Shown here: one piece after another, positions 1 through 64,000 of the stretch
Layout: each line of letters begins with the position of its first letter
Position numbering within the stretch: the stretch's first letter is position 1
NCBI RefSeq assembly: GCF_014212495.1
Contig: NZ_JACKZC010000002.1
Coordinates: 434,001 to 498,000 of the forward strand
From: Pontibacter sp. Tf4
GTDB lineage: Bacteria; Bacteroidota; Bacteroidia; Cytophagales; Hymenobacteraceae
DNA length: 64,000 nucleotides
Reading direction: 5' to 3'
Translations under genes and position numbers: made by a program
Notes under the pieces: model-generated
What the model saw: only the letters and a program-made list of their open reading frames with translations
Told to the model about the DNA's origin: nothing
The model's database searches: none

Positions 1-927
1 GTCGATCATGCGCATGATGTCGTTGCAGGCATCGATGCAGGCCGTACAGTTTATGCATTCCAGTTGCTGGGCACCGTTCCGGATATCGATACCGGTTGGG
101 CAGACCTGCACGCACTGGTTACAATCAATACAGTCGCCCTCGGTTCGCTCCTGCCCTTTTCTTAGTTTGCCACGAGGCTCGCCGCGGCTATAGTCATAGG
201 CTACCACCAGCGTTTTCTTGTCTTGCATTACGCCCTGCAGTCGGCCGTAAGGGCAAACTATCGTACAAACCTGTTCCCGGAAAGAGGCAAACACCCAGTA
301 AAATACGCCCATAAAAACGAGCAAAGTACCGAAGCCTACCAAATGATTCAGCGGCCCTTCCACTATAATTTTCTGCAGCTCCTCAATGCCAATCACATAG
401 GCAAGGAACAGATTGGAAATAAGAAAGGAGATAGCTAAGAATACAGCAGTTTTAGCGCCTTTCTTCAGAATCTTCTCCCTGTTCCAGGGCATTTTGTCAA
501 GTGCCCGCTGTTTGGTGTAGTCTCCTTCAATGGCATACTCTATTCTCCTGAAAACCATCTCCAGGAAAATAGTTTGCGGACAGATCCATCCACAGAAAAT
601 ACGCCCGTACACTACCGTAAAAAGAATTATGAATACTACCACTGCCAGGAAAGCCAGTACCAGTATAAAGAAATCCTGCGGCCAGAACAGTACGCCAAAG
701 ATCACGAACTTGCGCTCCACCACGTTAAGCATGAGCAGCGGCAGCCCGTTCACCTTTATAAAAGGTCCGGCAAAAAGCAGTGTTAACAGTAAATAGCTAA
801 CATACTTACGATAACTATAGAGTTTGCCTTTCGGCTTTTTAGGGTATACCCAAATGCGCTTACCCTGTTCATCCACAGTCGAAATGTGGTCCCGAAATTC
901 ATCGGTTGGTTTAATTTTAGTTGCCAT
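1..927 (-). CDS. ccoG: Cytochrome c oxidase accessory protein CcoG (partial, N-terminal 309 residues)
   Basis: Membrane-bound ferredoxin-like protein of the CcoG/RdxA/FixG family, needed for cbb3 oxidase assembly and copper handling. The frame is open from ATG at 925-927 to the window edge, so the C-terminus is missing. Seen in order: a hydrophilic N-terminus, several membrane segments (the family motif FCGWICPQ follows the second or third), then two ferredoxin-type clusters, CIDCNQCVQVCP and CINCTACIDAC, each CxxCxxCxxxC. It is the last cco gene in the window, 277 bp beyond ccoP, with its own upstream operator pair and the ccoP terminator between, so it is probably a separate transcription unit. 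Family assignment is firm. Confidence 0.95.
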   Translation of the reverse strand, partial: MATKIKPTDEFRDHISTVDEQGKRIWVYPKKPKGKLYSYRKYVSYLLLTLLFAGPFIKVNGLPLLMLNVVERKFVIFGVLFWPQDFFILVLAFLAVVVFIILFTVVYGRIFCGWICPQTIFLEMVFRRIEYAIEGDYTKQRALDKMPWNREKILKKGAKTAVFLAISFLISNLFLAYVIGIEELQKIIVEGPLNHLVGFGTLLVFMGVFYWVFASFREQVCTIVCPYGRLQGVMQDKKTLVVAYDYSRGEPRGKLRKGQERTEGDCIDCNQCVQVCPTGIDIRNGAQQLECINCTACIDACNDIMRMID

Positions 928-1077
928 GGCAGTTTAATTTGTGCGGATATTAATCCTGCCCCGTTTAAAATTTTGAATAACTGAATGAGTGAATATTGCG
1001 GTGTGTTTCCTTCTCAATTCTTCACACTATCCTAAAATTTACTTTTACAAAAGTCAGAAAACACCATCTGGTAAAAG

Positions 1078-1112
1078 ATGACGCTGGTCATATTAGCAGG
1101 TGATTCTGGTCA
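1078..1112 (-). promoter_or_regulatory. Tandem Crp/Fnr-type operator upstream of ccoG
   Basis: The palindrome ATGAC-GCTG-GTCAT lies at 1078-1091 and a weaker one, TGATTCTGGTCA, at 1101-1112. Their centres are 22 bp apart, about two helical turns. The same pair with identical spacing occurs before ccoNO and ccoI. Binding by the Fnr-like regulator encoded at 7999-8706 is inference. Confidence 0.6.
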
Positions 1113-1139
1113 GTATACCTCCTGGTCTGCCTGAAAAGA

Positions 1140-1175
1140 AAATAGCAGGCCCTTTACATCAGGAACCTGCTATTT
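1140..1175 (-). terminator. Rho-independent terminator of the ccoNOQP unit
   Basis: Perfect 10-bp stem AAATAGCAGG / CCTGCTATTT with a 16-base loop. On the minus strand the stem is followed by a T-rich run. It lies 30 bp beyond the ccoP stop. Confidence 0.75.
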
Positions 1176-1203
1176 CTTTATCAATCATTGCAGAAAATTC
1201 GGA

Positions 1204-2406
1204 TTACATTTTTTCACCTTGTGGCTCTTTGGCGTTGGCCGGGTTTGTGCCCTGCAGGCTCAGAATGTAGCTGGATACTTCCAGCATCTGGTCTTTGGTC
1301 AGTTTGCCTTGCCATGGAACCATGCCTTTGGCTGGTACGCCATACTTCACTGTTTTAAAGATGGCATTCACATCACCGCCGTGCAGCCAGTACTCGTCTG
1401 TCAGGTTAGGACCTACAGTACCTTGCCCTTCCTGGCCGTGGCAGGCGGCGCAGTTCGTACTGAAGATGGACTTACCAGACTCCAGTGCTGCTGCATCCGT
1501 AAGAACTTCAAAGTTGGTCGGGGCATTCGGATCATCCACGTTTTTAGCAGCGATCAGAGCAGCCTCCTGCATTTCCATCTCATATTCTTCGGTCTGTAGC
1601 GCACCGGTTTTAAACACGTGGAAGTGCAGCATATAGCCAACCGCGAAAACTATAGTTACATAGAACATGGTCTTCCACCAAGGTGGCAGGTCGTTGTCGT
1701 ATTCCTGTATGCCATCAAAATCGTGGTGGCTGTGGATCTCGTCTTTCGCCTTGCCTGTAACCAGTGTGGCGTCGCCGCGCATCAGGAAGTAAACACGTCC
1801 GGCAAAAGAGCTACGGAAGTCTTCATCGTATATGGTGTCCCCCATCATCGGAATGAACAGGCGGAACATGATCACCACTACCAGCACCATCAGCAGAATG
1901 ATTACTGCAGCAAGAATAAATGTAAAGTGCAGCATAGGTGGCAGGTCCATAAAGGCTACATCCTTCACCTCTGCGGTAGCTGCTGTTGAATCTGCTGCCT
2001 GCGCAACCGGGGCTTCAGCAACTGCAGCCGGCTTCTCGCTTTCCTCGGTAATAAAAGCGATTACGTTCTTGATATCGTCATCAGAAAGCGACGTACCGAA
2101 GGCTGGCATCGGCACTTTGTTGAACTTCTCAAACAGGGCTACCGCATCTTTATCGCCGGCCTGCACCAGTTCCTGGGAGTTTTTGATGAACTTTATGAGC
2201 CACTCTTCGCCGCGTCGCTTGTGTGCATCTTTCAGCGCAGGCCCCACTACATCGGCATCTATGCTATGGCATGCCGCGCAGTTGCCTTCAAATATCGCTT
2301 TACCTGCTACCGCATCCTGTGCCTGAACAGCCGGTGAGCCAGCCAGCAGCAGACCAGCCACTAAGACCAGGCTGCTTTTCGTAATTATTTTCTTTAGCGA
2401 AATCAT
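1204..2406 (-). CDS. ccoP: cbb3-type cytochrome c oxidase subunit III CcoP with extra N-terminal cytochrome c domain
   Basis: Electron-input subunit of the cbb3 oxidase, anchored in the inner membrane. 400 residues. A signal-like hydrophobic segment (about 11-29) is followed by a cytochrome c domain with heme motif CAACH at 43-47, an Ala-rich linker, a membrane segment (about 160-185), the CcoP signature DGIQEYDNDLPPWW, a second membrane segment, and a C-terminal cytochrome c domain with CAACH at 319-323. Proteobacterial CcoP carries both hemes at the C-terminus; here one heme domain precedes the membrane part. The ATG overlaps the ccoQ stop by 4 bp, so the two are translationally coupled. 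Confidence 0.95.
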   Translation of the reverse strand: MISLKKIITKSSLVLVAGLLLAGSPAVQAQDAVAGKAIFEGNCAACHSIDADVVGPALKDAHKRRGEEWLIKFIKNSQELVQAGDKDAVALFEKFNKVPMPAFGTSLSDDDIKNVIAFITEESEKPAAVAEAPVAQAADSTAATAEVKDVAFMDLPPMLHFTFILAAVIILLMVLVVVIMFRLFIPMMGDTIYDEDFRSSFAGRVYFLMRGDATLVTGKAKDEIHSHHDFDGIQEYDNDLPPWWKTMFYVTIVFAVGYMLHFHVFKTGALQTEEYEMEMQEAALIAAKNVDDPNAPTNFEVLTDAAALESGKSIFSTNCAACHGQEGQGTVGPNLTDEYWLHGGDVNAIFKTVKYGVPAKGMVPWQGKLTKDQMLEVSSYILSLQGTNPANAKEPQGEKM

Positions 2407-2597
2407 TGTTTTGGGACTTCAAGAGTGGTGTCTTCAGTTTCGTCTCCGCACGCGATGCTGCTCATTACCTGCACATGCTTTTTATCCATCAGGGCAACAT
2501 ATAACAGTAGCCCCAGGAAAAACACAAAGAAGATGGTAAATGAGATAAGCGGATATATTTCGATGCCGTCTATGGCTTGCAAAACATTCTTATACAT
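2403..2597 (-). CDS. ccoQ: Small membrane subunit CcoQ-like of cbb3 oxidase
   Basis: 64 residues with a single membrane segment (about 16-36) and a short charged cytoplasmic tail. Size, topology and position between ccoNO and ccoP are those of CcoQ, which stabilises the cbb3 complex. Sequence conservation in this family is low, so the call rests mainly on context. It overlaps ccoP by 4 bp. Confidence 0.8.
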   Translation of the reverse strand: MYKNVLQAIDGIEIYPLISFTIFFVFFLGLLLYVALMDKKHVQVMSSIACGDETEDTTLEVPKQ

Positions 2598-2602
2598 AAT
2601 TT

Positions 2603-2689
2603 TAGATTTTAGCTATTAGTAGTTAGATGCTAGATTTTATACAGTAAGGCTTTAAGGTCTATTGTCTAAAATCTAGCGTCTAAAATCTA
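2603..2689. repeat. AT-rich inverted repeat between ccoNO and ccoQ
   Basis: Units of the type TAGATTTTAG / CTAAAATCTA occur at 2603-2612 and again in inverted form near 2664-2689, and can fold over the 89-bp gap. The right arm supplies the TAG stop of ccoNO. It might set relative expression of ccoNO and ccoQP; this is inference. Confidence 0.45.
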
Positions 2690-4882
2690 TTCTTCAACAA
2701 CTTCTTCCTTCACTTTAATATCTGTTCCCAGGCGCTGCAGGTAAGCGATCAGAGCCACGATCTCCTTCTCAGGTTTTACTTCGATGCCTTCTTTCGCCAG
2801 GTCAGCAGTTACTTTGTTTGCCTGCTTCATCAGCTCCTCATTGGCATTAGCGATGTATTCATCTTCATAAGGAACACCCAGTTGCTTCAGCACGCGCAGT
2901 TTGTCTTCTGTTGTGCTCTGGTCAATCTCCTGCTCAAACAACCATGGGTAAGCCGGCATAATAGAGCCCGGAGACATAGAAGTTGGGTCCATCATGTGGT
3001 GGTAGTGCCATGAGTTCGGATACTTACCTCCCACTCTGTGCAGATCCGGACCGGTACGCTTGGAGCCCCACAGGAAGTTATGATCGTACACGAACTCGCC
3101 TGCTTTGGAGTACTCTCCATATCGTTCGGTTTCGGAACGGAACGGACGAACCATCTGGGTGTGGCAGTTAACGCAACCTTCTTTAATGTACAGGTCGCGG
3201 CCCTGCAGTTCCAGGGAAGTATAAGGCTTCACGCTGGCTATAGTTGGCACGTTCGATTTGATCACGAAAGCCGGGATAAATTCTACCAGACCACCAATCA
3301 GGATAGCAACAGTTGCCCAGATGGCCATTTGTGTCGGACGTTTCTCGATCCAGGAGTGCCAGTGACCTGCGTTCTTGGATACTGTAGGCACTATAACAGG
3401 TGCTTCTGTTCTCTCGTTCGCAACCAGGCTGCCAGACTTAACTGTTTTCACCAGGTTGTACACCATCAGGAACACACCGCTCAGGTATAACACACCACCA
3501 ATACCACGCAGGTAATACATCGGCACGATCTGCAGCACTGTTTCCAGGAAGTTAGAATACTGTAGTGTACCTTCAGCAGTGAACTGTTTCCACATCAGGC
3601 CTTGTGTAAAGCCTGCCCAGTACATAGGAATAGCATAGAACAGGATACCCAGTGTACCTAACCAGAAGTGCGCGTTGGCCAGCTTCTTAGAGTATAGTTG
3701 TGTTTTGTAAAGACGCGGGAATAACCAGTACAGCATGGCAAAGGTCAGGAAGCCGTTCCAGCCAAGGGCACCTACGTGTACGTGTGCTACGATCCAGTCA
3801 GTAAAGTGGGCAATAGCGTTCACGTTCTTCAGCGACAGCATCGGGCCTTCGAAGGTAGCCATACCGTAAGCAGTGATCGCCACTACCATAAATTTCAGGA
3901 TCGGCTCTTCTCTTACTTTATCCCAGGCGCCACGCAGTGTAAGCAAACCGTTGATCATACCACCCCAGCTCGGAGCGATCAGCATTACGGAGAATACCAC
4001 ACCCAGCGACTGTGCCCAGTCAGGCAATGATGTATAAAGCAAGTGGTGCGGACCAGCCCAGATATAGATGAAGATCAGCGACCAGAAGTGGATAATAGAT
4101 AATCTGTAGGAATAAACCGGACGATTAGCGGCCTTAGGCAGGAAGTAGTACATCAGGCCCAGGAACGGAGTAGTTAAGAAGAACGCAACCGCGTTGTGGC
4201 CATACCACCACTGTACCAGCGCATCCTGCACGCCTGCATAACCAGAGTAGCTCTTGAACAGGTTAACCGGCATCTCATACGAGTTCACGATGTGCAGCAC
4301 GGCTACTGTTAAGAATGTAGCAATATAGAACCAGATGGCAACATACATGTGTCGCTCGCGGCGCTTGGCCAGCGTACCAAACATGTTCCAGCCAAATACA
4401 ACCCAGATCAGGGTTATGGCAATATCGATCGGCCACTCCAGCTCAGCATACTCTTTTGAAGTAGTCATACCCAGCGGAAGCGTGATAACCGCAGCAACAA
4501 TGATCAGCTGCCAACCCCAGAAGTTGATCTTACTGAGCAGGTCTGAATACATACGGGTTTTGCAAAGACGCTGCAGCGAGTAATAAACCCCCATAAAAAT
4601 GGCGTTACCCACGAAGGCAAAAATTACAGCGTTGGTGTGCAGCGGTCTTACACGACCAAAAGTAGTGTACTGCGTTCCCATGTTCATATCAGGGTTTGCC
4701 AGCTGGAACGCGATGATCACGCCTATAAGCATACCGGCAATGCCCCAGAACACGGTGGCTATACCAAAATCCCGAACGATCTTATTGTCATAAAAGAACG
4801 TGTCGGTCATGCCCTTGTCCGTGCCCTTCGGCACAACCCGGTCGGGCGCATTTTCTAAGACTTCGGCTACATTAGTTGACAT
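2687..4882 (-). CDS. ccoNO: Fused cbb3 oxidase subunits I and II (CcoN-CcoO)
   Basis: 731 residues. Residues from about 25 to 490 form the heme-copper oxidase core CcoN with about 12 membrane segments; visible ligand motifs include RPLHTNAVIF, WYGHNAVAFF, GPHHLLYTS and the HVHVGALGW block. A further membrane anchor near 510-535 leads into a CcoO domain with heme motif CVNCH at 570-574 and the conserved TQMVRPFRSE and SIMPAYPWL blocks. Fusion of the two subunits is the usual arrangement in Bacteroidota. The complex reduces O2 to water at high affinity and pumps protons. ATG start at 4880-4882, with a tandem operator about 100 bp upstream. Confidence 0.97.
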   Translation of the reverse strand: MSTNVAEVLENAPDRVVPKGTDKGMTDTFFYDNKIVRDFGIATVFWGIAGMLIGVIIAFQLANPDMNMGTQYTTFGRVRPLHTNAVIFAFVGNAIFMGVYYSLQRLCKTRMYSDLLSKINFWGWQLIIVAAVITLPLGMTTSKEYAELEWPIDIAITLIWVVFGWNMFGTLAKRRERHMYVAIWFYIATFLTVAVLHIVNSYEMPVNLFKSYSGYAGVQDALVQWWYGHNAVAFFLTTPFLGLMYYFLPKAANRPVYSYRLSIIHFWSLIFIYIWAGPHHLLYTSLPDWAQSLGVVFSVMLIAPSWGGMINGLLTLRGAWDKVREEPILKFMVVAITAYGMATFEGPMLSLKNVNAIAHFTDWIVAHVHVGALGWNGFLTFAMLYWLFPRLYKTQLYSKKLANAHFWLGTLGILFYAIPMYWAGFTQGLMWKQFTAEGTLQYSNFLETVLQIVPMYYLRGIGGVLYLSGVFLMVYNLVKTVKSGSLVANERTEAPVIVPTVSKNAGHWHSWIEKRPTQMAIWATVAILIGGLVEFIPAFVIKSNVPTIASVKPYTSLELQGRDLYIKEGCVNCHTQMVRPFRSETERYGEYSKAGEFVYDHNFLWGSKRTGPDLHRVGGKYPNSWHYHHMMDPTSMSPGSIMPAYPWLFEQEIDQSTTEDKLRVLKQLGVPYEDEYIANANEELMKQANKVTADLAKEGIEVKPEKEIVALIAYLQRLGTDIKVKEEVVEE

Positions 4883-4975
4883 GTGCGGTGTCCTCCATTT
4901 TGTTTAAGTGTTGCTATTGTTTGTGTTTTTTCTGAATTATGGATACAAATTTCTGCATGTACAGCCCGGGAAAAG

Positions 4976-5010
4976 ATGACGTAGGTCATTCGGGCAGGTG
5001 ATACATATCA
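4976..5010 (-). promoter_or_regulatory. Tandem Crp/Fnr-type operator upstream of ccoNO
   Basis: ATGAC-GTAG-GTCAT at 4976-4989 and TGAT-ACAT-ATCA at 4999-5010, centres 22 bp apart. Both are perfect palindromes in their outer bases, making this the best of the three copies. The pair sits between ccoS and ccoNO. Confidence 0.65.
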
Positions 5011-5021
5011 GCTATGTTCCG

Positions 5022-5207
5022 CTATTTTGCTTCCTTATCGGCTGCAGGCTTAGATTTTGGTGGTGTGGTCTCGTTATCGAAAAGCATGCGCACAGCCGGC
5101 GTATAGTCGTCGTCGTACTGGCCGGAGCGAACAGCCCACAGGAAAGCTCCCAGAAAAGCAGCTGCCACGGTTACACTCACCGCGATCATTAAAAAGATGA
5201 TATACAT
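5022..5207 (-). CDS. ccoS: cbb3 oxidase maturation protein CcoS
   Basis: 61 residues: an N-terminal membrane segment (about 3-25), then the family block FLWAVRSGQYDD and a hydrophilic Lys/Ala-rich tail. CcoS is a small inner-membrane protein needed for cofactor insertion into cbb3 oxidase. It follows ccoI by 42 bp and is likely co-transcribed with it. Confidence 0.93.
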   Translation of the reverse strand: MYIIFLMIAVSVTVAAAFLGAFLWAVRSGQYDDDYTPAVRMLFDNETTPPKSKPAADKEAK

Positions 5208-5249
5208 TTTATTTAATTATTAATTAATAATTATGAATTAGTAATTAGA

Positions 5250-7658
5250 TCAGAGGCCTGCTTTTCTGGCGGCGTATTTCACGGATAGTGTCGCGAAGGT
5301 CATCACGCTCAGTGTGCTGATCGGCATCAGGATGGCAGAAACGATTGGTGTAAACAGCCCCATCACAGCCATAGTTAACCCAATCACATTGTACACCAGC
5401 GATACCGCAAAAGTCAGGAGTATCAGGGTCATAGTTGTTTTGGAGAACTTCAGGAAGGTGCTCAACCTGTCGAAAGCGCTTGCATCCAGAATGGCATCGC
5501 AGGATGGTGAGAAGTTGGTAACGCTGTTGCTCAGGGCAATACCGGCATCGCTTTGCTTCAGGGCTCCCGCGTCGTTCAGGCCATCGCCTACCATCAGTAC
5601 CTGTCGGTTTTCCTGCGTTTTCAGCTGTTGTATGTACTCCAGCTTCTGTACCGGCGACTGGTTGAAGTTGAGCTCGGCTTCCTTGCCAAGCAGTTCTCTC
5701 AGGCGTGCCTCTTCGTGGTCATTATCTCCGGACAGAACAGCTATCTTCTTATCGCTCAGGCCCTGCAATACCTGCTGCAGCCCCTGGCGGTACACGTTAT
5801 AGAAAGTATAGTAACCCAGCACCACACCATCTATGGATACATACACAGTTGTTTTAAGGGTATCTTTCTGTTTTTCGGCGGGCACGCCCAGGTAAGCTGC
5901 AGAACCCACACGTACCAGCATACCGTTTACTTCGCCTACCAGTCCTTTGCCGGTAATCTCTTTAAAATCTGCCACTTCCAAAGCGGTACCACTTATACCC
6001 TGACTGATGCGTTGGCTGAGTGGGTGTGTGGAGTGGCGCAGCACGGATAGTACGGCTTGATTTTGGGATTCTGTTAATTCTTTGCCGGTATAACTAAGCT
6101 CAGCTTCACTTGGCTCGGTCAGGGTGCCGGTTTTGTCGAATACCACTGTATCGATTTTAGCCAGGCGCTCAACTACAGCCGTATTTTTGAGATAGAACTT
6201 GTTGCGGCCGAACACGCGCATGGTGTGCCCGTGCACAAACGGCGTAGCCAGCGACAGCGCACAAGGGCAGGCAATGATCAACACGGATGTGAAGGCTTTC
6301 ATGGCCATGTCCATATCGCGGGGTACCCAGTAAATAAGCGCGCCGGCTGCTACCAACATGGTAACTATAATAAACCACTTGCCAGCTATGTTAGAATAAG
6401 TGTGCAGGTTGTGCTCTTCGTTCTTGTTAAAGACTGTATCGTTCCATAGTTGTGTCAGGTAGCCTTGCGAAACTTCCTTCACCACTTCCATTTCGATGCT
6501 CTCTCCTACCTGTCGGCCACCGGCATAGATCACTTCCCCTACTACCTTCTCAACAGGCTCCGACTCCCCACTCACGAAACTATAGTCTATCATGGCGCGG
6601 CCGTGCAGCAGTATGGCATCAGCAGGGATAAGCTCCTGGTTACGAATACGGATACGGTCTCCTACTTTAAGGTTTCGTACAGCTGTAGACGACTCTTCGC
6701 CATCCTCTTTCAGCACCGTAATAGATACCGGGAAATAAGATGTATAGTCACGGTCGAAAGACAGACTATCGAAAGTGCGCTGCTGAAAGTATTTACCGAT
6801 CAGCATGAAAAACACCAAGCCTGTAAACGAGTCGAGGTAACCGGGACCACGCCCTGTGACGATGTCGAAGATGGATGTAAAGAACAGTGCCAGCAAGCCG
6901 GTTGAAATAGGCAGGTCGATGTTGACCATGCGCTGTTTGATACCTTCCCAGGCTGACGTGAAAAAGCCACGCGCACTATAGAAAAATACAGGTATGGAAA
7001 GCAGAATGCTCAGGTAGCCAAAGAAGGAGCCAAACGTGCGCTGCAGACCTTGTGTAAAGTCCACATAGTCTGGGAAGGCCAGCAGCATAACATTACCAAA
7101 AGCAAAACCAGCTATCCCTAATTTATAGATGATCGTCCGGCTGGGCTTGCTGGTTTTCTTGCCATCGGTGTTAGCCAGCGTAATTTCAGGCTCATAGCCA
7201 ATGCGTGCCAGCAGGGTTACAACATCGCGCAGCGTGGTTTTCTGGTGAAAATAGGTCAGGGAGACTTCCTTGCGCAGGAAGTTTACAGTAGTTTCCGAAA
7301 TACCCGGGTTCAGCTTAAACAGGTTTTCCAGCAGCCAGATACAGGAGCTGCAGTGCATCTGCGGAATGTAAAAGGTGATCTTGCAGATATTGTCGCTTTT
7401 GAAGCTGATCAGCTGTGCTTCTACACCGGCATCGTCGAGATAGGCAAAGCGTGCTTCGGAAACAGGCTTTTTACCGGTTATGCCCGGGGTCTCTTCTAAG
7501 TTATAGTAATTACAGAGGTTATTTTCTTCCAGGAGTTCGTAAACAGTTTTGCACCCGGTGCAGCAAAAAGCCTTGTCGTGTGCAACTATAAGCTCATCCT
7601 CGCAGGAATCCCCGCAATGGTAGCATGCCTGAACATTGGTTTGGAGTGCGGCTTCCAT
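5250..7658 (-). CDS. ccoI: Copper-translocating P-type ATPase CcoI/FixI
   Basis: Copper exporter that supplies copper for cbb3 oxidase assembly. An N-terminal Cys-rich segment (CYHCGDSC, then CCTGCKTVY) precedes an HMA-like domain with CSSCIW. Eight membrane segments are expected; the CPC ion-binding motif (IACPCALS), the phosphorylation site DKTGT, and the GDGLNDAGAL hinge motif are all present. The Cys-rich start is typical of the CcoI branch. The frame is open 18 codons further upstream to 7712, but ATG at 7656-7658, just after an A-rich stretch, fits better; the longer start would run close to the operator at 7716-7750. Confidence 0.95.
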   Translation of the reverse strand: MEAALQTNVQACYHCGDSCEDELIVAHDKAFCCTGCKTVYELLEENNLCNYYNLEETPGITGKKPVSEARFAYLDDAGVEAQLISFKSDNICKITFYIPQMHCSSCIWLLENLFKLNPGISETTVNFLRKEVSLTYFHQKTTLRDVVTLLARIGYEPEITLANTDGKKTSKPSRTIIYKLGIAGFAFGNVMLLAFPDYVDFTQGLQRTFGSFFGYLSILLSIPVFFYSARGFFTSAWEGIKQRMVNIDLPISTGLLALFFTSIFDIVTGRGPGYLDSFTGLVFFMLIGKYFQQRTFDSLSFDRDYTSYFPVSITVLKEDGEESSTAVRNLKVGDRIRIRNQELIPADAILLHGRAMIDYSFVSGESEPVEKVVGEVIYAGGRQVGESIEMEVVKEVSQGYLTQLWNDTVFNKNEEHNLHTYSNIAGKWFIIVTMLVAAGALIYWVPRDMDMAMKAFTSVLIIACPCALSLATPFVHGHTMRVFGRNKFYLKNTAVVERLAKIDTVVFDKTGTLTEPSEAELSYTGKELTESQNQAVLSVLRHSTHPLSQRISQGISGTALEVADFKEITGKGLVGEVNGMLVRVGSAAYLGVPAEKQKDTLKTTVYVSIDGVVLGYYTFYNVYRQGLQQVLQGLSDKKIAVLSGDNDHEEARLRELLGKEAELNFNQSPVQKLEYIQQLKTQENRQVLMVGDGLNDAGALKQSDAGIALSNSVTNFSPSCDAILDASAFDRLSTFLKFSKTTMTLILLTFAVSLVYNVIGLTMAVMGLFTPIVSAILMPISTLSVMTFATLSVKYAARKAGL

Positions 7659-7715
7659 CTCAATTTTCTTTTTTATGGTTTGATGCAAAGGTAGATTGCC
7701 GCCAGACCGCAAAGG

Positions 7716-7750
7716 ATGACAAGTGTCAGTTTTGGAGCTGATACTTGTCA
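7716..7750 (-). promoter_or_regulatory. Tandem Crp/Fnr-type operator upstream of ccoI
   Basis: ATGAC-AAGT-GTCAG at 7716-7729 and TGATACTTGTCA at 7739-7750, centres 22 bp apart as before ccoG and ccoNO. The nearer palindrome is centred about 64 bp upstream of the chosen ccoI ATG. Confidence 0.6.
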
Positions 7751-7918
7751 GTGCTTATAGTTGCTGAAATAGCCGACATTTGTATCGTTACAACAGCCGG
7801 AAGAGAGCTAAAACTTAGCTAAGGAAAGAAAGAGGCCGACGTAACAACCGCCGATCCTATAGTTGGATGGCCCCGGAAAAGAAGGTGTTTTAGTTTTTAG
7901 TTTAGTATAAGTGTTAGG

Positions 7919-7980
7919 TAGTATGGTTCGCCATACTATAACAGAAAAGGCAGGCTTTTATGAGCCTGCCTTTTGTTTTT
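7919..7980. terminator. Two hairpins after the Fnr-like gene; the second is a strong terminator
   Basis: TAGTATGG-TTCG-CCATACTA (7919-7938) is an 8-bp stem with a UUCG tetraloop. AAAAGGCAGGCT / AGCCTGCCTTTT (7945-7974) is followed on the plus strand by a T-run. The second can terminate the minus-strand regulator gene and would also stop any plus-strand RNA. The 170 bp between the ccoI operator and these hairpins hold no gene I can support. Confidence 0.7.
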
Positions 7981-7998
7981 GCTATAGTTTATGCCAGC

Positions 7999-8706
7999 CT
8001 AATCGTACAGGTGACAGATCTTGAACAGTTTATCTGGGTCAAGGATAGTGATGCTGCTGCCTTTTGTAGTGATGATCTGCTCATCTTTGAATTCTGAAAG
8101 CAGGCGTATAGTTGTTTCTTTGGCTGTACCAACTATAGATGCCAGGTCCTCGCGCGAAATAGAGATTGTGAACTTGTCCTCACCGTCCTGTAAATGATAG
8201 GTTTTCTGTAAAAGTAACAGTGCTTCAGCCAGGCGCTCACGTACCGGTTTGTAGGCCATCTGCACCACCCGTTCTTCTGCCTCACCCAGCGCTCTCGAAA
8301 ACAGCTTCATCAATCCGTTCGAGAAATCATTGTTTGTGGCGATCAGTTCCAGGAACTGGGTTTTCGGAATAAAGCATACTACAGCATCATCCAACGCCAC
8401 AGCCGAAGCAGAGTAATTGGTGTCGGCCAGCAGTGCTCTATAGCCCACCACATCGCCAGGTTTAGCCAGACGCACGATCTGTTCCTTACCGTCGCTGCCC
8501 ATTTTGGCAACCTTTACTTTGCCGGTACTAATGCAGTGCAGCCCCGACGGACGGGTTCCTTCATGAAAGATAACCTGGCCTTTTTTAAACGTGAAGCAGG
8601 ATTTGGTAGCACTTACGTCTTCGAGCTCATGCCCTTTGCACGTACCAAGCAGGGAAAACTTCCGGGTAGGACAGTTTTGACAATCTGGCGCTGAAAATTT
8701 CATCAT
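7999..8706 (-). CDS. Crp/Fnr-family transcriptional regulator
   Basis: 235 residues from ATG at 8704-8706 (ATG-ATG; the frame is open upstream but without a protein-like N-terminus). An N-terminal cluster of cysteines (CxxC, then Cys 11 and 25 residues later) precedes a cyclic-nucleotide-binding-type beta-roll (FHEGTRPSGLHCI, then the PGDVVGYRALL block) and a C-terminal winged helix whose recognition region is SREDLASIVGTAKETTIR. The Cys cluster suggests an Fe-S or redox sensor like FNR, but the spacing differs from E. coli FNR. Its position beside ccoI and the Crp-like palindromes before three cco promoters suggest it controls the oxidase genes; this is inference. Confidence 0.9.
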   Translation of the reverse strand: MMKFSAPDCQNCPTRKFSLLGTCKGHELEDVSATKSCFTFKKGQVIFHEGTRPSGLHCISTGKVKVAKMGSDGKEQIVRLAKPGDVVGYRALLADTNYSASAVALDDAVVCFIPKTQFLELIATNNDFSNGLMKLFSRALGEAEERVVQMAYKPVRERLAEALLLLQKTYHLQDGEDKFTISISREDLASIVGTAKETTIRLLSEFKDEQIITTKGSSITILDPDKLFKICHLYD

Positions 8707-8863
8707 ACTAATCTGAATCGTGCTGTAAATGTAAACATTCGCACTATAATTCAATGACAGCAACACGCTTTATTTCAGAAACATTCCGAAACGCTGTGAT
8801 TTGTATGCTTTATGTTTCAGGTATTTACGGCTAAAAAGTATGTAACAGGCTGAACAACTAAGC

Positions 8864-9295
8864 CTATTGCTCCGGGCTGAGGGCTGTAAAAGTATTATCT
8901 GTATAGATCAGGATCACCTGCTTTATCTTCTTACCTACGTACGGTGGAGGTAATGGCATTTCAGGAAACGGATCATTTTGTACTTTAGCGGTACTCTCTG
9001 AAATATCAGGTTTTGCTACTGGTTCTCTCGGATGGGCCACATCTGCTGCTTTGGATGCTGATTCTGGAACTGAATTTTCTGCTACTTTCATTAGCATCTC
9101 GCCTTTGCCGTGCAGCAACCAGTTCGGGTTTACCTCTTCGTTCTTTGCCAACAGCTTGATTATCACGTCCAGGCTTGGCTTGTTCCGCCCACTCATGATA
9201 TGGCTTAATACGGCACGGGGCACTTCCATCGAATCAGCGAACTGAGAACTGCTCTGCCCTAAATGCTCCATTAATTGCCTGATCCTCTCTATCAT
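8864..9295 (-). CDS. Small XRE-type helix-turn-helix protein
   Basis: 143 residues from ATG at 9293-9295. Residues 1-65 form a Cro/CI-type HTH (IRQLMEHLGQSSSQFADSM, then VPRAVLSHIMSGRNKPSLD) followed by the WLLHGKGEML segment seen in many XRE regulators of Bacteroidota. The remainder is a Pro-rich linker and a conserved-looking C-terminal strand (KKIKQVILIYTDNTF). Target unknown. A good TTG-N19-TACATTTG promoter lies just upstream, and a palindrome covers its -7 box, which suggests autoregulation. Confidence 0.8.
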   Translation of the reverse strand: MIERIRQLMEHLGQSSSQFADSMEVPRAVLSHIMSGRNKPSLDVIIKLLAKNEEVNPNWLLHGKGEMLMKVAENSVPESASKAADVAHPREPVAKPDISESTAKVQNDPFPEMPLPPPYVGKKIKQVILIYTDNTFTALSPEQ

Positions 9296-9318
9296 AAAGT
9301 GTATGCATTTGCCAGTTA

Positions 9319-9348
9319 CAAATGTAACAAACCAATCTATTAACGCAA
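9319..9348 (-). promoter_or_regulatory. Bacteroidota-type promoter of the HTH gene, overlapped by a palindrome
   Basis: On the minus strand, TTG (9346-9348), 19 bases, then TACATTTG (9319-9326) match the TTG-N17-23-TAnnTTTG consensus. GTTAC-AAAT-GTAAC at 9315-9328 overlaps the -7 box and is a plausible operator. Confidence 0.6.
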
Positions 9349-9453
9349 GCCTACTATAAATTATAATCAAGTCTTTAAGTAAACTATAGCTTTACCTATT
9401 AAGTATAACAAGTTTATTTACAACGCCATATAATAATAAATAGATCAGTTTAC

Positions 9454-9495
9454 AACTATAGTTTACATTTGTATATACATTTGTAAACTATAGTT
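9454..9495. repeat. Perfect 14-bp inverted repeat built on two CTATAG copies
   Basis: Left arm AACTATAGTTTACA (9454-9467), 14-base loop, right arm TGTAAACTATAGTT (9482-9495). It can form a cruciform or act as a wide-spaced operator. Confidence 0.85.
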
Positions 9496-9629
9496 CACAT
9501 CGCTCAAATTCATCTTCCCCGCTGGCATCTAACCTATAGCTATAGTTCTATCAAGGATAACTACATGATTTCCAGAAAATAAGCTCAAACACCTTTGAGT
9601 GCCACAATGTCATGCTTTTAAAAGCGCTA

Positions 9630-9653
9630 TGTGGATAAACCGAGTTATCCACA
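9630..9653. other. Pair of perfect, inverted DnaA boxes
   Basis: TGTGGATAA at 9630-9638 and TTATCCACA at 9645-9653, both exact matches to the bacterial DnaA box, facing each other across 6 bp in an AT-rich spacer. They could belong to a replication origin or to a DnaA-titrating or regulatory site; the window alone does not decide. Confidence 0.5.
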
Positions 9654-9825
9654 AAAGGCTAAAATGCTTGTTTTAAACACCTTATAAGGTTCTATCGCAA
9701 CTATAGTTTACTGACACTATAACCTATAGTTATGGCACGACCGCTATAGTTTGGACTGGCTTGAATGACCATAGCCAGCTGCAAACTATAGTTTTGTACT
9801 TTAGCTATAGTTATACCTATAGCAA

Positions 9826-9870
9826 AAAGAAAAACACCGCTCCCCTTTTGCGTGGGTGCGGCGTTTCTTG
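9826..9870 (-). terminator. Terminator after the cupredoxin gene
   Basis: On the minus strand ACGCCGC pairs with GCGGTGT around a GC-rich loop and is followed by TTTTTCTTTTTG. It follows the stop of the gene at 9891. Confidence 0.6.
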
Positions 9871-9890
9871 TTTGAGGACTTCTGTGAGAT

Positions 9891-10421
9891 TTACTCTTTT
9901 ACAATAAGGGTACCATGCATGGTATGCCAGTGGTCGGGGTATGTGCATACGTAACTATAGACACCAACGGGGAGCGCCTTAAATTCATAGTTTACGGTCT
10001 GGCCCGGAAGTGCGAGCGGCGTGGCAACCAGCACATCTTTGCTTTTAGGTACGTAGTTCCCCGGCGATGCTACGGCGGCACCGGCCAGTGCTACTTCCTT
10101 GTATTTGTCTTTCGTTGTTACTACAAAGTTATGGACCATGTTCAGGTCAGTGCCTTCGTTTATCAGTTTCAGCTCAATCAGGGCATCAGCAGGGATCAGT
10201 AGCGTATCCTGGTCAAAGCGCACTTCCGGCAAAGTATCACCAAGCGCCTTCAGGGTAATAGCCACGACGGGCTGCAGGGTTGAGTCCGGAATTTCTTCTA
10301 TAGTAGCGGTTGCGCTATCGGTCTGGTTTTCGTCCAGTGTAATCACCGTTTCAGGTGCACCGGAGTTACAGGCGGCAGTCAGTAAGGCCAGCAGAAAAGG
10401 TATGTAGGCTGCTCTTTTCAT
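9891..10421 (-). CDS. Azurin/auracyanin-type blue-copper lipoprotein
   Basis: 176 residues from ATG at 10419-10421, which gives a clean lipoprotein signal ending in LLTAAC; an upstream in-frame start at 10445 would overlap the previous gene by 8 bp and spoil the signal. An acidic linker is followed by a cupredoxin domain. Type-1 copper ligands are visible: His in NMVHNFVV, and Cys, His and Met in CTYPDHWHTMHG. It probably shuttles electrons in the periplasm, possibly to a terminal oxidase; the partner is not shown by the sequence. It follows the L,D-transpeptidase gene by 16 bp and is likely co-transcribed. Confidence 0.88.
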   Translation of the reverse strand: MKRAAYIPFLLALLTAACNSGAPETVITLDENQTDSATATIEEIPDSTLQPVVAITLKALGDTLPEVRFDQDTLLIPADALIELKLINEGTDLNMVHNFVVTTKDKYKEVALAGAAVASPGNYVPKSKDVLVATPLALPGQTVNYEFKALPVGVYSYVCTYPDHWHTMHGTLIVKE

Positions 10422-10437
10422 CTGTTTTGCATAAGGC

Positions 10438-12177
10438 TTAGCCAAAAAACTCCTTGGCTAACTTTTTATCATGGCCGTAAATGTCATCCCGGAAGTGTAC
10501 ATTGCCTTCTTCATCCACCCAGCTCGTAAAATATACCAGGTACACCTGAATCTGTTTCGGTAATGTGATCCAGGTCTCTTCGCCGGCAGCTATCGTTTCC
10601 TGAATGCGCTGGTCTGTCCATTCCGGCATATCCTGCAGTACATATTTTGCCAGGTCCATTGGTTTCTCCAGTCTTACGCAACCATGGCTGAAACCGCGCT
10701 CTGTCTGGTTAAACAGGGCATCGGCCGGCGTGTCGTGCAGGTACACACTATACTGGTTCGGGAACAGGAATTTCACATCGCCCAACGAATTTTTGCCACC
10801 CGGGCGCTGGCGCACCATGTACGGAAAGTTCTTTTCCGTAACGCTGGCCCAGTCAATATCATAAGGCGAAACCGGCTTCGGATTCTTCTCTTTTGTCACG
10901 ATCTCCATATTGTTGCGCTCCAGGTAATTGGATCCGCTCAGCATCTGTGGCTTCACTTCCTTTTCTACGATGCTGTTGGGCACGTTCCAGTAAGGTGCCA
11001 GTACCACGTATTCCATTTTATCGCTGAAGATCGGGGTTGAGTTCAGCTCCTTCCCTACTACTACGCGCATCTCATACACTTTTTTATAAGCACGCTCGGC
11101 TTCGGGGTCGTTGTTAGGGTCTTCGTAAATGTATAGTTTATACTCCGGTATGTTCACCCAGATGTATTTCTGATCCAGGCTCTTCGGTACCAGGCGTTTT
11201 GGGATCCAGCGCCAGCGCTCCATGTTCATCATGATCTGCTGAATGCGGTCTTCGATGGGTACATTCATCATCCGCAAGGTATTGCCGCCAACTTTCCCGT
11301 CCTGGTCCAGTCCGTGCAGCGCCTGAAACTTCTTTACCTGCGCTACAAGCCCTTCATCAAAAAGGCGCATTTTCGGGTCATTCACGTTTATGGGCTGCCC
11401 CGGGTTGAGGCGTTTACGCAATTGCAGTACCGCAGTAGCCGTGTCGCCTTTCTGCAGCATTTTGCGTTTGCCAAGCTCTACTTTCTGCCAGCCGCCTTTC
11501 TCCTGCAGGGCACGGTATTTCTGCAACACATCGCGCAGGTCGGTGTAGCCTTTGTGCAGGGCCTCAAACTCGTAATACGGGTAAGTGCTTTCTCTTTCTT
11601 TAAGAATAGTTTGCAGGGCCTTGTGCAGCTTTATCTTGTTACGCTTCACATTCCAGTCAATAGAGCCTACTTCGGCAGGGTTTACCCGACCACGGTAAAA
11701 GTCTGAGGCATAGTCGAAATAGGTGGCTGTTAGGGCAACATCCAGCTGTTCCTGCAGGTCCAGCCGGGTAGAGTCCTGCCCATCCATTTCATCGTAGCGC
11801 TTCAGCATGCCCTCCAGGTCGGCCACGTTATACTTTTTTGGGTCCAGGCCTTCTCTGGTGGCATTCTTCATGGTCGTTAAAAACTTGTCTACTTCCGGCA
11901 CCAGTTTGTTATCCCGGAACCAGGCCAGTTGGTAGTCGCGGTCGCCGTAGAACAGGTACATCAGGTCGGCGTATGGTTTAAATTCAGGCTTTTCACTGAT
12001 AAAACCTTTAATATAGAGGCTGTCGGTGGTGGTCTGCGGCAGGTCTTTTATGCCCAGTACATCGCCTAAACTGGTATCACCTCCTTCTTTGCCGGTTTTG
12101 TTGCAGGCAGCTAAACCAGATAGCAGTACCAGCGCGGTGAGGTATAAAAAGGTGCGTTTAAAAATATAAGGGTTCAT
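10438..12177 (-). CDS. L,D-transpeptidase of the YcbB type, lipoprotein
   Basis: 579 residues. Lipoprotein signal (SGLAAC), an N-terminal helical scaffold region, a peptidoglycan-binding domain (about 245-310, LQKGDTATAVLQLRKRL), and a YkuD catalytic domain with the SHGCVRLEKP motif; the nucleophile is Cys500 and the upstream His is in VYLHDTPA. Such enzymes form 3-3 crosslinks in peptidoglycan or attach proteins to it. Length and domain order match the E. coli YcbB group. Its only close neighbour is the downstream cupredoxin gene. Confidence 0.93.
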   Translation of the reverse strand: MNPYIFKRTFLYLTALVLLSGLAACNKTGKEGGDTSLGDVLGIKDLPQTTTDSLYIKGFISEKPEFKPYADLMYLFYGDRDYQLAWFRDNKLVPEVDKFLTTMKNATREGLDPKKYNVADLEGMLKRYDEMDGQDSTRLDLQEQLDVALTATYFDYASDFYRGRVNPAEVGSIDWNVKRNKIKLHKALQTILKERESTYPYYEFEALHKGYTDLRDVLQKYRALQEKGGWQKVELGKRKMLQKGDTATAVLQLRKRLNPGQPINVNDPKMRLFDEGLVAQVKKFQALHGLDQDGKVGGNTLRMMNVPIEDRIQQIMMNMERWRWIPKRLVPKSLDQKYIWVNIPEYKLYIYEDPNNDPEAERAYKKVYEMRVVVGKELNSTPIFSDKMEYVVLAPYWNVPNSIVEKEVKPQMLSGSNYLERNNMEIVTKEKNPKPVSPYDIDWASVTEKNFPYMVRQRPGGKNSLGDVKFLFPNQYSVYLHDTPADALFNQTERGFSHGCVRLEKPMDLAKYVLQDMPEWTDQRIQETIAAGEETWITLPKQIQVYLVYFTSWVDEEGNVHFRDDIYGHDKKLAKEFFG

Positions 12178-12442
12178 GTGCTTCGGATTTTAAGCCAGGT
12201 AGTGCCTCAGGTATCTATAGTTTAACAACTATCTTATTTTAATACAATTACAAACACTACTATAGTTTAATTTTAGATGATTCAACTTTATGTACTCCTA
12301 CTTTAATTAAAAAGTTATGACCAATGCCGCCACTATAACTATAGTTGTGTTGGCAAACCTGCCTGTGGCCCTGTAGTTCGGGGTCTGGTTTTTGTGGTTG
12401 CCCGGAAATCCTTAACTTACCCTTTAAAGCAAATTGCAACGT

Positions 12443-14341
12443 ATGAACCCTTATCAGAAATATTTACTTGGGCTAGGACTGGCCGGAAGCCTTTGCCTGC
12501 CCGCTTGTACCACCCAAACCAACACAACCACCGAAACTATGACAACTGAACAACAGGCGCAGAACCAGGTATCAGAAGATGTGCACAGCTATGCAGAGCC
12601 CACCAAAGCCGTAGCCCGCCACTTGGACCTGGACATTGCCGTGAACTTTGATACCAAAACGATAGCCGGTACTGCCAGCTACGACATTGAGAACCTGGCC
12701 AAAGGCAACGAGATCATTTTTGACACCCGCGGACTGGAGATCGAGAAAGTGTACATCGGCGATAACAAAGAAGAGACCACCTTCCGGTTAGGCGAAACAG
12801 ATAAATACCTTGGCCAGCCGCTCTATGTAACTATAAAACCGGAGACAAAGCGTGTAACTATAGTTTATAAAACATCTCCGGATGCGGCCGCTTTGCAGTG
12901 GCTTAACCCGCAGCAGACAGCCGGCAAAAAATATCCGTTCCTCTTCACGCAATCGCAGGCCATCCTTGCCCGCACCTGGATCCCGATACAGGACAGCCCG
13001 GGCATACGCATTACCTATAACGCCACCGTGCAGGTGCCTAAGGAACTGATGGCCGTAATGAGTGCCGAGAACCCGCAGCAGAAAAATAATACCGGCAGCT
13101 ATAGTTTCCGGATGCAGCAGCCGATCCCTTCGTACCTGATGGCGCTTTCGGTTGGCGATATGGCTTTCAGGGAAGTAGGTCCGAACACAGGTATTTATGC
13201 CGAGCCGGCAACTATAGATGCAGCCGCCTACGAGTTTGCTGAAATGGACAAAATGCTGGTAGCCGCCGAAAAGATTTATGGAAAATACCGCTGGGACCGC
13301 TACGACCTGCTGGTGCTGCCACCGTCGTTCCCGTTCGGGGGCATGGAAAACCCGCGCCTGACCTTTGTAACGCCAACCGTACTGGCCAAAGACAGATCAC
13401 TGACAAGCCTTATTGCGCATGAGCTGGCCCATAGCTGGAGCGGTAACCTGGTAACCAACGCCACCTGGAACGATTTCTGGCTGAACGAAGGCTTTACCGT
13501 TTATTTTGAACGCCGCATTATGGAAGAGCTCTACGGAAAACCTTATGCCGATATGCTGAATGTGCTGGGCTACCAGGACCTGCAGAATACCATTGAAGAA
13601 CTGGGTGCTGAGAGCGAAGATACCCGCCTGAAACTGGACCTGGAAGGCCGTGACCCGGACGATGGCTTAACAGATATTGCCTACGAAAAAGGAAACCTGT
13701 TCCTGGACCACATCGAGATGGCTGTTGGCCGCGAAAAATTTGATGCGTTTGTGAACAAGTACTTCAACACCTTCGCCTTCCAGACCACTACCACCGACAA
13801 GTTCCTGGATTTTCTGCGCAAAGAGCTGATAAAAGGCGATGAAGAACTGGCCGAGAAAATAAACATTGAAGGGTGGGTATTCTCCCCTGGCCTGCCTGAG
13901 AACCATGTAAAACCAACTTCGGAACGCTTTGCACAGGTAGAAGCCAGTTACCAGGCCTGGAAAAACGGAAAGCCGGCCGCACAGCTCAACACCAAAGACT
14001 GGTCGAGCCACGAGTGGCTGCATTTTATACGCCTTCTGCCAAAACAGATGAGCCAGCAGCAGCTACAGGAGCTGGACAAAGCCTTTAATTTCACCAATTC
14101 GGGGAACTCCGAGGTGCTGGCAGGCTGGTTCATCCATGCCATCAACAACAACTATACGACCGCCGACAAAGCCCTCGAAACGTTCCTGACCAATGTGGGA
14201 CGCCGTAAGTTTTTAGTGCCGATCTATAAAGCGCTGATCGCTACGCCGGAAGGTAAAAAGAAAGCCCTGGCCATTTACGCCAAAGCCAGACCAAATTACC
14301 ACGCTGTTTCTACGGTTACCCTGGATGAAATGCTGAAGTAG
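12443..14341 (+). CDS. M1-family aminopeptidase, leukotriene-A4-hydrolase-like, lipoprotein
   Basis: 632 residues from ATG at 12443; a TTG three codons earlier is less likely. Lipoprotein signal with lipobox LPAC, so it sits in the cell envelope. The M1 N-terminal beta domain leads to GGMENPRLTF (exopeptidase motif) and the zinc site HELAH (326-330) followed by NEGFTVYFE. The C-terminal helical domain is of the LTA4-hydrolase type. It removes N-terminal residues from peptides. It contains in-frame copies of the CTATAG palindrome, for example ACT-ATA-GTT at 12857-12865 (Thr-Ile-Val). A strong terminator follows. Confidence 0.93.
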   Translation: MNPYQKYLLGLGLAGSLCLPACTTQTNTTTETMTTEQQAQNQVSEDVHSYAEPTKAVARHLDLDIAVNFDTKTIAGTASYDIENLAKGNEIIFDTRGLEIEKVYIGDNKEETTFRLGETDKYLGQPLYVTIKPETKRVTIVYKTSPDAAALQWLNPQQTAGKKYPFLFTQSQAILARTWIPIQDSPGIRITYNATVQVPKELMAVMSAENPQQKNNTGSYSFRMQQPIPSYLMALSVGDMAFREVGPNTGIYAEPATIDAAAYEFAEMDKMLVAAEKIYGKYRWDRYDLLVLPPSFPFGGMENPRLTFVTPTVLAKDRSLTSLIAHELAHSWSGNLVTNATWNDFWLNEGFTVYFERRIMEELYGKPYADMLNVLGYQDLQNTIEELGAESEDTRLKLDLEGRDPDDGLTDIAYEKGNLFLDHIEMAVGREKFDAFVNKYFNTFAFQTTTTDKFLDFLRKELIKGDEELAEKINIEGWVFSPGLPENHVKPTSERFAQVEASYQAWKNGKPAAQLNTKDWSSHEWLHFIRLLPKQMSQQQLQELDKAFNFTNSGNSEVLAGWFIHAINNNYTTADKALETFLTNVGRRKFLVPIYKALIATPEGKKKALAIYAKARPNYHAVSTVTLDEMLK

Positions 14342-14365
14342 CAACCTCCAGAACTATAGCAAAAG

Positions 14366-14399
14366 AAGAAGCCCGGCCAATAAAGACCGGGCTTCTTTT
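14366..14399 (+). terminator. Terminator between convergent M1 peptidase and DUF892 genes
   Basis: AAGAAGCCCGG (14366-14376) pairs with CCGGGCTTCTT (14387-14397) around a 10-base loop, with further T's after the stem. Confidence 0.85.
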
Positions 14400-14471
14400 A
14401 TAAGGACTCTGTGGCTTTCTGACCTGCTTGGGGAGCTCGGCGAAACAACAGAGTTTATGTCTTTGCAGTTA

Positions 14472-14963
14472 TCAGCGTTCTGCTCGTAAGTTCACAGCCT
14501 GCTCTGCAATCATGGTCAGTTTCTGGTCGGTTGTCTTCTCTTCATCCAGTGTTATGCCCAGTTGCTTTTCTACATCTGTAAGGCCAAGTTGCTTGGCGTA
14601 GGTGCAAACAGTGCCATAGGCTGCTATCTCGTAATGCTCCACGCGCTGGGCGCAGGCAATCAGGGCGGCATCCATCACACTTTTATCTGCCCGCTCGCTC
14701 ATCATGGATTCGCATTCTTTAATAATGCCTTCCATGGCCTTGCAGTGCTCAGAGCTGGCCTTTTTGCCCATCATTTTAAATACATCGTCGAGGCGTTTGA
14801 TCTGTTGTTCTGTCACTTTCAGGTGCTCTTCAAAAGCGGCTCTCAGTTTTTCTGATGAAGCAGCCTTGATCATTTTAGGCAGCGCCTTCGTGATCTGATG
14901 TTCTGCACTGTAAATGTCTTTCAGTTCGTGGATCAGCAGATCCTCTAAGTTGTTTAGTTTCAT
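14472..14963 (-). CDS. Ferritin-like DUF892 (YciE/YciF family) stress protein
   Basis: 163 residues from ATG at 14961-14963 (a TTG nine codons earlier is less likely). The pattern is an all-helical bundle beginning NNLEDLLIHELKDIYSAEHQ, the hallmark of DUF892, with Glu/His residues spaced as in ferritin-like proteins (HYEIAAYGT in the C-terminal half). Members are induced by general stress in other bacteria; their biochemical role is unclear. The 324 bp upstream (14964-15287) are AT-rich, hold the promoters of this gene and of the cyanophycinase gene, and contain no other gene I can support. Confidence 0.85.
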   Translation of the reverse strand: MKLNNLEDLLIHELKDIYSAEHQITKALPKMIKAASSEKLRAAFEEHLKVTEQQIKRLDDVFKMMGKKASSEHCKAMEGIIKECESMMSERADKSVMDAALIACAQRVEHYEIAAYGTVCTYAKQLGLTDVEKQLGITLDEEKTTDQKLTMIAEQAVNLRAER

Positions 14964-15287
14964 AGCTTGGAAAGGTTTAGCGTCATACAAATCTCTTGCG
15001 AGCTTGTGGACTTACTATACGTGCCACCCCGGCAAGGGTTAAAAAATTTTATAATTTAATTTAGCTAAAACATACTTATACTTAATCTACAACATATTAT
15101 ATATAACGTTTTTCATATACCGGATTTAGCTAACTTCAACTGGCTATAGTTTTATTGCACAGCCTCTGCTATACTTTTACGGGCTGTTTTGCAACGAAAA
15201 TGTGCCAGAACGGTAAAGTTGGATAGTTGTTTGCCTGAAAATGGCGGCACCTATAGTTTAAAATAGCATCAACAATAGAACGAAACT

Positions 15288-16184
15288 GTGGAGAAACCTA
15301 AAGGAAAGCTGATAGCAGTAGGCGGAAACGAAGACAAAGGAACCTACCCTAATCCGAAGTCGAAGAAGAAGTATTACCTTGATTTTTTTGAGCTTGGCAT
15401 TTTAAAGCGGTTCCTGCAGGAAATGCCTGCGGCCAACCCGCACGTTGAGGTTATTACCACGGCCTCGCTGATTCCGGAAGAAGTTGGCGAGCGCTATATG
15501 AGCGCCTTCGGTATTCTGGGCGCGGACAATGCCCGGCTCATGCATATTAAAACAGAAGAAGATGCCCTGAAACCAGAGTACCTGGAACGGTTGCGCAATG
15601 CGGATGGCATTATGATGAGCGGAGGTAACCAATCGCGCCTGACCCAGATATTTGGCGGCACCGAGTTCCTGGACATTATGAAGCAGCGCTACCAGCAGGA
15701 AGAATTTGTGATTGCAGGAACCAGCGCCGGCGCCATGGCCATGTCCCGGATCATGATAAAAGGGGGCAGCCCTACCGAATCGTTACTGCGCGGCGCCGTA
15801 AAAGTATCGCATGGTCTGGGCCTGGTCGACGGGGTGATCATCGATTCTCATTTTGTAGTACGCAGCCGTTTCGGGCGCCTGATGGAAGCTGTTGCCAGCC
15901 ACCCCAAAACTATAGGCATTGGCCTTGGCGAAGATACCGGTGTACTGATAACTGAAGGGGAACTGATAGAAACGATCGGCTCTAACCTGGTTGTGATAAT
16001 GGATGGGCACAATATAGGCTATACCAATGTGCACGATGTAGAACCCGGCAGACCTGTATCTATAGAAAACCTGCAGATGCATGTACTGGCCAAAGGCAAC
16101 ATCTATAACATAGAGACGCGCGAGTTCTTTAAAGACGAAGAAGCCCTGAAACACGGCAACCTGCAGCCTTCACAGCGGTTGTAA
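15288..16184 (+). CDS. cphB: Cyanophycinase-like serine peptidase (S51 family)
   Basis: 298 residues from GTG at 15288; no ATG is available before conserved sequence begins. The S51 nucleophile motif is present (AGTSAGAMAMS) with the preceding SGGNQSRL block. Cyanophycinase cleaves the Asp-Arg polymer cyanophycin to beta-Asp-Arg dipeptides. The neighbouring convergent gene encodes an isoaspartyl peptidase, the enzyme that would finish the degradation. No cyanophycin synthetase is in the window, so an external substrate or another acidic peptide remains possible. The stop lies inside a CTATAG copy. Confidence 0.87.
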   Translation: MEKPKGKLIAVGGNEDKGTYPNPKSKKKYYLDFFELGILKRFLQEMPAANPHVEVITTASLIPEEVGERYMSAFGILGADNARLMHIKTEEDALKPEYLERLRNADGIMMSGGNQSRLTQIFGGTEFLDIMKQRYQQEEFVIAGTSAGAMAMSRIMIKGGSPTESLLRGAVKVSHGLGLVDGVIIDSHFVVRSRFGRLMEAVASHPKTIGIGLGEDTGVLITEGELIETIGSNLVVIMDGHNIGYTNVHDVEPGRPVSIENLQMHVLAKGNIYNIETREFFKDEEALKHGNLQPSQRL

Positions 16185-17141
16185 CTATAGTTTCTGGCTC
16201 ACTTCGGGCACTTTATCCTTGTATATGGCAATGCGGGCATCAGAGCGGTTGGTTACACAGGCGCGATACATTCCCTCCGAGTTAAATGGCATCGCCACGT
16301 TTCCGGCACGGTCCACGGCAATAAGTCCTCCTTCACCACCGAGGCGTACCAGTTTATCCATCACCACGGTCTGGCAGGCTTCCTGCAAACTATAGCCTTT
16401 GTACTCCATTAAACAGGACACATCGTAGGCCACCACCGCCCGCAGGAAATACTCGCCATGGCCGGTACACGAAACAGCACAGGTATGATTATTGGCATAC
16501 GTGCCGGCTCCTATTACAGGAGTATCACCGATGCGGTTATAGTTTTTGTTGGTCATGCCGCCGGTAGAGGTAGCGGCAGCCAGGTTGCCGTGCTGGTCCA
16601 TGGCCACTGCGCCTACAGTCCCGAACTTTTCGTCGCCGGCCGTGTGGTCCAGCATAAATATATCGGAGTCGCGCACCTCGCTCCATTGCTTGTAGCGCAG
16701 CATGTCAAAAAAGTATTCTTCCGGGGCAAATTCAAGGTTCTGTTTGCGGGCAAATTCCTCGGCGCCATGGCCGCTCATAAACACATGGTCGGAGTACTGC
16801 ATAATGGCCGCGGCCAGGCGTATGGGGTTACGTATGCTCTGCACGCCGGCTACTGCCCCGGCCTGCAGGGTTTTACCGCACATAATAGCAGCATCCATTT
16901 CGTGCTGGCCATGTTTGGTGAAGACCGAACCTTTGCCGGCATTAAACAGCGGGGTATCTTCCAGCACCACCACAGCCTGCTCCACAGCATCTAAGGCAGT
17001 GCCACCTTTACTCAGAATACCCGCCCCTTTTTCAAGGGCATTCCGGAGAGCGGCTTTGTACTTCTGTTCCAGGTCGGGTGTCATCGATGCCGGGGTAATT
17101 GTACCGGCACCGCCATGTATCGCAATCGAAAAATCACTCAT
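16185..17141 (-). CDS. iaaA: Isoaspartyl peptidase / plant-type L-asparaginase
   Basis: 318 residues, Ntn-hydrolase family. It begins with the typical SIAIHGGAGTI and contains the autocleavage/nucleophile block GTVGAVAMDQHGNLAAATS (Thr at the start of the beta chain) and TSTGGMTNK. The proenzyme would split itself before that Thr. It hydrolyses isoaspartyl dipeptides and asparagine. It converges on the cyanophycinase gene with no gap: the two stop codons share one AACTATAG copy (16183-16190). Together they could release Asp and Arg from cyanophycin. Confidence 0.92.
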   Translation of the reverse strand: MSDFSIAIHGGAGTITPASMTPDLEQKYKAALRNALEKGAGILSKGGTALDAVEQAVVVLEDTPLFNAGKGSVFTKHGQHEMDAAIMCGKTLQAGAVAGVQSIRNPIRLAAAIMQYSDHVFMSGHGAEEFARKQNLEFAPEEYFFDMLRYKQWSEVRDSDIFMLDHTAGDEKFGTVGAVAMDQHGNLAAATSTGGMTNKNYNRIGDTPVIGAGTYANNHTCAVSCTGHGEYFLRAVVAYDVSCLMEYKGYSLQEACQTVVMDKLVRLGGEGGLIAVDRAGNVAMPFNSEGMYRACVTNRSDARIAIYKDKVPEVSQKL

Positions 17142-17269
17142 GTATGCTACGTTTTGATATATTAGTTTACTTTACGGCGCAGTACGGGCACAGTTTGGCA
17201 GCGGCTATAGTTTGCAAAAAAAGTGCTGGTTTTGCATCAGAAAATACACCGTGTAAACCTTATTTTTAG

Positions 17270-17277
17270 TATCTTTG
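17270..17277 (+). promoter_or_regulatory. -7 promoter box before the DUF3127 gene
   Basis: TATCTTTG matches TAnnTTTG, 32 bp before the start codon. No well-spaced -33 TTG was found, so confidence is moderate. Confidence 0.45.
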
Positions 17278-17309
17278 TTTTTAATTAATTAGCTAAAAAT
17301 ACAGAAATT

Positions 17310-17681
17310 ATGTCGTTTGATATCCAAGGAAAACTGCACGAGATCTTCGCGGAAAACCAGGTAAGTGATAAATTCAGAAAGCGCGAGTTCGTGCTTGAGA
17401 TTCCGGATGGTTCTTATACCCAATACGCCAAGTTCCAGCTAACCCAGGACAAATGCAACCTGCTGGACCAGTTCCAGAAAGGCCAGGAAGTAAAAGTAAC
17501 ATTTAACCTAAGCGGCAAGCCATTCGTGAAGAACGGTGAAACCCTGTACTTTACAAACCTGCAGGCCTGGCGACTGGAAGCTGCCAATGCGGGCGGTAAC
17601 TTTGGCGGTGCTCCTGCTTCTGCACCTGCACAGGCCCCTACTTTCTATTCTTCTGATGCTGATAACGATCTGCCTTTCTAA
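17310..17681 (+). CDS. DUF3127 protein with an SSB-like acidic C-terminal tip
   Basis: 123 residues. Residues 1-90 form a small beta-rich domain (DUF3127) that looks OB-fold-like (KFRKREFVLEI ... FQKGQEVKVTFNLSG ... LYFTNLQAWRLE). A Gly/Ala/Pro-rich linker (about 92-110) leads to an acidic end, SSDADNDLPF. Single-stranded-DNA-binding proteins end in the same way (linker plus an acidic tip finishing in PF) and use the tip to recruit repair and replication enzymes. I infer a nucleic-acid-binding role; the real SSB is not in the window. Strong terminator after it; single-gene unit. Confidence 0.85.
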   Translation: MSFDIQGKLHEIFAENQVSDKFRKREFVLEIPDGSYTQYAKFQLTQDKCNLLDQFQKGQEVKVTFNLSGKPFVKNGETLYFTNLQAWRLEAANAGGNFGGAPASAPAQAPTFYSSDADNDLPF

Positions 17682-17702
17682 GGTAGCGCTATAAAATAAC
17701 GG

Positions 17703-17731
17703 AAAGCGGGCCCCACGAGCCCGCTTTTTTT
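17703..17731 (+). terminator. Terminator after the DUF3127 gene
   Basis: AAAGCGGGC pairs with GCCCGCTTT around a short loop and is followed by a T-run. Confidence 0.85.
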
Positions 17732-17814
17732 ATGGCTGTACGCAGAGCCTTTCCGTAGAAACAGAAATACCACACCTGCCTGCACCCCGGCAGCGACAGA
17801 TTTTAAAGAGAACT

Positions 17815-18435
17815 ATGGATGAACTCCAGCGCCTGATCTGGGAGGGCGAAAACGACCAGGTAGACTTTAAGCAACGGGTAACCCAGCCCGAAAAAATAGC
17901 CCGCACCCTTGTATCGTTTGCCAACACACGCGGCGGCGTGATCCTGATAGGTATAAAAGACAACGGCACCATTTGCGGCATAGACCCCGAGGAAGAAAAA
18001 CACACCCTGCAGCTGGCAGCCAGTTTTTACTGCGACCCACCCGTTGCCCTTACCTACGAAGAACTGGAAGCCGAGCACCATACCATCCTGAAAGTAACGA
18101 TAGCTGAAAGCCGCCACAAGCCACACTTTGCCAAAGTAAAAGACGACGACTGGCGCGGCTATGTGCGGGTAAAAGATACAAGCGTGCAAACCAGTAAAAT
18201 GGTGAACAAAGTGCTGGAGCATGAGGGCCCTCAGTTTGAGCGCCTGCCCCTGGACCGCCACGAGAATGCAGCCCTGGAACTCCTGCAGAAGCAGCCCCGC
18301 CTTACCCTAAAACAGTACATGAAAGCAGCCAACCTGTCAGAAAGGCGCGCACACCGCATACTGGTAAAACTGGTAATACATGGCTACCTGCGCCTGCACG
18401 ACAAGGAAAAGGAAGATTACTATACACTAAGCTAA
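17815..18435 (+). CDS. AlbA_2/Schlafen-type putative DNA-binding protein
   Basis: 206 residues. The N-terminal half matches the AlbA_2 (Schlafen AAA_4) domain: ENDQVDFKQ, then FANTRGGVILIGIKDNG and GIDPEEE. The C-terminal half (about 145-206) looks like a winged helix (LTLKQYMKAANLSERRAHR, then ILVKLVIHGYL). It probably acts as a nucleic-acid-binding regulator; the target is unknown. It ends 4 bp inside the convergent MORN-like gene. Confidence 0.8.
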   Translation: MDELQRLIWEGENDQVDFKQRVTQPEKIARTLVSFANTRGGVILIGIKDNGTICGIDPEEEKHTLQLAASFYCDPPVALTYEELEAEHHTILKVTIAESRHKPHFAKVKDDDWRGYVRVKDTSVQTSKMVNKVLEHEGPQFERLPLDRHENAALELLQKQPRLTLKQYMKAANLSERRAHRILVKLVIHGYLRLHDKEKEDYYTLS

Positions 18436-18914
18436 TGCTTATAGTTTAGCAGGTTGCCTTTAATGTAAGTTTCGGTGTGGCTATAGTTGCCCTGTTCGTC
18501 GTACACCTGCCACTCTCCTTCCCAGTAATAATGCGCTATAGTGGCAGTATTATAGTATTTAGCGGGTCCTGCCTTGGCCAGCTTGCCGTTCTCGTAGTAG
18601 CGCCATACTTTAATTACCGGTGAGTTGCGCATATACTTCTCTTTCATAAACAGTTTGCCGTTGGGGTAATAGTAACGCCAGGTGCCTACTTCGTGCCCAT
18701 GCCTGAACCGCCCGTTTCTTACCAACCCTTTCCCGTCGACCGTGTATAATTTCCAGCGGCCATGGTACTCCTGCTGCCGGTCAAAGGCATTTACCTGAAA
18801 AGGCAGGTACCAGCGTTTAAGCTTAAATTTTTCGGCTTGTTCCGTTTTGTCTTTTTGCTGTGCCTGGGCTAAAACAGGTAATATTAAAAGCAGCAGGCAG
18901 AATATTCTTTTCAT
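18432..18914 (-). CDS. Secreted MORN-repeat-like protein
   Basis: 160 residues with an N-terminal signal peptide (cleavage likely after AQAQ). The body carries repeats of the type G-x-W-x-Y-Y-x-N-G-K-L (RHGHEVGTWRYYYPNGKLF and KVWRYYENGKLAKAG), typical of bacterial MORN/YwqK-like proteins. Function unknown; such proteins are common in the Bacteroidota envelope. The next 298 bp upstream (18915-19212) hold CTATAG copies and promoters but no gene. Confidence 0.75.
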   Translation of the reverse strand: MKRIFCLLLLILPVLAQAQQKDKTEQAEKFKLKRWYLPFQVNAFDRQQEYHGRWKLYTVDGKGLVRNGRFRHGHEVGTWRYYYPNGKLFMKEKYMRNSPVIKVWRYYENGKLAKAGPAKYYNTATIAHYYWEGEWQVYDEQGNYSHTETYIKGNLLNYKH

Positions 18915-19212
18915 AGTCAGCTATAGTTATAGGTTCAGGTGGGTTCTTACATCTAAGGTAATAATTATTTTACTCAATAACTAAACTTTTAGTTATGCAT
19001 AATCACCTCATTCTTAACACCCTGCAAACTGAACGTTTCACGTTATAAAAATTCTGCCCGCTGACTATAGCAAAAAGTCTATAATTGACTTCACCCTCGC
19101 CTTCGCATCAACGTACAATACTATAGTAGCTCGCCTAACTATACCAGAGCTTACCCCATACTTGCTGCCACTCCGGTAGGCAGATTTGGTTTTCACCCCT
19201 AACCAAACACTT

Positions 19213-20643
<1,431 letters not shown>

Positions 20644-20662
20644 TTAGAAAGTTTGGAAGTTA

Positions 20663-20707
20663 AAAAGGTGAAGGCCGCACTAAATATAGCTGCGGCCTTC
20701 ACCTTTT
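20663..20707. terminator. Bidirectional terminator between phoH-like and DinB-like genes
   Basis: Perfect 16-bp stem AAAAGGTGAAGGCCGC / GCGGCCTTCACCTTTT with a 13-base loop, placed between convergent genes and flanked by A/T runs on both sides. Confidence 0.9.
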
Positions 20708-20721
20708 ATAGTTTGGTAGAA

Positions 20722-21252
20722 CTATAGTTTCAGGTAGCGGTCTTTCAGGATGTTGAGGTGGTGCCGTTCGTGGGCGGCCGTTACATGAATTAAGCCGCGC
20801 ACTGTAACAGGCTTTCCGTTGGCAGTGCCGGTTGTATCCAGGGCCTCGGGAGTAAAGCTGCGAAACAGATACAGGTTCGATTTACGGACGTTATCGTATT
20901 CTTCCAGCAGGTTTTGAAGCGTCCGGGCGTTGGCATGAGAGTTAGCGGCATAGGTGTTCTCGTCAAAACCAGGCAGCGAAGCCTGTTCGCCGCGCGCAAA
21001 GCACAGAGCCCGGTAAGCAAATACCCGCTCAGAGTCCAGCATGTGCTGCAGCAGCTCTTTAATGGTCCATTTTCCTTCGGCGTAAGCTTCTTCAGCGCGT
21101 TTTTCATCCATCCCATCCATCAAGCTATGTAGCTCTGTTGCCTGTTGTTCCAGCAAGGTGAGTACATCTCCTTCTTCAGGTAACTGGCTTATGTAGGTCT
21201 GATAAACCTGCGGATATTCGGTTGGCTGCGGCCGGTCTATAGTTTGAAGCAT
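20722..21252 (-). CDS. DinB-family putative metal-dependent protein
   Basis: 176 residues, four-helix DinB/YfiT-like fold. Metal-binding histidines are visible in LLQHMLDSERV and in HERHHLNIL near the C-terminus, the standard triad. Members include thiol transferases and hydrolases; the substrate here is unknown. It follows the SRPBCC gene by 4 bp and is very likely in one operon with it. Confidence 0.88.
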   Translation of the reverse strand: MLQTIDRPQPTEYPQVYQTYISQLPEEGDVLTLLEQQATELHSLMDGMDEKRAEEAYAEGKWTIKELLQHMLDSERVFAYRALCFARGEQASLPGFDENTYAANSHANARTLQNLLEEYDNVRKSNLYLFRSFTPEALDTTGTANGKPVTVRGLIHVTAAHERHHLNILKDRYLKL

Positions 21253-21256
21253 AGTT

Positions 21257-21814
21257 TTATTTTTTGGCTGTGTTATGTTTTGTATCGCTGATAAGCGTTT
21301 TCAGGTTCTCTAGGCCCTGCTGCACTTCCTGCTCGGTTCTGTGCTGCTTCCAGAGTCCTTCGTATAAGGCCAGCATGTTGTCTTCCAGGGGCATGGACTG
21401 GTGCCAGGTAACCAGCGTGCTGTCTCCGGTTTGCTGCAGGGTTATTACACCTTTGGCAACTATAGTTGTGCCGGTCTCTTTCAGGTCGTAGGTCAGGCTA
21501 TCAGGGGCGGTGGCGTTAGTGAATACCATTTGCCAGTTGCCCGTTTTGTCTCCGCTCCAGCCCTGTCTGGCCCCTTTCCCGGAAAGCGGTCCGCCATACA
21601 TATAGATCAGGCTCGGATCGTAGGTTTTGTTCCAGGCACTCCAGCGTTTCCAGTCCGCCGGGTTGTTGAGGTACGGAAATACTTTTTCCGGCTTGGCATC
21701 GATGGAAACACTTTTAGTTACCATTATCTGCCGCGGCAGGATAAACGAAAACCCAACTACACCAATGACCAGCACCACAACAAGCGCTAAACAGATCTTA
21801 AGCAAAAGCTTCAT
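21257..21814 (-). CDS. SRPBCC (START-like) protein with membrane anchor
   Basis: 185 residues. One N-terminal membrane segment (3-27) then a SRPBCC/polyketide-cyclase-like domain starting VTKSVSIDAKPEKVFPYLNNPADW, with the usual WHQSMPLEDNM near the end. This fold binds hydrophobic ligands; no ligand can be deduced. First gene of a two-gene unit with the DinB-like gene. Confidence 0.85.
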   Translation of the reverse strand: MKLLLKICLALVVVLVIGVVGFSFILPRQIMVTKSVSIDAKPEKVFPYLNNPADWKRWSAWNKTYDPSLIYMYGGPLSGKGARQGWSGDKTGNWQMVFTNATAPDSLTYDLKETGTTIVAKGVITLQQTGDSTLVTWHQSMPLEDNMLALYEGLWKQHRTEQEVQQGLENLKTLISDTKHNTAKK

Positions 21815-22003
21815 ACGTTCTCACAAATTTAATGCATTCAACCTTGTACTATTGTCTGATTTTATTCACCAATTTAAAGTAAGTATCCGATGCAAAACAA
21901 TAGCCTGTGCATATATATTTTTGGGTGGTGGAAAGCGTCCTGCAGACAGCTTTAAAGCCTTTATCTTCGTACAGCATAACAATTATCAGAAAATGAGAAA
22001 ACT

Positions 22004-22462
22004 ATGTTACAGGATTTAATACAAAAAGGGCTGCGCCTCTCGCAGCACGCTATATTCCGTAAATTTGTGTCGCGCGCCGGCGGCTTTCTGGCCAAGCCGG
22101 CCAAACTGGCCATGCTCCTCACCACTGCCTACGACAAACTGATCGACACCAGCAGTTCGCAGAGCGGCTTTGCACAGGTAAAGGATGTCATGCAAACCTT
22201 TATCCGGCTGGTAAAAGCCTACATTAACGGCGATTACCGGCAGGTATCGAACAGATCGCTGCTGGTAGGCGTTGGCGTGCTGCTGTACCTGGTTACCCCA
22301 CTGGACGTTATCCCCGACTTCATACCCGTACTTGGCCTGCTTGACGATATCAGCCTGATGGCCTGGTTTGTTGACGCCTTCCACAAAGAGATCACCAATT
22401 TCAGAACCTGGGAAAGTATGCGAGTTAAAGAGTTAGAGAGTTTAGGAGTTAGAAAAGTATAA
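22004..22462 (+). CDS. YkvA-family (DUF1232) membrane protein
   Basis: 152 residues. The DUF1232 signature is clear (YLVTPLDVIPDFIPVLGLLDDI at about 105-126, with two short hydrophobic segments). Function unknown. Single gene followed by a terminator whose loop contains a CTATAG copy. Confidence 0.85.
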   Translation: MLQDLIQKGLRLSQHAIFRKFVSRAGGFLAKPAKLAMLLTTAYDKLIDTSSSQSGFAQVKDVMQTFIRLVKAYINGDYRQVSNRSLLVGVGVLLYLVTPLDVIPDFIPVLGLLDDISLMAWFVDAFHKEITNFRTWESMRVKELESLGVRKV

Positions 22463-22480
22463 GTTAGAAAGTTTGTAAGA

Positions 22481-22510
22481 GAAGTCGCAGCTACCTATAG
22501 TTGCGGCTTC
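22481..22510 (+). terminator. Terminator after the YkvA-family gene
   Basis: GAAGTCGCA pairs with TGCGGCTTC (one G-T) and is followed by GTTTTTTT. The loop carries CCTATAG. Confidence 0.75.
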
Positions 22511-22772
22511 GTTTTTTTATAGCTATAGTTTGTTCAGCTACCAGCTATAGTTTCCTGTCTATAGTTTTAGGTGCACAGATGTTTAGCCTGTCCTACAACT
22601 ATAGTTTCCAAGATTTACTCCTTTGTCACTTAAGCTTCCTTTAACCACTTCCCCAACTCATAAACTCATACTTCTTCCTTCTCTAACTCCTAAACCCCCA
22701 AACTGTTTTTGTGTTCTTTGGCTTTTTAAAGTAATTTCAGGCAATCAATTTTCATCAACTATACTTTCTCCC

Positions 22773-25085
22773 ATGATCAGCAAACGTATATTTGCTTTTA
22801 TAGCGGCTGCCTGGTTAAGTATAGGTATAAGCGCCGCCCGCCCCGACGAGGGCATGTGGTTACCTATGCTACTAAAGCAGCTTAACGAGTCTGAGATGCA
22901 GAAAAAGGGCATGAAGCTCTCTGCCGAAGACATCTACAGTGTTAATCAATCGAGCCTGAAAGATGCCATCGTATCGTTTGGTGGTTTCTGTACCGGCGAA
23001 ATGATCTCCCCGGAAGGTCTGTTGCTAACCAACCACCACTGCGGTTACGGCCAGATACAGCAGCACAGCTCTGTTGAGAACGACTACCTGACCAAAGGTT
23101 TCTGGGCAATGGATAAGAGCCAGGAACTGCCTAACCCGGGCCTTACTGCCACTTTCATCGTGCGCATGGAAGACGTGACCAAGCAGATATTAGCGGGTAC
23201 GGATGCGGCCAAAACAGAAGCCGAGCGCGAAGCCATCATCCAGAAAAACATGGCTACAGTAGGTAAGGCTGCTACAGCCGGCACCCACTATGGCGCTGTT
23301 ATCCGCCCGTTCTTTTACGGCAACGAGTACTACATGTATGTAACTGAAACGTTCAAGGACATCCGCCTGGTTGGTGCTCCGCCGTCATCTATCGGTAAGT
23401 TTGGTGGCGATACAGATAACTGGATGTGGCCACGCCATACCGGTGACTTCTCACTTTTCCGTATTTATGCCGGCCCTAACAACGAGCCAGCCGAGTACTC
23501 GCCGAACAACAAGCCATACAAACCAAAGCACCACCTGCCAATTTCGCTGAGCGGTATTAAGCAGAACGACTTTACCATGGTGTTCGGTTTCCCGGGCCGT
23601 ACCAACGAGTACCTTACTTCGGATGCCATCGAGGAGATCTACAACGTATCTAACCCGGCCAAGATCAAGATCCGTACTACCCGCCTGAACGTGCTGGATA
23701 AGGACATGAAAGCGTCGGATGCGGTGCGTATACAGTATGCCGCCAAGCACGCCAGCATTGCCAACGCGTGGAAAAAATGGCAGGGCGAGAACCGTGGCCT
23801 GCGCAAAGCCAATACTATTGAAAAGAAGAAGGAGCTGGAGCGCCAGTTTGCCAACTGGATAAATGCCGATGCCGCCCGCAAGCAGCAGTATGGTAACCTG
23901 ATGGCAGAGTTTGAAAAGAACTACAAAGCGCTGGACGGCATCACAATTTCCCGCGACTACATTATGGAAGCCGCTAATGGTGTGGAATTGATCCGTTATG
24001 CATCGGGCTTTGCCAAACTACAGCAACTGATCGAAAGCAAAGCGCCACAGGCCGAAATTAACGCAGAAGCTGACAAGTTAGAGCGTGCCGCCGCCGGCTA
24101 CTTTAAGGACTACAATGCCCCTACCGACCAGAAAGTGTTTGTTGCCCTGATGGGACTTTACTACAACGACCTGGACAAGAAACTGCTGCCAGCAGCCGTA
24201 AGAACAGCCGGCGAAAAGAACAAAGGCGACTTCAGCAAACTGGCATCAGACATCTATAGCAAAACCAGCCTGACCTCAGAAGCAGGAGTTAAAAAACTGT
24301 TAGCCGATGTTAAAGCCGGTAAAACCAATGTGTTAGCCAAAGACCCTGCCTTTGAACTGGCAAACAACATTAACGAGCATTACCGCACCCAGGTGCTGCC
24401 AACTTATACGGCAGTTAACGACAACCTGAACCTGTTGTACCGCACGTACATGACCGGCCTGCGCGCCATGCAGCAGGACAAGAAGTTTTACCCGGATGCC
24501 AACTCCACACTGCGTGTAGCCTATGGTAAAGTAGAGCCTTATGAGCCGCTGGATGGTGTTACCTACAACTACTACACTACCCTGGAAGGTATTATGGAAA
24601 AAGCTGCCATGCCAGGTGTGGAAGACTATGTGATACCTGAAAAACTGCGCGAACTGTACGAGAAAAAGGACTACGGTCCGTATGGCATGAACGGCGAAAT
24701 GCCTGTAGCCTTTATTTCTTCCAACCATACAACAGGTGGTAACTCCGGCTCTCCGGTTATTAACGCCAATGGCCAGCTGATCGGTACCAACTTCGACCGG
24801 AACTGGGAAGGCACCATGAGCGACATCGCTTATAACCCGGACCAGGTGCGTAACATTTCGGTAGATGCCCGCTACATGCTGTTTATAGTTGATAAGTTTG
24901 CCGGAGCCGGCCACCTTGTAAAAGAGATGACCCTGGTGACGGATGATACTTCTGGTTTGCCACAGGTAGACAGCCGTAAAAAAGCTGAGCCAGCCAAAGA
25001 GCTTTCTGAAAAAGAGAAACGCAAAGCAGAAAAAGCAGCTAAAAAAGCCAAAAAGAAAGCGAAAGAAGCTGCTGAAGTAAACTAA
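22773..25085 (+). CDS. dpp11: S46 dipeptidyl-peptidase, DPP11 type (Asp/Glu-specific)
   Basis: 770 residues from ATG at 22773, which gives a proper signal peptide (cleavage near SAARPDEG); the frame is open 50 codons further but that stretch is not protein-like. Catalytic His is in LTNHHCGYG and the nucleophile Ser658 in TGGNSGSPV. Eighteen residues after the Ser is Arg676, in NFDRNWEG; the equivalent position separates DPP11 (Arg, Asp/Glu at P1) from DPP7 (Gly) in Porphyromonas. The enzyme removes acidic dipeptides in the periplasm. The C-terminal 30 residues form an unusual Lys/Ala-rich tail. A strong terminator follows. Confidence 0.93.
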   Translation: MISKRIFAFIAAAWLSIGISAARPDEGMWLPMLLKQLNESEMQKKGMKLSAEDIYSVNQSSLKDAIVSFGGFCTGEMISPEGLLLTNHHCGYGQIQQHSSVENDYLTKGFWAMDKSQELPNPGLTATFIVRMEDVTKQILAGTDAAKTEAEREAIIQKNMATVGKAATAGTHYGAVIRPFFYGNEYYMYVTETFKDIRLVGAPPSSIGKFGGDTDNWMWPRHTGDFSLFRIYAGPNNEPAEYSPNNKPYKPKHHLPISLSGIKQNDFTMVFGFPGRTNEYLTSDAIEEIYNVSNPAKIKIRTTRLNVLDKDMKASDAVRIQYAAKHASIANAWKKWQGENRGLRKANTIEKKKELERQFANWINADAARKQQYGNLMAEFEKNYKALDGITISRDYIMEAANGVELIRYASGFAKLQQLIESKAPQAEINAEADKLERAAAGYFKDYNAPTDQKVFVALMGLYYNDLDKKLLPAAVRTAGEKNKGDFSKLASDIYSKTSLTSEAGVKKLLADVKAGKTNVLAKDPAFELANNINEHYRTQVLPTYTAVNDNLNLLYRTYMTGLRAMQQDKKFYPDANSTLRVAYGKVEPYEPLDGVTYNYYTTLEGIMEKAAMPGVEDYVIPEKLRELYEKKDYGPYGMNGEMPVAFISSNHTTGGNSGSPVINANGQLIGTNFDRNWEGTMSDIAYNPDQVRNISVDARYMLFIVDKFAGAGHLVKEMTLVTDDTSGLPQVDSRKKAEPAKELSEKEKRKAEKAAKKAKKKAKEAAEVN

Positions 25086-25110
25086 TCCAAACTATAGTTT
25101 ATAGTTTACC

Positions 25111-25147
25111 AAAAGCCCCGCCTATCGTTTAGGCGGGGCTTTTTTTA
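25111..25147 (+). terminator. Terminator after the DPP11 gene
   Basis: AAAAGCCCCGCCT / AGGCGGGGCTTTT with a short loop and a following T-run. The rest of the 305-bp spacer to 25390 shows nothing I can name. Confidence 0.9.
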
Positions 25148-25390
25148 TATCTCTTGTAGATGAATTCATGAGCCGGCTGGATTATCTACAGAAACTCTCT
25201 ATATTAGCTAAACTATATACACTTGCATTTTATACATTTGCCAATTCTATGAACGGGTGTAGCTTACTAAAGAACAGTGTTAATTGCTGAGCAATTAGCC
25301 TTACAACTATAGCTGCACCCGGGGAGAGATATGACAAGTTACGACCGTACAGGCTTTGCCTATTGACTTTACCATCTGAAACAAACGACA

Positions 25391-25978
25391 ATGAAGAAAA
25401 CAGAAATAATTCTCGGAGCAATGGCCGCAGTAGCGCTGATTACGAATCTGCTATTTGCGCCAACAGGCAACATCCTGATTGTCTTATCACTCTCAGTACT
25501 TTCGATACTTTACATGTACCTGAGCTTTGCTCTATTTAATGGCATCCGCTTCCGGCACATACTCAAAAAAGAATCCTATAAAGGCATCAGCACAATGCGG
25601 ATTATTGGTGCCATCTTTACGGGGCTTGCGCTCTCCATTACACTAATCGGGATACTGTTTAAATACCAGTTATGGCCCGGTGCAACTATAAATTTACGCG
25701 TCGGGCTTTCGGGGCTTGTGTTAATGGTACTGATCGGGGCGGTAGGATATGCCAGGTCAAAGGCAGCTTATTATGCAAACATAGCCAAGCGCATAGCAAT
25801 TTACGGTGCACTCGGGATCATCATGTTACTATTGCCAACAGACGAATTGATAGAGATCAGGTACCGAAATCATCCGGAATATGCTGAAGCATTGAAAAAA
25901 GCAATAGCAGCACCAGGCAATGAAGACCTATGGCAAAAGGCAGAAGCAGAAAGGCAAAGAATGAATACGGAAAACTAA
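25391..25978 (+). CDS. Hypothetical inner-membrane protein
   Basis: 195 residues with about five hydrophobic segments (roughly 7-24, 28-48, 70-90, 105-120, 133-150) and a charged C-terminal tail rich in Glu, Lys and Ala. I recognise no family motif. The arrangement (four to five helices then a cytoplasmic tail) resembles small Bacteroidota membrane proteins of unknown function. It stands alone between two transcription units. Confidence 0.7.
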   Translation: MKKTEIILGAMAAVALITNLLFAPTGNILIVLSLSVLSILYMYLSFALFNGIRFRHILKKESYKGISTMRIIGAIFTGLALSITLIGILFKYQLWPGATINLRVGLSGLVLMVLIGAVGYARSKAAYYANIAKRIAIYGALGIIMLLLPTDELIEIRYRNHPEYAEALKKAIAAPGNEDLWQKAEAERQRMNTEN

Positions 25979-26024
25979 TTCCTCACTGGTATAAATAGCA
26001 CCCTGATCCGAGTATTTCAACCTG

Positions 26025-26058
26025 TTTGGTATACACATCGGCATTACCTATACTTTTG
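26025..26058 (+). promoter_or_regulatory. Promoter of the alpha/beta-hydrolase gene
   Basis: TTTG (26025-26028), 22 bases, then TACTTTTG (26051-26058), matching TTG-N17-23-TAnnTTTG, 30 bp before the ATG at 26089. Confidence 0.5.
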
Positions 26059-26088
26059 CCACTTTGGCAACTATAAAACCTACAAACT

Positions 26089-27057
26089 ATGAAATATTGC
26101 TACAGCATCCTGTTCCTTTTTTTACTCCTGGCCTGCACAAAACCGCAAAGCCAAAGCATAGCACCAGCTACCAACCAGGAACTGCAGGATGGCGAGCGCT
26201 ACATTACACTAAACGGTATCAGGCACTGGGTTAAAATTGCCGGCAGCGAGCACAACACTACCCCGCTTGTAATTGTGCATGGCGGGCCGGGCGGCAACAA
26301 CTATACCTTTGAGCGCACAGCTGGTCCGGGGCTCGAAAAAGCTGCAACGATAGTTTATTACGAGCAGCGTGGCTGCGGCCGCAGCGAAGCCCCTGCGGAC
26401 CCGAACGACTACACACTTCCTGTGCTCATCAGTGACCTGGATGCGTTAAGAGACTCGCTTGGCGTACCGAAAATATCTTTGCTGGGTTATTCCTTTGGAG
26501 CAGAACTATCGCTGCGGTATGCGCTGGCTCACCCCGATCGTGTCGAGAAACTTATCCTGTCCTCTCCTGCCGAACTTTCGCCGGCCAATATGCTGGTTCA
26601 GATACAGGGATTCTATGCTATCGGGGACAGTACGCTTAAAACCGGTATAGAACAAATACTGCAGGACACCACACCGCTGGAAACAAAATATGGAAAGGTC
26701 TGGGGGCTGGCATCGTCTGCTATAGTTGATAAATTCCTTTTCCTGAACCAGGATAAAGCACAGCTGAACAGGCAACTATGGCAGGAAAGCAAACTCAAAA
26801 ACACAGGTCTGATGGCAAAAGTCTACCTGCAAAACAACAAAGCCGACCTGATACCAAGCGCAACTGGCTTACAAACGCCAACCCTTATCATCAGTGGTGT
26901 TTACGACAAAAACGGCGGGCTGCATACAGGGCTATCGCTGAAGCAAGTGTTGCCAAACAGTACCCTGAAACTCTACGAAAACAGCGCCCATTTCCCGGAT
27001 ATAGAAGAGACGAGCCGCTTTGCTACCGATGTAAAAGCGTTCATCAGCAGCAGGTAA
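26089..27057 (+). CDS. Proline iminopeptidase-like alpha/beta hydrolase, lipoprotein
   Basis: 322 residues. Lipoprotein signal ending in LLLAC. The S33 peptidase features are present: HGGPGGNN (oxyanion loop), YYEQRGCGRSE, and the nucleophile elbow GYSFGAE; the last His is in ENSAHFPDIEE. Family members release N-terminal proline or act on small amides; its lipoprotein nature places it in the envelope. Its stop is 16 bp from the stop of the convergent helicase gene, with a CTATAG copy between. Confidence 0.85.
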   Translation: MKYCYSILFLFLLLACTKPQSQSIAPATNQELQDGERYITLNGIRHWVKIAGSEHNTTPLVIVHGGPGGNNYTFERTAGPGLEKAATIVYYEQRGCGRSEAPADPNDYTLPVLISDLDALRDSLGVPKISLLGYSFGAELSLRYALAHPDRVEKLILSSPAELSPANMLVQIQGFYAIGDSTLKTGIEQILQDTTPLETKYGKVWGLASSAIVDKFLFLNQDKAQLNRQLWQESKLKNTGLMAKVYLQNNKADLIPSATGLQTPTLIISGVYDKNGGLHTGLSLKQVLPNSTLKLYENSAHFPDIEETSRFATDVKAFISSR

Positions 27058-27073
27058 ACTATAGTTTGGCACG

Positions 27074-28216
27074 TTATGCACCGTGCAGATCAAGGTCGTC
27101 GGTCTGAACTATAGTTACCTGTTTTCCCATTTTTTTCTGGATGATCTTGAAATGATGCGCATCTTCGGGGGTGATCAGCGAGATGGCTTTGCCGGATGCC
27201 TCTGCCCTGCCGGTGCGGCCAATGCGGTGCACGTAATCCTTGGGAGAACGCGGTAGTTCATAGTTTATCACGTAAGGCAGAAATTTGATATCAATGCCGC
27301 GCGAAGCCAGGTCGGTGGCGACCAGCACCCGTATTTTGCCGGCTTTAAACTGTTTCAGCACTTCGGTGCGGGCGCCCTGGCTTTTGTCGCCGTGCAAGGC
27401 AGCGGCCTCAATTCCATTCTTTTTCAGCTTACCTACAATGTTATCTGCCGTCCGGATTGAGGATGCAAAAACAAGCACCTGCTCCATGTTTTCCCGCCTG
27501 ATGAGGTAGCGCAACAGCGGGCCTTTCTTTTCAGCAGAAACCTGGTAGGCTACCTGGTCAATCAGTTCCGGCACACTGGCCTCTGCCTCTACTTCTATGG
27601 TTACCGGGTTATGCAGCTGCGTTGCAACTATAGTTTGTATGTCGCCACCCAGGGTAGCTGAGAAGAGCAGGTTCTGGCGCCTGGCTGGCAGCAGCGAAAA
27701 GACACGGTCCATCTCCTCCTTAAAGCCCAGGTTCAGCATCTTGTCGGCTTCGTCCAGTACCAGCACCTCTACTTCCGAAAGCTTTACCGCATTATGGTCT
27801 ACCAGGTCCAGAAGGCGGCCGGGCGTGGCTACCAGCACAGCTGTTCCGCTTAGTTTCATCATCTGCGGATTGATAGAGACGCCACCATACACGGCCATCG
27901 TCTTTATCTTATGCGGAAGATGAATGCTCAGGTTGTAAAATGTCTCCTCGACCTGCATTGCCAGTTCGCGCGTGGGTACCAGTACCAGCACTTTTACAGA
28001 TCGGTTAGTGGCAACTGGTTGCTTCAGAAGCTTCTCGAGAATGGGTAAGGCAAAGGCAGCCGTTTTACCAGAGCCGGTCTGTGCAATTCCCAGCACATCG
28101 CGCCCCTTCAGTATTGCCGGTATGGCCTGTTGTTGTACCGGATACGGCGAACTATAGCCCAGTGCCTGTATACCTTTAAGAAGAGACGAAGAAAGACCAA
28201 ACGAAGAAAACGACAT
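27074..28216 (-). CDS. DEAD-box RNA helicase, RhlE-like
   Basis: 380 residues. All core motifs are present: the Q motif (GYSSPYPVQQQAI), AQTGSGKT, PTRELA, GG, TPGR, DEAD, SAT, then ARTEV..VLVATDLASRGID and HRIGRTGR. The C-terminus is short with no RNA-binding extension, as in RhlE-type proteins. It probably remodels RNA in ribosome assembly or decay. A second, longer DEAD-box helicase is encoded at 39704-41542. Confidence 0.93.
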   Translation of the reverse strand: MSFSSFGLSSSLLKGIQALGYSSPYPVQQQAIPAILKGRDVLGIAQTGSGKTAAFALPILEKLLKQPVATNRSVKVLVLVPTRELAMQVEETFYNLSIHLPHKIKTMAVYGGVSINPQMMKLSGTAVLVATPGRLLDLVDHNAVKLSEVEVLVLDEADKMLNLGFKEEMDRVFSLLPARRQNLLFSATLGGDIQTIVATQLHNPVTIEVEAEASVPELIDQVAYQVSAEKKGPLLRYLIRRENMEQVLVFASSIRTADNIVGKLKKNGIEAAALHGDKSQGARTEVLKQFKAGKIRVLVATDLASRGIDIKFLPYVINYELPRSPKDYVHRIGRTGRAEASGKAISLITPEDAHHFKIIQKKMGKQVTIVQTDDLDLHGA

Positions 28217-28340
28217 GCCGAAAACTATAGATGAAAGAATACCTGCAAAGATACAGCGTTAAACTTACAGTTTCCCAAAACTATAGTTCTACTAAACGGT
28301 AGCGGCTACTTAAACTCCCAAACTCTTAAACTATAGTTAA

Positions 28341-30803
28341 CTATAGCTTGAAGTGTACCGAAGCCTTGATGCCGAATTTATCAGTGTCAGCGTCGCTCAG
28401 GTGGGTTAGGCGATGCACAAAATGGATGCGCAAAAACTTAAAGATGTTATCTACGCCATAGCCCAGTTCTACATACGGTGTGTTTCCTAAGGTTTTAAAA
28501 GACTCCTGCGGGGTACCGTTCAGGCCGGTTGGCGGAATCAGGGCCAGGTTTTTATGGCTTACAGAACCGTATAGTACGTCGCCGGCAGCAAACAGGCGCC
28601 ACTTTAACCTGCGCACCAATGGCAGGCTGTTCAGGAACAAGCCCTCAAAATGCTGCTCATACGAAAGAGAGGCATAGGTATCGCTTGCAAACTCAAACGA
28701 CTTCATTAAACTATAGGTGCTCTTGGAGTAAAAGAGTGTCTCGTTGCCCAGGTGCACTTCCAGCAAAGGATATGGCACTTCAGAAAGAATACGACCCGCC
28801 TGCAGCTCGTAAATGGCTGTGCCCAACGCGCCGGTACGCACTTTCTGGCGTATGCCGGCATCAAACCGCTGGTACCCTACCGAAGAGTTGAGCACATTAT
28901 CCAGCCCCAGTGTGTAGCGCAACGAGATAACAGGCCACTTGCCTTTGCCAAGGCTTACACGGTCGTTGCCGTTCTCCACAAACACTTCTTTCCGGGCTAT
29001 CTGCAGGGCATAACTTACCGCCGAGGTCGTAAAGGAGCCCGCTACTTCCCCGGTTTTAGGGTCGAGGTAAGCAAAATCGAACTGCGGGTTATAGATGCGG
29101 TTACTGAACGTGATGCGCTGCGTCACTCCCCTGAACAATTCTGACTGGTAATAAGCGCTGGCTTCCTTCAGCATCACCGGTTTTTCCAGCTTACCGAACC
29201 GCGACGAGGCCATGAACAATTTGGTAGCGACTAGTTTGTCAGCGATCAGGCCGATCTGCTGCAGATCTTCTTCGTAGGACACTCCTACCTCGCTCCAGCG
29301 CTCCCGGTTCAGGATATAACGTAACTGGGTGTTGTACTTCAGTTTTTCGTCTTTGGTGCCATAAGCTGCAAAGCCACTCAGTTCCCACCTGTTACTGAAG
29401 TTGATGTTGGTTTTAGCGCCCAGTTGCAGGCGGTGGCCTTCAATGTTATTATAAGCATAGGCATAAGGCAGCGGCCCGATGCTGATCTTGCCCAGTTTTT
29501 TGTAGCCGCCTACCAGTATGGTCATCAGTTCGGTATAGCGCTTTATCTGCGGGGTATTGTTAAGCGAGTCGATGCGGGCGTACACCAGTTGGTCAGATGT
29601 GCTCAGGCTGTCGTGGCGGTGGTTCTGCCAGAAATCAAGCTCTTTGCTCTGGGCTTTGCTGGCGTACTCGGTTGGTTTATCAAAAAAAGCAGCCTGGTAC
29701 GGCTCCGTAACCCGGACATCCTTATTAGAGACCACAATACGCGCCAGGATATTGGGCAGTGCCTTGCTGAGCTTGGCTACATGCATGGTCATTTCGGTGC
29801 GAACAGGCAGCCAGGGGCCTGCTATAGTTGGCGCCAGCTCCTGCGTCAGGCTGATGCCTTCCACATAGTTAATGTTGGCACCGCGGCCTACTTCCACATC
29901 AATTTTACGCAAAGCGTAGGTATCAGCCGAGATCCAGATATAGCCTTTAAACGCCAGGTCCTGGGGCCGTTTGGGGGCTACTTTCAGTTTATAACACCAG
30001 CTCTCGCCTACAAACAGGCTGTCTTCCAGGTCATACTCATAGTATAGTTTCCAGCTATCAGCAATAGGACTTACAAAGCTCTTGTTCAGTATAGTTAGCC
30101 AGTTCTGGTAAAAGTTATAGTTGCGGTATGATACGCCCAGCAGTTCCGAAAAAATATCGCTGTCCTGCAGCCCCACGCCCGCTACCTTGCTTGCCTTTAC
30201 AACTTCTTTGGTGCGCTCCGGATCACGGTTATAGTAAAAATCGGACAGCGACTCCGACATAAAGAACGGGTATACTTTTTTGCCTTTCCGGTTGGTGGCT
30301 GTGCTGTCGGTAAGCACCTGTACTTCGGTTGCTTTCTTTTTACCAGGCAGGTTCTCTACGCTCAGCTGCATAATGCTGTAGGCTTCGTACTGGTATGCGG
30401 CCAGGAGGCGTTTATCATTCTGCTCTTTGCGGGCCATTACCCGGCGCATAATTTTAAACGCAGGGTTCTCACCCGGCCTCACAACAACTTCCTGCAAACT
30501 ATAGGCATTCGGCTCCAGGTTAAAATCTATCGATTGACGGGCTACGCCGGCCTTTATAGCTTTGCTCTGCATTTTGTAACCCATAAACGAAACCGTAACA
30601 GAATCGGCAGGTTTGGTGAGTTTCAGGCTATAGTGGCCGTGGTCGTTGGTGGGAGTTCCGGTGCCGGTATTTTTAATAAAAACGCTTACAAAAGGCAGGG
30701 CTTCGCCGGTAACTGCATCCTTTACTTTGCCTGTAATAAGTTGCTGGGCCTGCAACGGCAGGCAACATAATAGAAATAAAAAGAGGGTTATAAGTTTGCT
30801 CAC
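28341..30803 (-). CDS. DUF5686 outer-membrane protein with carboxypeptidase-regulatory-like domain
   Basis: 820 residues from a GTG at 30801-30803 (no nearby ATG). Signal peptide, then a CarboxypepD_reg-like beta-sandwich (ITGKVKDAVTGEALPFVSV, about 23-105), then a long beta-rich region typical of DUF5686 that ends in an aromatic residue pattern (ASVHFKL), consistent with an outer-membrane barrel. Function unknown; widespread in Bacteroidota. Confidence 0.88.
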   Translation of the reverse strand: MSKLITLFLFLLCCLPLQAQQLITGKVKDAVTGEALPFVSVFIKNTGTGTPTNDHGHYSLKLTKPADSVTVSFMGYKMQSKAIKAGVARQSIDFNLEPNAYSLQEVVVRPGENPAFKIMRRVMARKEQNDKRLLAAYQYEAYSIMQLSVENLPGKKKATEVQVLTDSTATNRKGKKVYPFFMSESLSDFYYNRDPERTKEVVKASKVAGVGLQDSDIFSELLGVSYRNYNFYQNWLTILNKSFVSPIADSWKLYYEYDLEDSLFVGESWCYKLKVAPKRPQDLAFKGYIWISADTYALRKIDVEVGRGANINYVEGISLTQELAPTIAGPWLPVRTEMTMHVAKLSKALPNILARIVVSNKDVRVTEPYQAAFFDKPTEYASKAQSKELDFWQNHRHDSLSTSDQLVYARIDSLNNTPQIKRYTELMTILVGGYKKLGKISIGPLPYAYAYNNIEGHRLQLGAKTNINFSNRWELSGFAAYGTKDEKLKYNTQLRYILNRERWSEVGVSYEEDLQQIGLIADKLVATKLFMASSRFGKLEKPVMLKEASAYYQSELFRGVTQRITFSNRIYNPQFDFAYLDPKTGEVAGSFTTSAVSYALQIARKEVFVENGNDRVSLGKGKWPVISLRYTLGLDNVLNSSVGYQRFDAGIRQKVRTGALGTAIYELQAGRILSEVPYPLLEVHLGNETLFYSKSTYSLMKSFEFASDTYASLSYEQHFEGLFLNSLPLVRRLKWRLFAAGDVLYGSVSHKNLALIPPTGLNGTPQESFKTLGNTPYVELGYGVDNIFKFLRIHFVHRLTHLSDADTDKFGIKASVHFKL

Positions 30804-31234
30804 AGTCTCGGAATGAAACTACAAAATAGTATAATTATATAACTATAACACAATATAAAGCTTAAAAAATTTAGAAATGCACTCCTCTGCCGTTACATGC
30901 TGAAAGAATGGAACAACTCAGCTAATGCCTGCAGGTGAAGGATATTAATATGACTGCGGTTAAACTATAGTTCTGTGCATATTACAGCAGTTAGCTATAG
31001 TTGACTAAGCGCATACGTGCAGATGGGAAGATAAAAGCTATAGTTGCCGGGAGATAACACGTACTGCTAAAGTCAGGTGAAACTATAGTTTACAGTCTAA
31101 GGCTATAGAATGTATTACAGCTATAGTTTAGCTGTACGCTGCAACTTTAAAAGTCCTCTAAAACAACGATGCAGGTAACTCCAAAGCGCTTAGCTCCGGA
31201 ACTACCTGCATCATCAAAATTTAAAATGGAATGC
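30804..31234. repeat. 431-bp gene-free spacer rich in CTATAG
   Basis: The stretch contains at least six CTATAG copies between about 30960 and 31130, mostly as CTATAGTT, and no protein gene I can support. Its right end is the terminator hairpin at 31168-31212. Confidence 0.7.
31168..31212 (-). terminator. Terminator after the SDR gene
   Basis: GATGCAGGTA (31168-31177) pairs with TACCTGCATC (31203-31212); TCC/GGA extends the stem inside. On the minus strand it is followed by GTTGTTTTAG. Confidence 0.65.
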
Positions 31235-32107
31235 TTACTGTCCTTTGCCGCGCATCTGTTTTTCCATGGCATCCCACATTTCCTGCGGAATCATATCAAA
31301 GGCATTAAACTCGCCGGCACCGTACAGCCATTCTCCCCCATCAATCGTTACTACTTCGCCATTCACAAACGAGGCATAATCCGACACCAGGTATGCCGCC
31401 AGGTTTGCCAGTTCCTGGTGCTCGCCAAAGCGGCCAACCGGAATTCGTTTTACCGGGTCCAGCTTATCAGCCAGTTGTTTCGGGAACAGGCGTGTCCAAG
31501 CTCCTTCTGTCGGGAACGGGCCGGGTGCAATGGCGTTGGAACGGATGCCATACTTGGCCCACTCCGATGCCAGTGAGCGCGTCATGGCCAGTACGCCGGC
31601 TTTGGCACAGGCCGATGGCACCACGTAGCCGGAACCGGTCCAGGCATACGTCGTGACAATATTCAGGATCGTGGCTGGTTGTTTCTGCTTTATCCAGTGC
31701 TTACCCAGCGCCAGCGTACAGTTATAGCTCCCCTTCAGCACAATGTCGGTAATCACATCAAAAGCTTTGTGGCTGAGGCGCTCGGTAGGGCTTACAAAGT
31801 TGCCGGCGGCATTGTTTACCAGCACATCTACCCTGCCAAACTTATCCAGTGTGGCCTGCAGCATGGCTTCAATCTCGTTGTACTTGCGCACGTCGCAGGC
31901 AACAGGCAGCACCTGCCCGCCGGTTTCCTGCATCAGCTCCTGCGCCGTTTTCTCCAGCACATCCAGTTTGCGGCTGCAGATCACGATGTTCGCGCCCAGC
32001 TCCAGAAAATATTTTACCATCGAGCGGCCCAGCCCTGTACCGCCACCCGTAACTATAATTGTTTTGCCTTGCAGGGCACCCTCTTTCAGCATTGGTTCTG
32101 CCTTCAT
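31235..32107 (-). CDS. SDR oxidoreductase, 2,4-dienoyl-CoA-reductase-like
   Basis: 290 residues. Rossmann NADP motif VTGGGTGLGRSM, NNAAGNF, and the C-terminal IDGGEWLYG. Instead of the usual YxxxK it has SACAKAG, with a Tyr upstream in TTYAWTGSGY; this Tyr-Ser-Lys layout is that of 2,4-dienoyl-CoA reductases, which help degrade unsaturated fatty acids. The closing EMWDAMEKQM also fits that group. Substrate assignment is by family pattern only. Confidence 0.85.
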   Translation of the reverse strand: MKAEPMLKEGALQGKTIIVTGGGTGLGRSMVKYFLELGANIVICSRKLDVLEKTAQELMQETGGQVLPVACDVRKYNEIEAMLQATLDKFGRVDVLVNNAAGNFVSPTERLSHKAFDVITDIVLKGSYNCTLALGKHWIKQKQPATILNIVTTYAWTGSGYVVPSACAKAGVLAMTRSLASEWAKYGIRSNAIAPGPFPTEGAWTRLFPKQLADKLDPVKRIPVGRFGEHQELANLAAYLVSDYASFVNGEVVTIDGGEWLYGAGEFNAFDMIPQEMWDAMEKQMRGKGQ

Positions 32108-32232
32108 ACTTTTTTCTGTTTAAAGTGAGATCAGCTTCGTATAATAGCTGCAACGGAGCCATTTGCTAAATATAAGCAAGCGTTTCGGTAAATACCCAAA
32201 AACTATGATCTATAAAATAAGATGACCTGCCC

Positions 32233-32637
32233 ATGAACCAGGAACAGTTAGAACAGGAATTGAAACCATTTTACGACGGACTGATGATGCGGAGCGAAAC
32301 CGACAGCCCGTTTGAGTTCTATTACTTCGAAAACACACAGGGACTGCCCCTGAACGCCGACACCGTAGCCAAACTGACCGGGAAATCATCCGGAAGCGAA
32401 ATAAAAACGGAACCGCTCGATTATTTTTTCCGGAACATGGTGCGCCTGTACCCCGAAGACAACGAGATGCGCAAACAGGAAGCGGAACGGTACAAACAGT
32501 TACAGGAGCGGCTGCAGGCATTATTGCGGCATGTGCAGGTGTATAAAGCCGACGAGATAAGCATAACGGCCTACCTGCTGGGCCAGCTCCCCAACGGCGA
32601 CATTGCCGGCCTGCGTACGGTAGTAGTAGAAACCTGA
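32233..32637 (+). CDS. Nuclease A inhibitor-like protein (NuiA family)
   Basis: 134 residues, cytoplasmic. It matches the NuiA pattern: an N-terminal helix ending in SETDSPFEFYYFE, then LTGKSSGSEIKTEPLDYFF, a helical ERYKQLQERLQALLRH, VYKADEISITAYLLG, and the ending AGLRTVVVET. In the Anabaena NucA-NuiA complex the C-terminal Thr of the inhibitor contacts the catalytic metal of the nuclease; this protein also ends in Thr. The convergent neighbour encodes an exported NucA-type nuclease, so the two form a likely nuclease/inhibitor pair separated by a shared terminator. Confidence 0.85.
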   Translation: MNQEQLEQELKPFYDGLMMRSETDSPFEFYYFENTQGLPLNADTVAKLTGKSSGSEIKTEPLDYFFRNMVRLYPEDNEMRKQEAERYKQLQERLQALLRHVQVYKADEISITAYLLGQLPNGDIAGLRTVVVET

Positions 32638-32641
32638 AATG

Positions 32642-32670
32642 AAAACAGCCCGGTTATGCCGGGCTGTTTT
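32642..32670. terminator. Bidirectional terminator between inhibitor and nuclease genes
   Basis: AAAACAGCCCGG / CCGGGCTGTTTT, a perfect 12-bp stem with loop TTATG. Confidence 0.9.
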
Positions 32671-32694
32671 ACTTGTAACTGTATCGGGTTATAG

Positions 32695-33582
32695 TTATTG
32701 GGTTGGGCCGCTGTCAACACGCGCTTCAATTACGCTTTGTACCGAGCTTGATACATTGGAAAGCAGGTTGTAACCTGTTTTCGCTTCGATGGCATCAACG
32801 GTAGTGCGGTAAGTGCCCCAACTGCTGCTGATTGAGGTTGAGTTAGGTGTATCGATGGCGATAACTCGCGTGCTGGTAGTAACTCTTGACACATCGCCGG
32901 TACCAACCGGCAATACCACGATCACTTTCCAGATGCGGTTTGGTACTGTTACTTTACCACCTGCCAGGGTCTCCTTATAGCCGGCGCTGCCGGTACCACC
33001 TTTGCCGTACTGCCCCATGATAATGTACAGTTCATTACCCTGGTTTACCAGTGTGCGGCAATAGTTCTCCAGGTTCGCCCAGGTCTGCTGGTTGTTGGTA
33101 GGAGCCTGCGGAATCATGTTACTCATCAGGAAGGTAGCCGAGTTATCGGTAACGGTGAGCGTACGATCTGCAGATGGTGTGTTGTGACCACGATCGAAAC
33201 CGCTGCCGGTGTAGTCAGAAGGTGTTACGCGGTAAAAGGCCGTTGGCAACGAGTTGTCGGCCCGGAAATCGTCCTGGCGCGGCGTGCTGCCCAGCCAGGC
33301 GGCGCTCAGGTGCCAGCTTACCCAGTTTGGCGTGCCCCGGTAACTGTTGTACGACATAGAGTACTGCGCCTTGTTAATAAGGTAATTAGAGTAACTGGTG
33401 CCGGCCCCGCTTGGGTTACCCATGGCCAGGTTACCGTCTTTGGTAGCTGTGGCGTTAGCTACCTTTGCAGCACCATCCAGCTCTCTAAGGCCGGTATCAG
33501 GTTGCACATTGTCCTTCGAACAGGACACCAGCATCAGGCCTGCGAATGCCAGATACAATACGCGGTGTAAAGATTTTTTCAT
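32695..33582 (-). CDS. Exported DNA/RNA non-specific endonuclease (NucA family), lipoprotein
   Basis: 295 residues from ATG at 33580-33582; a further 23 in-frame codons upstream do not look coding. Lipoprotein signal with lipobox LVSC. The DRGH active-site motif occurs in GFDRGHNTPSADR (catalytic His), and the metal-binding Asn region is NMIPQAPTNNQQTWANLE. It digests DNA and RNA outside the cytoplasm, for nutrient recovery or defence. It faces the NuiA-like inhibitor gene. The 295 bp upstream contain the palindrome GAGAGTCGACTCTC (33797-33810) but no gene. Confidence 0.92.
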   Translation of the reverse strand: MKKSLHRVLYLAFAGLMLVSCSKDNVQPDTGLRELDGAAKVANATATKDGNLAMGNPSGAGTSYSNYLINKAQYSMSYNSYRGTPNWVSWHLSAAWLGSTPRQDDFRADNSLPTAFYRVTPSDYTGSGFDRGHNTPSADRTLTVTDNSATFLMSNMIPQAPTNNQQTWANLENYCRTLVNQGNELYIIMGQYGKGGTGSAGYKETLAGGKVTVPNRIWKVIVVLPVGTGDVSRVTTSTRVIAIDTPNSTSISSSWGTYRTTVDAIEAKTGYNLLSNVSSSVQSVIEARVDSGPTQ

Positions 33583-33877
33583 GTAGTTTACTGTAGGGTT
33601 GATTAATACTATAAAGATGGTAGGAATTGTAGAAAAGAAAGCTATCCCCAATATTAATTTTCTGTTATATAGTGGAAATATCTTGCTTTAATACCAGGTC
33701 CTGACCTTTAAACACCATATAGTATACCACACTGTAAATCAGGCCACAATCACTGTTGCAACATCAACATAAACATTACACATCAGTGTTACAACAGAGA
33801 GTCGACTCTCCTTTACTCCGATACAAAAGTAGTACACAAACTATAACTATAGAGAGATTACCGGGTTGCCAGCAACA

Positions 33878-35332
33878 TCAGAAATGGTCGTGCCATAGTT
33901 TATCAGCAGCAATGATACCGCTCAGGCAAACGCCTACAATTCCCTGGCCCGGGTACACTGTATCGCCGCACAGGTAAGCGCCTTTGTGGTCCAGGCGGGC
34001 GTCTTTCATTTGCCAGGGTTTAATATGCTTGTACTGTGGGTAGCCACCTACTGCCCCGTAAGCTCTTTTGGTCCAGAACTGCCAGGCCCCCGGCGTTGCC
34101 GATTGGTGACTGACGATATCCTGCGGCAACACGAGTTCCGCTTTTGCCAGGGCAGCAACTATGGCCTGCTCTATTTCTTCTTTTTGATGAATGTAGGTAT
34201 GCGCAGGGTCGGGTATGTGGGTGCTGATACTGGCAACCTGCTCTCCTTCGGGTGCCCTGCTGTAGTCTGCATCATGACTGAAGCTGATGAAAATGCTTTT
34301 GCTGTTTATGACCGGCAAGGCTTCGGGCAGGTGCAGTTGATGGTGCAGTACGGGGTGCGGTTGTTTCTTCAGCACCAGGCTCATGGTAAAGGCCCCGTTA
34401 AGCTGCGCTGATGGCAGGATGTATTTCTGAAGTCGGCTGCACACTTTATCATCGTTGTAAAGCGCTATGGTATTGTTTAAGGGGATGCCGCTAACTATAA
34501 ACCTCGAACTATAGCTGCCTTTACTGGTAGTAACGTTATAGCCACTGGAAGTTGGTGTAATGCCTGTCACTTCCTGCCCATAGTGTATTGTGGCGCCATT
34601 GGTTTTGCAATAATCAACCACCGGCTGCACCAGGTTTAGCAGGCTGCCATCTACATAATAGTTGCTGTATAAGGTGTAGCACAGCGCGGTAGCTCCAAAC
34701 AGTACGTTTACTTCGGGCATGTAACTTTGCGCTGTTATCAGCAACTGCTCATTCACAAAATCCACAAACAACTTATTTTCCAGCAGGTTATAGTTCCGCA
34801 ACAGATCTTCCATGGTTTGAAAAGCAGTTGGGATTAAAGATAACTGCCCCGGCCGGATTGCCCTGGCTGCCTGCCACAGGTCGCTGGCTGTAGAGAACGG
34901 AAAACTGCGCTGCTGCAGCGATACGCGCCACACCTTCTGACTGATTCGGTAGCAATACTCCCAGAACTCCCGCTGCCTATAGTTGCCAAATACCCGTTCT
35001 GCTTCTGCAATCCACTGCTCCAGGTTCTGGTAGCGGGTAACTATAGTTCCGGTGGGTAAATGCACCTGCATGGGCACTTCCAGTTTGCGCAAACCGGGCA
35101 GTTGTATGCCGGTCTCATTCAGCAGATAACGAAGCGGCATGTGCTCGTCTAACCCAACCAGTGTGGTGGCACCTGTCTCGAACCGGTAGCCTTTACGCTT
35201 ATAAGATGTGGCACTGCCGCCCGGGTATTTGGCCTGCTCCAGTATGCCCACCTTTAATCCGCGCTTGCTTAACAGAGCGGCAGCCGTAAGCGAACCGAAA
35301 CCGGAACCAATAAGAAGAACATCGTAGTGCAT
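33878..35332 (-). CDS. FAD-dependent oxidoreductase of the phytoene desaturase/CrtISO type
   Basis: 484 residues. N-terminal dinucleotide-binding motif (LLIGSGFGSLTAAALLSKRG), the GGSATSYKRKGYRFETGAT block of carotenoid desaturases/isomerases, and the C-terminal FAD motif YLCGDTVYPGQGIVGV. It could act on carotenoids or other polyprenyl or fatty substrates; no carotenoid genes are adjacent, so the substrate is open. Confidence 0.85.
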   Translation of the reverse strand: MHYDVLLIGSGFGSLTAAALLSKRGLKVGILEQAKYPGGSATSYKRKGYRFETGATTLVGLDEHMPLRYLLNETGIQLPGLRKLEVPMQVHLPTGTIVTRYQNLEQWIAEAERVFGNYRQREFWEYCYRISQKVWRVSLQQRSFPFSTASDLWQAARAIRPGQLSLIPTAFQTMEDLLRNYNLLENKLFVDFVNEQLLITAQSYMPEVNVLFGATALCYTLYSNYYVDGSLLNLVQPVVDYCKTNGATIHYGQEVTGITPTSSGYNVTTSKGSYSSRFIVSGIPLNNTIALYNDDKVCSRLQKYILPSAQLNGAFTMSLVLKKQPHPVLHHQLHLPEALPVINSKSIFISFSHDADYSRAPEGEQVASISTHIPDPAHTYIHQKEEIEQAIVAALAKAELVLPQDIVSHQSATPGAWQFWTKRAYGAVGGYPQYKHIKPWQMKDARLDHKGAYLCGDTVYPGQGIVGVCLSGIIAADKLWHDHF

Positions 35333-35405
35333 TTGCGTGTAACTTTGCCTGCCGGTTAGAGTAACAGAAGGCCGGTTATTTTGTTATGGCTGTAAATGAT
35401 CACAC

Positions 35406-36233
35406 ATGCACGAAAAAGCAGATATCAGTATTATAGGTTGTGGCTGGCTGGGCCTACCCCTGGCAGAAACGCTGGTGAATTTCGGGAAGCGCGTAAAAGG
35501 CTCTACCACCTCTCCTGCCAAGCTCGACCTCCTGGCACAAAAAGGAATTACCCCTTACCTCATCAACCTGCAGGAGGAAACAACAGACGAAGCTGCCTTG
35601 GCCGACTTGCTGGAAACCGATGTACTAGTGATAAATATTCCGCCACGGTTGCGGGCGGATGGCGGCGAATCCTATCTGAACCAACTGCAGCGACTCCGCA
35701 AGGCCATGCTGGACTCGCCGGTCAAAAAAGTGCTGTTTGCCTCGTCTACCTCGGTGTACAACGACCTGAACCAGATCGTGACAGAACAGGACAGCCAGTT
35801 TACCAAACCAACCGACCCCGGCTATAGTTTGCTGCAGGCTGAACAGCTGTTTCAGGAGCGCGAAGAGTGGCTGACAACCATTGTACGCTTTGCCGGACTG
35901 GCCGACGATGACCGCAGTCCGGGCCGTTTTCTGGCTGGCAAAACAGACGTACCTAATGGCGATGGTCCGGTCAACCTCATCCACCGCACCGACTGCATCA
36001 TGATCCTGAAGCGCATTATTGAACAGGAAAAATGGGGCGAAGTGTACAACGCCTGCTCGGATATGCACCCCATGCGCCGGGACTTTTACCCTGCCGCAGC
36101 ACTGGCCTTAGGCCTGCAACCGCCTGTTTTCAAAGAGATGGAGGAAACACGTTTCAAGATCATCAGCAATCAGAAACTGAAAGATGACCTGCCTTACGTT
36201 TTCCAGTACCCCGACCCTATGGGCTTCTTTTAG
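35406..36233 (+). CDS. NAD(P)-binding epimerase-like protein (YeeZ-type)
   Basis: 275 residues. Rossmann start ISIIGCGWLGLPLAETL, then FASSTSVYND and the EQLFQE region; extended-SDR-like but with a Gly pattern (GCGWLG) closer to the atypical YeeZ group. Catalysis unclear because the classic YxxxK is not obvious. It is followed after 86 bp by the HI0933-like flavoprotein gene, whose probable -7 box TATCTTTG lies at 36234-36241. Confidence 0.8.
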   Translation: MHEKADISIIGCGWLGLPLAETLVNFGKRVKGSTTSPAKLDLLAQKGITPYLINLQEETTDEAALADLLETDVLVINIPPRLRADGGESYLNQLQRLRKAMLDSPVKKVLFASSTSVYNDLNQIVTEQDSQFTKPTDPGYSLLQAEQLFQEREEWLTTIVRFAGLADDDRSPGRFLAGKTDVPNGDGPVNLIHRTDCIMILKRIIEQEKWGEVYNACSDMHPMRRDFYPAAALALGLQPPVFKEMEETRFKIISNQKLKDDLPYVFQYPDPMGFF

Positions 36234-36319
36234 TATCTTTGTGTTTGATTGCCGGTTGTTAATTGCTGATTGCCAAGATCTCTTCACAACCAAAAACAAT
36301 CAACAATAAACAACCAACA

Positions 36320-37576
36320 ATGACTTATAAAATAGTGGTAATAGGCGGCGGGGCGGCTGGTTTTTTTGGAGCAACTACCTGTGCAGAGGCAAATCCGGAC
36401 GCAGAAGTGGTGCTACTGGAGAAAACGAATAAACTGCTGGCAAAAGTGCTGGTTTCGGGCGGCGGACGCTGCAATGTAACACACCACTGTTTTTTGCCCG
36501 GGCCACTTTCGCAGCACTACCCGCGCGGTGCAAAACCATTAAAAGAAGCCTTTAAAACCTTCGGGGCCCGGGAAACGGTAACCTGGTTTGAGGAACGTGG
36601 CGTAAAACTGAAGACCGAAGCCGATGGCCGCATCTTTCCGGTTACTGATAGCTCCCAAACGATAGCCGACTGCCTGTTGCAGCAGGCCCGAAAAGCCGGC
36701 GTAACTATAAAAACCGGTACAGGAGTTACCCGCATTCAGCCACCGGATCATACTACAGACAAATTTATAGTTTACCTGAACAATGGCTCCGAACTGAAAG
36801 CCGATAAAGTATTGGTTAGCACCGGTGGCAACCCCAAAAGTACGGGCTACGACTGGTTGCGCGAACTGGGCCACCCTATTCAGGAGCCTGTTCCCTCGCT
36901 GTTCACGTTCAATGTGCCCGGTAACCCGCTGAAAGAGCTGATGGGTGTTTCGGTGCCGCATGCCAAAGTGCGCATTGCCGGCCAGAAACTGGAATACGAA
37001 GGTCCGCTGCTGATCACGCACTGGGGGTATAGTGGTCCGGCCGTACTTAAATTATCTGCCTGGGGAGCCCGCATTTTCCATGACCAGAACTATAGTTTCA
37101 CGGCCCTCATTAACTGGATACCAACCTATACCGAAGAAAGCTTACGGGCAGAACTGCAGCACTACAGACAGGCACATCCTAAAAAATTGGTAGCTACCAA
37201 CCCGCTTTTCGGTTTGCCGCAGCGCCTCTGGAAAGCGCTGGCAACTATAGCTGAGATTACTCTGGAAACAAAATGGGCCGAACTGCCGGGCAAAAATACT
37301 AATAAGTTACTGGAGGCGCTGCTGCGTATGGAGGTGCGGGTAAATGGCAAAACCACATTTAAAGAAGAATTTGTAACCTGCGGCGGTATTGACCTGCAAC
37401 AGGTAAACATGAAAACATTGGAGAGCCGCCTGCACCCGGGGCTGCACTTTGCCGGCGAAGTGCTGGATATAGATGGCATTACCGGTGGCTTCAATTTCCA
37501 GGCCGCCTGGACAACGGGCTACCTGGCCGGCAAGGCCATGGCCGCTGAAACTATTTTGTACCATAGCAACATTTAG
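36320..37576 (+). CDS. HI0933/YhiN-family FAD-dependent protein
   Basis: 418 residues from ATG at 36320; upstream in-frame codons are in a low-complexity A-rich stretch. FAD motif VVIGGGAAGFFGA, LLEKTNKLLAKVLVSGGGRC and the C-terminal GEVLDIDGITGGFN block are all family hallmarks. Biological role unknown in most bacteria. It contains several in-frame CTATAG copies. Confidence 0.9.
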   Translation: MTYKIVVIGGGAAGFFGATTCAEANPDAEVVLLEKTNKLLAKVLVSGGGRCNVTHHCFLPGPLSQHYPRGAKPLKEAFKTFGARETVTWFEERGVKLKTEADGRIFPVTDSSQTIADCLLQQARKAGVTIKTGTGVTRIQPPDHTTDKFIVYLNNGSELKADKVLVSTGGNPKSTGYDWLRELGHPIQEPVPSLFTFNVPGNPLKELMGVSVPHAKVRIAGQKLEYEGPLLITHWGYSGPAVLKLSAWGARIFHDQNYSFTALINWIPTYTEESLRAELQHYRQAHPKKLVATNPLFGLPQRLWKALATIAEITLETKWAELPGKNTNKLLEALLRMEVRVNGKTTFKEEFVTCGGIDLQQVNMKTLESRLHPGLHFAGEVLDIDGITGGFNFQAAWTTGYLAGKAMAAETILYHSNI

Positions 37577-37623
37577 TTACCAATATGAGTAATACCGCAT
37601 ATAGTAACTAAACCTTTAAAACT

Positions 37624-38079
37624 ATGGAAATTAACAAGGAAGTATTATCTACTGTACACCACCTGATCGAAAGATGCAAAGATGGTGCTAAAGGATATAA
37701 AACTGCAGCACAGGATGTAGAAGATCGCGACCTGAAAGACCTGTTCATGAAATACGCCGTACAGCGCGACAGCATGATCACTGAGTTACAGGGCGAACTG
37801 CACAAAATGGGCCACACCGACGACGAATCGAGCTCCCTGGAAGGCACTGTGCACCGCATCTGGATCGACATTAAATCGGCTATAAGCTCTAAAGACAGAA
37901 AACGTATACTGGAAGAATGCGAACGCGGCGAAGATTACGCTGTAAAAGCATTTGAAGAGGCCCGCGCCGCCAACCTGCCCGGCAACCTGAAGCAGATCGT
38001 GGAGCAGCAATACATGGACGTAAAAAATGCCCACGACCATATCCGTGCCTTACGCGATAAAGCCAGAAGCGAAGCCTAA
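37624..38079 (+). CDS. PA2169-family four-helix-bundle protein (DUF2383)
   Basis: 151 residues, all helical and charged (LSTVHHLIERCKDGAKGYK ... ELQGELHKMGH ... CERGEDYAVKAFEEA). This matches the PA2169/DUF2383 ferritin-like family, often stress-linked. Single gene with a terminator directly after it. Confidence 0.88.
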   Translation: MEINKEVLSTVHHLIERCKDGAKGYKTAAQDVEDRDLKDLFMKYAVQRDSMITELQGELHKMGHTDDESSSLEGTVHRIWIDIKSAISSKDRKRILEECERGEDYAVKAFEEARAANLPGNLKQIVEQQYMDVKNAHDHIRALRDKARSEA

Positions 38080-38103
38080 GCCGGTAACTATAGTTTAAAC
38101 TAT

Positions 38104-38130
38104 AAAAGGAGCTGCAAGGCTCCTTTTTTT
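38104..38130 (+). terminator. Terminator after the DUF2383 gene
   Basis: AAAAGGAGC / GCTCCTTTT with a short loop and T-run. It marks the left border of the AT-rich cassette island. Confidence 0.8.
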
Positions 38131-38165
38131 GTGGTAACGTCTTGTACAGAATGTGGGGAGGCGTA

Positions 38166-38203
38166 GCCGAACCTGAATTATGCACCTTGTTAGGTTTAGG
38201 GCG
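38166..38203 (-). other. attC-like recombination site A (end of cassette 1)
   Basis: On the minus strand the site begins GCCCTAAACCTAAC (contains ACCTAAC, an exact RYYYAAC box) and ends CAGGTTCGGC; AACCT/AGGTT can pair across it. It is short and lacks a long central stem. The stop codon of the cassette gene lies inside it. Confidence 0.5.
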
Positions 38204-38687
38204 TTTTTGTCCGTCCCTTTCGTTTTATTTCTTTCAATTCTTCTCTGATTGGCACAAACTCATGTTCATAACATGGCTGTTTTGTTGTAAAGAGCCCTTT
38301 TTCAAATGCTGCCAAGTGCAGTTCAGACAGCTTTTTAAATCGCTTCTTTCGAAGTCTGTCAATTCTTCTTGCGGACATAAAGTCATAACTACCATGATAC
38401 ATTAAAATTATGTCAAGCTGGTTACATTGTTCGGGCATTTGAATAGTTTTCCACTCCATACCAAGCCAGCTAATCAATAGTTTATCTATTGTATGAGGAA
38501 TTTCTATTTCGAATTTTCCTTCTTTATTTGTTGTTCCAAGTACTACAGTATCTAAGCTCTGAATCCTAACTTCTGGAAGAGCTTCCAAGTTTTCGCTTAT
38601 CACTCTCCCAGTGATAGTTCTTGTCTGTCCGTAAACCTTCACGCACACAACAAGTGAGAGCATTAAGAAGCATATTGTTAATTTCAT
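38196..38687 (-). CDS. Cassette gene 1: secreted carboxypeptidase-regulatory-like protein
   Basis: 163 residues from ATG at 38685-38687, which follows an in-frame GTG. Signal peptide (to about VYGQ), then a CarboxypepD_reg-like segment (TRTITGRVISENLEALPEV ... TNKEGKFEIEIPH) and a basic, helical C-terminal part (ARRIDRLRKKRFKKLSELH). Codon choice is AT-rich compared with neighbours and no CTATAG copy occurs in it, pointing to recent acquisition. It is bounded by attC-like sites A and B. Function unknown. Confidence 0.75.
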   Translation of the reverse strand: MKLTICFLMLSLVVCVKVYGQTRTITGRVISENLEALPEVRIQSLDTVVLGTTNKEGKFEIEIPHTIDKLLISWLGMEWKTIQMPEQCNQLDIILMYHGSYDFMSARRIDRLRKKRFKKLSELHLAAFEKGLFTTKQPCYEHEFVPIREELKEIKRKGRTKTP

Positions 38688-38724
38688 CACTTATGTGAGG
38701 GTGCAAGTTTTATACTTTGGCTTT

Positions 38725-38797
38725 AACCTAACGGTTAGTATAAACAGCGTGCTATGCCGTCGGCCGTGGCATGGTGTTTATGCAGTGTTGTAGGGCG
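38725..38797 (-). other. attC-like recombination site B (between cassettes 1 and 2)
   Basis: Read on the minus strand it starts CGCCCTACAAC (38787-38797) and ends GTTAGGTT (38725-38732); GTTAGGT is an exact GTTRRRY box. The interior folds: ATAAACA/TGTTTAT and ATGCC/GGCAT pair with unequal bulges, as in attC sites. It lies directly after the stop of cassette gene 2. Confidence 0.6.
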
Positions 38798-38801
38798 TTT
38801 T

Positions 38802-39266
38802 TTATTTTACTTCTGGTATTCTTAATTGAAGAAAATTCTCTTTTATAATTTCAGTTTGAGAAATTTTAATTGTCTGTTCTTCTCTTCCATCAGCTTTCCA
38901 GTTTGTCATTGTACTAACAGTAAACTCTTTGCAATTATCCATTCCTGGTGGGACAAACGCTTTTTTAAAGTCAGTCCATATTGTTACATCCAGTTTTTCC
39001 AGTTTAGCCAAGTCGCAATCATGTTTTTCAAAGTGGTCAGGTAGCCAATCAATATAGTCATTCATTAGTTGTACGCTTTCCTTTGAAATCGCTTCTTGCG
39101 GCTCAATAGTCTTATTTAAAAAGTCAAAGGTTGCTTTTGTCTCTTTTCCTGCTTTATGTAAGTCGATAAGTACATTGACAGCAAGTCTTCCGCTTTTCAT
39201 AAAGTCGATGCTCATGAAAGAGTGGGCAAAATTGTGAATAGCGGATTTATAATTTCTGAACTTCAT
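38802..39266 (-). CDS. Cassette gene 2: hypothetical protein
   Basis: 154 residues, no signal peptide, no motif I recognise. Mixed helical content with hydrophilic stretches; Asp/Glu/Lys-rich. Start ATG at 39264-39266 lies 18 bases inside the unit boundary of site C, a leader length usual for integron cassettes. Base composition is distinctly AT-rich and CTATAG is absent. Confidence 0.7.
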   Translation of the reverse strand: MKFRNYKSAIHNFAHSFMSIDFMKSGRLAVNVLIDLHKAGKETKATFDFLNKTIEPQEAISKESVQLMNDYIDWLPDHFEKHDCDLAKLEKLDVTIWTDFKKAFVPPGMDNCKEFTVSTMTNWKADGREEQTIKISQTEIIKENFLQLRIPEVK

Positions 39267-39275
39267 ATTTTAAAT

Positions 39276-39344
39276 GCCCTACAACTATGGTATAACAGGA
39301 GTACCTACTCCTGTTATCTGCACTATGAATGGTGTTGTGAATGC
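39276..39344 (-). other. attC-like recombination site C (start of cassette 2)
   Basis: A perfect 12-bp stem ATAACAGGAGTA (39292-39303) / TACTCCTGTTAT (39306-39317) sits between outer half-sites GCCCTACAAC (39276-39285) and GTTGTGAATGC (39334-39344). On the minus strand it ends in GTTGTAGGGC, complementary to the first half-site of the next site (B). Confidence 0.6.
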
Positions 39345-39429
39345 TAAACCTACTATAGCGCAATACGAATATAAGAAATTGGGAGAGAAAAGAAATTGGA
39401 AAGGCAAACTATAGAAAGGCATAAAAACA

Positions 39430-39463
39430 ATAAGGGAAACATCCGTCTGATGTTTTCCCTTAT
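39430..39463 (-). terminator. Possible second terminator downstream of the CsdA-like gene
   Basis: AAGGGAAACATC pairs with GATGTTTTCCCTT (one bulge); on the minus strand the stem is followed by ATTGTTTTTAT. The 437-bp spacer 39267-39703 holds site C, this hairpin and the terminator at 39595-39623, and no gene. Confidence 0.5.
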
Positions 39464-39594
39464 CATATCTAACTGCGTAAACAGTTAGTTAATCTTCCAA
39501 CCTTTTTATGATACTCCTTTTACGCCGGTGCTGGCAGCAAGGTTATAGTTTGCCACAAAAAATCTGAAAAAATTTTACAACCAGCTATAAAACA

Positions 39595-39623
39595 AATAAG
39601 CCGACGTTTCAAGTCGGCTTATT
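39595..39623 (-). terminator. Terminator after the CsdA-like helicase gene
   Basis: Perfect 11-bp stem AATAAGCCGAC / GTCGGCTTATT with loop GTTTCAA; on the minus strand followed by TGTTTTAT. Confidence 0.85.
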
Positions 39624-39703
39624 CTAACAGTTAATGAAGTTTTTTAAGCTTCTAAAGCTGTATGGTTATTTATACGCCTCTTAAAGGCGAAGGTTGCTAT
39701 AGT

Positions 39704-41542
39704 TTAGAATCTTTTTCTGCGGAAGCCACGGTTCTCGCCACCACGGTCTCTGTCGCGGTCGCCACCAAAACGGCTACCTCCGCGGTCTCCGCCTCTGTCG
39801 CGGTCACCACCGAATCTGCTACCGCCACGATCACCTCGGTCACGGTCTCTGTCGCCACCACGCGGGCCACCGAAACGGCTGCCACCACGGTCGCCTCTGT
39901 CGCGGTCGCCGCCACCAAAGCGACTTCTGCCACCACGTTCTTCTCCTTCTTTAGAGCCTTTTTTATCAGACTTCTCAACCACAACCATGCGGCCATCCAC
40001 TTCAATGCGGCCTACTTTCTCCAGAATATTGGCTGTGTACTCCGTAGGCACTTCCACAAAGCTGAACTTGTCGTACAGGTCGATGTCCCCAACTTTTGAG
40101 GCCGGTATATCGGCATTGGATGCCAGCAGGTCGATCAGGTCTTTCGGGTGAACGCGGTCTTTCTTACCAATGGTAATGAACAGGCGGTCATATCCTTCTT
40201 TTGATAAACCGAGGCCTTTTTCAGCTTCTTTGCCGGCTTCTTTTACCTTCGCCTCTTTCAGGCTCATTTTTAGTAACGCAGCAGCAACTTCCAGCGAAGT
40301 ATAGTCTTCGTTTATCAGTTTTTCGATAGTGGTGATGTGCTTGGTCAGGTTGCCTTTCTCCAGCACTTCGCGCACTTTTTCCAGGAACATGTTGGTGCGC
40401 AGCTCATTCACGTCTTCGTAGGTAGGTACCTGCTGCAGCACAATATTCGCTTTGGTATAGCGCATAATGTCTTTCAGCTTGTACATATCCGAGCGGCCCG
40501 ATACAAACGAGAACGCCTTACCTGATTTACCGGCACGACCAGTACGGCCAATGCGGTGCACGTAAGCTTCTTCGTCCTGCGGAAGGTCGTAGTTAAACAC
40601 TGCTTCCACGTTCTCCACGTCGATACCGCGGGCGGCTACGTCGGTTGCTACCAGTACTTCCAGCTGCCCGTTACGGAACTTGCCCATCACATTGGAGCGC
40701 TGGTTCTGGTTCAGGTCACCGTGCAGGCCATCGGCAAAATAACCACGGCTTTGCAGGTTGGTTACCAGTTCATCCACCATACGCTTGGTATTGCAGAAGA
40801 TCACCACCGACTTCATGTTATACATATCCAGCACGCGCGAAAGTACTTCCTGCTTCATGCTGTTTCGTACCTCAAAGTACACCTGGTCTATGTTGGTAAC
40901 GGTAAGCTCTTTGTGCACCACCTTCACAATCACCGGATCGTTCTGGTAACGCTTGGTCAGCTCCATGATCGGCTTCGACATAGTGGCCGAGAAGAAAATG
41001 GTCTGGCGCTCTTCCGGCATGTGGCTCAGCACAAACTCGATGTCTTCGCGGAAGCCCATGTCCAGCATTTCGTCTGCTTCGTCCAGAATGATCTTTTTGA
41101 TCTTATCCAGCTTAAGCGTACCGCGCTCGATGTGGTCCATCACACGGCCCGGCGTACCGATCACGATCTGAACACCCTGCTTAAGGGCGCGCAGCTGGCG
41201 GTCGTAGGACTGGCCACCGTAAATGGGCACGATGCTGATGTTTGGCTTATACTTGATCAGTTTCTGGATCTCGCCGGCTACCTGGATAGCCAGTTCGCGG
41301 GTTGGGCAAAGTATAAGTGCCTGAACGCTTTTATCGCGCTCGTCTATGCTTTCTATAGTTGGAATACCGAAGGCAGCTGTTTTACCGGTTCCGGTCTGTG
41401 CCTGGCCAATGATGTCGCGGCCTTCTAAAACTACGGGAATTGCTTCGGTCTGAATGGGAGAGGCTTCTTCGAAGCCCATGTCGGCAATAGCTTTTTGAAC
41501 CTCCGGCGAAAGCGGAAGCTCATCAAATCTGATTTTGTTCAT
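39704..41542 (-). CDS. DEAD-box RNA helicase CsdA/DeaD-like with RG-rich tail
   Basis: 612 residues. Core motifs: AQTGTGKT, PTRELA, TPGR, DEAD, SAT, VATDVAARGID, HRIGRTGR. A DbpA-type RNA-binding domain (about 455-535, RLFITIGKKDRVHPKDLI ... FSFVEVPTEYTANIL) is followed by some 75 residues of RGG/DRDRG/SRFGG repeats, a flexible RNA-binding tail. It probably unwinds RNA during ribosome assembly, notably in the cold. The long 642-bp spacer upstream may include a regulated leader. The tail is coded by near-identical short DNA repeats (39710-39930). Confidence 0.93.
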   Translation of the reverse strand: MNKIRFDELPLSPEVQKAIADMGFEEASPIQTEAIPVVLEGRDIIGQAQTGTGKTAAFGIPTIESIDERDKSVQALILCPTRELAIQVAGEIQKLIKYKPNISIVPIYGGQSYDRQLRALKQGVQIVIGTPGRVMDHIERGTLKLDKIKKIILDEADEMLDMGFREDIEFVLSHMPEERQTIFFSATMSKPIMELTKRYQNDPVIVKVVHKELTVTNIDQVYFEVRNSMKQEVLSRVLDMYNMKSVVIFCNTKRMVDELVTNLQSRGYFADGLHGDLNQNQRSNVMGKFRNGQLEVLVATDVAARGIDVENVEAVFNYDLPQDEEAYVHRIGRTGRAGKSGKAFSFVSGRSDMYKLKDIMRYTKANIVLQQVPTYEDVNELRTNMFLEKVREVLEKGNLTKHITTIEKLINEDYTSLEVAAALLKMSLKEAKVKEAGKEAEKGLGLSKEGYDRLFITIGKKDRVHPKDLIDLLASNADIPASKVGDIDLYDKFSFVEVPTEYTANILEKVGRIEVDGRMVVVEKSDKKGSKEGEERGGRSRFGGGDRDRGDRGGSRFGGPRGGDRDRDRGDRGGSRFGGDRDRGGDRGGSRFGGDRDRDRGGENRGFRRKRF

Positions 41543-42184
41543 CTTTTAGTTTACTGTTTATATCCTTACTCTGGATGCAGCCTGGATTTTACTAATCCCT
41601 ATACGCGTCGAAAACTAAAATAAACCAGGTGAGCCTATCAAAATATAGAAGCCGTGCCAGTTAAACAGTAAATCAGACTGATTCCAAAAACGGCTGCAAA
41701 GGTACGATTTTTAATCGGGAAAAACTAACACCCGCTCCTTTTGGGCCCGCCAACACAAACCCTTAAATATACAAACATTAATATTATGCTATATTTAAAG
41801 GTATAACATTATAAAAACAACTATAGTATATATTGTAACTATTTATTTATTTTTTATTACTATTTACACAACCTTATAACAACCTTTTACTTCTTTACCC
41901 GTTAATAGCAGCAATTCACCAGTTTTTGATGTTTATCCACCCATAATTTAACTATAAGACTAAAATTTTTACTTATTCAGCCGTAGTATACAAAAATCTT
42001 ACAACCCAAAACCAATTACCCTTATGCCCTAACCATTACTGCCGCACACACAAACTTAGTACCACGCCACCAAACCTACCTCCTTATTGAACAGAAGCTA
42101 ATGAGTTAGTTGCCGCTTTTACAGAGGCAAAATAATCTCAGAGAAACAATTAACTAAACCTTAAACCCTTTAGTCCCTCACTTT
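41543..42184. promoter_or_regulatory. 642-bp AT-rich divergent intergenic region
   Basis: It lies between two divergent genes and is strongly A/T-rich, particularly 41750-42000, with only one CTATAG copy (near 41820). A single near-match to the DnaA box, TTATCCACC, occurs near 41934. No ORF or RNA family is recognised. Long 5' leaders for both flanking genes are possible. Confidence 0.5.
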
Positions 42185-42724
42185 ATGTTACATTTTACAA
42201 AAGTTTCAACTCAAGGTAAAGATTTCAACCTTATCGCTTCTGGTGCGCTGGCATTTAAGATCCACAACAAGATCCTGAAAGACGAAGCCTTTACAACCAA
42301 CACATCTATGAGCCGCAACATGCTGGTAGGCAGCGTTCCGGCCCGTAAAGCAACCTCACACAACAAAAGCGTATTCTTTGTTATCATCTCAGACCTGGAC
42401 AAAATCGATACCGAATCGTTGAGCAAGATGATCCGGGAGGAGCGTGCCAAGGGCAGCTATGCCGTGTGCCAGGTAATTCCGATGTATTACAACGAATTGT
42501 CTTTTAAAGCCCTTAAAATGCTTCGCCAGAACTTTGATGAAGTACTGGAATTAAGCAAAATGAACCTCGGTGGCGGTAAATTACTGATGAATATGGAGCA
42601 GCAGCACTGCCTGATGACCGACTATGTAGTGTCAATGGCCCGCATTATGTTCCATGTTTGTGCCAACAGCTCGATACCAGCTAAAACTGTTGAAGAACGT
42701 ATTGAAGAACCTGTATTTGCTTAG
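42185..42724 (+). CDS. Unrecognised 179-residue protein
   Basis: Complete gene with ATG after an A-rich stretch and a strong terminator after the stop, so it is very likely expressed. No signal peptide or membrane segment. The middle alternates predicted strands and helices (SVFFVIISDLDKIDTESLSKM, then CQVIPMYYNELSFKALKML), giving an alpha/beta look. I recognise no family and assign no function. The unusually long AT-rich upstream region is notable. Confidence 0.75.
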   Translation: MLHFTKVSTQGKDFNLIASGALAFKIHNKILKDEAFTTNTSMSRNMLVGSVPARKATSHNKSVFFVIISDLDKIDTESLSKMIREERAKGSYAVCQVIPMYYNELSFKALKMLRQNFDEVLELSKMNLGGGKLLMNMEQQHCLMTDYVVSMARIMFHVCANSSIPAKTVEERIEEPVFA

Positions 42725-42743
42725 GCAAGTACCTAAACTATAG

Positions 42744-42786
42744 AAAACAGGCTGCCTCCCCCTACAGGCAGCCTGTTTTGTTTTTT
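42744..42786 (+). terminator. Terminator after the unrecognised 179-aa gene
   Basis: AAAACAGGCTGCCT / AGGCAGCCTGTTTT, a perfect 14-bp stem, followed by GTTTTTT. Confidence 0.92.
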
Positions 42787-42896
42787 CATCTTTTATTGTC
42801 AGGACGATAGCAAATTAAGTTAGTTACAAGCTTGCAAACACTGGCAAAGCGGCCGGCAAAAGTGTATCTTTAACCCTGGCTATACTTCAGACTTCC

Positions 42897-45800
42897 ATGG
42901 CATCTGTCTTTAAAATATACTCTTCTTCTGCCGGCTCGGGCAAAACCTATGCGCTTACCAAAGAATACCTGAAACTGGCGCTGCACTCCCCTAACCCGGA
43001 CTACTATAGAACTATACTGGCCATTACCTTTACCAACGATGCCGCTGCCGAAATGAAGGAGCGTATTTTAGGTGCCTTGCGTGGTTTTAACGACGATACG
43101 ATAGCTGAGAAAGCGAAGCAGAAAAGCGAAAACCTGCTGGAAGAGGTCACTAAAGAGCTGCAGCAGGATTACCCGGACCCGACGCTGGACAAAGAAGAAG
43201 TTAGAAGAAGGGCTGCTTTGGTTTTCCGGCAGGTACTGTACAACTATGCAGATTTCAGTGTAAGCACGATCGATAGCTTTGTAAACAAGATTGTGCAGGC
43301 CTTTGCACGCGAACTGAACATACCCCACAACTTTGAAGTAGACCTGGACTCGAATACGCTGCTTAACACGGCGGTATCGTTGTTGCTGGATAAGGTAAAG
43401 AACGAAAAAGGTGACCTGCTGACCGAAACGCTGGAGCAGTTTATATTGGAGAAGGCTGATGAAGGAAAAAGCTGGAGCAAACTGAACGAAGAACTGGCCG
43501 ATTTTGCCCGCAACCTGCTAAACGAACAGGTTTATGAAGCCATAACCGACCTGCAGCAATTAACGCTGGAAGATTTCAGGGATGTGCAGCGCGAACTCCG
43601 CGAAACCAAAAAGCAGATAGAAGAAGCTATAGTTGAGCCTGCGAGTCAGGCTGTGGCTCTGATAGAACAGTCCAGTATTGATGCGGCAGACCTCTCTTAT
43701 GGCAAGAATGGCATATATGGTTACTTCTACCGCTGGCTTAAAACTATAGATTTAAACTATAGCAACAGCAACGCCCGCAAAACGGTAGAAAACGACAGTT
43801 GGTACAGCGCCTCTGCCAAAAAGAACAGCTTTACAGTAAACCAGATCGACAGCATCAAAAATCAGCTTTCGGAATATTACCTGGAACTGGAAGACCGAAA
43901 AGAGAAATACGCCGGCATCTATACTTTACTAAATGCTATAGTTCCGCACTTATACAAACTATCGGTACTGAACGAACTGGAGAAATGCCTTCAGGAAATT
44001 AAGCTGGATAAGAACACGGTTCACATTTCGGAGTTTAACAAGCGCATCATTGATATTGTACTGAAAGAGCCGGTGCCGTTTATTTATGAGCGCCTGGGCG
44101 AAAAGTATAACCACCTCCTGATAGATGAATTCCAGGATACCTCAGTGCTGCAATGGAACAACCTGCTGCCCTTGGTAGAGAATGCGCTGGCTTCCGGGCA
44201 TTTCAGCATGGTAGTAGGCGATGCCAAGCAGGCGATTTACAGATGGCGTGGCGGCGAAATGGAGCAGATCCTGCACCTGTATAAAAAAGACACAGCTAAA
44301 CTATACCAGAACCGCAGAAACGGCCAGCTTATAAAGGAGCGCTACGAAACACTGAACGGAGAAGTGCTGCAGCCTGCCAACCTAAAAAAGAACTATAGAA
44401 GCCGCGCCGAGATCATTAACTTCAACAACGACATCTTTACGTTTGCTAGCAAAGCGCACAGCGGCTTCGGCATGTTCACGTCTATTTACGACGAAGATTT
44501 TACGCAGGAGATTCCGGACCCGAACAATACCGGTGGGCATATACAGGTGCTGTTCACGTATGAAGGCGATAGTAACACAAAGTACGATCTGGATACCTGC
44601 AACCGCACCAACGAACTATACCCGAAGTACACGCACGAGCAGGAAATAAGCTACGACGAAAGTATGCTTAACCTGGTGCAGCACCTGGTAGAAAATGCGT
44701 TGAAAGATGGCTACCAACTCCGCGACATGGCTATACTTTGCCGTACCAACCAGAACAGCAAGCGCATCGCTAACTTCCTGAAAGAGCTCCGTTACGACAT
44801 CATCTCCCAGGACTCGCTCTCGCTGCAGTTTGCCGAAGTGGTAAACCTGGTGATTGCGCTGTTCCGGGTATTTAACCGACCAAACGATGCGCTGGCCAAA
44901 TCAGAAGCTCTGTACCTGATACACCTGGTAACGCTGGAGAAGGTGCCGGATGTGAAAGTAACGCAGCAGATTGCTGAGATAGCGAACAATGCAGACGCAG
45001 CTGCATTCTATAGTTATATCCGGGAGCTTGGCTTTGATCTGGACGAGAAGACCACTGGTAACTTATCTATCTATGAGCTGACCGAGCGGCTGATCCGCAA
45101 CTTTAATTTACTTGGCCACAACAACGAGTGTGAGTATATTTTCCGTTTCCTGGACCTGGTGCTGGAGTATAGTTTAAAATACAGCAACAACCTGAACAAC
45201 TTCCTGGCTTACTGGGATGTGCAGAAGGAAAAGCTGAGCATCAACACGCCTAAAAACCGCAACGCCATTACTATTACCAGTATCCACAAGTCCAAAGGTC
45301 TGGCCTATCCGATCGTGATCATTCCGTACGCCGACTGGAGTACCGAACCCAAACGCGGATCGTTGCTGTGGAGCCAGTTACCCGATGACGTAACCTATAC
45401 AGGAAAGCTGAGAAGCGTAGCTGTAAATGTGGGCTCTAAACTGGAGAATACGGTACTGGGCGAGCAATACAAAACAGAGATAGAGAAAACCTTTATCGAA
45501 AACCTGAACATGCTGTACGTGGCGCTCACCCGCCCGATAGACAGGCTATATCTGATTGGCAACGCAAAAGACCTGCTGATAGAAGACAAAATGCCGAAGC
45601 TGGATGGTCAGGTAAAAAACGTAAGCCATTTGATGTACCAGTACCTGAAAGAGAAGGAACTATGGGAACCGGGCAAATTCTGCTACCAACTATACAAAGG
45701 CAGGCCGGCACAAACTATAAACTATAGTTCAGAAGAAGATACTTTTGAGTTGAAGCACTTGGTAACTACGGATTGGGAACAGCGCCTGAAAATAAAGCAG

Positions 45801-46301
45801 CACGCTAACAACGTGTTCGATTTTGCTACGCAGCAGCGCCAGCGCCAGGTAAACCGCAAGCTGCATTATGCGTTGTCGCGCATAACCTTTGCACCGGAAG
45901 TAAACCAGGTTTTAAGGCAAATGGGCTACGAAGGCATCATCAGCGAGCGCGACAAACCCGAACTACAACGCCTGCTTACCGAAGTAGTTCAGCATCCTAA
46001 AATAGCGCCTTACTTTTCTGACAAGGTAGCGATTGAACAGGAAAAAGAAGTGCTGGATGCACGTGCTTACCTGTACAAACCAGACCGTATTGTATTTGAT
46101 GGCGAAGCGGTAACTATAATAGAGTTTAAAACGCCTCCACCCGAGCCCGAACACCGCAACCGCCTGGACCACTACGCCGTGCGTTTCCGGCAGCTTGGTT
46201 ACAAAAAAGTAAGGTGCGTGCTTTATTATTTCGAGACGCAGGAAGTACAGGAATGGCAATACGGTGATAAACCTGCCGCGCAATTAGGGTTGGCTTTTTG
46301 A
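42897..46301 (+). CDS. addA: AddA-type helicase-nuclease subunit (UvrD-like)
   Basis: 1134 residues. Walker A SSAGSGKTYALTKEYL (10-25), FTNDAAAEMKERIL, the Walker B-like LLIDEFQDTS, VVGDAKQAIYRWRGG, TSIHKSKGLAYP and LYVALTRPIDRLYL define a UvrD/RecB-type motor. The C-terminus has a PD-(D/E)XK nuclease core (KPDRIVFDG ... VTIIEFKT). With AddB it processes double-strand DNA ends for recombination. AddB is encoded 0.7 kb downstream, not adjacent: a repeat element and a VOC gene intervene. Confidence 0.93.
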   Translation: MASVFKIYSSSAGSGKTYALTKEYLKLALHSPNPDYYRTILAITFTNDAAAEMKERILGALRGFNDDTIAEKAKQKSENLLEEVTKELQQDYPDPTLDKEEVRRRAALVFRQVLYNYADFSVSTIDSFVNKIVQAFARELNIPHNFEVDLDSNTLLNTAVSLLLDKVKNEKGDLLTETLEQFILEKADEGKSWSKLNEELADFARNLLNEQVYEAITDLQQLTLEDFRDVQRELRETKKQIEEAIVEPASQAVALIEQSSIDAADLSYGKNGIYGYFYRWLKTIDLNYSNSNARKTVENDSWYSASAKKNSFTVNQIDSIKNQLSEYYLELEDRKEKYAGIYTLLNAIVPHLYKLSVLNELEKCLQEIKLDKNTVHISEFNKRIIDIVLKEPVPFIYERLGEKYNHLLIDEFQDTSVLQWNNLLPLVENALASGHFSMVVGDAKQAIYRWRGGEMEQILHLYKKDTAKLYQNRRNGQLIKERYETLNGEVLQPANLKKNYRSRAEIINFNNDIFTFASKAHSGFGMFTSIYDEDFTQEIPDPNNTGGHIQVLFTYEGDSNTKYDLDTCNRTNELYPKYTHEQEISYDESMLNLVQHLVENALKDGYQLRDMAILCRTNQNSKRIANFLKELRYDIISQDSLSLQFAEVVNLVIALFRVFNRPNDALAKSEALYLIHLVTLEKVPDVKVTQQIAEIANNADAAAFYSYIRELGFDLDEKTTGNLSIYELTERLIRNFNLLGHNNECEYIFRFLDLVLEYSLKYSNNLNNFLAYWDVQKEKLSINTPKNRNAITITSIHKSKGLAYPIVIIPYADWSTEPKRGSLLWSQLPDDVTYTGKLRSVAVNVGSKLENTVLGEQYKTEIEKTFIENLNMLYVALTRPIDRLYLIGNAKDLLIEDKMPKLDGQVKNVSHLMYQYLKEKELWEPGKFCYQLYKGRPAQTINYSSEEDTFELKHLVTTDWEQRLKIKQHANNVFDFATQQRQRQVNRKLHYALSRITFAPEVNQVLRQMGYEGIISERDKPELQRLLTEVVQHPKIAPYFSDKVAIEQEKEVLDARAYLYKPDRIVFDGEAVTIIEFKTPPPEPEHRNRLDHYAVRFRQLGYKKVRCVLYYFETQEVQEWQYGDKPAAQLGLAF

Positions 46302-46550
46302 CCTCTCCCCGGCCCTTTCCTAAAAACAGGAGGGGAGAAGAATATAAAGTATATGGCGCGAGCGCCTTCTCTCGTGTCGAACTATAGTTGGGCCTCCGGC
46401 CCGGTTGATTAAAGACTTAGATGATTGAAAGGGGCCAGAGGCCCCGCTATACCAAGTCACGAGCGAAGACGCTCGCGTCATTATTAAATACTATAAATAA
46501 ACTATAATCCGGTTCCCCTTCCTGTTTTAAGGAAGGGGTTAGGGGAAGGT
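46302..46550. repeat. Nested inverted-repeat element (about 250 bp, MITE- or REP-like)
   Basis: Outer arms of about 38 bp: 46303-46340 is an imperfect inverted copy of 46512-46550 (TCCTGTTTT core). Inner arms 46355-46376 and 46458-46479 (GCGAGCG / CGCTCGC cores) match with few differences. Between them are GGGCCTCCGGCCC and GGGGCCAGAGGCCCC. One CTATAG copy is included. It begins directly after the addA stop. Confidence 0.75.
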
Positions 46551-46556
46551 AAAACC

Positions 46557-46985
46557 ATGGAACAACGCATAACACTCATAACTCTAGGCGTAAAAAACCT
46601 GCAACGCTCACGAGATTTCTACATCAATACCTTTGGCTGGAAGCCACTGGAAACCAGCACTGAAAGCATTGTTTTCTTTCAACTGAATGGCATACAACTG
46701 GCACTTTTCCCGCAAGAGTCTTTGGCAGATGATGCAGGCGTTCCGGCAGATGGCAGTGGCTTCCGGGGCTTTTCGCTGGCGCACAATGTCCGCTCCGAAA
46801 AAGAAGTAGATGAATTGGTAGCCTTGCTGGAAGCCAAAGGTGTGCGTGTACTGAAGCATCCCGAAAAAGTATTCTGGGGTGGCTATAGCAGCTACATCGC
46901 TGACCCGGACGACAACCTTTGGGAAATCGCCTACAACCCATTCATGCCGCTGGATGCCAGCGGGAATACTGAAAGCATACATTAA
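46557..46985 (+). CDS. VOC-family (glyoxalase/bleomycin-resistance fold) protein
   Basis: 142 residues with the VOC pattern: ITLITLGVKNLQRSRDFYINTFGWK at the start and SSYIADPDDNLWEIAYNPF at the end. Metal-binding residues include the Glu of LWEIAY; substrate unknown. It sits between addA and addB, 50 bp before addB, and has no evident link to recombination. Confidence 0.88.
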   Translation: MEQRITLITLGVKNLQRSRDFYINTFGWKPLETSTESIVFFQLNGIQLALFPQESLADDAGVPADGSGFRGFSLAHNVRSEKEVDELVALLEAKGVRVLKHPEKVFWGGYSSYIADPDDNLWEIAYNPFMPLDASGNTESIH

Positions 46986-47035
46986 TCGCTTACACATTCA
47001 CTCAATCACTCATTCAAAATTCACCATTACCACCC

Positions 47036-49936
47036 GTGCAGACTTTCCTGGAGCTAACCGCGAAATACATTTACGAAAAGTATAAAGAGAACATCAGCGA
47101 ACTGTGCATTGTGCTGCCATCGCGCAGGGCAAGCTTTTTCTTTAAAAATGCGCTGGCCCAGGCCGCTACTGAGCCAATCTGGTCGCCAGAAGTTTCGTCG
47201 ATGGAAGACTTTATCTGCAAAATGGCAAAGGTGGATGTGATAGAGCCGATAAACCTGCAGCTCGAACTATACGACCTGATGCGTGAGCAGGACCCGAAGC
47301 TGGATTTTGACCAGTTTGTTACCTGGGCAGGCACTTTGCTGGACGATTTCAGCCGGATAGACCAGAACCTGGTAGACACCGGGAAGCTGTTTGAGTACCT
47401 GAGTGAAGCCAAGGCACTCGAAAGATGGGAGCCACGCAACCTTGGCTGGACGATGTCGCCGGCTATGCGCAAGTACTTTAGCTTGTGGGAGAACATTGAG
47501 AAGACGTACCATAACCTGAAAAAACACCTGCAGAACAACAAGCAGGCGTATACGGGCATGGCTTTCCGGAAAGTAGCGAATGAGATCGGTGCTATAGTTA
47601 AAGAATCGACCTGCCACCAATACATTTTCATCGGGCTGAACGCGCTGACTAAATCCGAAGAGAAAATTATTAAAGCATTGCTGCGCCATAACAAAGCGGA
47701 AGTACTATTCGATAGCGATGATTTTTACATGGAAGAAGGCACAGCCAACCGGGCAGGCAGCTTTCTGCGCAAGTATAAAAACGGTTGGAAACTACCCGAG
47801 TGGCGCTGGCAGCAGAACATGCTCCTGACCGACGATAAAACTATAAATGTGATTGGTGTAGCCAATGCCAGCATGCAGGGCAAACTGGCCGGACAGCTGT
47901 TGCAGGAAATTCGTGAGCAGGACAAACACGCCCAGGTAGCCATCGTTATGCCTGACGAAACGCTGCTTTTGCCGGTGCTGCATTCTATACCCGATGATGT
48001 GCCAAACTATAACGTAACCATGGGTCTGAGCTTTAAGGGCACTCCCCTTTTTAATCTCGTGGATCTGCTTTTTGATGTGCATCTGACAGGCGTTAACCAA
48101 CTACAGGACACCGGCTATAAAGTATACCAGTACCACCATTTGGCAGTAAGCAAGCTGCTCACGCACCCGTTCATCCGCCGTTACGAACTATACCTGAACG
48201 AGCAACCTGACCAGGCGGAATTTCATGGGCTGATACAGCAGGTGCTGGACACGATAGTTTCGGAAAACAAGGTGCTGATTACGGCACAGGAACTTCTGGA
48301 AATGGGCAAGCACCACCCGCTTTTCGAGACGCTGTTCCGTACCTGGCGGGATTGTGATGATATTATCGTGGCCATGTATGATCTGATCGAGCTTCTCCGC
48401 CAGGTGTACACGCACGGCCATAACACCATCGAGACAGAATACCTGTACATTTTCTATACTATAGTTAAGCGTCTGGACACGATCTTCGATTGCCGTGAAC
48501 AGAAAATTTCAGTACGCAGCTTCCGTAAGTTTCTGTATGAGCTGATCACGCAGACAAGGCTGCCGTTCAGCGGCGAACCGATTTCGGATGTACAGATCAT
48601 GGGTATGCTGGAGACGCGTGCGCTGGATTTTGAGAACCTGATCATCCTATCGGTAAACGAGAATACGTTGCCAGCTCCTAAAAAGCATAATTCGCTGATG
48701 CCGTATGATGTGCTAAAGGAATTTGGTCTGCCAACCTATGCCGAAAATGAAGGCTCGATGGCGTACAATTTTTACCGCCTGCTTCAGCGCGCCAAGCGTG
48801 TAAATCTGCTGTATGTGCTGCCTTCAGATACCTATGGTTCGGGCGAGAAAAGCCGGTTCATCCTACAACTGCAAAACGATTTGGCCCTGCGCAACCGCAA
48901 CATCACGTTCCACAACCTGACAGCCGTAGTAGAGCAAAAAGACACAAAGGAATACGACGAAGACATTGTTATAGAGAAAGACAGCGCTACGCTGGAACAA
49001 ATAAAACGCGATTTGCAGCGGGGCCTTTACCCTTCCAGCCTCAACACCTACATAAATTGTTCGCTTAAATACTATTTCAGCCGGATAGCTAAAATGCAGG
49101 AAGTGGATGAAGTGGAAGAACAGGTCGACTCGGCGCAGTTTGGTACCGTGGTGCACCAGGTACTGGAAGATTTCTTTAAACCCTACGAGCAGAGCGGCCA
49201 GCCTATAGTTGCCGAAAGCATAGACCAGATGCTGCTGGAACTGCCCAAGCAGGTGAAAATGGCATTTGACCAAACTACGCGTGGCGCTACCACCGAACGC
49301 GGACTGAATTACCTTTTACTAAAAGTGGCCATTGAAGTGCTGCAGAAATACCTGAACACGCTTAAAAACTCAGATGAACTGCCGCTCTGCATCCTGCGCC
49401 TCGAAGACTCGCTGACTGCCAAACTACCGTTACAAATTGACGATGAACTACTGGAAGTAACAATAGCAGGTAAAGCCGACCGCATCGACATGACCGGCCA
49501 CGAAGTGCGCGTGATAGACTATAAAACCGGTAAGGTAGAACAAAACAAACTGCGCGTAAAAACTGACGATCTGCGTGCGCCATCATCCAAAACAAAAGAT
49601 TTTGACAAGCCCCGCCAACTATGGCTGTACCAGTACATTCTGCAGCGCCAACTCCGCGAAGCACCGCAAACTATAGTTGGCAACCATCAACTTGACTCGG
49701 CAACTATAGCTGCCAAATCAGGCATTATTTCGTTCAGGAATATCGACGAAAACGTACTGTCGTCGGAGTTTAACTTTGTGGGGGAAGATGGGCAGCCAAA
49801 GGATTTTATAGTTGCTTCGGAAGAACTGCTGACCGGCATTATTAAAGACATGCTGAACCCAGCCGAGCCGATCCGGAAAACAAAAGACCTGGAAGTTTGC
49901 CAGTGGTGTCCTTATAAAGGCATTTGTGCCAGGTAA
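47036..49936 (+). CDS. addB: AddB-type nuclease subunit (PD-(D/E)XK)
   Basis: 966 residues from GTG at 47036 (no ATG nearby). The N-terminal part is an inactivated helicase fold (CIVLPSRRASFFFKN). The C-terminal nuclease has RIDMTGHEVRVIDYKTGK, and cysteines of an iron-sulphur cluster are placed as in AddB: one in YINCSLKYYFSRIAK and three in CQWCPYKGIC at the end. It pairs with AddA to resect DNA ends. Several in-frame CTATAG copies encode Thr-Ile-Val or Thr-Ile-Ala. Confidence 0.92.
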   Translation: MQTFLELTAKYIYEKYKENISELCIVLPSRRASFFFKNALAQAATEPIWSPEVSSMEDFICKMAKVDVIEPINLQLELYDLMREQDPKLDFDQFVTWAGTLLDDFSRIDQNLVDTGKLFEYLSEAKALERWEPRNLGWTMSPAMRKYFSLWENIEKTYHNLKKHLQNNKQAYTGMAFRKVANEIGAIVKESTCHQYIFIGLNALTKSEEKIIKALLRHNKAEVLFDSDDFYMEEGTANRAGSFLRKYKNGWKLPEWRWQQNMLLTDDKTINVIGVANASMQGKLAGQLLQEIREQDKHAQVAIVMPDETLLLPVLHSIPDDVPNYNVTMGLSFKGTPLFNLVDLLFDVHLTGVNQLQDTGYKVYQYHHLAVSKLLTHPFIRRYELYLNEQPDQAEFHGLIQQVLDTIVSENKVLITAQELLEMGKHHPLFETLFRTWRDCDDIIVAMYDLIELLRQVYTHGHNTIETEYLYIFYTIVKRLDTIFDCREQKISVRSFRKFLYELITQTRLPFSGEPISDVQIMGMLETRALDFENLIILSVNENTLPAPKKHNSLMPYDVLKEFGLPTYAENEGSMAYNFYRLLQRAKRVNLLYVLPSDTYGSGEKSRFILQLQNDLALRNRNITFHNLTAVVEQKDTKEYDEDIVIEKDSATLEQIKRDLQRGLYPSSLNTYINCSLKYYFSRIAKMQEVDEVEEQVDSAQFGTVVHQVLEDFFKPYEQSGQPIVAESIDQMLLELPKQVKMAFDQTTRGATTERGLNYLLLKVAIEVLQKYLNTLKNSDELPLCILRLEDSLTAKLPLQIDDELLEVTIAGKADRIDMTGHEVRVIDYKTGKVEQNKLRVKTDDLRAPSSKTKDFDKPRQLWLYQYILQRQLREAPQTIVGNHQLDSATIAAKSGIISFRNIDENVLSSEFNFVGEDGQPKDFIVASEELLTGIIKDMLNPAEPIRKTKDLEVCQWCPYKGICAR

Positions 49937-49952
49937 AGAAATACTAACTTTG
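49923..49952 (+). promoter_or_regulatory. Promoter of the TonB-like gene
   Basis: TTTG (49923-49926), 18 bases, TAACTTTG (49945-49952): a good TTG-N17-23-TAnnTTTG match, overlapping the end of addB and 26 bp before the ATG at 49978. Confidence 0.55.
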
Positions 49953-49977
49953 CACTACTGTTAAGTATCCCTATTCC

Positions 49978-50727
49978 ATGTCCGTTAACCTTTCTTCCCT
50001 GGTAATTCCAGCGCTCTTTGTAAGTTTAGGTGCAGTTGCTCAGAGTGTTCGGCCTGCCATATCAGCAATGCCGGATGTTCGGAAGCCCCACGTAGAGATC
50101 ATTTATTTACAGGAAAATAAGCCAGATGATGCAGAAAAGATTGGGCACATTGAGCTGGCACCTGCTGGTATGAACTGCAGCATCAAGAGCGTGTTACAGG
50201 ATGCACAGTACCAGGCAGCCTTAAAAGGTGGTAACGCAATTTATGTAACCGGGATCAGCGCTCTAAACCAGCTGGGTTGTTATCAAATACAAGCTGAAAT
50301 CTATAACTTAAAGGAGCCATACATTTCGAGCCCTAACCTGGGGTACCCCTTCGAAAATGTTAGTTCTACAAAGACTGGTACCAGTACATTGGTTGAGATT
50401 CCGCCTCAATTTCCCGGAGGGAATGCGAGTATGGTGTCTTTCATCAAAAACACTTTCCGTTACCCGCCTTCACTTCTTTTGGAGGATATCAGCGGAAAGG
50501 TAATTGTTGCTTATGTGATCGACCCAACAGGTAAACCTACCGAACTCACTGTCATACAAAGTGTCAGACCTGAGTTGGATGCGGAAGTGCTTCGTGTTGT
50601 TTCTGAAATGCCGGACTGGTCTCCCGGGTACCAGAATGGAAAAGCCGTGCCTGTAAGAATGACCTACCCTGTAAACTTTGCTGTTGAGGAAAATAAAGCG
50701 TTCAGGAAAAAGAAAAATAAGAAGTAA
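49978..50727 (+). CDS. TonB C-terminal-domain protein
   Basis: 249 residues. Signal-like N-terminus, a middle region with two cysteines (NCSIKSVL, GCYQIQ), then a TonB C-terminal domain (FPGGNASMVSFIKNTFRYP ... GKVIVAYVIDPTGKPTELTVI ... MPDWSPGYQNGKAVPVRMT). Such proteins may energise outer-membrane receptors or act as periplasmic binding modules; the lack of a clear inner-membrane anchor makes the second more likely. Lys-rich C-terminus. Confidence 0.82.
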   Translation: MSVNLSSLVIPALFVSLGAVAQSVRPAISAMPDVRKPHVEIIYLQENKPDDAEKIGHIELAPAGMNCSIKSVLQDAQYQAALKGGNAIYVTGISALNQLGCYQIQAEIYNLKEPYISSPNLGYPFENVSSTKTGTSTLVEIPPQFPGGNASMVSFIKNTFRYPPSLLLEDISGKVIVAYVIDPTGKPTELTVIQSVRPELDAEVLRVVSEMPDWSPGYQNGKAVPVRMTYPVNFAVEENKAFRKKKNKK

Positions 50728-50809
50728 AAAAGGATAAACTATAACCCTAAGCTGCATTAATGGTTATAAGCTGATAGACAGACAGCAATAGCAAAAACAC
50801 TTAATTCTC

Positions 50810-51880
50810 TTGCATAAAACCATCGAACAACTCTCCCGTTTCGGGTTGACTTTACAGATCATTAAAACGGCACTGGCCGCGGCTGTATCGTGGTTTGTTG
50901 CTACAAACCTGCTGCGTGCAGAGTACCCTTATTTTGCAGCCATCGCCGCTATCCTTACCGTACAGGTTACCGTTGCCGACTCCGTGGACAAAGCCACCCA
51001 GCGCATTATCGGTATCATTGGCGGAGTACTGCTCAGTATGCTGATCGGGCTGTGGCTGGAAGTAAATGTGTATTCTATCTTTTTCGTGATCCTGGCAGGC
51101 ATGGCCGTTTCCAAAGCGCTGCGCATGAACCCTCAGATCATCTCGCAGGTAGCTATCAGTTCGCTGCTGGTACTGGCTTTCGGGCACATTAACCAGGGCT
51201 ATGCCTTCGAGCGTATCATCGAAACCGTTATCGGCTCTGCTATAGCCGTGATCATAAACGCAGTGATCGTGCCTCAGAATGCCATTCCGGATGTAGAAAA
51301 CAGCATTGTCAGCCTGGCCGGATCGGCTTCACAAACCTTATCAAGTTTAAGAGCACTGTTAGATTACAAAGCTCCGAAACGAAAAACCGGCCGCACCGAA
51401 GTAAATGCCCTGAAACGCGAATACAGGAAGACACTGGACACATTGGGGCTGGCCGAGCAAAGCCTGCGCTACAACCTCTTTCTCACAAACAAACGCACCC
51501 GGCTTACCAGGCTGGCTGTCAGTATCCGTAAATTAGACCACATTATTGTTCAGATCAGGGGCATCCGCCGCGGCCTCGACGATCTGCAACAAAACCGGCC
51601 ATCCCAGCTAAGTCCGGAATTTGCACAGCAGCTCGCACAGGCCATGGAAGTAACCGCCAACTGCATCCCCTTATTCGGGAAAGCCAGCGTACAACCCGCC
51701 ACAGATGTTCTGGCCAACCTACGGGAAGCCAACCAACACGCACGCACCCTGCAGGCACATTGCCTGGGCGAATTACGCAGTATTCCTTCGCCGGAAGTGC
51801 TCCGCGATGTGGGCAGCATTCTCACCGACCTGAGCCGCATTTTAGCTGAAACAGAGAAACAAAGCTCTAAAGGCAAATAG
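50810..51880 (+). CDS. FUSC/aromatic-acid-exporter-type membrane protein
   Basis: 356 residues starting at TTG (50810); no closer ATG keeps the conserved N-terminus. Membrane segments occur at about 17-35, 42-60, 68-90, 95-115 and 125-150, with the family pattern ALAAAVSWFVA and YPYFAAIAAILTVQ. A long helical cytoplasmic domain follows. Probably a small-molecule efflux protein. Confidence 0.85.
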   Translation: MHKTIEQLSRFGLTLQIIKTALAAAVSWFVATNLLRAEYPYFAAIAAILTVQVTVADSVDKATQRIIGIIGGVLLSMLIGLWLEVNVYSIFFVILAGMAVSKALRMNPQIISQVAISSLLVLAFGHINQGYAFERIIETVIGSAIAVIINAVIVPQNAIPDVENSIVSLAGSASQTLSSLRALLDYKAPKRKTGRTEVNALKREYRKTLDTLGLAEQSLRYNLFLTNKRTRLTRLAVSIRKLDHIIVQIRGIRRGLDDLQQNRPSQLSPEFAQQLAQAMEVTANCIPLFGKASVQPATDVLANLREANQHARTLQAHCLGELRSIPSPEVLRDVGSILTDLSRILAETEKQSSKGK

Positions 51881-52038
51881 TGCATCATAAACCCGTCAGG
51901 CTATACCTGCTACCTGCCCTGTAACTTAGGGTACACGCTCAAAATACCGGAAACTTACCAACTATAGTTTAGTGCCAGCGTTAGATTATAATGGTTTCTG
52001 CTGTTGGCAGAACGATGTACCATTTAAGTTTTTTTACT

Positions 52039-52638
52039 ATGAAAGCACTATGTACGCTTCTTTTTCTGTTTACCTTTTTTGTTGCTTCGGCCCAGGATGA
52101 ACAGATAACACGGCCGCAAACCACTGCCGCTGTTGCCGGCGATGCTGTAGCAGAAGGTAACTGGCTGGTAGGCGCCAGCATTGCTAACATTGGCCACAAC
52201 TTTAAATCCGAAACCTTTACGTTCGATATCAACCCCAGAGCCGGTTATTTTATTTCTGACAATGCGGCCATAGGTGCGCAGGTGCAGCTGGGTTTTATAG
52301 CTTACGATGGCGGCGAAGATTTCCGTTACGGCCTTACTCCTTTTGTGCGCTACTACTTTCCGGAAGGCGCTGCCCCGACGCACCGCTGGTTTGGCGAAGC
52401 GGTAGTAGGTTTTGCCGGTAGCTCTTTTGAGGATGCCGAAGGCGATGCCATTTTCTCGGCAGTGTACGGTGTAAGTGCCGGTTATGCGCATTTTGTAGCA
52501 TCCAATATTGCCCTCGAAGGCATGCTTAACCTGATCCGCAGCAACGCCAATATTGATGTAGGAAACGATTCATCTACCGGTTTATCCGTAAGCCTTGGTT
52601 TGCAGATCTACCTGCCAGGCAGCGGACGTAGCTTCTAA
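52039..52638 (+). CDS. Outer-membrane beta-barrel protein (OmpA/OprF-barrel-like)
   Basis: 199 residues from ATG at 52039, giving a signal peptide (FVASAQ). The mature part alternates strands (GNWLVGASIANIG ... INPRAGYFISDNAAIGAQVQLG ... FRYGLTPFVRYYFP) and ends in SGRSF, with a terminal Phe as in barrel proteins. About eight strands are likely. Function unknown. Confidence 0.85.
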   Translation: MKALCTLLFLFTFFVASAQDEQITRPQTTAAVAGDAVAEGNWLVGASIANIGHNFKSETFTFDINPRAGYFISDNAAIGAQVQLGFIAYDGGEDFRYGLTPFVRYYFPEGAAPTHRWFGEAVVGFAGSSFEDAEGDAIFSAVYGVSAGYAHFVASNIALEGMLNLIRSNANIDVGNDSSTGLSVSLGLQIYLPGSGRSF

Positions 52639-52727
52639 CCCATAGCCGCAGCAAAACAGTCAACTATAGGTTGGCTCTAACTCCGGATTTTTTCAGCTCT
52701 GTAATTATTTAGGTAAACTATAGAAGT

Positions 52728-52767
52728 GGTCATCTGCTGTTGCTGCAACGGCAGGTGGCCTTTTTTT
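52728..52767 (+). terminator. Terminator after the beta-barrel gene
   Basis: GGTCATCTGCTGTTG pairs with CAACGGCAGGTGGCC (some G-T pairs), followed by TTTTTTT. Confidence 0.8.
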
Positions 52768-52899
52768 AAAGCCTCAATTCTTCCTGCAACCTATAGTTAT
52801 TCAGCCTGTTTTATCTTAAATTAAGCTTCTGAAGGCAGGCAAGTGTGGCGAAAGTGGGGATCGGGGCCTTCAGCAACTATAACCTCAAACAGCACGCGT

Positions 52900-54276
52900 A
52901 TGCTACCAGAACCAGAACCCATTCAGCTTACTTTTCTGGGAGGTGCCGGCACAGTTACCGGCTCCAAGATCCTGCTCAAAACAAAGCGCCACCAGGTCCT
53001 CATTGATTGCGGCATGTTCCAGGGATTGAAACAGCTGCGCCTGCTCAACTGGCAAAAGCTTCCGCTCAATCCCGATGAGCTCGATGCCATCATACTCACC
53101 CATGGCCACCTGGACCACTGCGGTTACCTGCCTGTATTTGCAAAGAACGGTTACAACGGGCCCATCCACAGCACACACCCCACCCGCGACATTACCCGCA
53201 TCATCCTCAACGACAGTGCCCGCATACAGATGGAAGATGCCGAGGAAGCCAACCGGGGAGGCTATTCTATCCATAAACCAGCCAAACCACTCTATAATTT
53301 AGATGATGTGGCCCGAACCATGCCCCTGTTCGAAACGCATAACTATGGCGAGTGGGTAATCCTGAATGAGGACGTTAAATTCTGTTTCCGGAACAGCGGA
53401 CACATTTTAGGATCAGCTATAGTGGAGGTAAAATGCCAGGGCAGGCACTTTGTTTTTTCCGGTGATATTGGCCAGCGCCTGCCCCTGCTCATGGACCCGC
53501 CATTTTGCCCGCGCGAAGCCGATTATGTAATTATGGAGTCGACCTACGGAGACCGGTTGCATGGCGAAACATCGCCGTACCACGAGCTTCAGGAAATTGT
53601 AGAGCATACCTATGAGAAAGGCGGCACCCTGGTAATACCCAGTTTTGCCGTAGAGCGCGCCCAGGAACTGCTCCTAATCCTGAACACGCTGCGCGAAGAG
53701 AAAAGCATCCCAGCCCTGCCCGTTTATCTCGATTCGCCCATGGGCATTGATGTAACGGACCTGTACCTGACCTACCATGAATGGCATAACCTGACACGCG
53801 CCGAATGCGAGACTATGATGCGCAACGTGCACATGATCCGTAATTATGAACATACACAGCACGTACTCGATACACACGGACCTAAAATAGTAATTGCCGG
53901 TAGCGGCATGGTTACTGGAGGCCGGGTGCTTTACTACCTGGAGCGGCTTTTAGGCGATGCCCGGAATACGGTGCTGCTGGTGGGTTTTCAGGCACCGGGC
54001 ACACGCGGCAACCTGCTGCGAAGCGGTGCCGACGAGATCAAGATACACGGGGAATACTACAAGGTGCGCGCAGAAGTAAGGCAGATCAGTACCATGTCGG
54101 CACACGGCGACCAGGCGGACCTGTTATGGTGGCTGCAGCAATTTAAGCAGAAGCCCCAGCATGTATTTCTGAACCACGGCGAAGCCCAGGCCAGCGAAGC
54201 ACTCCGTATGAAGATAAAAGACAGCCTGAAGTTACCGGTAACTATAGCCGAGATGGGTACAACATATTATCTGTAA
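52900..54276 (+). CDS. MBL-fold beta-CASP ribonuclease-like protein
   Basis: 458 residues from ATG at 52900. The metallo-beta-lactamase core begins LTFLGGAGTVTGSKIL; the zinc motif is THGHLDHCGYLP. Beta-CASP motifs follow: the family's SGDIGQ, PSFAVERAQELL, and the C-terminal STMSAHGDQADLL and FLNHGEAQA. Proteins of this type are related to CPSF-73 and act on RNA. It converges on the RES toxin gene across a CTATAG hairpin. Confidence 0.9.
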   Translation: MLPEPEPIQLTFLGGAGTVTGSKILLKTKRHQVLIDCGMFQGLKQLRLLNWQKLPLNPDELDAIILTHGHLDHCGYLPVFAKNGYNGPIHSTHPTRDITRIILNDSARIQMEDAEEANRGGYSIHKPAKPLYNLDDVARTMPLFETHNYGEWVILNEDVKFCFRNSGHILGSAIVEVKCQGRHFVFSGDIGQRLPLLMDPPFCPREADYVIMESTYGDRLHGETSPYHELQEIVEHTYEKGGTLVIPSFAVERAQELLLILNTLREEKSIPALPVYLDSPMGIDVTDLYLTYHEWHNLTRAECETMMRNVHMIRNYEHTQHVLDTHGPKIVIAGSGMVTGGRVLYYLERLLGDARNTVLLVGFQAPGTRGNLLRSGADEIKIHGEYYKVRAEVRQISTMSAHGDQADLLWWLQQFKQKPQHVFLNHGEAQASEALRMKIKDSLKLPVTIAEMGTTYYL

Positions 54277-54321
54277 CTATAAACTATAGTTTGGGCACCC
54301 ATGCAACTATAGTTTATAGTT
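54275..54321. terminator. 17-bp perfect inverted repeat made of CTATAG units between convergent genes
   Basis: AACTATAAACTATAGTT (54275-54291) and AACTATAGTTTATAGTT (54305-54321) are exact reverse complements with a 13-base loop. The hairpin fills nearly all of the 55-bp gap between two convergent stops, so it may serve as a bidirectional terminator although it lacks GC in the stem. Confidence 0.7.
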
Positions 54322-54331
54322 GCAGCAGGTT

Positions 54332-54793
54332 TTACTTAACAAACAGGCGCTTGTCGAAGGCAAAAGGAAAGATATCAACTATAGTTATTTTCTGGAATTG
54401 CGGGTGGCGCGGATTGATAAGATAATTGTAAGTGCCCTGTACGGCAGCCGAAGGTACTTTTAACGCAAGGGCCTGCTGTTCCTGCACAAAATTATCGCCT
54501 ATCACCTGGGTAGCGTTGCTATGCGGAAGCGATTTCCAGCCCTCGGGCAGGTCTTTCTCCGGCAGTTCAACTATAGTGGCATCGTCGGGCAGTTCGATCT
54601 GTATCAGCTGATAACCAAGCGGCACAATACCAAGCGGCATGTGCACTGCTACCTCTACGGTACACAGGGCTATCGAATCCGAAGTGTACAAAATGGCAGT
54701 GCCTTTGCTGTTCCAGCGCCCGCCTGCCAGCTCTGCTCCCCTCCCCGACAGATCTTTTGCGAACCTGCTGCGGCTCAGACGGTACACGATCAT
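54332..54793 (-). CDS. RES-domain toxin (NAD+-degrading, Xre-RES system)
   Basis: 153 residues. The RES pattern is clear: VYRLSRSRFAKDLSGRGAEL, GGRWNSKGTAILYTS, and an HMPLG segment, ending LFVK. Known RES toxins degrade NAD+. The gene overlaps the upstream antitoxin gene by 4 bp (ATGA), so the pair is translationally coupled in antitoxin-toxin order. The window shows no plasmid or phage context. Confidence 0.92.
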   Translation of the reverse strand: MIVYRLSRSRFAKDLSGRGAELAGGRWNSKGTAILYTSDSIALCTVEVAVHMPLGIVPLGYQLIQIELPDDATIVELPEKDLPEGWKSLPHSNATQVIGDNFVQEQQALALKVPSAAVQGTYNYLINPRHPQFQKITIVDIFPFAFDKRLFVK

Positions 54794-55209
54794 GCCAGTA
54801 CGCCGTGTTCTATGCGGGTCAGTTCGTCGCGCAGCATCCCGATGCCAAAGGTACTGTCCAGGAGTTCTTTTGGTTTGATGCCGCCTAACGCTACATTCTT
54901 AGCTTCGAGCCAGGCATCAAAATTGGCCTTATCACCAAAAACCTCCACTCCTTTATTATATACAAGCGTTATCTCCAGTATCTTTTCAGAGTGCAGCGGG
55001 TCGAAGGTGCGTTTCTCTTTCTTGTACCGCTGAAAAGTGCGTTCCGACAAGTGCAGGTAATTAGACCACTCGCTCAGGCTGAACGGGCTTTTATCGGCAA
55101 TGGACTGAAACGACGCATATTTGATGCCCTCGCGCACAGTGCTGATGAGCATGAAAATATCCCGGTCATCTATCAGACTATAGTTTAAAGTGCTTAGTGC
55201 GTGTGCCAT
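54790..55209 (-). CDS. Xre/MbcA/ParS-type antitoxin (DUF2384)
   Basis: 139 residues. N-terminal Xre-like HTH (FSLSEWSNYLHLSERTFQRYK, about 44-64) followed by the DUF2384 toxin-binding domain: EKILEITLVYNKGVEVFGD, FDAWLEAKNVALGGIKPKELL. It neutralises the RES toxin and probably represses its own promoter upstream of 55209. The 168-bp divergent spacer contains one CTATAG copy. Confidence 0.92.
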   Translation of the reverse strand: MAHALSTLNYSLIDDRDIFMLISTVREGIKYASFQSIADKSPFSLSEWSNYLHLSERTFQRYKKEKRTFDPLHSEKILEITLVYNKGVEVFGDKANFDAWLEAKNVALGGIKPKELLDSTFGIGMLRDELTRIEHGVLA

Positions 55210-55377
55210 GGTTGAATCGTTTTATCAAATATACGCAAATTGTCTGAATATAACCGACACTTGTCGCAAATAATTTGGTAGCTATAGTTGCAACCTGCAA
55301 GGCATTTGTGAAATAAAGCAGAAAGCACTATTTTTAGACCACGAGCTACCAACTGCTCCCAAAAATTACCACCTTTT

Positions 55378-56094
55378 ATGAAGAAACTTGTAACAACCAT
55401 GCTGGCCTGTTTGGCGGCAGTTACCTTTACGCTGGCACAGGAGCAGGCCACACAACCTGACCCGAAAGTACTTCCGATGTTTGGAAAAGTAGCTAAAACA
55501 GAAGCCCAGCAGAAAAAAGACGAACAGTTCCTGAAAAGCTCCGATGCCAGTTTTACCACCCGCACCGAGGCCAGCAAATTTTTTATGGAACGTGGCTGGG
55601 AATACCTGAACGAGGGACAGATAGACACGGCCATGTACCGCTTTAACCTGGCTTGGCTCCTGAATCCGGACAGCAGCGATCCATACTGGGCATTTGGCCT
55701 GGTAACTGTAGCAAAAGGAAACCCCACTGAGGCTATAACTTACTACGAGAAGGCGCTGAGCCTGCAACCTAAAAACTCCCTCCTTCTGTCGGATGTTGCC
55801 AACTGCTACCTGGCGCAGTACGAGCAGAAGCCAAAGAAAAAGATGCTGAAGCAGGCAACAGAGTTTATAGAAAAATCCATTGCAGCAGATGCTCAGAATG
55901 CCTATGCCTGCATGGCGATGTCGCGGGTGCAATACCACAACCAGAAATATGCCGACGCCTGGACCTGGCTGCATAAAGGCCGCGCACTGAACATGACCGC
56001 CCTGGACTATAACTACCTGCTCACCCTGATCGACAAAATGCCGGACCCGCAGGGCTTCTTCGGCGAGCAGACCGAACCCGATCAATCAGAATAA
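55378..56094 (+). CDS. Secreted tetratricopeptide-repeat protein
   Basis: 238 residues with a signal peptide (TFTLAQEQ). About four helical TPR-like units occupy the central part (AKGNPTEAITYYEKALSLQP, NSLLLSDVANCYL, ATEFIEKSIAADAQNAYACM). Probably a periplasmic scaffold; partner unknown. Confidence 0.82.
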   Translation: MKKLVTTMLACLAAVTFTLAQEQATQPDPKVLPMFGKVAKTEAQQKKDEQFLKSSDASFTTRTEASKFFMERGWEYLNEGQIDTAMYRFNLAWLLNPDSSDPYWAFGLVTVAKGNPTEAITYYEKALSLQPKNSLLLSDVANCYLAQYEQKPKKKMLKQATEFIEKSIAADAQNAYACMAMSRVQYHNQKYADAWTWLHKGRALNMTALDYNYLLTLIDKMPDPQGFFGEQTEPDQSE

Positions 56095-56116
56095 TTAAAC
56101 TCTACCTTCCAATATG

Positions 56117-56146
56117 AAAAGGCGCCCGAACAAGGTGCCTTTTTTA
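56117..56146 (+). terminator. Terminator after the TPR gene
   Basis: AAAAGGCGCC pairs with GGTGCCTTTT (one G-T) and is followed by a T-run. Confidence 0.8.
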
Positions 56147-56201
56147 TTTGCCTGGCGCAGGTAAAAGTGCAGTTTTGCATTCCGCACTATCTATAATTTA
56201 C

Positions 56202-56209
56202 TATATTTG
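56202..56209 (+). promoter_or_regulatory. -7 box before the OmpA-family gene
   Basis: TATATTTG matches TAnnTTTG, 37 bp before the ATG at 56246. The nearest TTTG (56174-56177) is 24 bases upstream, slightly too far. Confidence 0.4.
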
Positions 56210-56245
56210 TTCAGCAACCCTTTTGTAATTTATAGTTCTGATTAT

Positions 56246-57124
56246 ATGAAAAAGAATTTTGTACGTGCCTCCATTTTTGTGCTGGCAGCCAGTATGTCCC
56301 TCTCTTCGTGCGTGGTCTCTAAAAAGAAATACGATGACCTGATGGCCCGCAAAAATGCCCTGGAAGTGGATAAGGCTTCCCTGGAAAAAGACAAGCAGAC
56401 CCTGGAAGAGCAAAAAGCTTCTTTAGAAGAACAAAAGGCGCAACTGGAGCAGGAACGTGCCGAACTGGAGAAACAGAAAGCCGAATACCAGGCAAGCCTG
56501 CAGCAGGCCCTGAAAGAAGGCAAAACACTGGGCGAAAACCTGAACATGAGCAAATCGCAGATCGACAAGCTGAACGCCGACCTGAAAGCCCGCGAGCAGA
56601 AACTGGCCGAGCTGCAGCGCATTCTGGATGAGAAGGAAAAAGCCGTGAAGAACCTGCGAACCCGCGTAAGCAACGCCCTCCTCGGTTTCAACGACAAGGA
56701 CCTGACCGTACAGGTGCGTAACGGCAAAGTATATGTATCGCTGGCCGAGCAGTTACTGTTTAACTCCGGCTCTACTAAAGTAGACCCGAAAGGGGTTGAT
56801 GCCCTGAAAAAACTGGCACAGGTACTGAAAGAACAGCAGGATGTGAACGTGGTGGTAGAAGGCCACACCGATGATGTTCCGATTGCCCGTGGTACTGTAG
56901 GCATGCAGGACAACTGGGACCTGAGCGTGCTGCGCGCCACCGAAATTACCCGCATCCTGACAGATTCTGGTGTTTCACCGGAACGCGTAACACCATCCGG
57001 TCGCTCGCTTTATGTACCGCTTGATACTGCTAAAACCAAAGAGGCCCGTCAGAAAAACCGCCGCACCGAGATCATCCTTACTCCTAAGTTGGATGAGTTG
57101 TTCCAGATTCTGGAGAGTGCTTAA
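56246..57124 (+). CDS. OmpA/MotB-family lipoprotein with coiled coil
   Basis: 292 residues from ATG at 56246 (a TTG 13 codons earlier is less likely). Lipoprotein signal ending SLSSC. A long charged coiled coil (about 30-145, repeats of LEEQKASLEEQKAQLEQER) precedes an OmpA-like peptidoglycan-binding domain (VVVEGHTDDVPIA ... NWDLSVLRATEITRIL ... KNRRTEIILTP). It would tether the outer membrane to peptidoglycan. Confidence 0.92.
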   Translation: MKKNFVRASIFVLAASMSLSSCVVSKKKYDDLMARKNALEVDKASLEKDKQTLEEQKASLEEQKAQLEQERAELEKQKAEYQASLQQALKEGKTLGENLNMSKSQIDKLNADLKAREQKLAELQRILDEKEKAVKNLRTRVSNALLGFNDKDLTVQVRNGKVYVSLAEQLLFNSGSTKVDPKGVDALKKLAQVLKEQQDVNVVVEGHTDDVPIARGTVGMQDNWDLSVLRATEITRILTDSGVSPERVTPSGRSLYVPLDTAKTKEARQKNRRTEIILTPKLDELFQILESA

Positions 57125-57148
57125 GTTTTTGAAATAACGATTATGCAG

Positions 57149-57183
57149 CAGCCGGTTTCTTTCTGAGACCGGCTGTTTTTTTA
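57149..57183 (+). terminator. Terminator after the OmpA-family gene
   Basis: CAGCCGGT / ACCGGCTG with a T-run after the stem. Confidence 0.8.
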
Positions 57184-57990
57184 TAAAATTATCATCTCGA
57201 GCGTTTGATGAGAAATTTTGCAAATTCTATAGCTATATTAACTGTCATTTCGAGTGTAACGAGAAATCTATTTTAGACTATAGTTGATGCTCACAAGCTA
57301 TAGTTCTATAGTTTACTTTGCTTACTGCTGGAAACAAGTCATTGTTCTATAGCTTCTTTTATTCCTGGGAGCTCTAAGAGCCTACAGTTTTATAGTTACT
57401 TTGGCTCCCACCCGGGCCGGGAGGCCCCGTCTTCGGGCATCGCGCGGTGCCAGCTTCCTGCGCTCCTAACGTCGCGCTGCCTATCGGCACCGGAATCTGC
57501 CAAGGCGCTCAACCCAAAGACTGATAACAAGTTCGATAGCTGCTGCTCTAACTATAGTTTCCTCGATGTCTCTTAGCTAAGGCAGATCGGTTTTTCTCGT
57601 GGTTATATTTCCAAAGGGACAGGTAAACCTGTCCTTTCTACTGCTGTAACTATAGAACTATAGTTTAAACTATAGCAGTATCAGAGCTCCCCTCCTTAGA
57701 TAAGGAGGGGCGGGGGTGGTTGGACCAACCGTAACTATAAAACTATAGCGGTGGCCGAAATCCTGAGAATTTATAAAATCGCTATTAACTCCAGTTCAGT
57801 CAAAACCTGTACCTGTCGGGCCAGTTGAGTTACAAACTCAACGCCATGGTTAGACACGAGTTGCAAACTCGCGCCAGCAAAATGGTTACAGCAACTATAG
57901 TACTTATTCCTTCCAACTATAGAACTACATCCAAATCTTGAAAATCCTCTAATCCTGTAAATCCTGATTCAGACATACACCTATAGCCAA
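57184..57990. repeat. 0.8-kb repeat-rich gene-free spacer
   Basis: No protein gene I can support. It holds many CTATAG copies (densest near 57280-57330 and 57650-57680), the hairpin CTCCCCTCCTTA..TAAGGAGGGG (57687-57710) that resembles the outer arms of the element at 46302-46550, a GC-rich block (57410-57500) with GGGCCGGGAGGCCC, a direct/inverted motif around ACGAGTTGCAAACTCG (57857-57873), and AATCCTGTAAATCCTG (57951-57966). It looks like a sink for dispersed repeats. Confidence 0.7.
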
Positions 57991-58485
57991 TCACCCTTCA
58001 GCGGAAACGCCGGCGCTTACAACCACCGGGGCAGGCAATACTTTCTTTAGAATGGGAAGGGTTATAAAATACAGGACCACACCGCTTGGAACCGCCAGCA
58101 GCGCCCAGGCTGAGATGCCGGCAAGGTTTGCCAGCCATAGTTGGTTCAGGGCATCCAGCCAGTCGTTTTTAAACATGGCTGTCATTTCGCTGAAGGTCAG
58201 TTGTAGTTCTTCCAGGCCAAACCAGTAAATGCCGAGTTTGATGAATGGGAGTGCCAGCAATATCTGCAGAGGTTGCATCAGGTAACTTACCAGTACGGTG
58301 GCCGCAATATTTAACCGGAAACGGGCCGCAATGGCCGTGCCTAAAATGGTGGTAACTCCAAATGCCGGAATAACGCCTACTACCGTGCCAACAGCCACAG
58401 TTGCCGCCAGTTTCTGCGGCGACATTCCCTGCTTCAATAAGTTCAGGATAGGCTGTATGATCCTGCGTCTGAAAAATTCTTTCAC
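57991..58485 (-). CDS. DUF2062 membrane protein
   Basis: 164 residues from GTG at 58483-58485. DUF2062 pattern: QGMSPQKLAATVAVGTVVG followed by IPAFGVTTILG, then three further hydrophobic segments. Function unknown; often near glycosyltransferases, but none is present here. The 302 bp upstream (58486-58787) hold no gene I can support. Confidence 0.88.
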   Translation of the reverse strand: MKEFFRRRIIQPILNLLKQGMSPQKLAATVAVGTVVGVIPAFGVTTILGTAIAARFRLNIAATVLVSYLMQPLQILLALPFIKLGIYWFGLEELQLTFSEMTAMFKNDWLDALNQLWLANLAGISAWALLAVPSGVVLYFITLPILKKVLPAPVVVSAGVSAEG

Positions 58486-58787
58486 GGTAAAGGCAGCGGG
58501 CTGCAGTTATAAGGTTTGATGCGAAAAAAAGGCTTTGGTTGTTGCCCGGGCAGGTAAAACGCCGCGCAGTAAAACGTAATGCGAAACTACGACAGTTTAT
58601 ACTTTCAGGCACTAAAAGTAACCTGATATATGCATTAATTTACCGTTAAATTTTACGGTTTTAGCCATGCGGCGGCGCGTGTAGCTGCAAATCGGGTGTT
58701 GCCACATTTATTTTTTGACCGCCGCTAAACCATTTCACTTCTGCCCTGTCTAAATCGCACTATAACTACACATACCAACTCATCTGA

Positions 58788-61559
58788 ATGAAAAAGGTTT
58801 TACTAACGCTGGTCCTTCTTTTTACCATCGTTGGAGCGTTTGCTCAAAGTGCTACAATTACAGGCTCTATCCAGAGCGGCCAGGACAAATCGGCATTGCC
58901 TGGCGCCAGCGTGTTACTGGTTAACAATGCCTCATCAGCTACCACCGTATCTATTACCGATACCGAAGGCAGGTTCCGGTTCGAGCGTGTAGCCACCGGC
59001 GATTATACCCTGCGAATCAACTACCTGGGCTTTAAGCCTTTTAGCCGACTGGTAAAAATGGAAGGTAAGGCCATTAACCTGGGTGCGCTTACGCTGGAGG
59101 AAGCCTCTACGGCCATTGGCGAGGTACAGATTGTGGGTCGTGTGCTGTTGGGTGAGCAGAAAGGCGATACCGCCCAGTTCAATGCCAAAGCATTTAAAAC
59201 CGCCCCTGATGCCAGCGCCGAAGAACTGGTAACCAAAATGCCGGGCGTAACCATACAGGACGGTAAGATCCAGGCACAGGGCGAAGAAGTAAAACAGATC
59301 ATGATCGATGGCAAGCGTTATACCGGCGAAGACATGAGCTCGGCCGTGCGTAACATATCAGCAGATATGATCGAAAGCGTGCAGGTTTTTGATGGCCAGA
59401 GTGATCGTGCTGCTTTCAGTGGCTTTGATGATGGCAACCGCGTTAAAACCCTGAACTTCACTACTAAAAAGGATCGTCGCCAGGGCTATATGGGCAAAAT
59501 TTCGGCCGGTTATGGTACTGATGAGCGCTACATGGTTGGTGCTGCTGTAAACTATTACAATGGCAACCGCCGCATCACGGTTACAGGTCTTACAAACAAC
59601 ATCAACATGTCTGATTTCTCGGTAGGTGAAACACCGGGAGGCGGCATGCGTGGCCGTAGAGGTCCTTTTGGCGGCACCCCAAGCGGTATCAGCAACACCA
59701 ATGCGTTCAGCATCAACTTTAACGATATGCTGGGCAAGAAAGTGGAAGTAAGTGGTAACTATAGTTACTCCAACCGCGACAACCAGAACAACCAATACCG
59801 TTTCCGCGATTTCATAAACACGGATACGACTTACATAGAGAACAGCAACGACAACGAAATTGATGACAGCCACCGCTTTAACCTGCGTTTGCAATACAAC
59901 ATCAACGAGAACAACCGCCTGTTGGTAACGCCAAGCATTTCGGTACAGAACACCGATGCCCTGACCAACATCAGCGCTTTTACCATGGACGATACGGAAA
60001 CACTGACCAACTCGCTTACCAGAAACCAGAATGATAACCAGAACTTCAATTTCCGTAATAACATCCTGTACTCGCACCGTTTCGGGAATTCAGGCCGCAT
60101 CCTGACCACCAACTTCAGCACCAACTATAGCAGTACCAACGGCGATACCTACCAGCTGGAGAACTCGGAGAACATGGCTGACCCAACGGAGAACATCAAC
60201 CGTAACCAGTTCATTAAATTAGACAGAGAAAACCTGTCATGGGAAGGTAACGTGGACTACTCGCAGCGTTTAGGTGAAAATTCGCGCCTGCAGCTGGAGT
60301 ACAACATCGGCAACCAGGCCAACGATTCGGACAGAAGAACTTATGACTTTATAGAAGCAGACGGCAACTATAGTAATGACGCCAATGCCCCACTGAGCAA
60401 CACGTTCAAGAGCGATTACCTGTCGCATACGTTTGGCCCGAGCTACCAGTACCGCAACGATAAAACTCGTTTCCAGGCAAACCTGCGTTACCAGATCGCC
60501 AGCCTGGAGAGCGAAGTGACGTACCCGAAAGCTTATCCGCTGAAGCGCGATTTCAACTCTATTCTACCATCAGCAGAGTTGGAGTACAAGATCTCTGAGT
60601 CTCAGAACCTGAACATCAATTTCCGTTCTAACACCAACGTGCCATCGGTAGCAGACCTGCAGGGCGTGCTGGATATTTCGAGACCATTGCAACTGCGCGT
60701 AGGCAACCCGGCCCTGGACCAGGATTACCAGAACCGCATCAACATCCGTTACCGCAACTTCAACGCCGAAACAAACCGCGTGTTCTTTGTGGGCATGTTC
60801 GGTACTGTAACGCAGAACTATGTAGCCAACAGCGTATATACCCGCGACATTCCATCTGAACTGACTGAAGGGTACGATCCGCAGCCAGGTGCCCGTTTAT
60901 CGATGCCTGTTAACATGGATGGTTACTGGAACGTGCGCTCGTTCATCAACTATGGCCAGCCGATCAACTTCATCAGCTCTAACTTTAACGCGTTTGGTAT
61001 GGTAGGTTACTCCCGTATACCGGGCATGCTGGATGAGCAGATAAACTACGCCAACACAACTAACCTGGGCATGGGCCTTAACCTGAGCAGCAACATCAGC
61101 GAGAAAGTGGATTTCAATATATCAGCCCACTCGAACTATAACATTGTAAACAATACGCTGCTGGCACAGTCCAACAACAACTACTTTACACAGAACCTGA
61201 ACCTGCGTTATAACTGGACCATCTGGAAAGGCCTGGTTTACCGCACCGAGTTGAGCCATACCTACAACTCGGGCCTGTCGCAGGGAGTAGACCCAAGCTT
61301 TACCTTATGGAACATGAGCCTGGGCAAAAAGCTGTTCAAGAATCAGCAGGGTGAGATCAGTTTCAGCGTGAACGACCTGCTGGGCCAGAACGTGAGCGTG
61401 CAGCGTAACATTGCTACCGACTATATCGAGGATGTGCAGTCTACGGTGCTGCAGCGCTTCTTTATGGTAACCTTTACCTATAACCTGAAGAAATTCGCCA
61501 GCGGATCGGCACCGGAAGAAGAACGCCGCGGATGGGGTCCGGGCATGCGCCGCAACTAA
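58788..61559 (+). CDS. TonB-dependent-receptor-like outer-membrane beta-barrel protein
   Basis: 923 residues. Signal peptide (GAFAQS), a CarboxypepD_reg-like domain (ATITGSIQSGQDKSALPGAS ... YLGFKPF, about 22-105), then a plug-like domain (EELVTKMPGVTIQDGKIQ ... IMIDGKRYTG) and a large barrel of the 'outer membrane beta-barrel family' type. The end is RNMRR-like and basic (GPGMRRN) rather than aromatic. No SusD-like partner follows, so it is probably not a glycan importer. Substrate unknown. Confidence 0.87.
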   Translation: MKKVLLTLVLLFTIVGAFAQSATITGSIQSGQDKSALPGASVLLVNNASSATTVSITDTEGRFRFERVATGDYTLRINYLGFKPFSRLVKMEGKAINLGALTLEEASTAIGEVQIVGRVLLGEQKGDTAQFNAKAFKTAPDASAEELVTKMPGVTIQDGKIQAQGEEVKQIMIDGKRYTGEDMSSAVRNISADMIESVQVFDGQSDRAAFSGFDDGNRVKTLNFTTKKDRRQGYMGKISAGYGTDERYMVGAAVNYYNGNRRITVTGLTNNINMSDFSVGETPGGGMRGRRGPFGGTPSGISNTNAFSINFNDMLGKKVEVSGNYSYSNRDNQNNQYRFRDFINTDTTYIENSNDNEIDDSHRFNLRLQYNINENNRLLVTPSISVQNTDALTNISAFTMDDTETLTNSLTRNQNDNQNFNFRNNILYSHRFGNSGRILTTNFSTNYSSTNGDTYQLENSENMADPTENINRNQFIKLDRENLSWEGNVDYSQRLGENSRLQLEYNIGNQANDSDRRTYDFIEADGNYSNDANAPLSNTFKSDYLSHTFGPSYQYRNDKTRFQANLRYQIASLESEVTYPKAYPLKRDFNSILPSAELEYKISESQNLNINFRSNTNVPSVADLQGVLDISRPLQLRVGNPALDQDYQNRINIRYRNFNAETNRVFFVGMFGTVTQNYVANSVYTRDIPSELTEGYDPQPGARLSMPVNMDGYWNVRSFINYGQPINFISSNFNAFGMVGYSRIPGMLDEQINYANTTNLGMGLNLSSNISEKVDFNISAHSNYNIVNNTLLAQSNNNYFTQNLNLRYNWTIWKGLVYRTELSHTYNSGLSQGVDPSFTLWNMSLGKKLFKNQQGEISFSVNDLLGQNVSVQRNIATDYIEDVQSTVLQRFFMVTFTYNLKKFASGSAPEEERRGWGPGMRRN

Positions 61560-61587
61560 GCGATCAGCACTACCCGTTAAACTATAA

Positions 61588-61620
61588 AAAAGCCTGCAGA
61601 AGTTGTTTCTGCAGGCTTTT
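61588..61620. terminator. Bidirectional terminator between receptor-like and DUF5694 genes
   Basis: AAAAGCCTGCAGAA / TTCTGCAGGCTTTT, perfect 14-bp stem with a short loop. Confidence 0.92.
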
Positions 61621-61645
61621 GTTTTATAACCGTTTTATAGTTGTG

Positions 61646-62743
61646 TTATGGCAGGTCGTTATAGTTTACCAGTTTCACGTTGGGCATTTTAGTAAAGATC
61701 TCTTCCATGCCTTTGCGGTGCGAGGAGCCTACCCCAACTATAACTTTGGTGGCACCTCTCTCCTTTGCCTGCCGGATAATGTTTTCGCAGATGCCCTGGT
61801 TTCGTTTTTCCCACCAGTACAGCATTTGTTTTACTTCAACGGTAATATAGCCCGGCTCATTAAAAAATCTCGGCCCTCCCAGAAAGTTCACATACTCATC
61901 CAGTTCCGCATAAAGCGCCGAATTCAGGAATGCGTAACTCGTATAGTCAATGCCTTTCATGCGCTCACCAGCTTCAGCCGAATACAGGTTAAGTGCTTTT
62001 ACGGCTGCGGCTTCTTCAGAGGTAGAGTCTGCTTTGGCTGTGGCTTTCATAGCTTTGTTACCGGCTAGCGCTTTCTGCATGGCTTTGTTCCAGTCAGCAT
62101 CATACACCTGGCAATCGGCAGGGTAAATTTTTGCATGGCCTAACTCATACACCAGCGGGAAAAAGATCCGGTGATACTCGCTGCTTTTCCGGATAAAGCC
62201 AGCTTTGCGAAGCGAGTCTGCGCTACCAAACAGTTTTTCGAAATAGGCCTGCTCACTTTTTCCGAACTTGTCCTGCATCTGCTTCTCCAGCACCCAGAAC
62301 TGGTACTCCGCATTGCCGCGGTCATAGTTCAGGTACAGGTCGCGGGCAAGGTTCATGCGGGTTTTGTGATGGTAAGCAAACTTATCAAGCGCCTCATAAG
62401 CTTTGTTCAGATTTGCTTTTTTGCCGGCAGCTTTCGGGTTACGCGATTTCAGGTAATCCATTTTTTTCAGGATGTTTGCCGAGGACGAGTGATTCGCTTC
62501 CAGGGCTTTCTGCATATCACTTTCGGACAAGTACTCCCCGAATACCATATCCGGTTTATAGTTCTTCAGTTTGTCGATGACCGGACGGTAAAACTCGTCG
62601 GTGCCACTGTTGCCGTGTGCAGAACCAACTATAACGATCTCAATCTTCTCCTGGGCGTGAAGGGAATTTGAGGCGCAGAAAAAAAGAGCGGTAAGAAAAA
62701 TCAGCTTTGCTACAAAGCCGGGAGGAGAAGCGGCAGTTTTCAT
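61646..62743 (-). CDS. DUF5694 (TraB/PrgY-like) secreted protein
   Basis: 365 residues with a signal peptide (SLHAQEK). The first strand IEIVIVGSAHGNSGTDEFY and the later VFGEYLSES and KVIVGVGSSHRKGMEEIF are typical of DUF5694, distantly like the TraB/Tiki hydrolases with conserved His and Glu. Role unknown. Single gene. Confidence 0.85.
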   Translation of the reverse strand: MKTAASPPGFVAKLIFLTALFFCASNSLHAQEKIEIVIVGSAHGNSGTDEFYRPVIDKLKNYKPDMVFGEYLSESDMQKALEANHSSSANILKKMDYLKSRNPKAAGKKANLNKAYEALDKFAYHHKTRMNLARDLYLNYDRGNAEYQFWVLEKQMQDKFGKSEQAYFEKLFGSADSLRKAGFIRKSSEYHRIFFPLVYELGHAKIYPADCQVYDADWNKAMQKALAGNKAMKATAKADSTSEEAAAVKALNLYSAEAGERMKGIDYTSYAFLNSALYAELDEYVNFLGGPRFFNEPGYITVEVKQMLYWWEKRNQGICENIIRQAKERGATKVIVGVGSSHRKGMEEIFTKMPNVKLVNYNDLP

Positions 62744-62888
62744 AAGTTGCGTATAGATTTAACATAAGAGTGAAATCAAATATGCAATCTTTATAATACT
62801 CCTGAAAGAATATTATTGAAAACCTGTAAAATAATATTAGCCGGAGAAACTTACCGCTGGCGGCCGAAGCACTGCTATTGAATTACAA

Positions 62889-63851
62889 CTATAGCTCAGT
62901 CGCACACAACACTCTTTTTCGCGCCGGTATACTATACAGGATCAGTCCACCCATGATCAGGAGCATGCCAATGTTCCCATACAGGTTTGGCCAGGCTATG
63001 CCAAGCAGCAGCACCTCTCCCACTACCGTCGACAGAATCTCGATAGATTGGGTTGCTTCCACGGCAGCCAGCGCAGCACTATCGGAGCGCACCATATCGG
63101 TTGCCCTGAAGAACAATACGCAGCCAATTACACCCGAACAAAGCGCAATAACAAGTGTAGCCAGCAGTTGCGGTTCGGCGGGCAGGCCGGCTTCGGTATA
63201 ACCATAGCCCATTAACAGAAGCATTGCCGGAAGGCTACCGATAGCTGTACCCGCCACCCGCTGCATGGCGGTTATCTGGTGATCGTGTTCTTCAATAAAC
63301 AGCATAAGTTTCCGGTTAGCCAGCGGCCAAACAATAGCAGCCAGTAAAACCAGTATAATACAGCTGATCAACTGGGTATCGGAGAAAGAGCCGTTTCGCT
63401 GGCTCCACTGCATCAGCGCTATGCCTACCAGAATCAGGATAGATAACAGGAGTGCCCGTACCGGAATCTTTGCCCGACTATCTTTATAAAGAAAAGGAGA
63501 AAGCAAAATACCGGCAACTATAGTAAACTGGAACACACCGGCAATCAGCCAGCCCGGCCCCAGCGAGGCAGCCGCCGTGAGCAACACGTATACTACCCCA
63601 AACCAGATGCTCCCCCAGAACAACCACACACCGGGCTGTTTTTTAAGGATATGCAGCAAAGGCAAAAGCTGCTTTTTTACCTGTAAGATAACCAGCAGAA
63701 TGAGCAGCATAAAGATGGTCCGGAGCGAAACCGTCCAGGCCCAGTGGCCATTGCCAGCCGAGATAAAGCTATTCATGACGTAAGTGGAGCAAAAGAAAAC
63801 AGACGCCAACACTCCGATCCCAATCGCTTTTATTTTCTGATTTGCCTGCAT
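62889..63851 (-). CDS. Multidrug-resistance efflux/EamA-like transporter
   Basis: 320 residues with about ten membrane segments in two halves, as in DMT-superfamily exporters (FCSTYVMNSFISAGNGHWAWT in the first pair; SAALAAVEATQSIEILSTVVGEV in the second half). It resembles the EmrE-related 'multidrug resistance efflux transporter' family. Substrate unknown. Upstream spacer to the AraC-family gene is 59 bp. Confidence 0.85.
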   Translation of the reverse strand: MQANQKIKAIGIGVLASVFFCSTYVMNSFISAGNGHWAWTVSLRTIFMLLILLVILQVKKQLLPLLHILKKQPGVWLFWGSIWFGVVYVLLTAAASLGPGWLIAGVFQFTIVAGILLSPFLYKDSRAKIPVRALLLSILILVGIALMQWSQRNGSFSDTQLISCIILVLLAAIVWPLANRKLMLFIEEHDHQITAMQRVAGTAIGSLPAMLLLMGYGYTEAGLPAEPQLLATLVIALCSGVIGCVLFFRATDMVRSDSAALAAVEATQSIEILSTVVGEVLLLGIAWPNLYGNIGMLLIMGGLILYSIPARKRVLCATEL

Positions 63852-63910
63852 AACGATTACATTTTATCTTTTGCAAATGTACCGTTAAAGCAAACCAATG
63901 TCACGGCACA

Positions 63911-64000
63911 TTAAACTTCCGGTATGGTACTTTCGGAACCACTTGCCCTGAACTGAAGTGGCGTAGTACCTGTCAGGCGCCTGAAGAACCGCACAAAATA
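63911..64000 (-). CDS. AraC-family transcriptional regulator (partial, C-terminal end only)
   Basis: The frame from the window edge to TAA at 63911-63913 reads YFVRFFRRLTGTTPLQFR and 11 further residues; the FxRxFRRxxGxTPxxFR pattern is the second helix-turn-helix of AraC regulators. The rest lies outside the window. It may regulate the adjacent exporter; this is inference from position. Confidence 0.75.
   Translation of the reverse strand, partial: YFVRFFRRLTGTTPLQFRASGSESTIPEV

Follow-up and report, generated by a model that had tools for sequence, protein, structure and literature searches.

Sedentary chromosomal integrons, as found in Vibrio, Xanthomonas and Treponema, combine a tyrosine recombinase with an attI site and tandem gene cassettes, whose attC sites carry complementary R boxes and a conserved stem. 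A single attI is described per integron (PMC3607928), and integron searches recognise the integrase by an extra domain (PMC9024848), which the IntegronFinder authors treat as the mark of IntI (PMC9024848); XerCD recombinases are without I2-like domains (Escudero et al. 2016; PMC4792948). Arrays with no integrase beside them, known as CALIN or SALIN, are also described, CALIN being recognised by attC clusters (PMC9024848). For Bacteroidetes proper, IntegronFinder 2.0 names one complete integron, that of Salinibacter ruber (PMC9024848). In the open-access literature, which leaves out most subscription journals and preprints, we recognised nothing on integrons of Pontibacter or its neighbours, on integrases without the extra domain, or on orphan attI sites.

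The locus described here lies in Pontibacter sp. Tf4 (the host), within a 64 kb stretch of DNA that was analysed as a whole and is called the window below (Table 1). It forms an island with a G+C content of 36–37%, compared to ~50% outside, whose terminal attC is followed by a terminator-like repeat behind the DUF2383 gene. The island is very likely a two-cassette integron array behind its own attI, part of a chromosomal integron system that Pontibacter shares with three neighbouring GTDB genera; recombination itself is inferred. The sequences demonstrate an attI, two attC sites of the genus type and complementarity between the two ends of each cassette; sister genomes carry differing inserts at this locus, cassette 1 recurs elsewhere in the host genome, host contig C23 encodes an integrase of the matching family, and attI sites far outnumber integrases. 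None of the island's open reading frames (ORFs) encodes a transposase, and protein comparison found no integrase in the 64 kb window. An Rfam scan of positions 36000–42500 returned only four sub-threshold matches, to eukaryotic microRNA or enterobacterial families, which were dismissed as chance. The shared word TAGGGCGTTTTT is confined to this locus within the genome.

Table 1. Features of the island and its surroundings (positions in the window).
Feature	Position	Strand	Remarks
Integrase 3′-end scar with its downstream box	25169–25238	+	79% over 73 bp to L023:2191-2261
DUF2383 gene (flank)	37624–38079	+	
Island		-	1.2 kb; minus-strand order attI, cassette 2, attC, cassette 1, attC
Terminal attC (site A)	38135–38193	-	attC model 46 bits, E 6.4e-9; flank junction G38138|T38137
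Cassette 1	38138–38731	-	594 bp, holds gene A
Gene A	38196–38690	-	164 aa, GTG start; ATG at 38687
attC between cassettes (site B)	38727–38791	-	attC model 38.6 bits, E 3.7e-7
Cassette 2	38732–39284	-	553 bp, holds gene B
Gene B	38802–39266	-	154 aa, no family found
attI (integrase-less platform)	39282–39340	-	Crossover between G39285 and T39284
TATATTCG box	39366–39373	-	~80 bp upstream of crossover; possible cassette promoter (inferred)
DEAD-box helicase gene (flank)	39704–41542	-	

To search for attC sites, a covariance model was trained on 11 sites at loci L014 and L015, which belong to two other genomes. Up to E 10, it matched the 64 kb window only twice, both times in the island and on the minus strand; 53 integrase loci together yielded 220 matches (E ≤ 0.5), among them the 11 training sites. 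The terminal attC is closest to a site in the array of L016 (89.7% over 58 bp). In 150 attC sites, 91.8% of the L″/L′ stem was paired as opposed to 62.2% after shuffling, with covariation of 0.735 versus 0.240 (0 of 500 shuffles), both values being subject to the caveat that the alignment was fitted to the model. Only the attI palindrome and, at site B, the plus strand folded better than their shuffled sequences; site A did not, and folding energy was rejected as a sole attC criterion since it would have overlooked site A. Site B reaches −13.6 kcal/mol when folded from the genes' complementary strand, against −7.9 on the other; that strand of attC is the one that known integrons recombine (cf. 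PMC2727003). As a separate observation, the nearest relative of site B among the compared loci is an attC of a Rufibacter locus (87.5% over 64 bp), a possible hint at cassette transfer between genera.

Each cassette opens with TT and bases complementary to its own final bases, as would be expected if each had once been a circle. The start of unit 2, TTGTAGGGC, equals the reverse complement of its own end (TTGTAGGGC) at 7/7 variable positions, and that of unit 1, TTAGGTTAA, agrees with its reverse-complemented end, TTAGGTTTA, at 6/7. The same rule holds in related arrays, where 85 neighbouring site pairs, drawn from the best 150 sites, of which 143 were usable and 7 were left out, matched at a mean of 4.78/7 positions compared to 2.41 ± 0.14 when shuffled, a value that 0 of 2000 shuffles attained. 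Exact own-end pairs, which were not curated, numbered 33 in 51 kb downstream versus 3 in 84 kb upstream at 14 Rufibacter, Adhaeribacter and Sabulibacter loci, and 16 versus 3 at 14 Pontibacter loci (84 kb each).

These results bear on a first-pass annotation of the locus, which had reported integron boxes, self-complementary unit ends and imperfect stems. Boxes and ends held, and both sites scored in the covariance check it had called for, with a model made from related arrays; the stems held in part, folding energy supporting the plus strand of site B and not site A. Its borders for unit 2 (about 38732–39284) were right, and those for unit 1 partly so, the crossovers placing them at 38731 and 38138, ~34 bp longer than claimed. 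What had been read as a half-site at the upstream end is corrected to a full attI, and the lack of CTATAG at the island failed as a sign, the window containing 12 longer stretches free of it.

The attI was identified with a sequence model of 31 integrase-adjacent sites, from which the host and its sister genome G029 had been left out. Up to E 10, the window held a single match, at 39340–39282 (40.3 bits, E 1.6e-11), which is 94.4% identical over 54 bp to the attI adjoining the integrase of G029. An attI-like site followed the stop codon in 47/47 integrase ORFs recognised among the 53 loci, as judged by a profile itself built from most of those sites. In the host, whose genome gives one match to the integrase N-terminus, 17 attI matches were found at E ≤ 0.1 (16 at E ≤ 0.01), just one of which has an integrase beside it by protein comparison; the other 16 are without one within the ~1.4 kb checked. 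Behind eight of these orphans, an attC match on their strand lies no more than ~1.6 kb away, two of these matches being weak; the remaining eight showed no attC match behind them. A scan for cassette ends behind the 17 sites scored 6–7/7, with attC-like sequence following, at L230, L235, L236, L238, L242 and L245. L241 and L243 also reached 6/7 and were not counted, as nothing attC-like lies behind them; L232 was mis-anchored, L240 unanchored, L229 and L231 left no room, and the rest scored 4–5/7. The pattern extends through the genus: at E ≤ 0.01, all 50 genomes searched carry attI (4–22 each) and attC (12–67 each), numbers that are at least these, with ~110 candidates scored per genome. G029, a one-contig genome, has 13 attI and one integrase match, so that there the excess is no assembly artefact.

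A box similar to TATATTCG occurs within 40 nt after the integrase stop codon in 47/47 ORFs. Upstream of attI (50–125 nt), such a box was present at 5/17 host sites compared to 0.8% of control pieces; with 5/17 in the host, the TATATT box was rejected as a trait of most orphan attI. The sites themselves are of more than one type, the attI beside the host integrase being of the GCGTATG type and that of the window of the palindromic type seen beside the G029 integrase. We also observed an element beginning TTGGCCGTGATTGGGATTATTTTC directly behind attI in L011 (1-208), at the start of host contig C9 (L231), and in L018, L024, L057 and L061, with a variant in L023, L038 and L056, in several species and sometimes at a contig end. 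It is a recurrent first unit behind attI, apparently free of ORFs, no ORF scan having been run.

Comparison of the locus between relatives, done by alignment in 14 of the 50 genomes, showed that its content changes. Within the sister group, delimited by DUF2383 identity of ≥89% and without a tree, an attI-like site is retained in 7/7 genomes (the host and six others) and the inserts differ in each. The six are G029, G009, G013, G015, G018 and G045 (E 3e-10 to 2e-4), the site being weak in G018 and G045 (E 2e-4 and 3e-5, respectively). At the locus, attC sites passed in G009 (4), G013 (2) and G015 (1); none passed E 5 in G018, in G045 or at the G029 insert. Outside the sister group, the flanks are spaced by only 20–103 bp in G032, G039, G005 and G046, ~94 bp in G002, and ~220–240 bp in G006 and G001. 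A profile scan found no attI below E 1 at the loci of G032, G006, G036, G002 and G001, no attI was visible by eye in the relatives' empty sites, and 22 further DUF2383 loci gave no attC up to E 5 within ~1.5 kb on each side.

Cassette 1 has a second copy on host contig C3 (L132; 82.7% over 589 bp), sitting behind another attI-like sequence recognised by eye. The homology runs from 38732 to 38150, that is, from within a base of the cassette start to 12 bp short of its end.

The window also preserves a trace of an integrase at 25.15 kb. Its upstream flank (24854–25149) aligns with L023:1-295, and the scar that follows, consisting of the last integrase codons and the downstream box, is too short for a protein match. 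At the counterpart of this position, an integrase is present in G029, G005, G046 and G003, several relatives having a complete integron there. In G029 it is intact and accompanied by attI, and a second attI lies ~11 kb further on, at the counterpart of the island, followed by a different cassette.

Taken against the remaining claims of the first-pass annotation, integron-type cassettes held, on the strength of the attC model, the own-end complementarity, the repeat occurrence of cassette 1 within matching borders, the differing sister inserts and the empty sites of the more distant genomes examined. The absence of an integrase held for the locus, an enzyme of the matching family being encoded elsewhere in the genome. 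As to the half-sites it suggested seeking near an integrase, the attI type of the window stands beside the integrase of sister genome G029, the attI of the host's own being of the other type. Units were likewise to be compared between sister strains: inserts differ, and the more distant genomes examined lack the site. The result it named as a refutation, absence of any attC score together with the gene pair keeping its order in distant relatives, did not occur.

The integrase of this system is a tyrosine recombinase of ~480 aa, followed in the relatives by attI and attC arrays; in L014 and L015, the gene is directly followed by an attI-like site and consecutive cassettes. The columns R, K, H..R, H and Y, the catalytic residues of tyrosine recombinases, are invariant in 34 sequences. 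The IntI-specific extra domain is absent, with 44 residues of IntI1 lacking a counterpart and VchIntIA residues 209–251 unmatched. The integron integrase model TIGR02249 found a match in 50/50 genus genomes and exceeded its cut-off in 0/50, many matches lying in open frames of ~480–600 aa, often near a contig end. The host enzyme scored 204.7 bits with the XerA model and 198.2 with the integron integrase model (cut-offs 220 and 265, respectively); the host has a separate Xer-length match in an open frame of 302 aa.

In place of the extra domain, the family has ~200 N-terminal residues with two predicted β-β-α-β-β-α repeats. Structure prediction reached a mean pLDDT of 78.7 for the whole protein and 83.4 for the N-terminus alone (pTM 0.52 and 0.48). 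No convincing Pfam match to the repeats was found in 22 members; a distant one-repeat relative (L138) matched HARP below cut-off (E 0.001), Foldseek gave a weak hit to 4o66 (E 0.11), and the top fold match was the XPB N-terminus (Z 6.5, 55 residues, 2.2 Å). Together, these weak, model-based matches may point to fork- or damage-recognition domains such as HARP of SMARCAL1 or that of XPB, a lead only, as many unrelated folds score similarly.

In the host, the intact integrase gene is found at the beginning of contig C23, whose sequence is cut off 353 bp past the stop codon. A large array on contig C8 is directed at the contig end, ~750 bp beyond the first attC; this layout would fit a cut array, a possibility for which no sequence overlap joining C8 and C23 was found. 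In 78 related loci, which are not independent, contigs ended within 3 kb downstream only in 39 and upstream only in 3 (sign test 2.8e-9), as repeats behind the integrase gene would cause. A motif scan further noted, next to the integrase in 37/47 loci (e.g. L011:1915-2295), a divergently oriented gene whose ~126-aa, Cys-rich product had no Pfam or NCBIfam match; at a few of the remaining 10 loci, the available sequence was short.

A scan of named genomes pointed to Pontibacter, Botryobacter, Rufibacter, Adhaeribacter and Sabulibacter. Within the genus, the integrase N-terminus was matched in 43/50 genomes, some by fragments only; seven carry attI and attC with the N-terminus unmatched, and several others retain only fragments, so some platforms must be fossils. 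Among 200 genomes of the family, the N-terminus was found in 64 (E ≤ 1e-5) and attI in 74 (E ≤ 1e-3), in the same four of six genera; outside the genus, both were present in 20 genomes, the integrase alone in 1 and attI alone in 4. Searches of 394 other Bacteroidota genomes, in which only 13 candidates per genome were scored, yielded attI in 1 (E 0.004) and attC in 2 (38.4 and 27.1 bits), one match each, the former attC (G207) being on par with site B. Related recombinases were also seen in Bacteroidales, Flavobacteriales and other MAGs (L209, L211–L228), most aligning only from about residue 80–200 onwards and having one N-terminal repeat or less. Their contigs end within 3 kb downstream in 16/19 cases and upstream in 2/19, and L215 shows, by eye, an attI-like palindrome and one unit; exact cassette pairs nearby were few (4 in 30.9 kb versus 2 in 97.7 kb upstream). 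These relatives may mark further hidden integrons.

Gene A matches PF13715 at 30.1 bits (E 4.9e-7), under the cut-off of 32.2, a possible weak resemblance, inferred from sequence alone, to the carboxypeptidase-regulatory-like domain of outer-membrane proteins. Its one clear relative among 2.0 Mb of compared loci is in the host itself, and gene B found none there, its best Pfam match being sub-threshold (CowN, E 0.076). PADLOC, run on six cassette genes, gave a single weak match. In another array, L015:7279-8594, two neighbouring cassettes hold PemK-like and HigB-like toxin genes; the HigB partner has an HTH domain and the PemK partner no Pfam match.

With sedentary chromosomal integrons, the Pontibacter system shares a tyrosine recombinase, attI, tandem cassettes and the attC features of R-box complementarity and stem conservation, as well as toxin-antitoxin-type cassettes (PemK-like and HigB-like in L015). 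Its integrase gene points towards attI, an orientation also reported in Treponema (PMC3607928), and the enzyme differs in lacking the extra domain and having two N-terminal repeats. Where one attI per integron is described (PMC3607928), many here stand without an integrase; the system does have an attI next to the integrase gene, a criterion for integrons, the island attI having no integrase adjacent. The island resembles CALIN and SALIN in being an array without an integrase beside it and satisfies the CALIN definition of ≥2 attC, but unlike them it has an attI and its content varies between sister genomes. To Xer recombinases (XerA, XerH, XerC/D), the catalytic domain is at least as close as to IntI, again with no integron-specific insert; unlike Xer, the family has attI and cassette arrays behind its gene and N-terminal repeats. 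Arrays and attI in this position speak for a role other than Xer dimer resolution at dif.

Our best reading of the system, inferred from sequence alone, is one unconventional integrase with dispersed integrase-less attI platforms. The enzyme would act at G|TT, recombining an attC folded from a single strand with a double-stranded attI, and circular cassettes would be inserted at TAG|TT of any recognised attI, beside the integrase or elsewhere. Either the C23 integrase or one lost from 25.15 kb of the window would act in trans on the island and the other dispersed attI. The two N-terminal repeats might substitute for the integron-specific domain in handling hairpin DNA, and the box ~80 bp upstream of the crossover might drive cassette expression. 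Against this reading stand the missing extra domain and the slightly higher score with the XerA model. On balance, we lean towards the island site still being served in trans, its activity being inferred; against this, the C23 enzyme may not use the window attI, given that the attI types differ.

The alternative that survives best regards the island as a fossil, a platform left over from this integron system, with cassettes now frozen and an attI that no enzyme uses any longer. This remains possible, is compatible with a real array and overlaps with our preferred explanation. In its favour are the integrase scar at 25.2 kb of the window, the different type of the attI beside the host integrase, and the sister genomes G009 and G013, which keep the platform without a match to the integrase N-terminus, and G018, which has only a 48-residue fragment. 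Against it, the scar is 13 kb off and a different locus: in G029 a separate orphan attI occupies the place of the island, and the integrase, intact and with its own attI, that of the scar. Inserts differ in all seven sister-group genomes, and the host has an intact integrase.

It is very unlikely that an integron integrase inserted the cassettes into a chance attG-like site with no true attI. Cassettes can insert at sites other than attI, and the flanks are ordinary genes. However, cassette 2 is preceded by a site matching the attI found next to integrases (E 1.6e-11), sister genomes retain an attI-like site with other inserts while the empty sites of relatives have no visible attI, and convergent attI similarity would be required. 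A transposon or other hairpin-ended island, suggested by short AT-rich genes of unknown function with inverted repeats, is all but excluded, as no island ORF encodes a transposase, unit ends in related arrays conform to the rule for cassettes (85 site pairs), and the sites stand in tandem arrays behind one recombinase family.

Returning to the in-trans reading, a bolder version, for which we find as much to commend as to doubt, is that of a distributed integron, in which one integrase without the canonical hairpin-recognition domain would serve a dozen or more scattered integrase-less attI. Twin N-terminal repeats resembling fork-DNA-binding domains would aid it, captured genes would be placed in many loci rather than one array, and similar systems may exist throughout Bacteroidota, run by the shorter one-repeat relatives. 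This would be a gene-capture system whose form escapes integron searches. If the enzyme works, the extra domain would not be essential for cassette recombination, which would bear on the origin of integron integrases from Xer-like enzymes; and if true, many attI per chromosome would represent a new gene-capture architecture.
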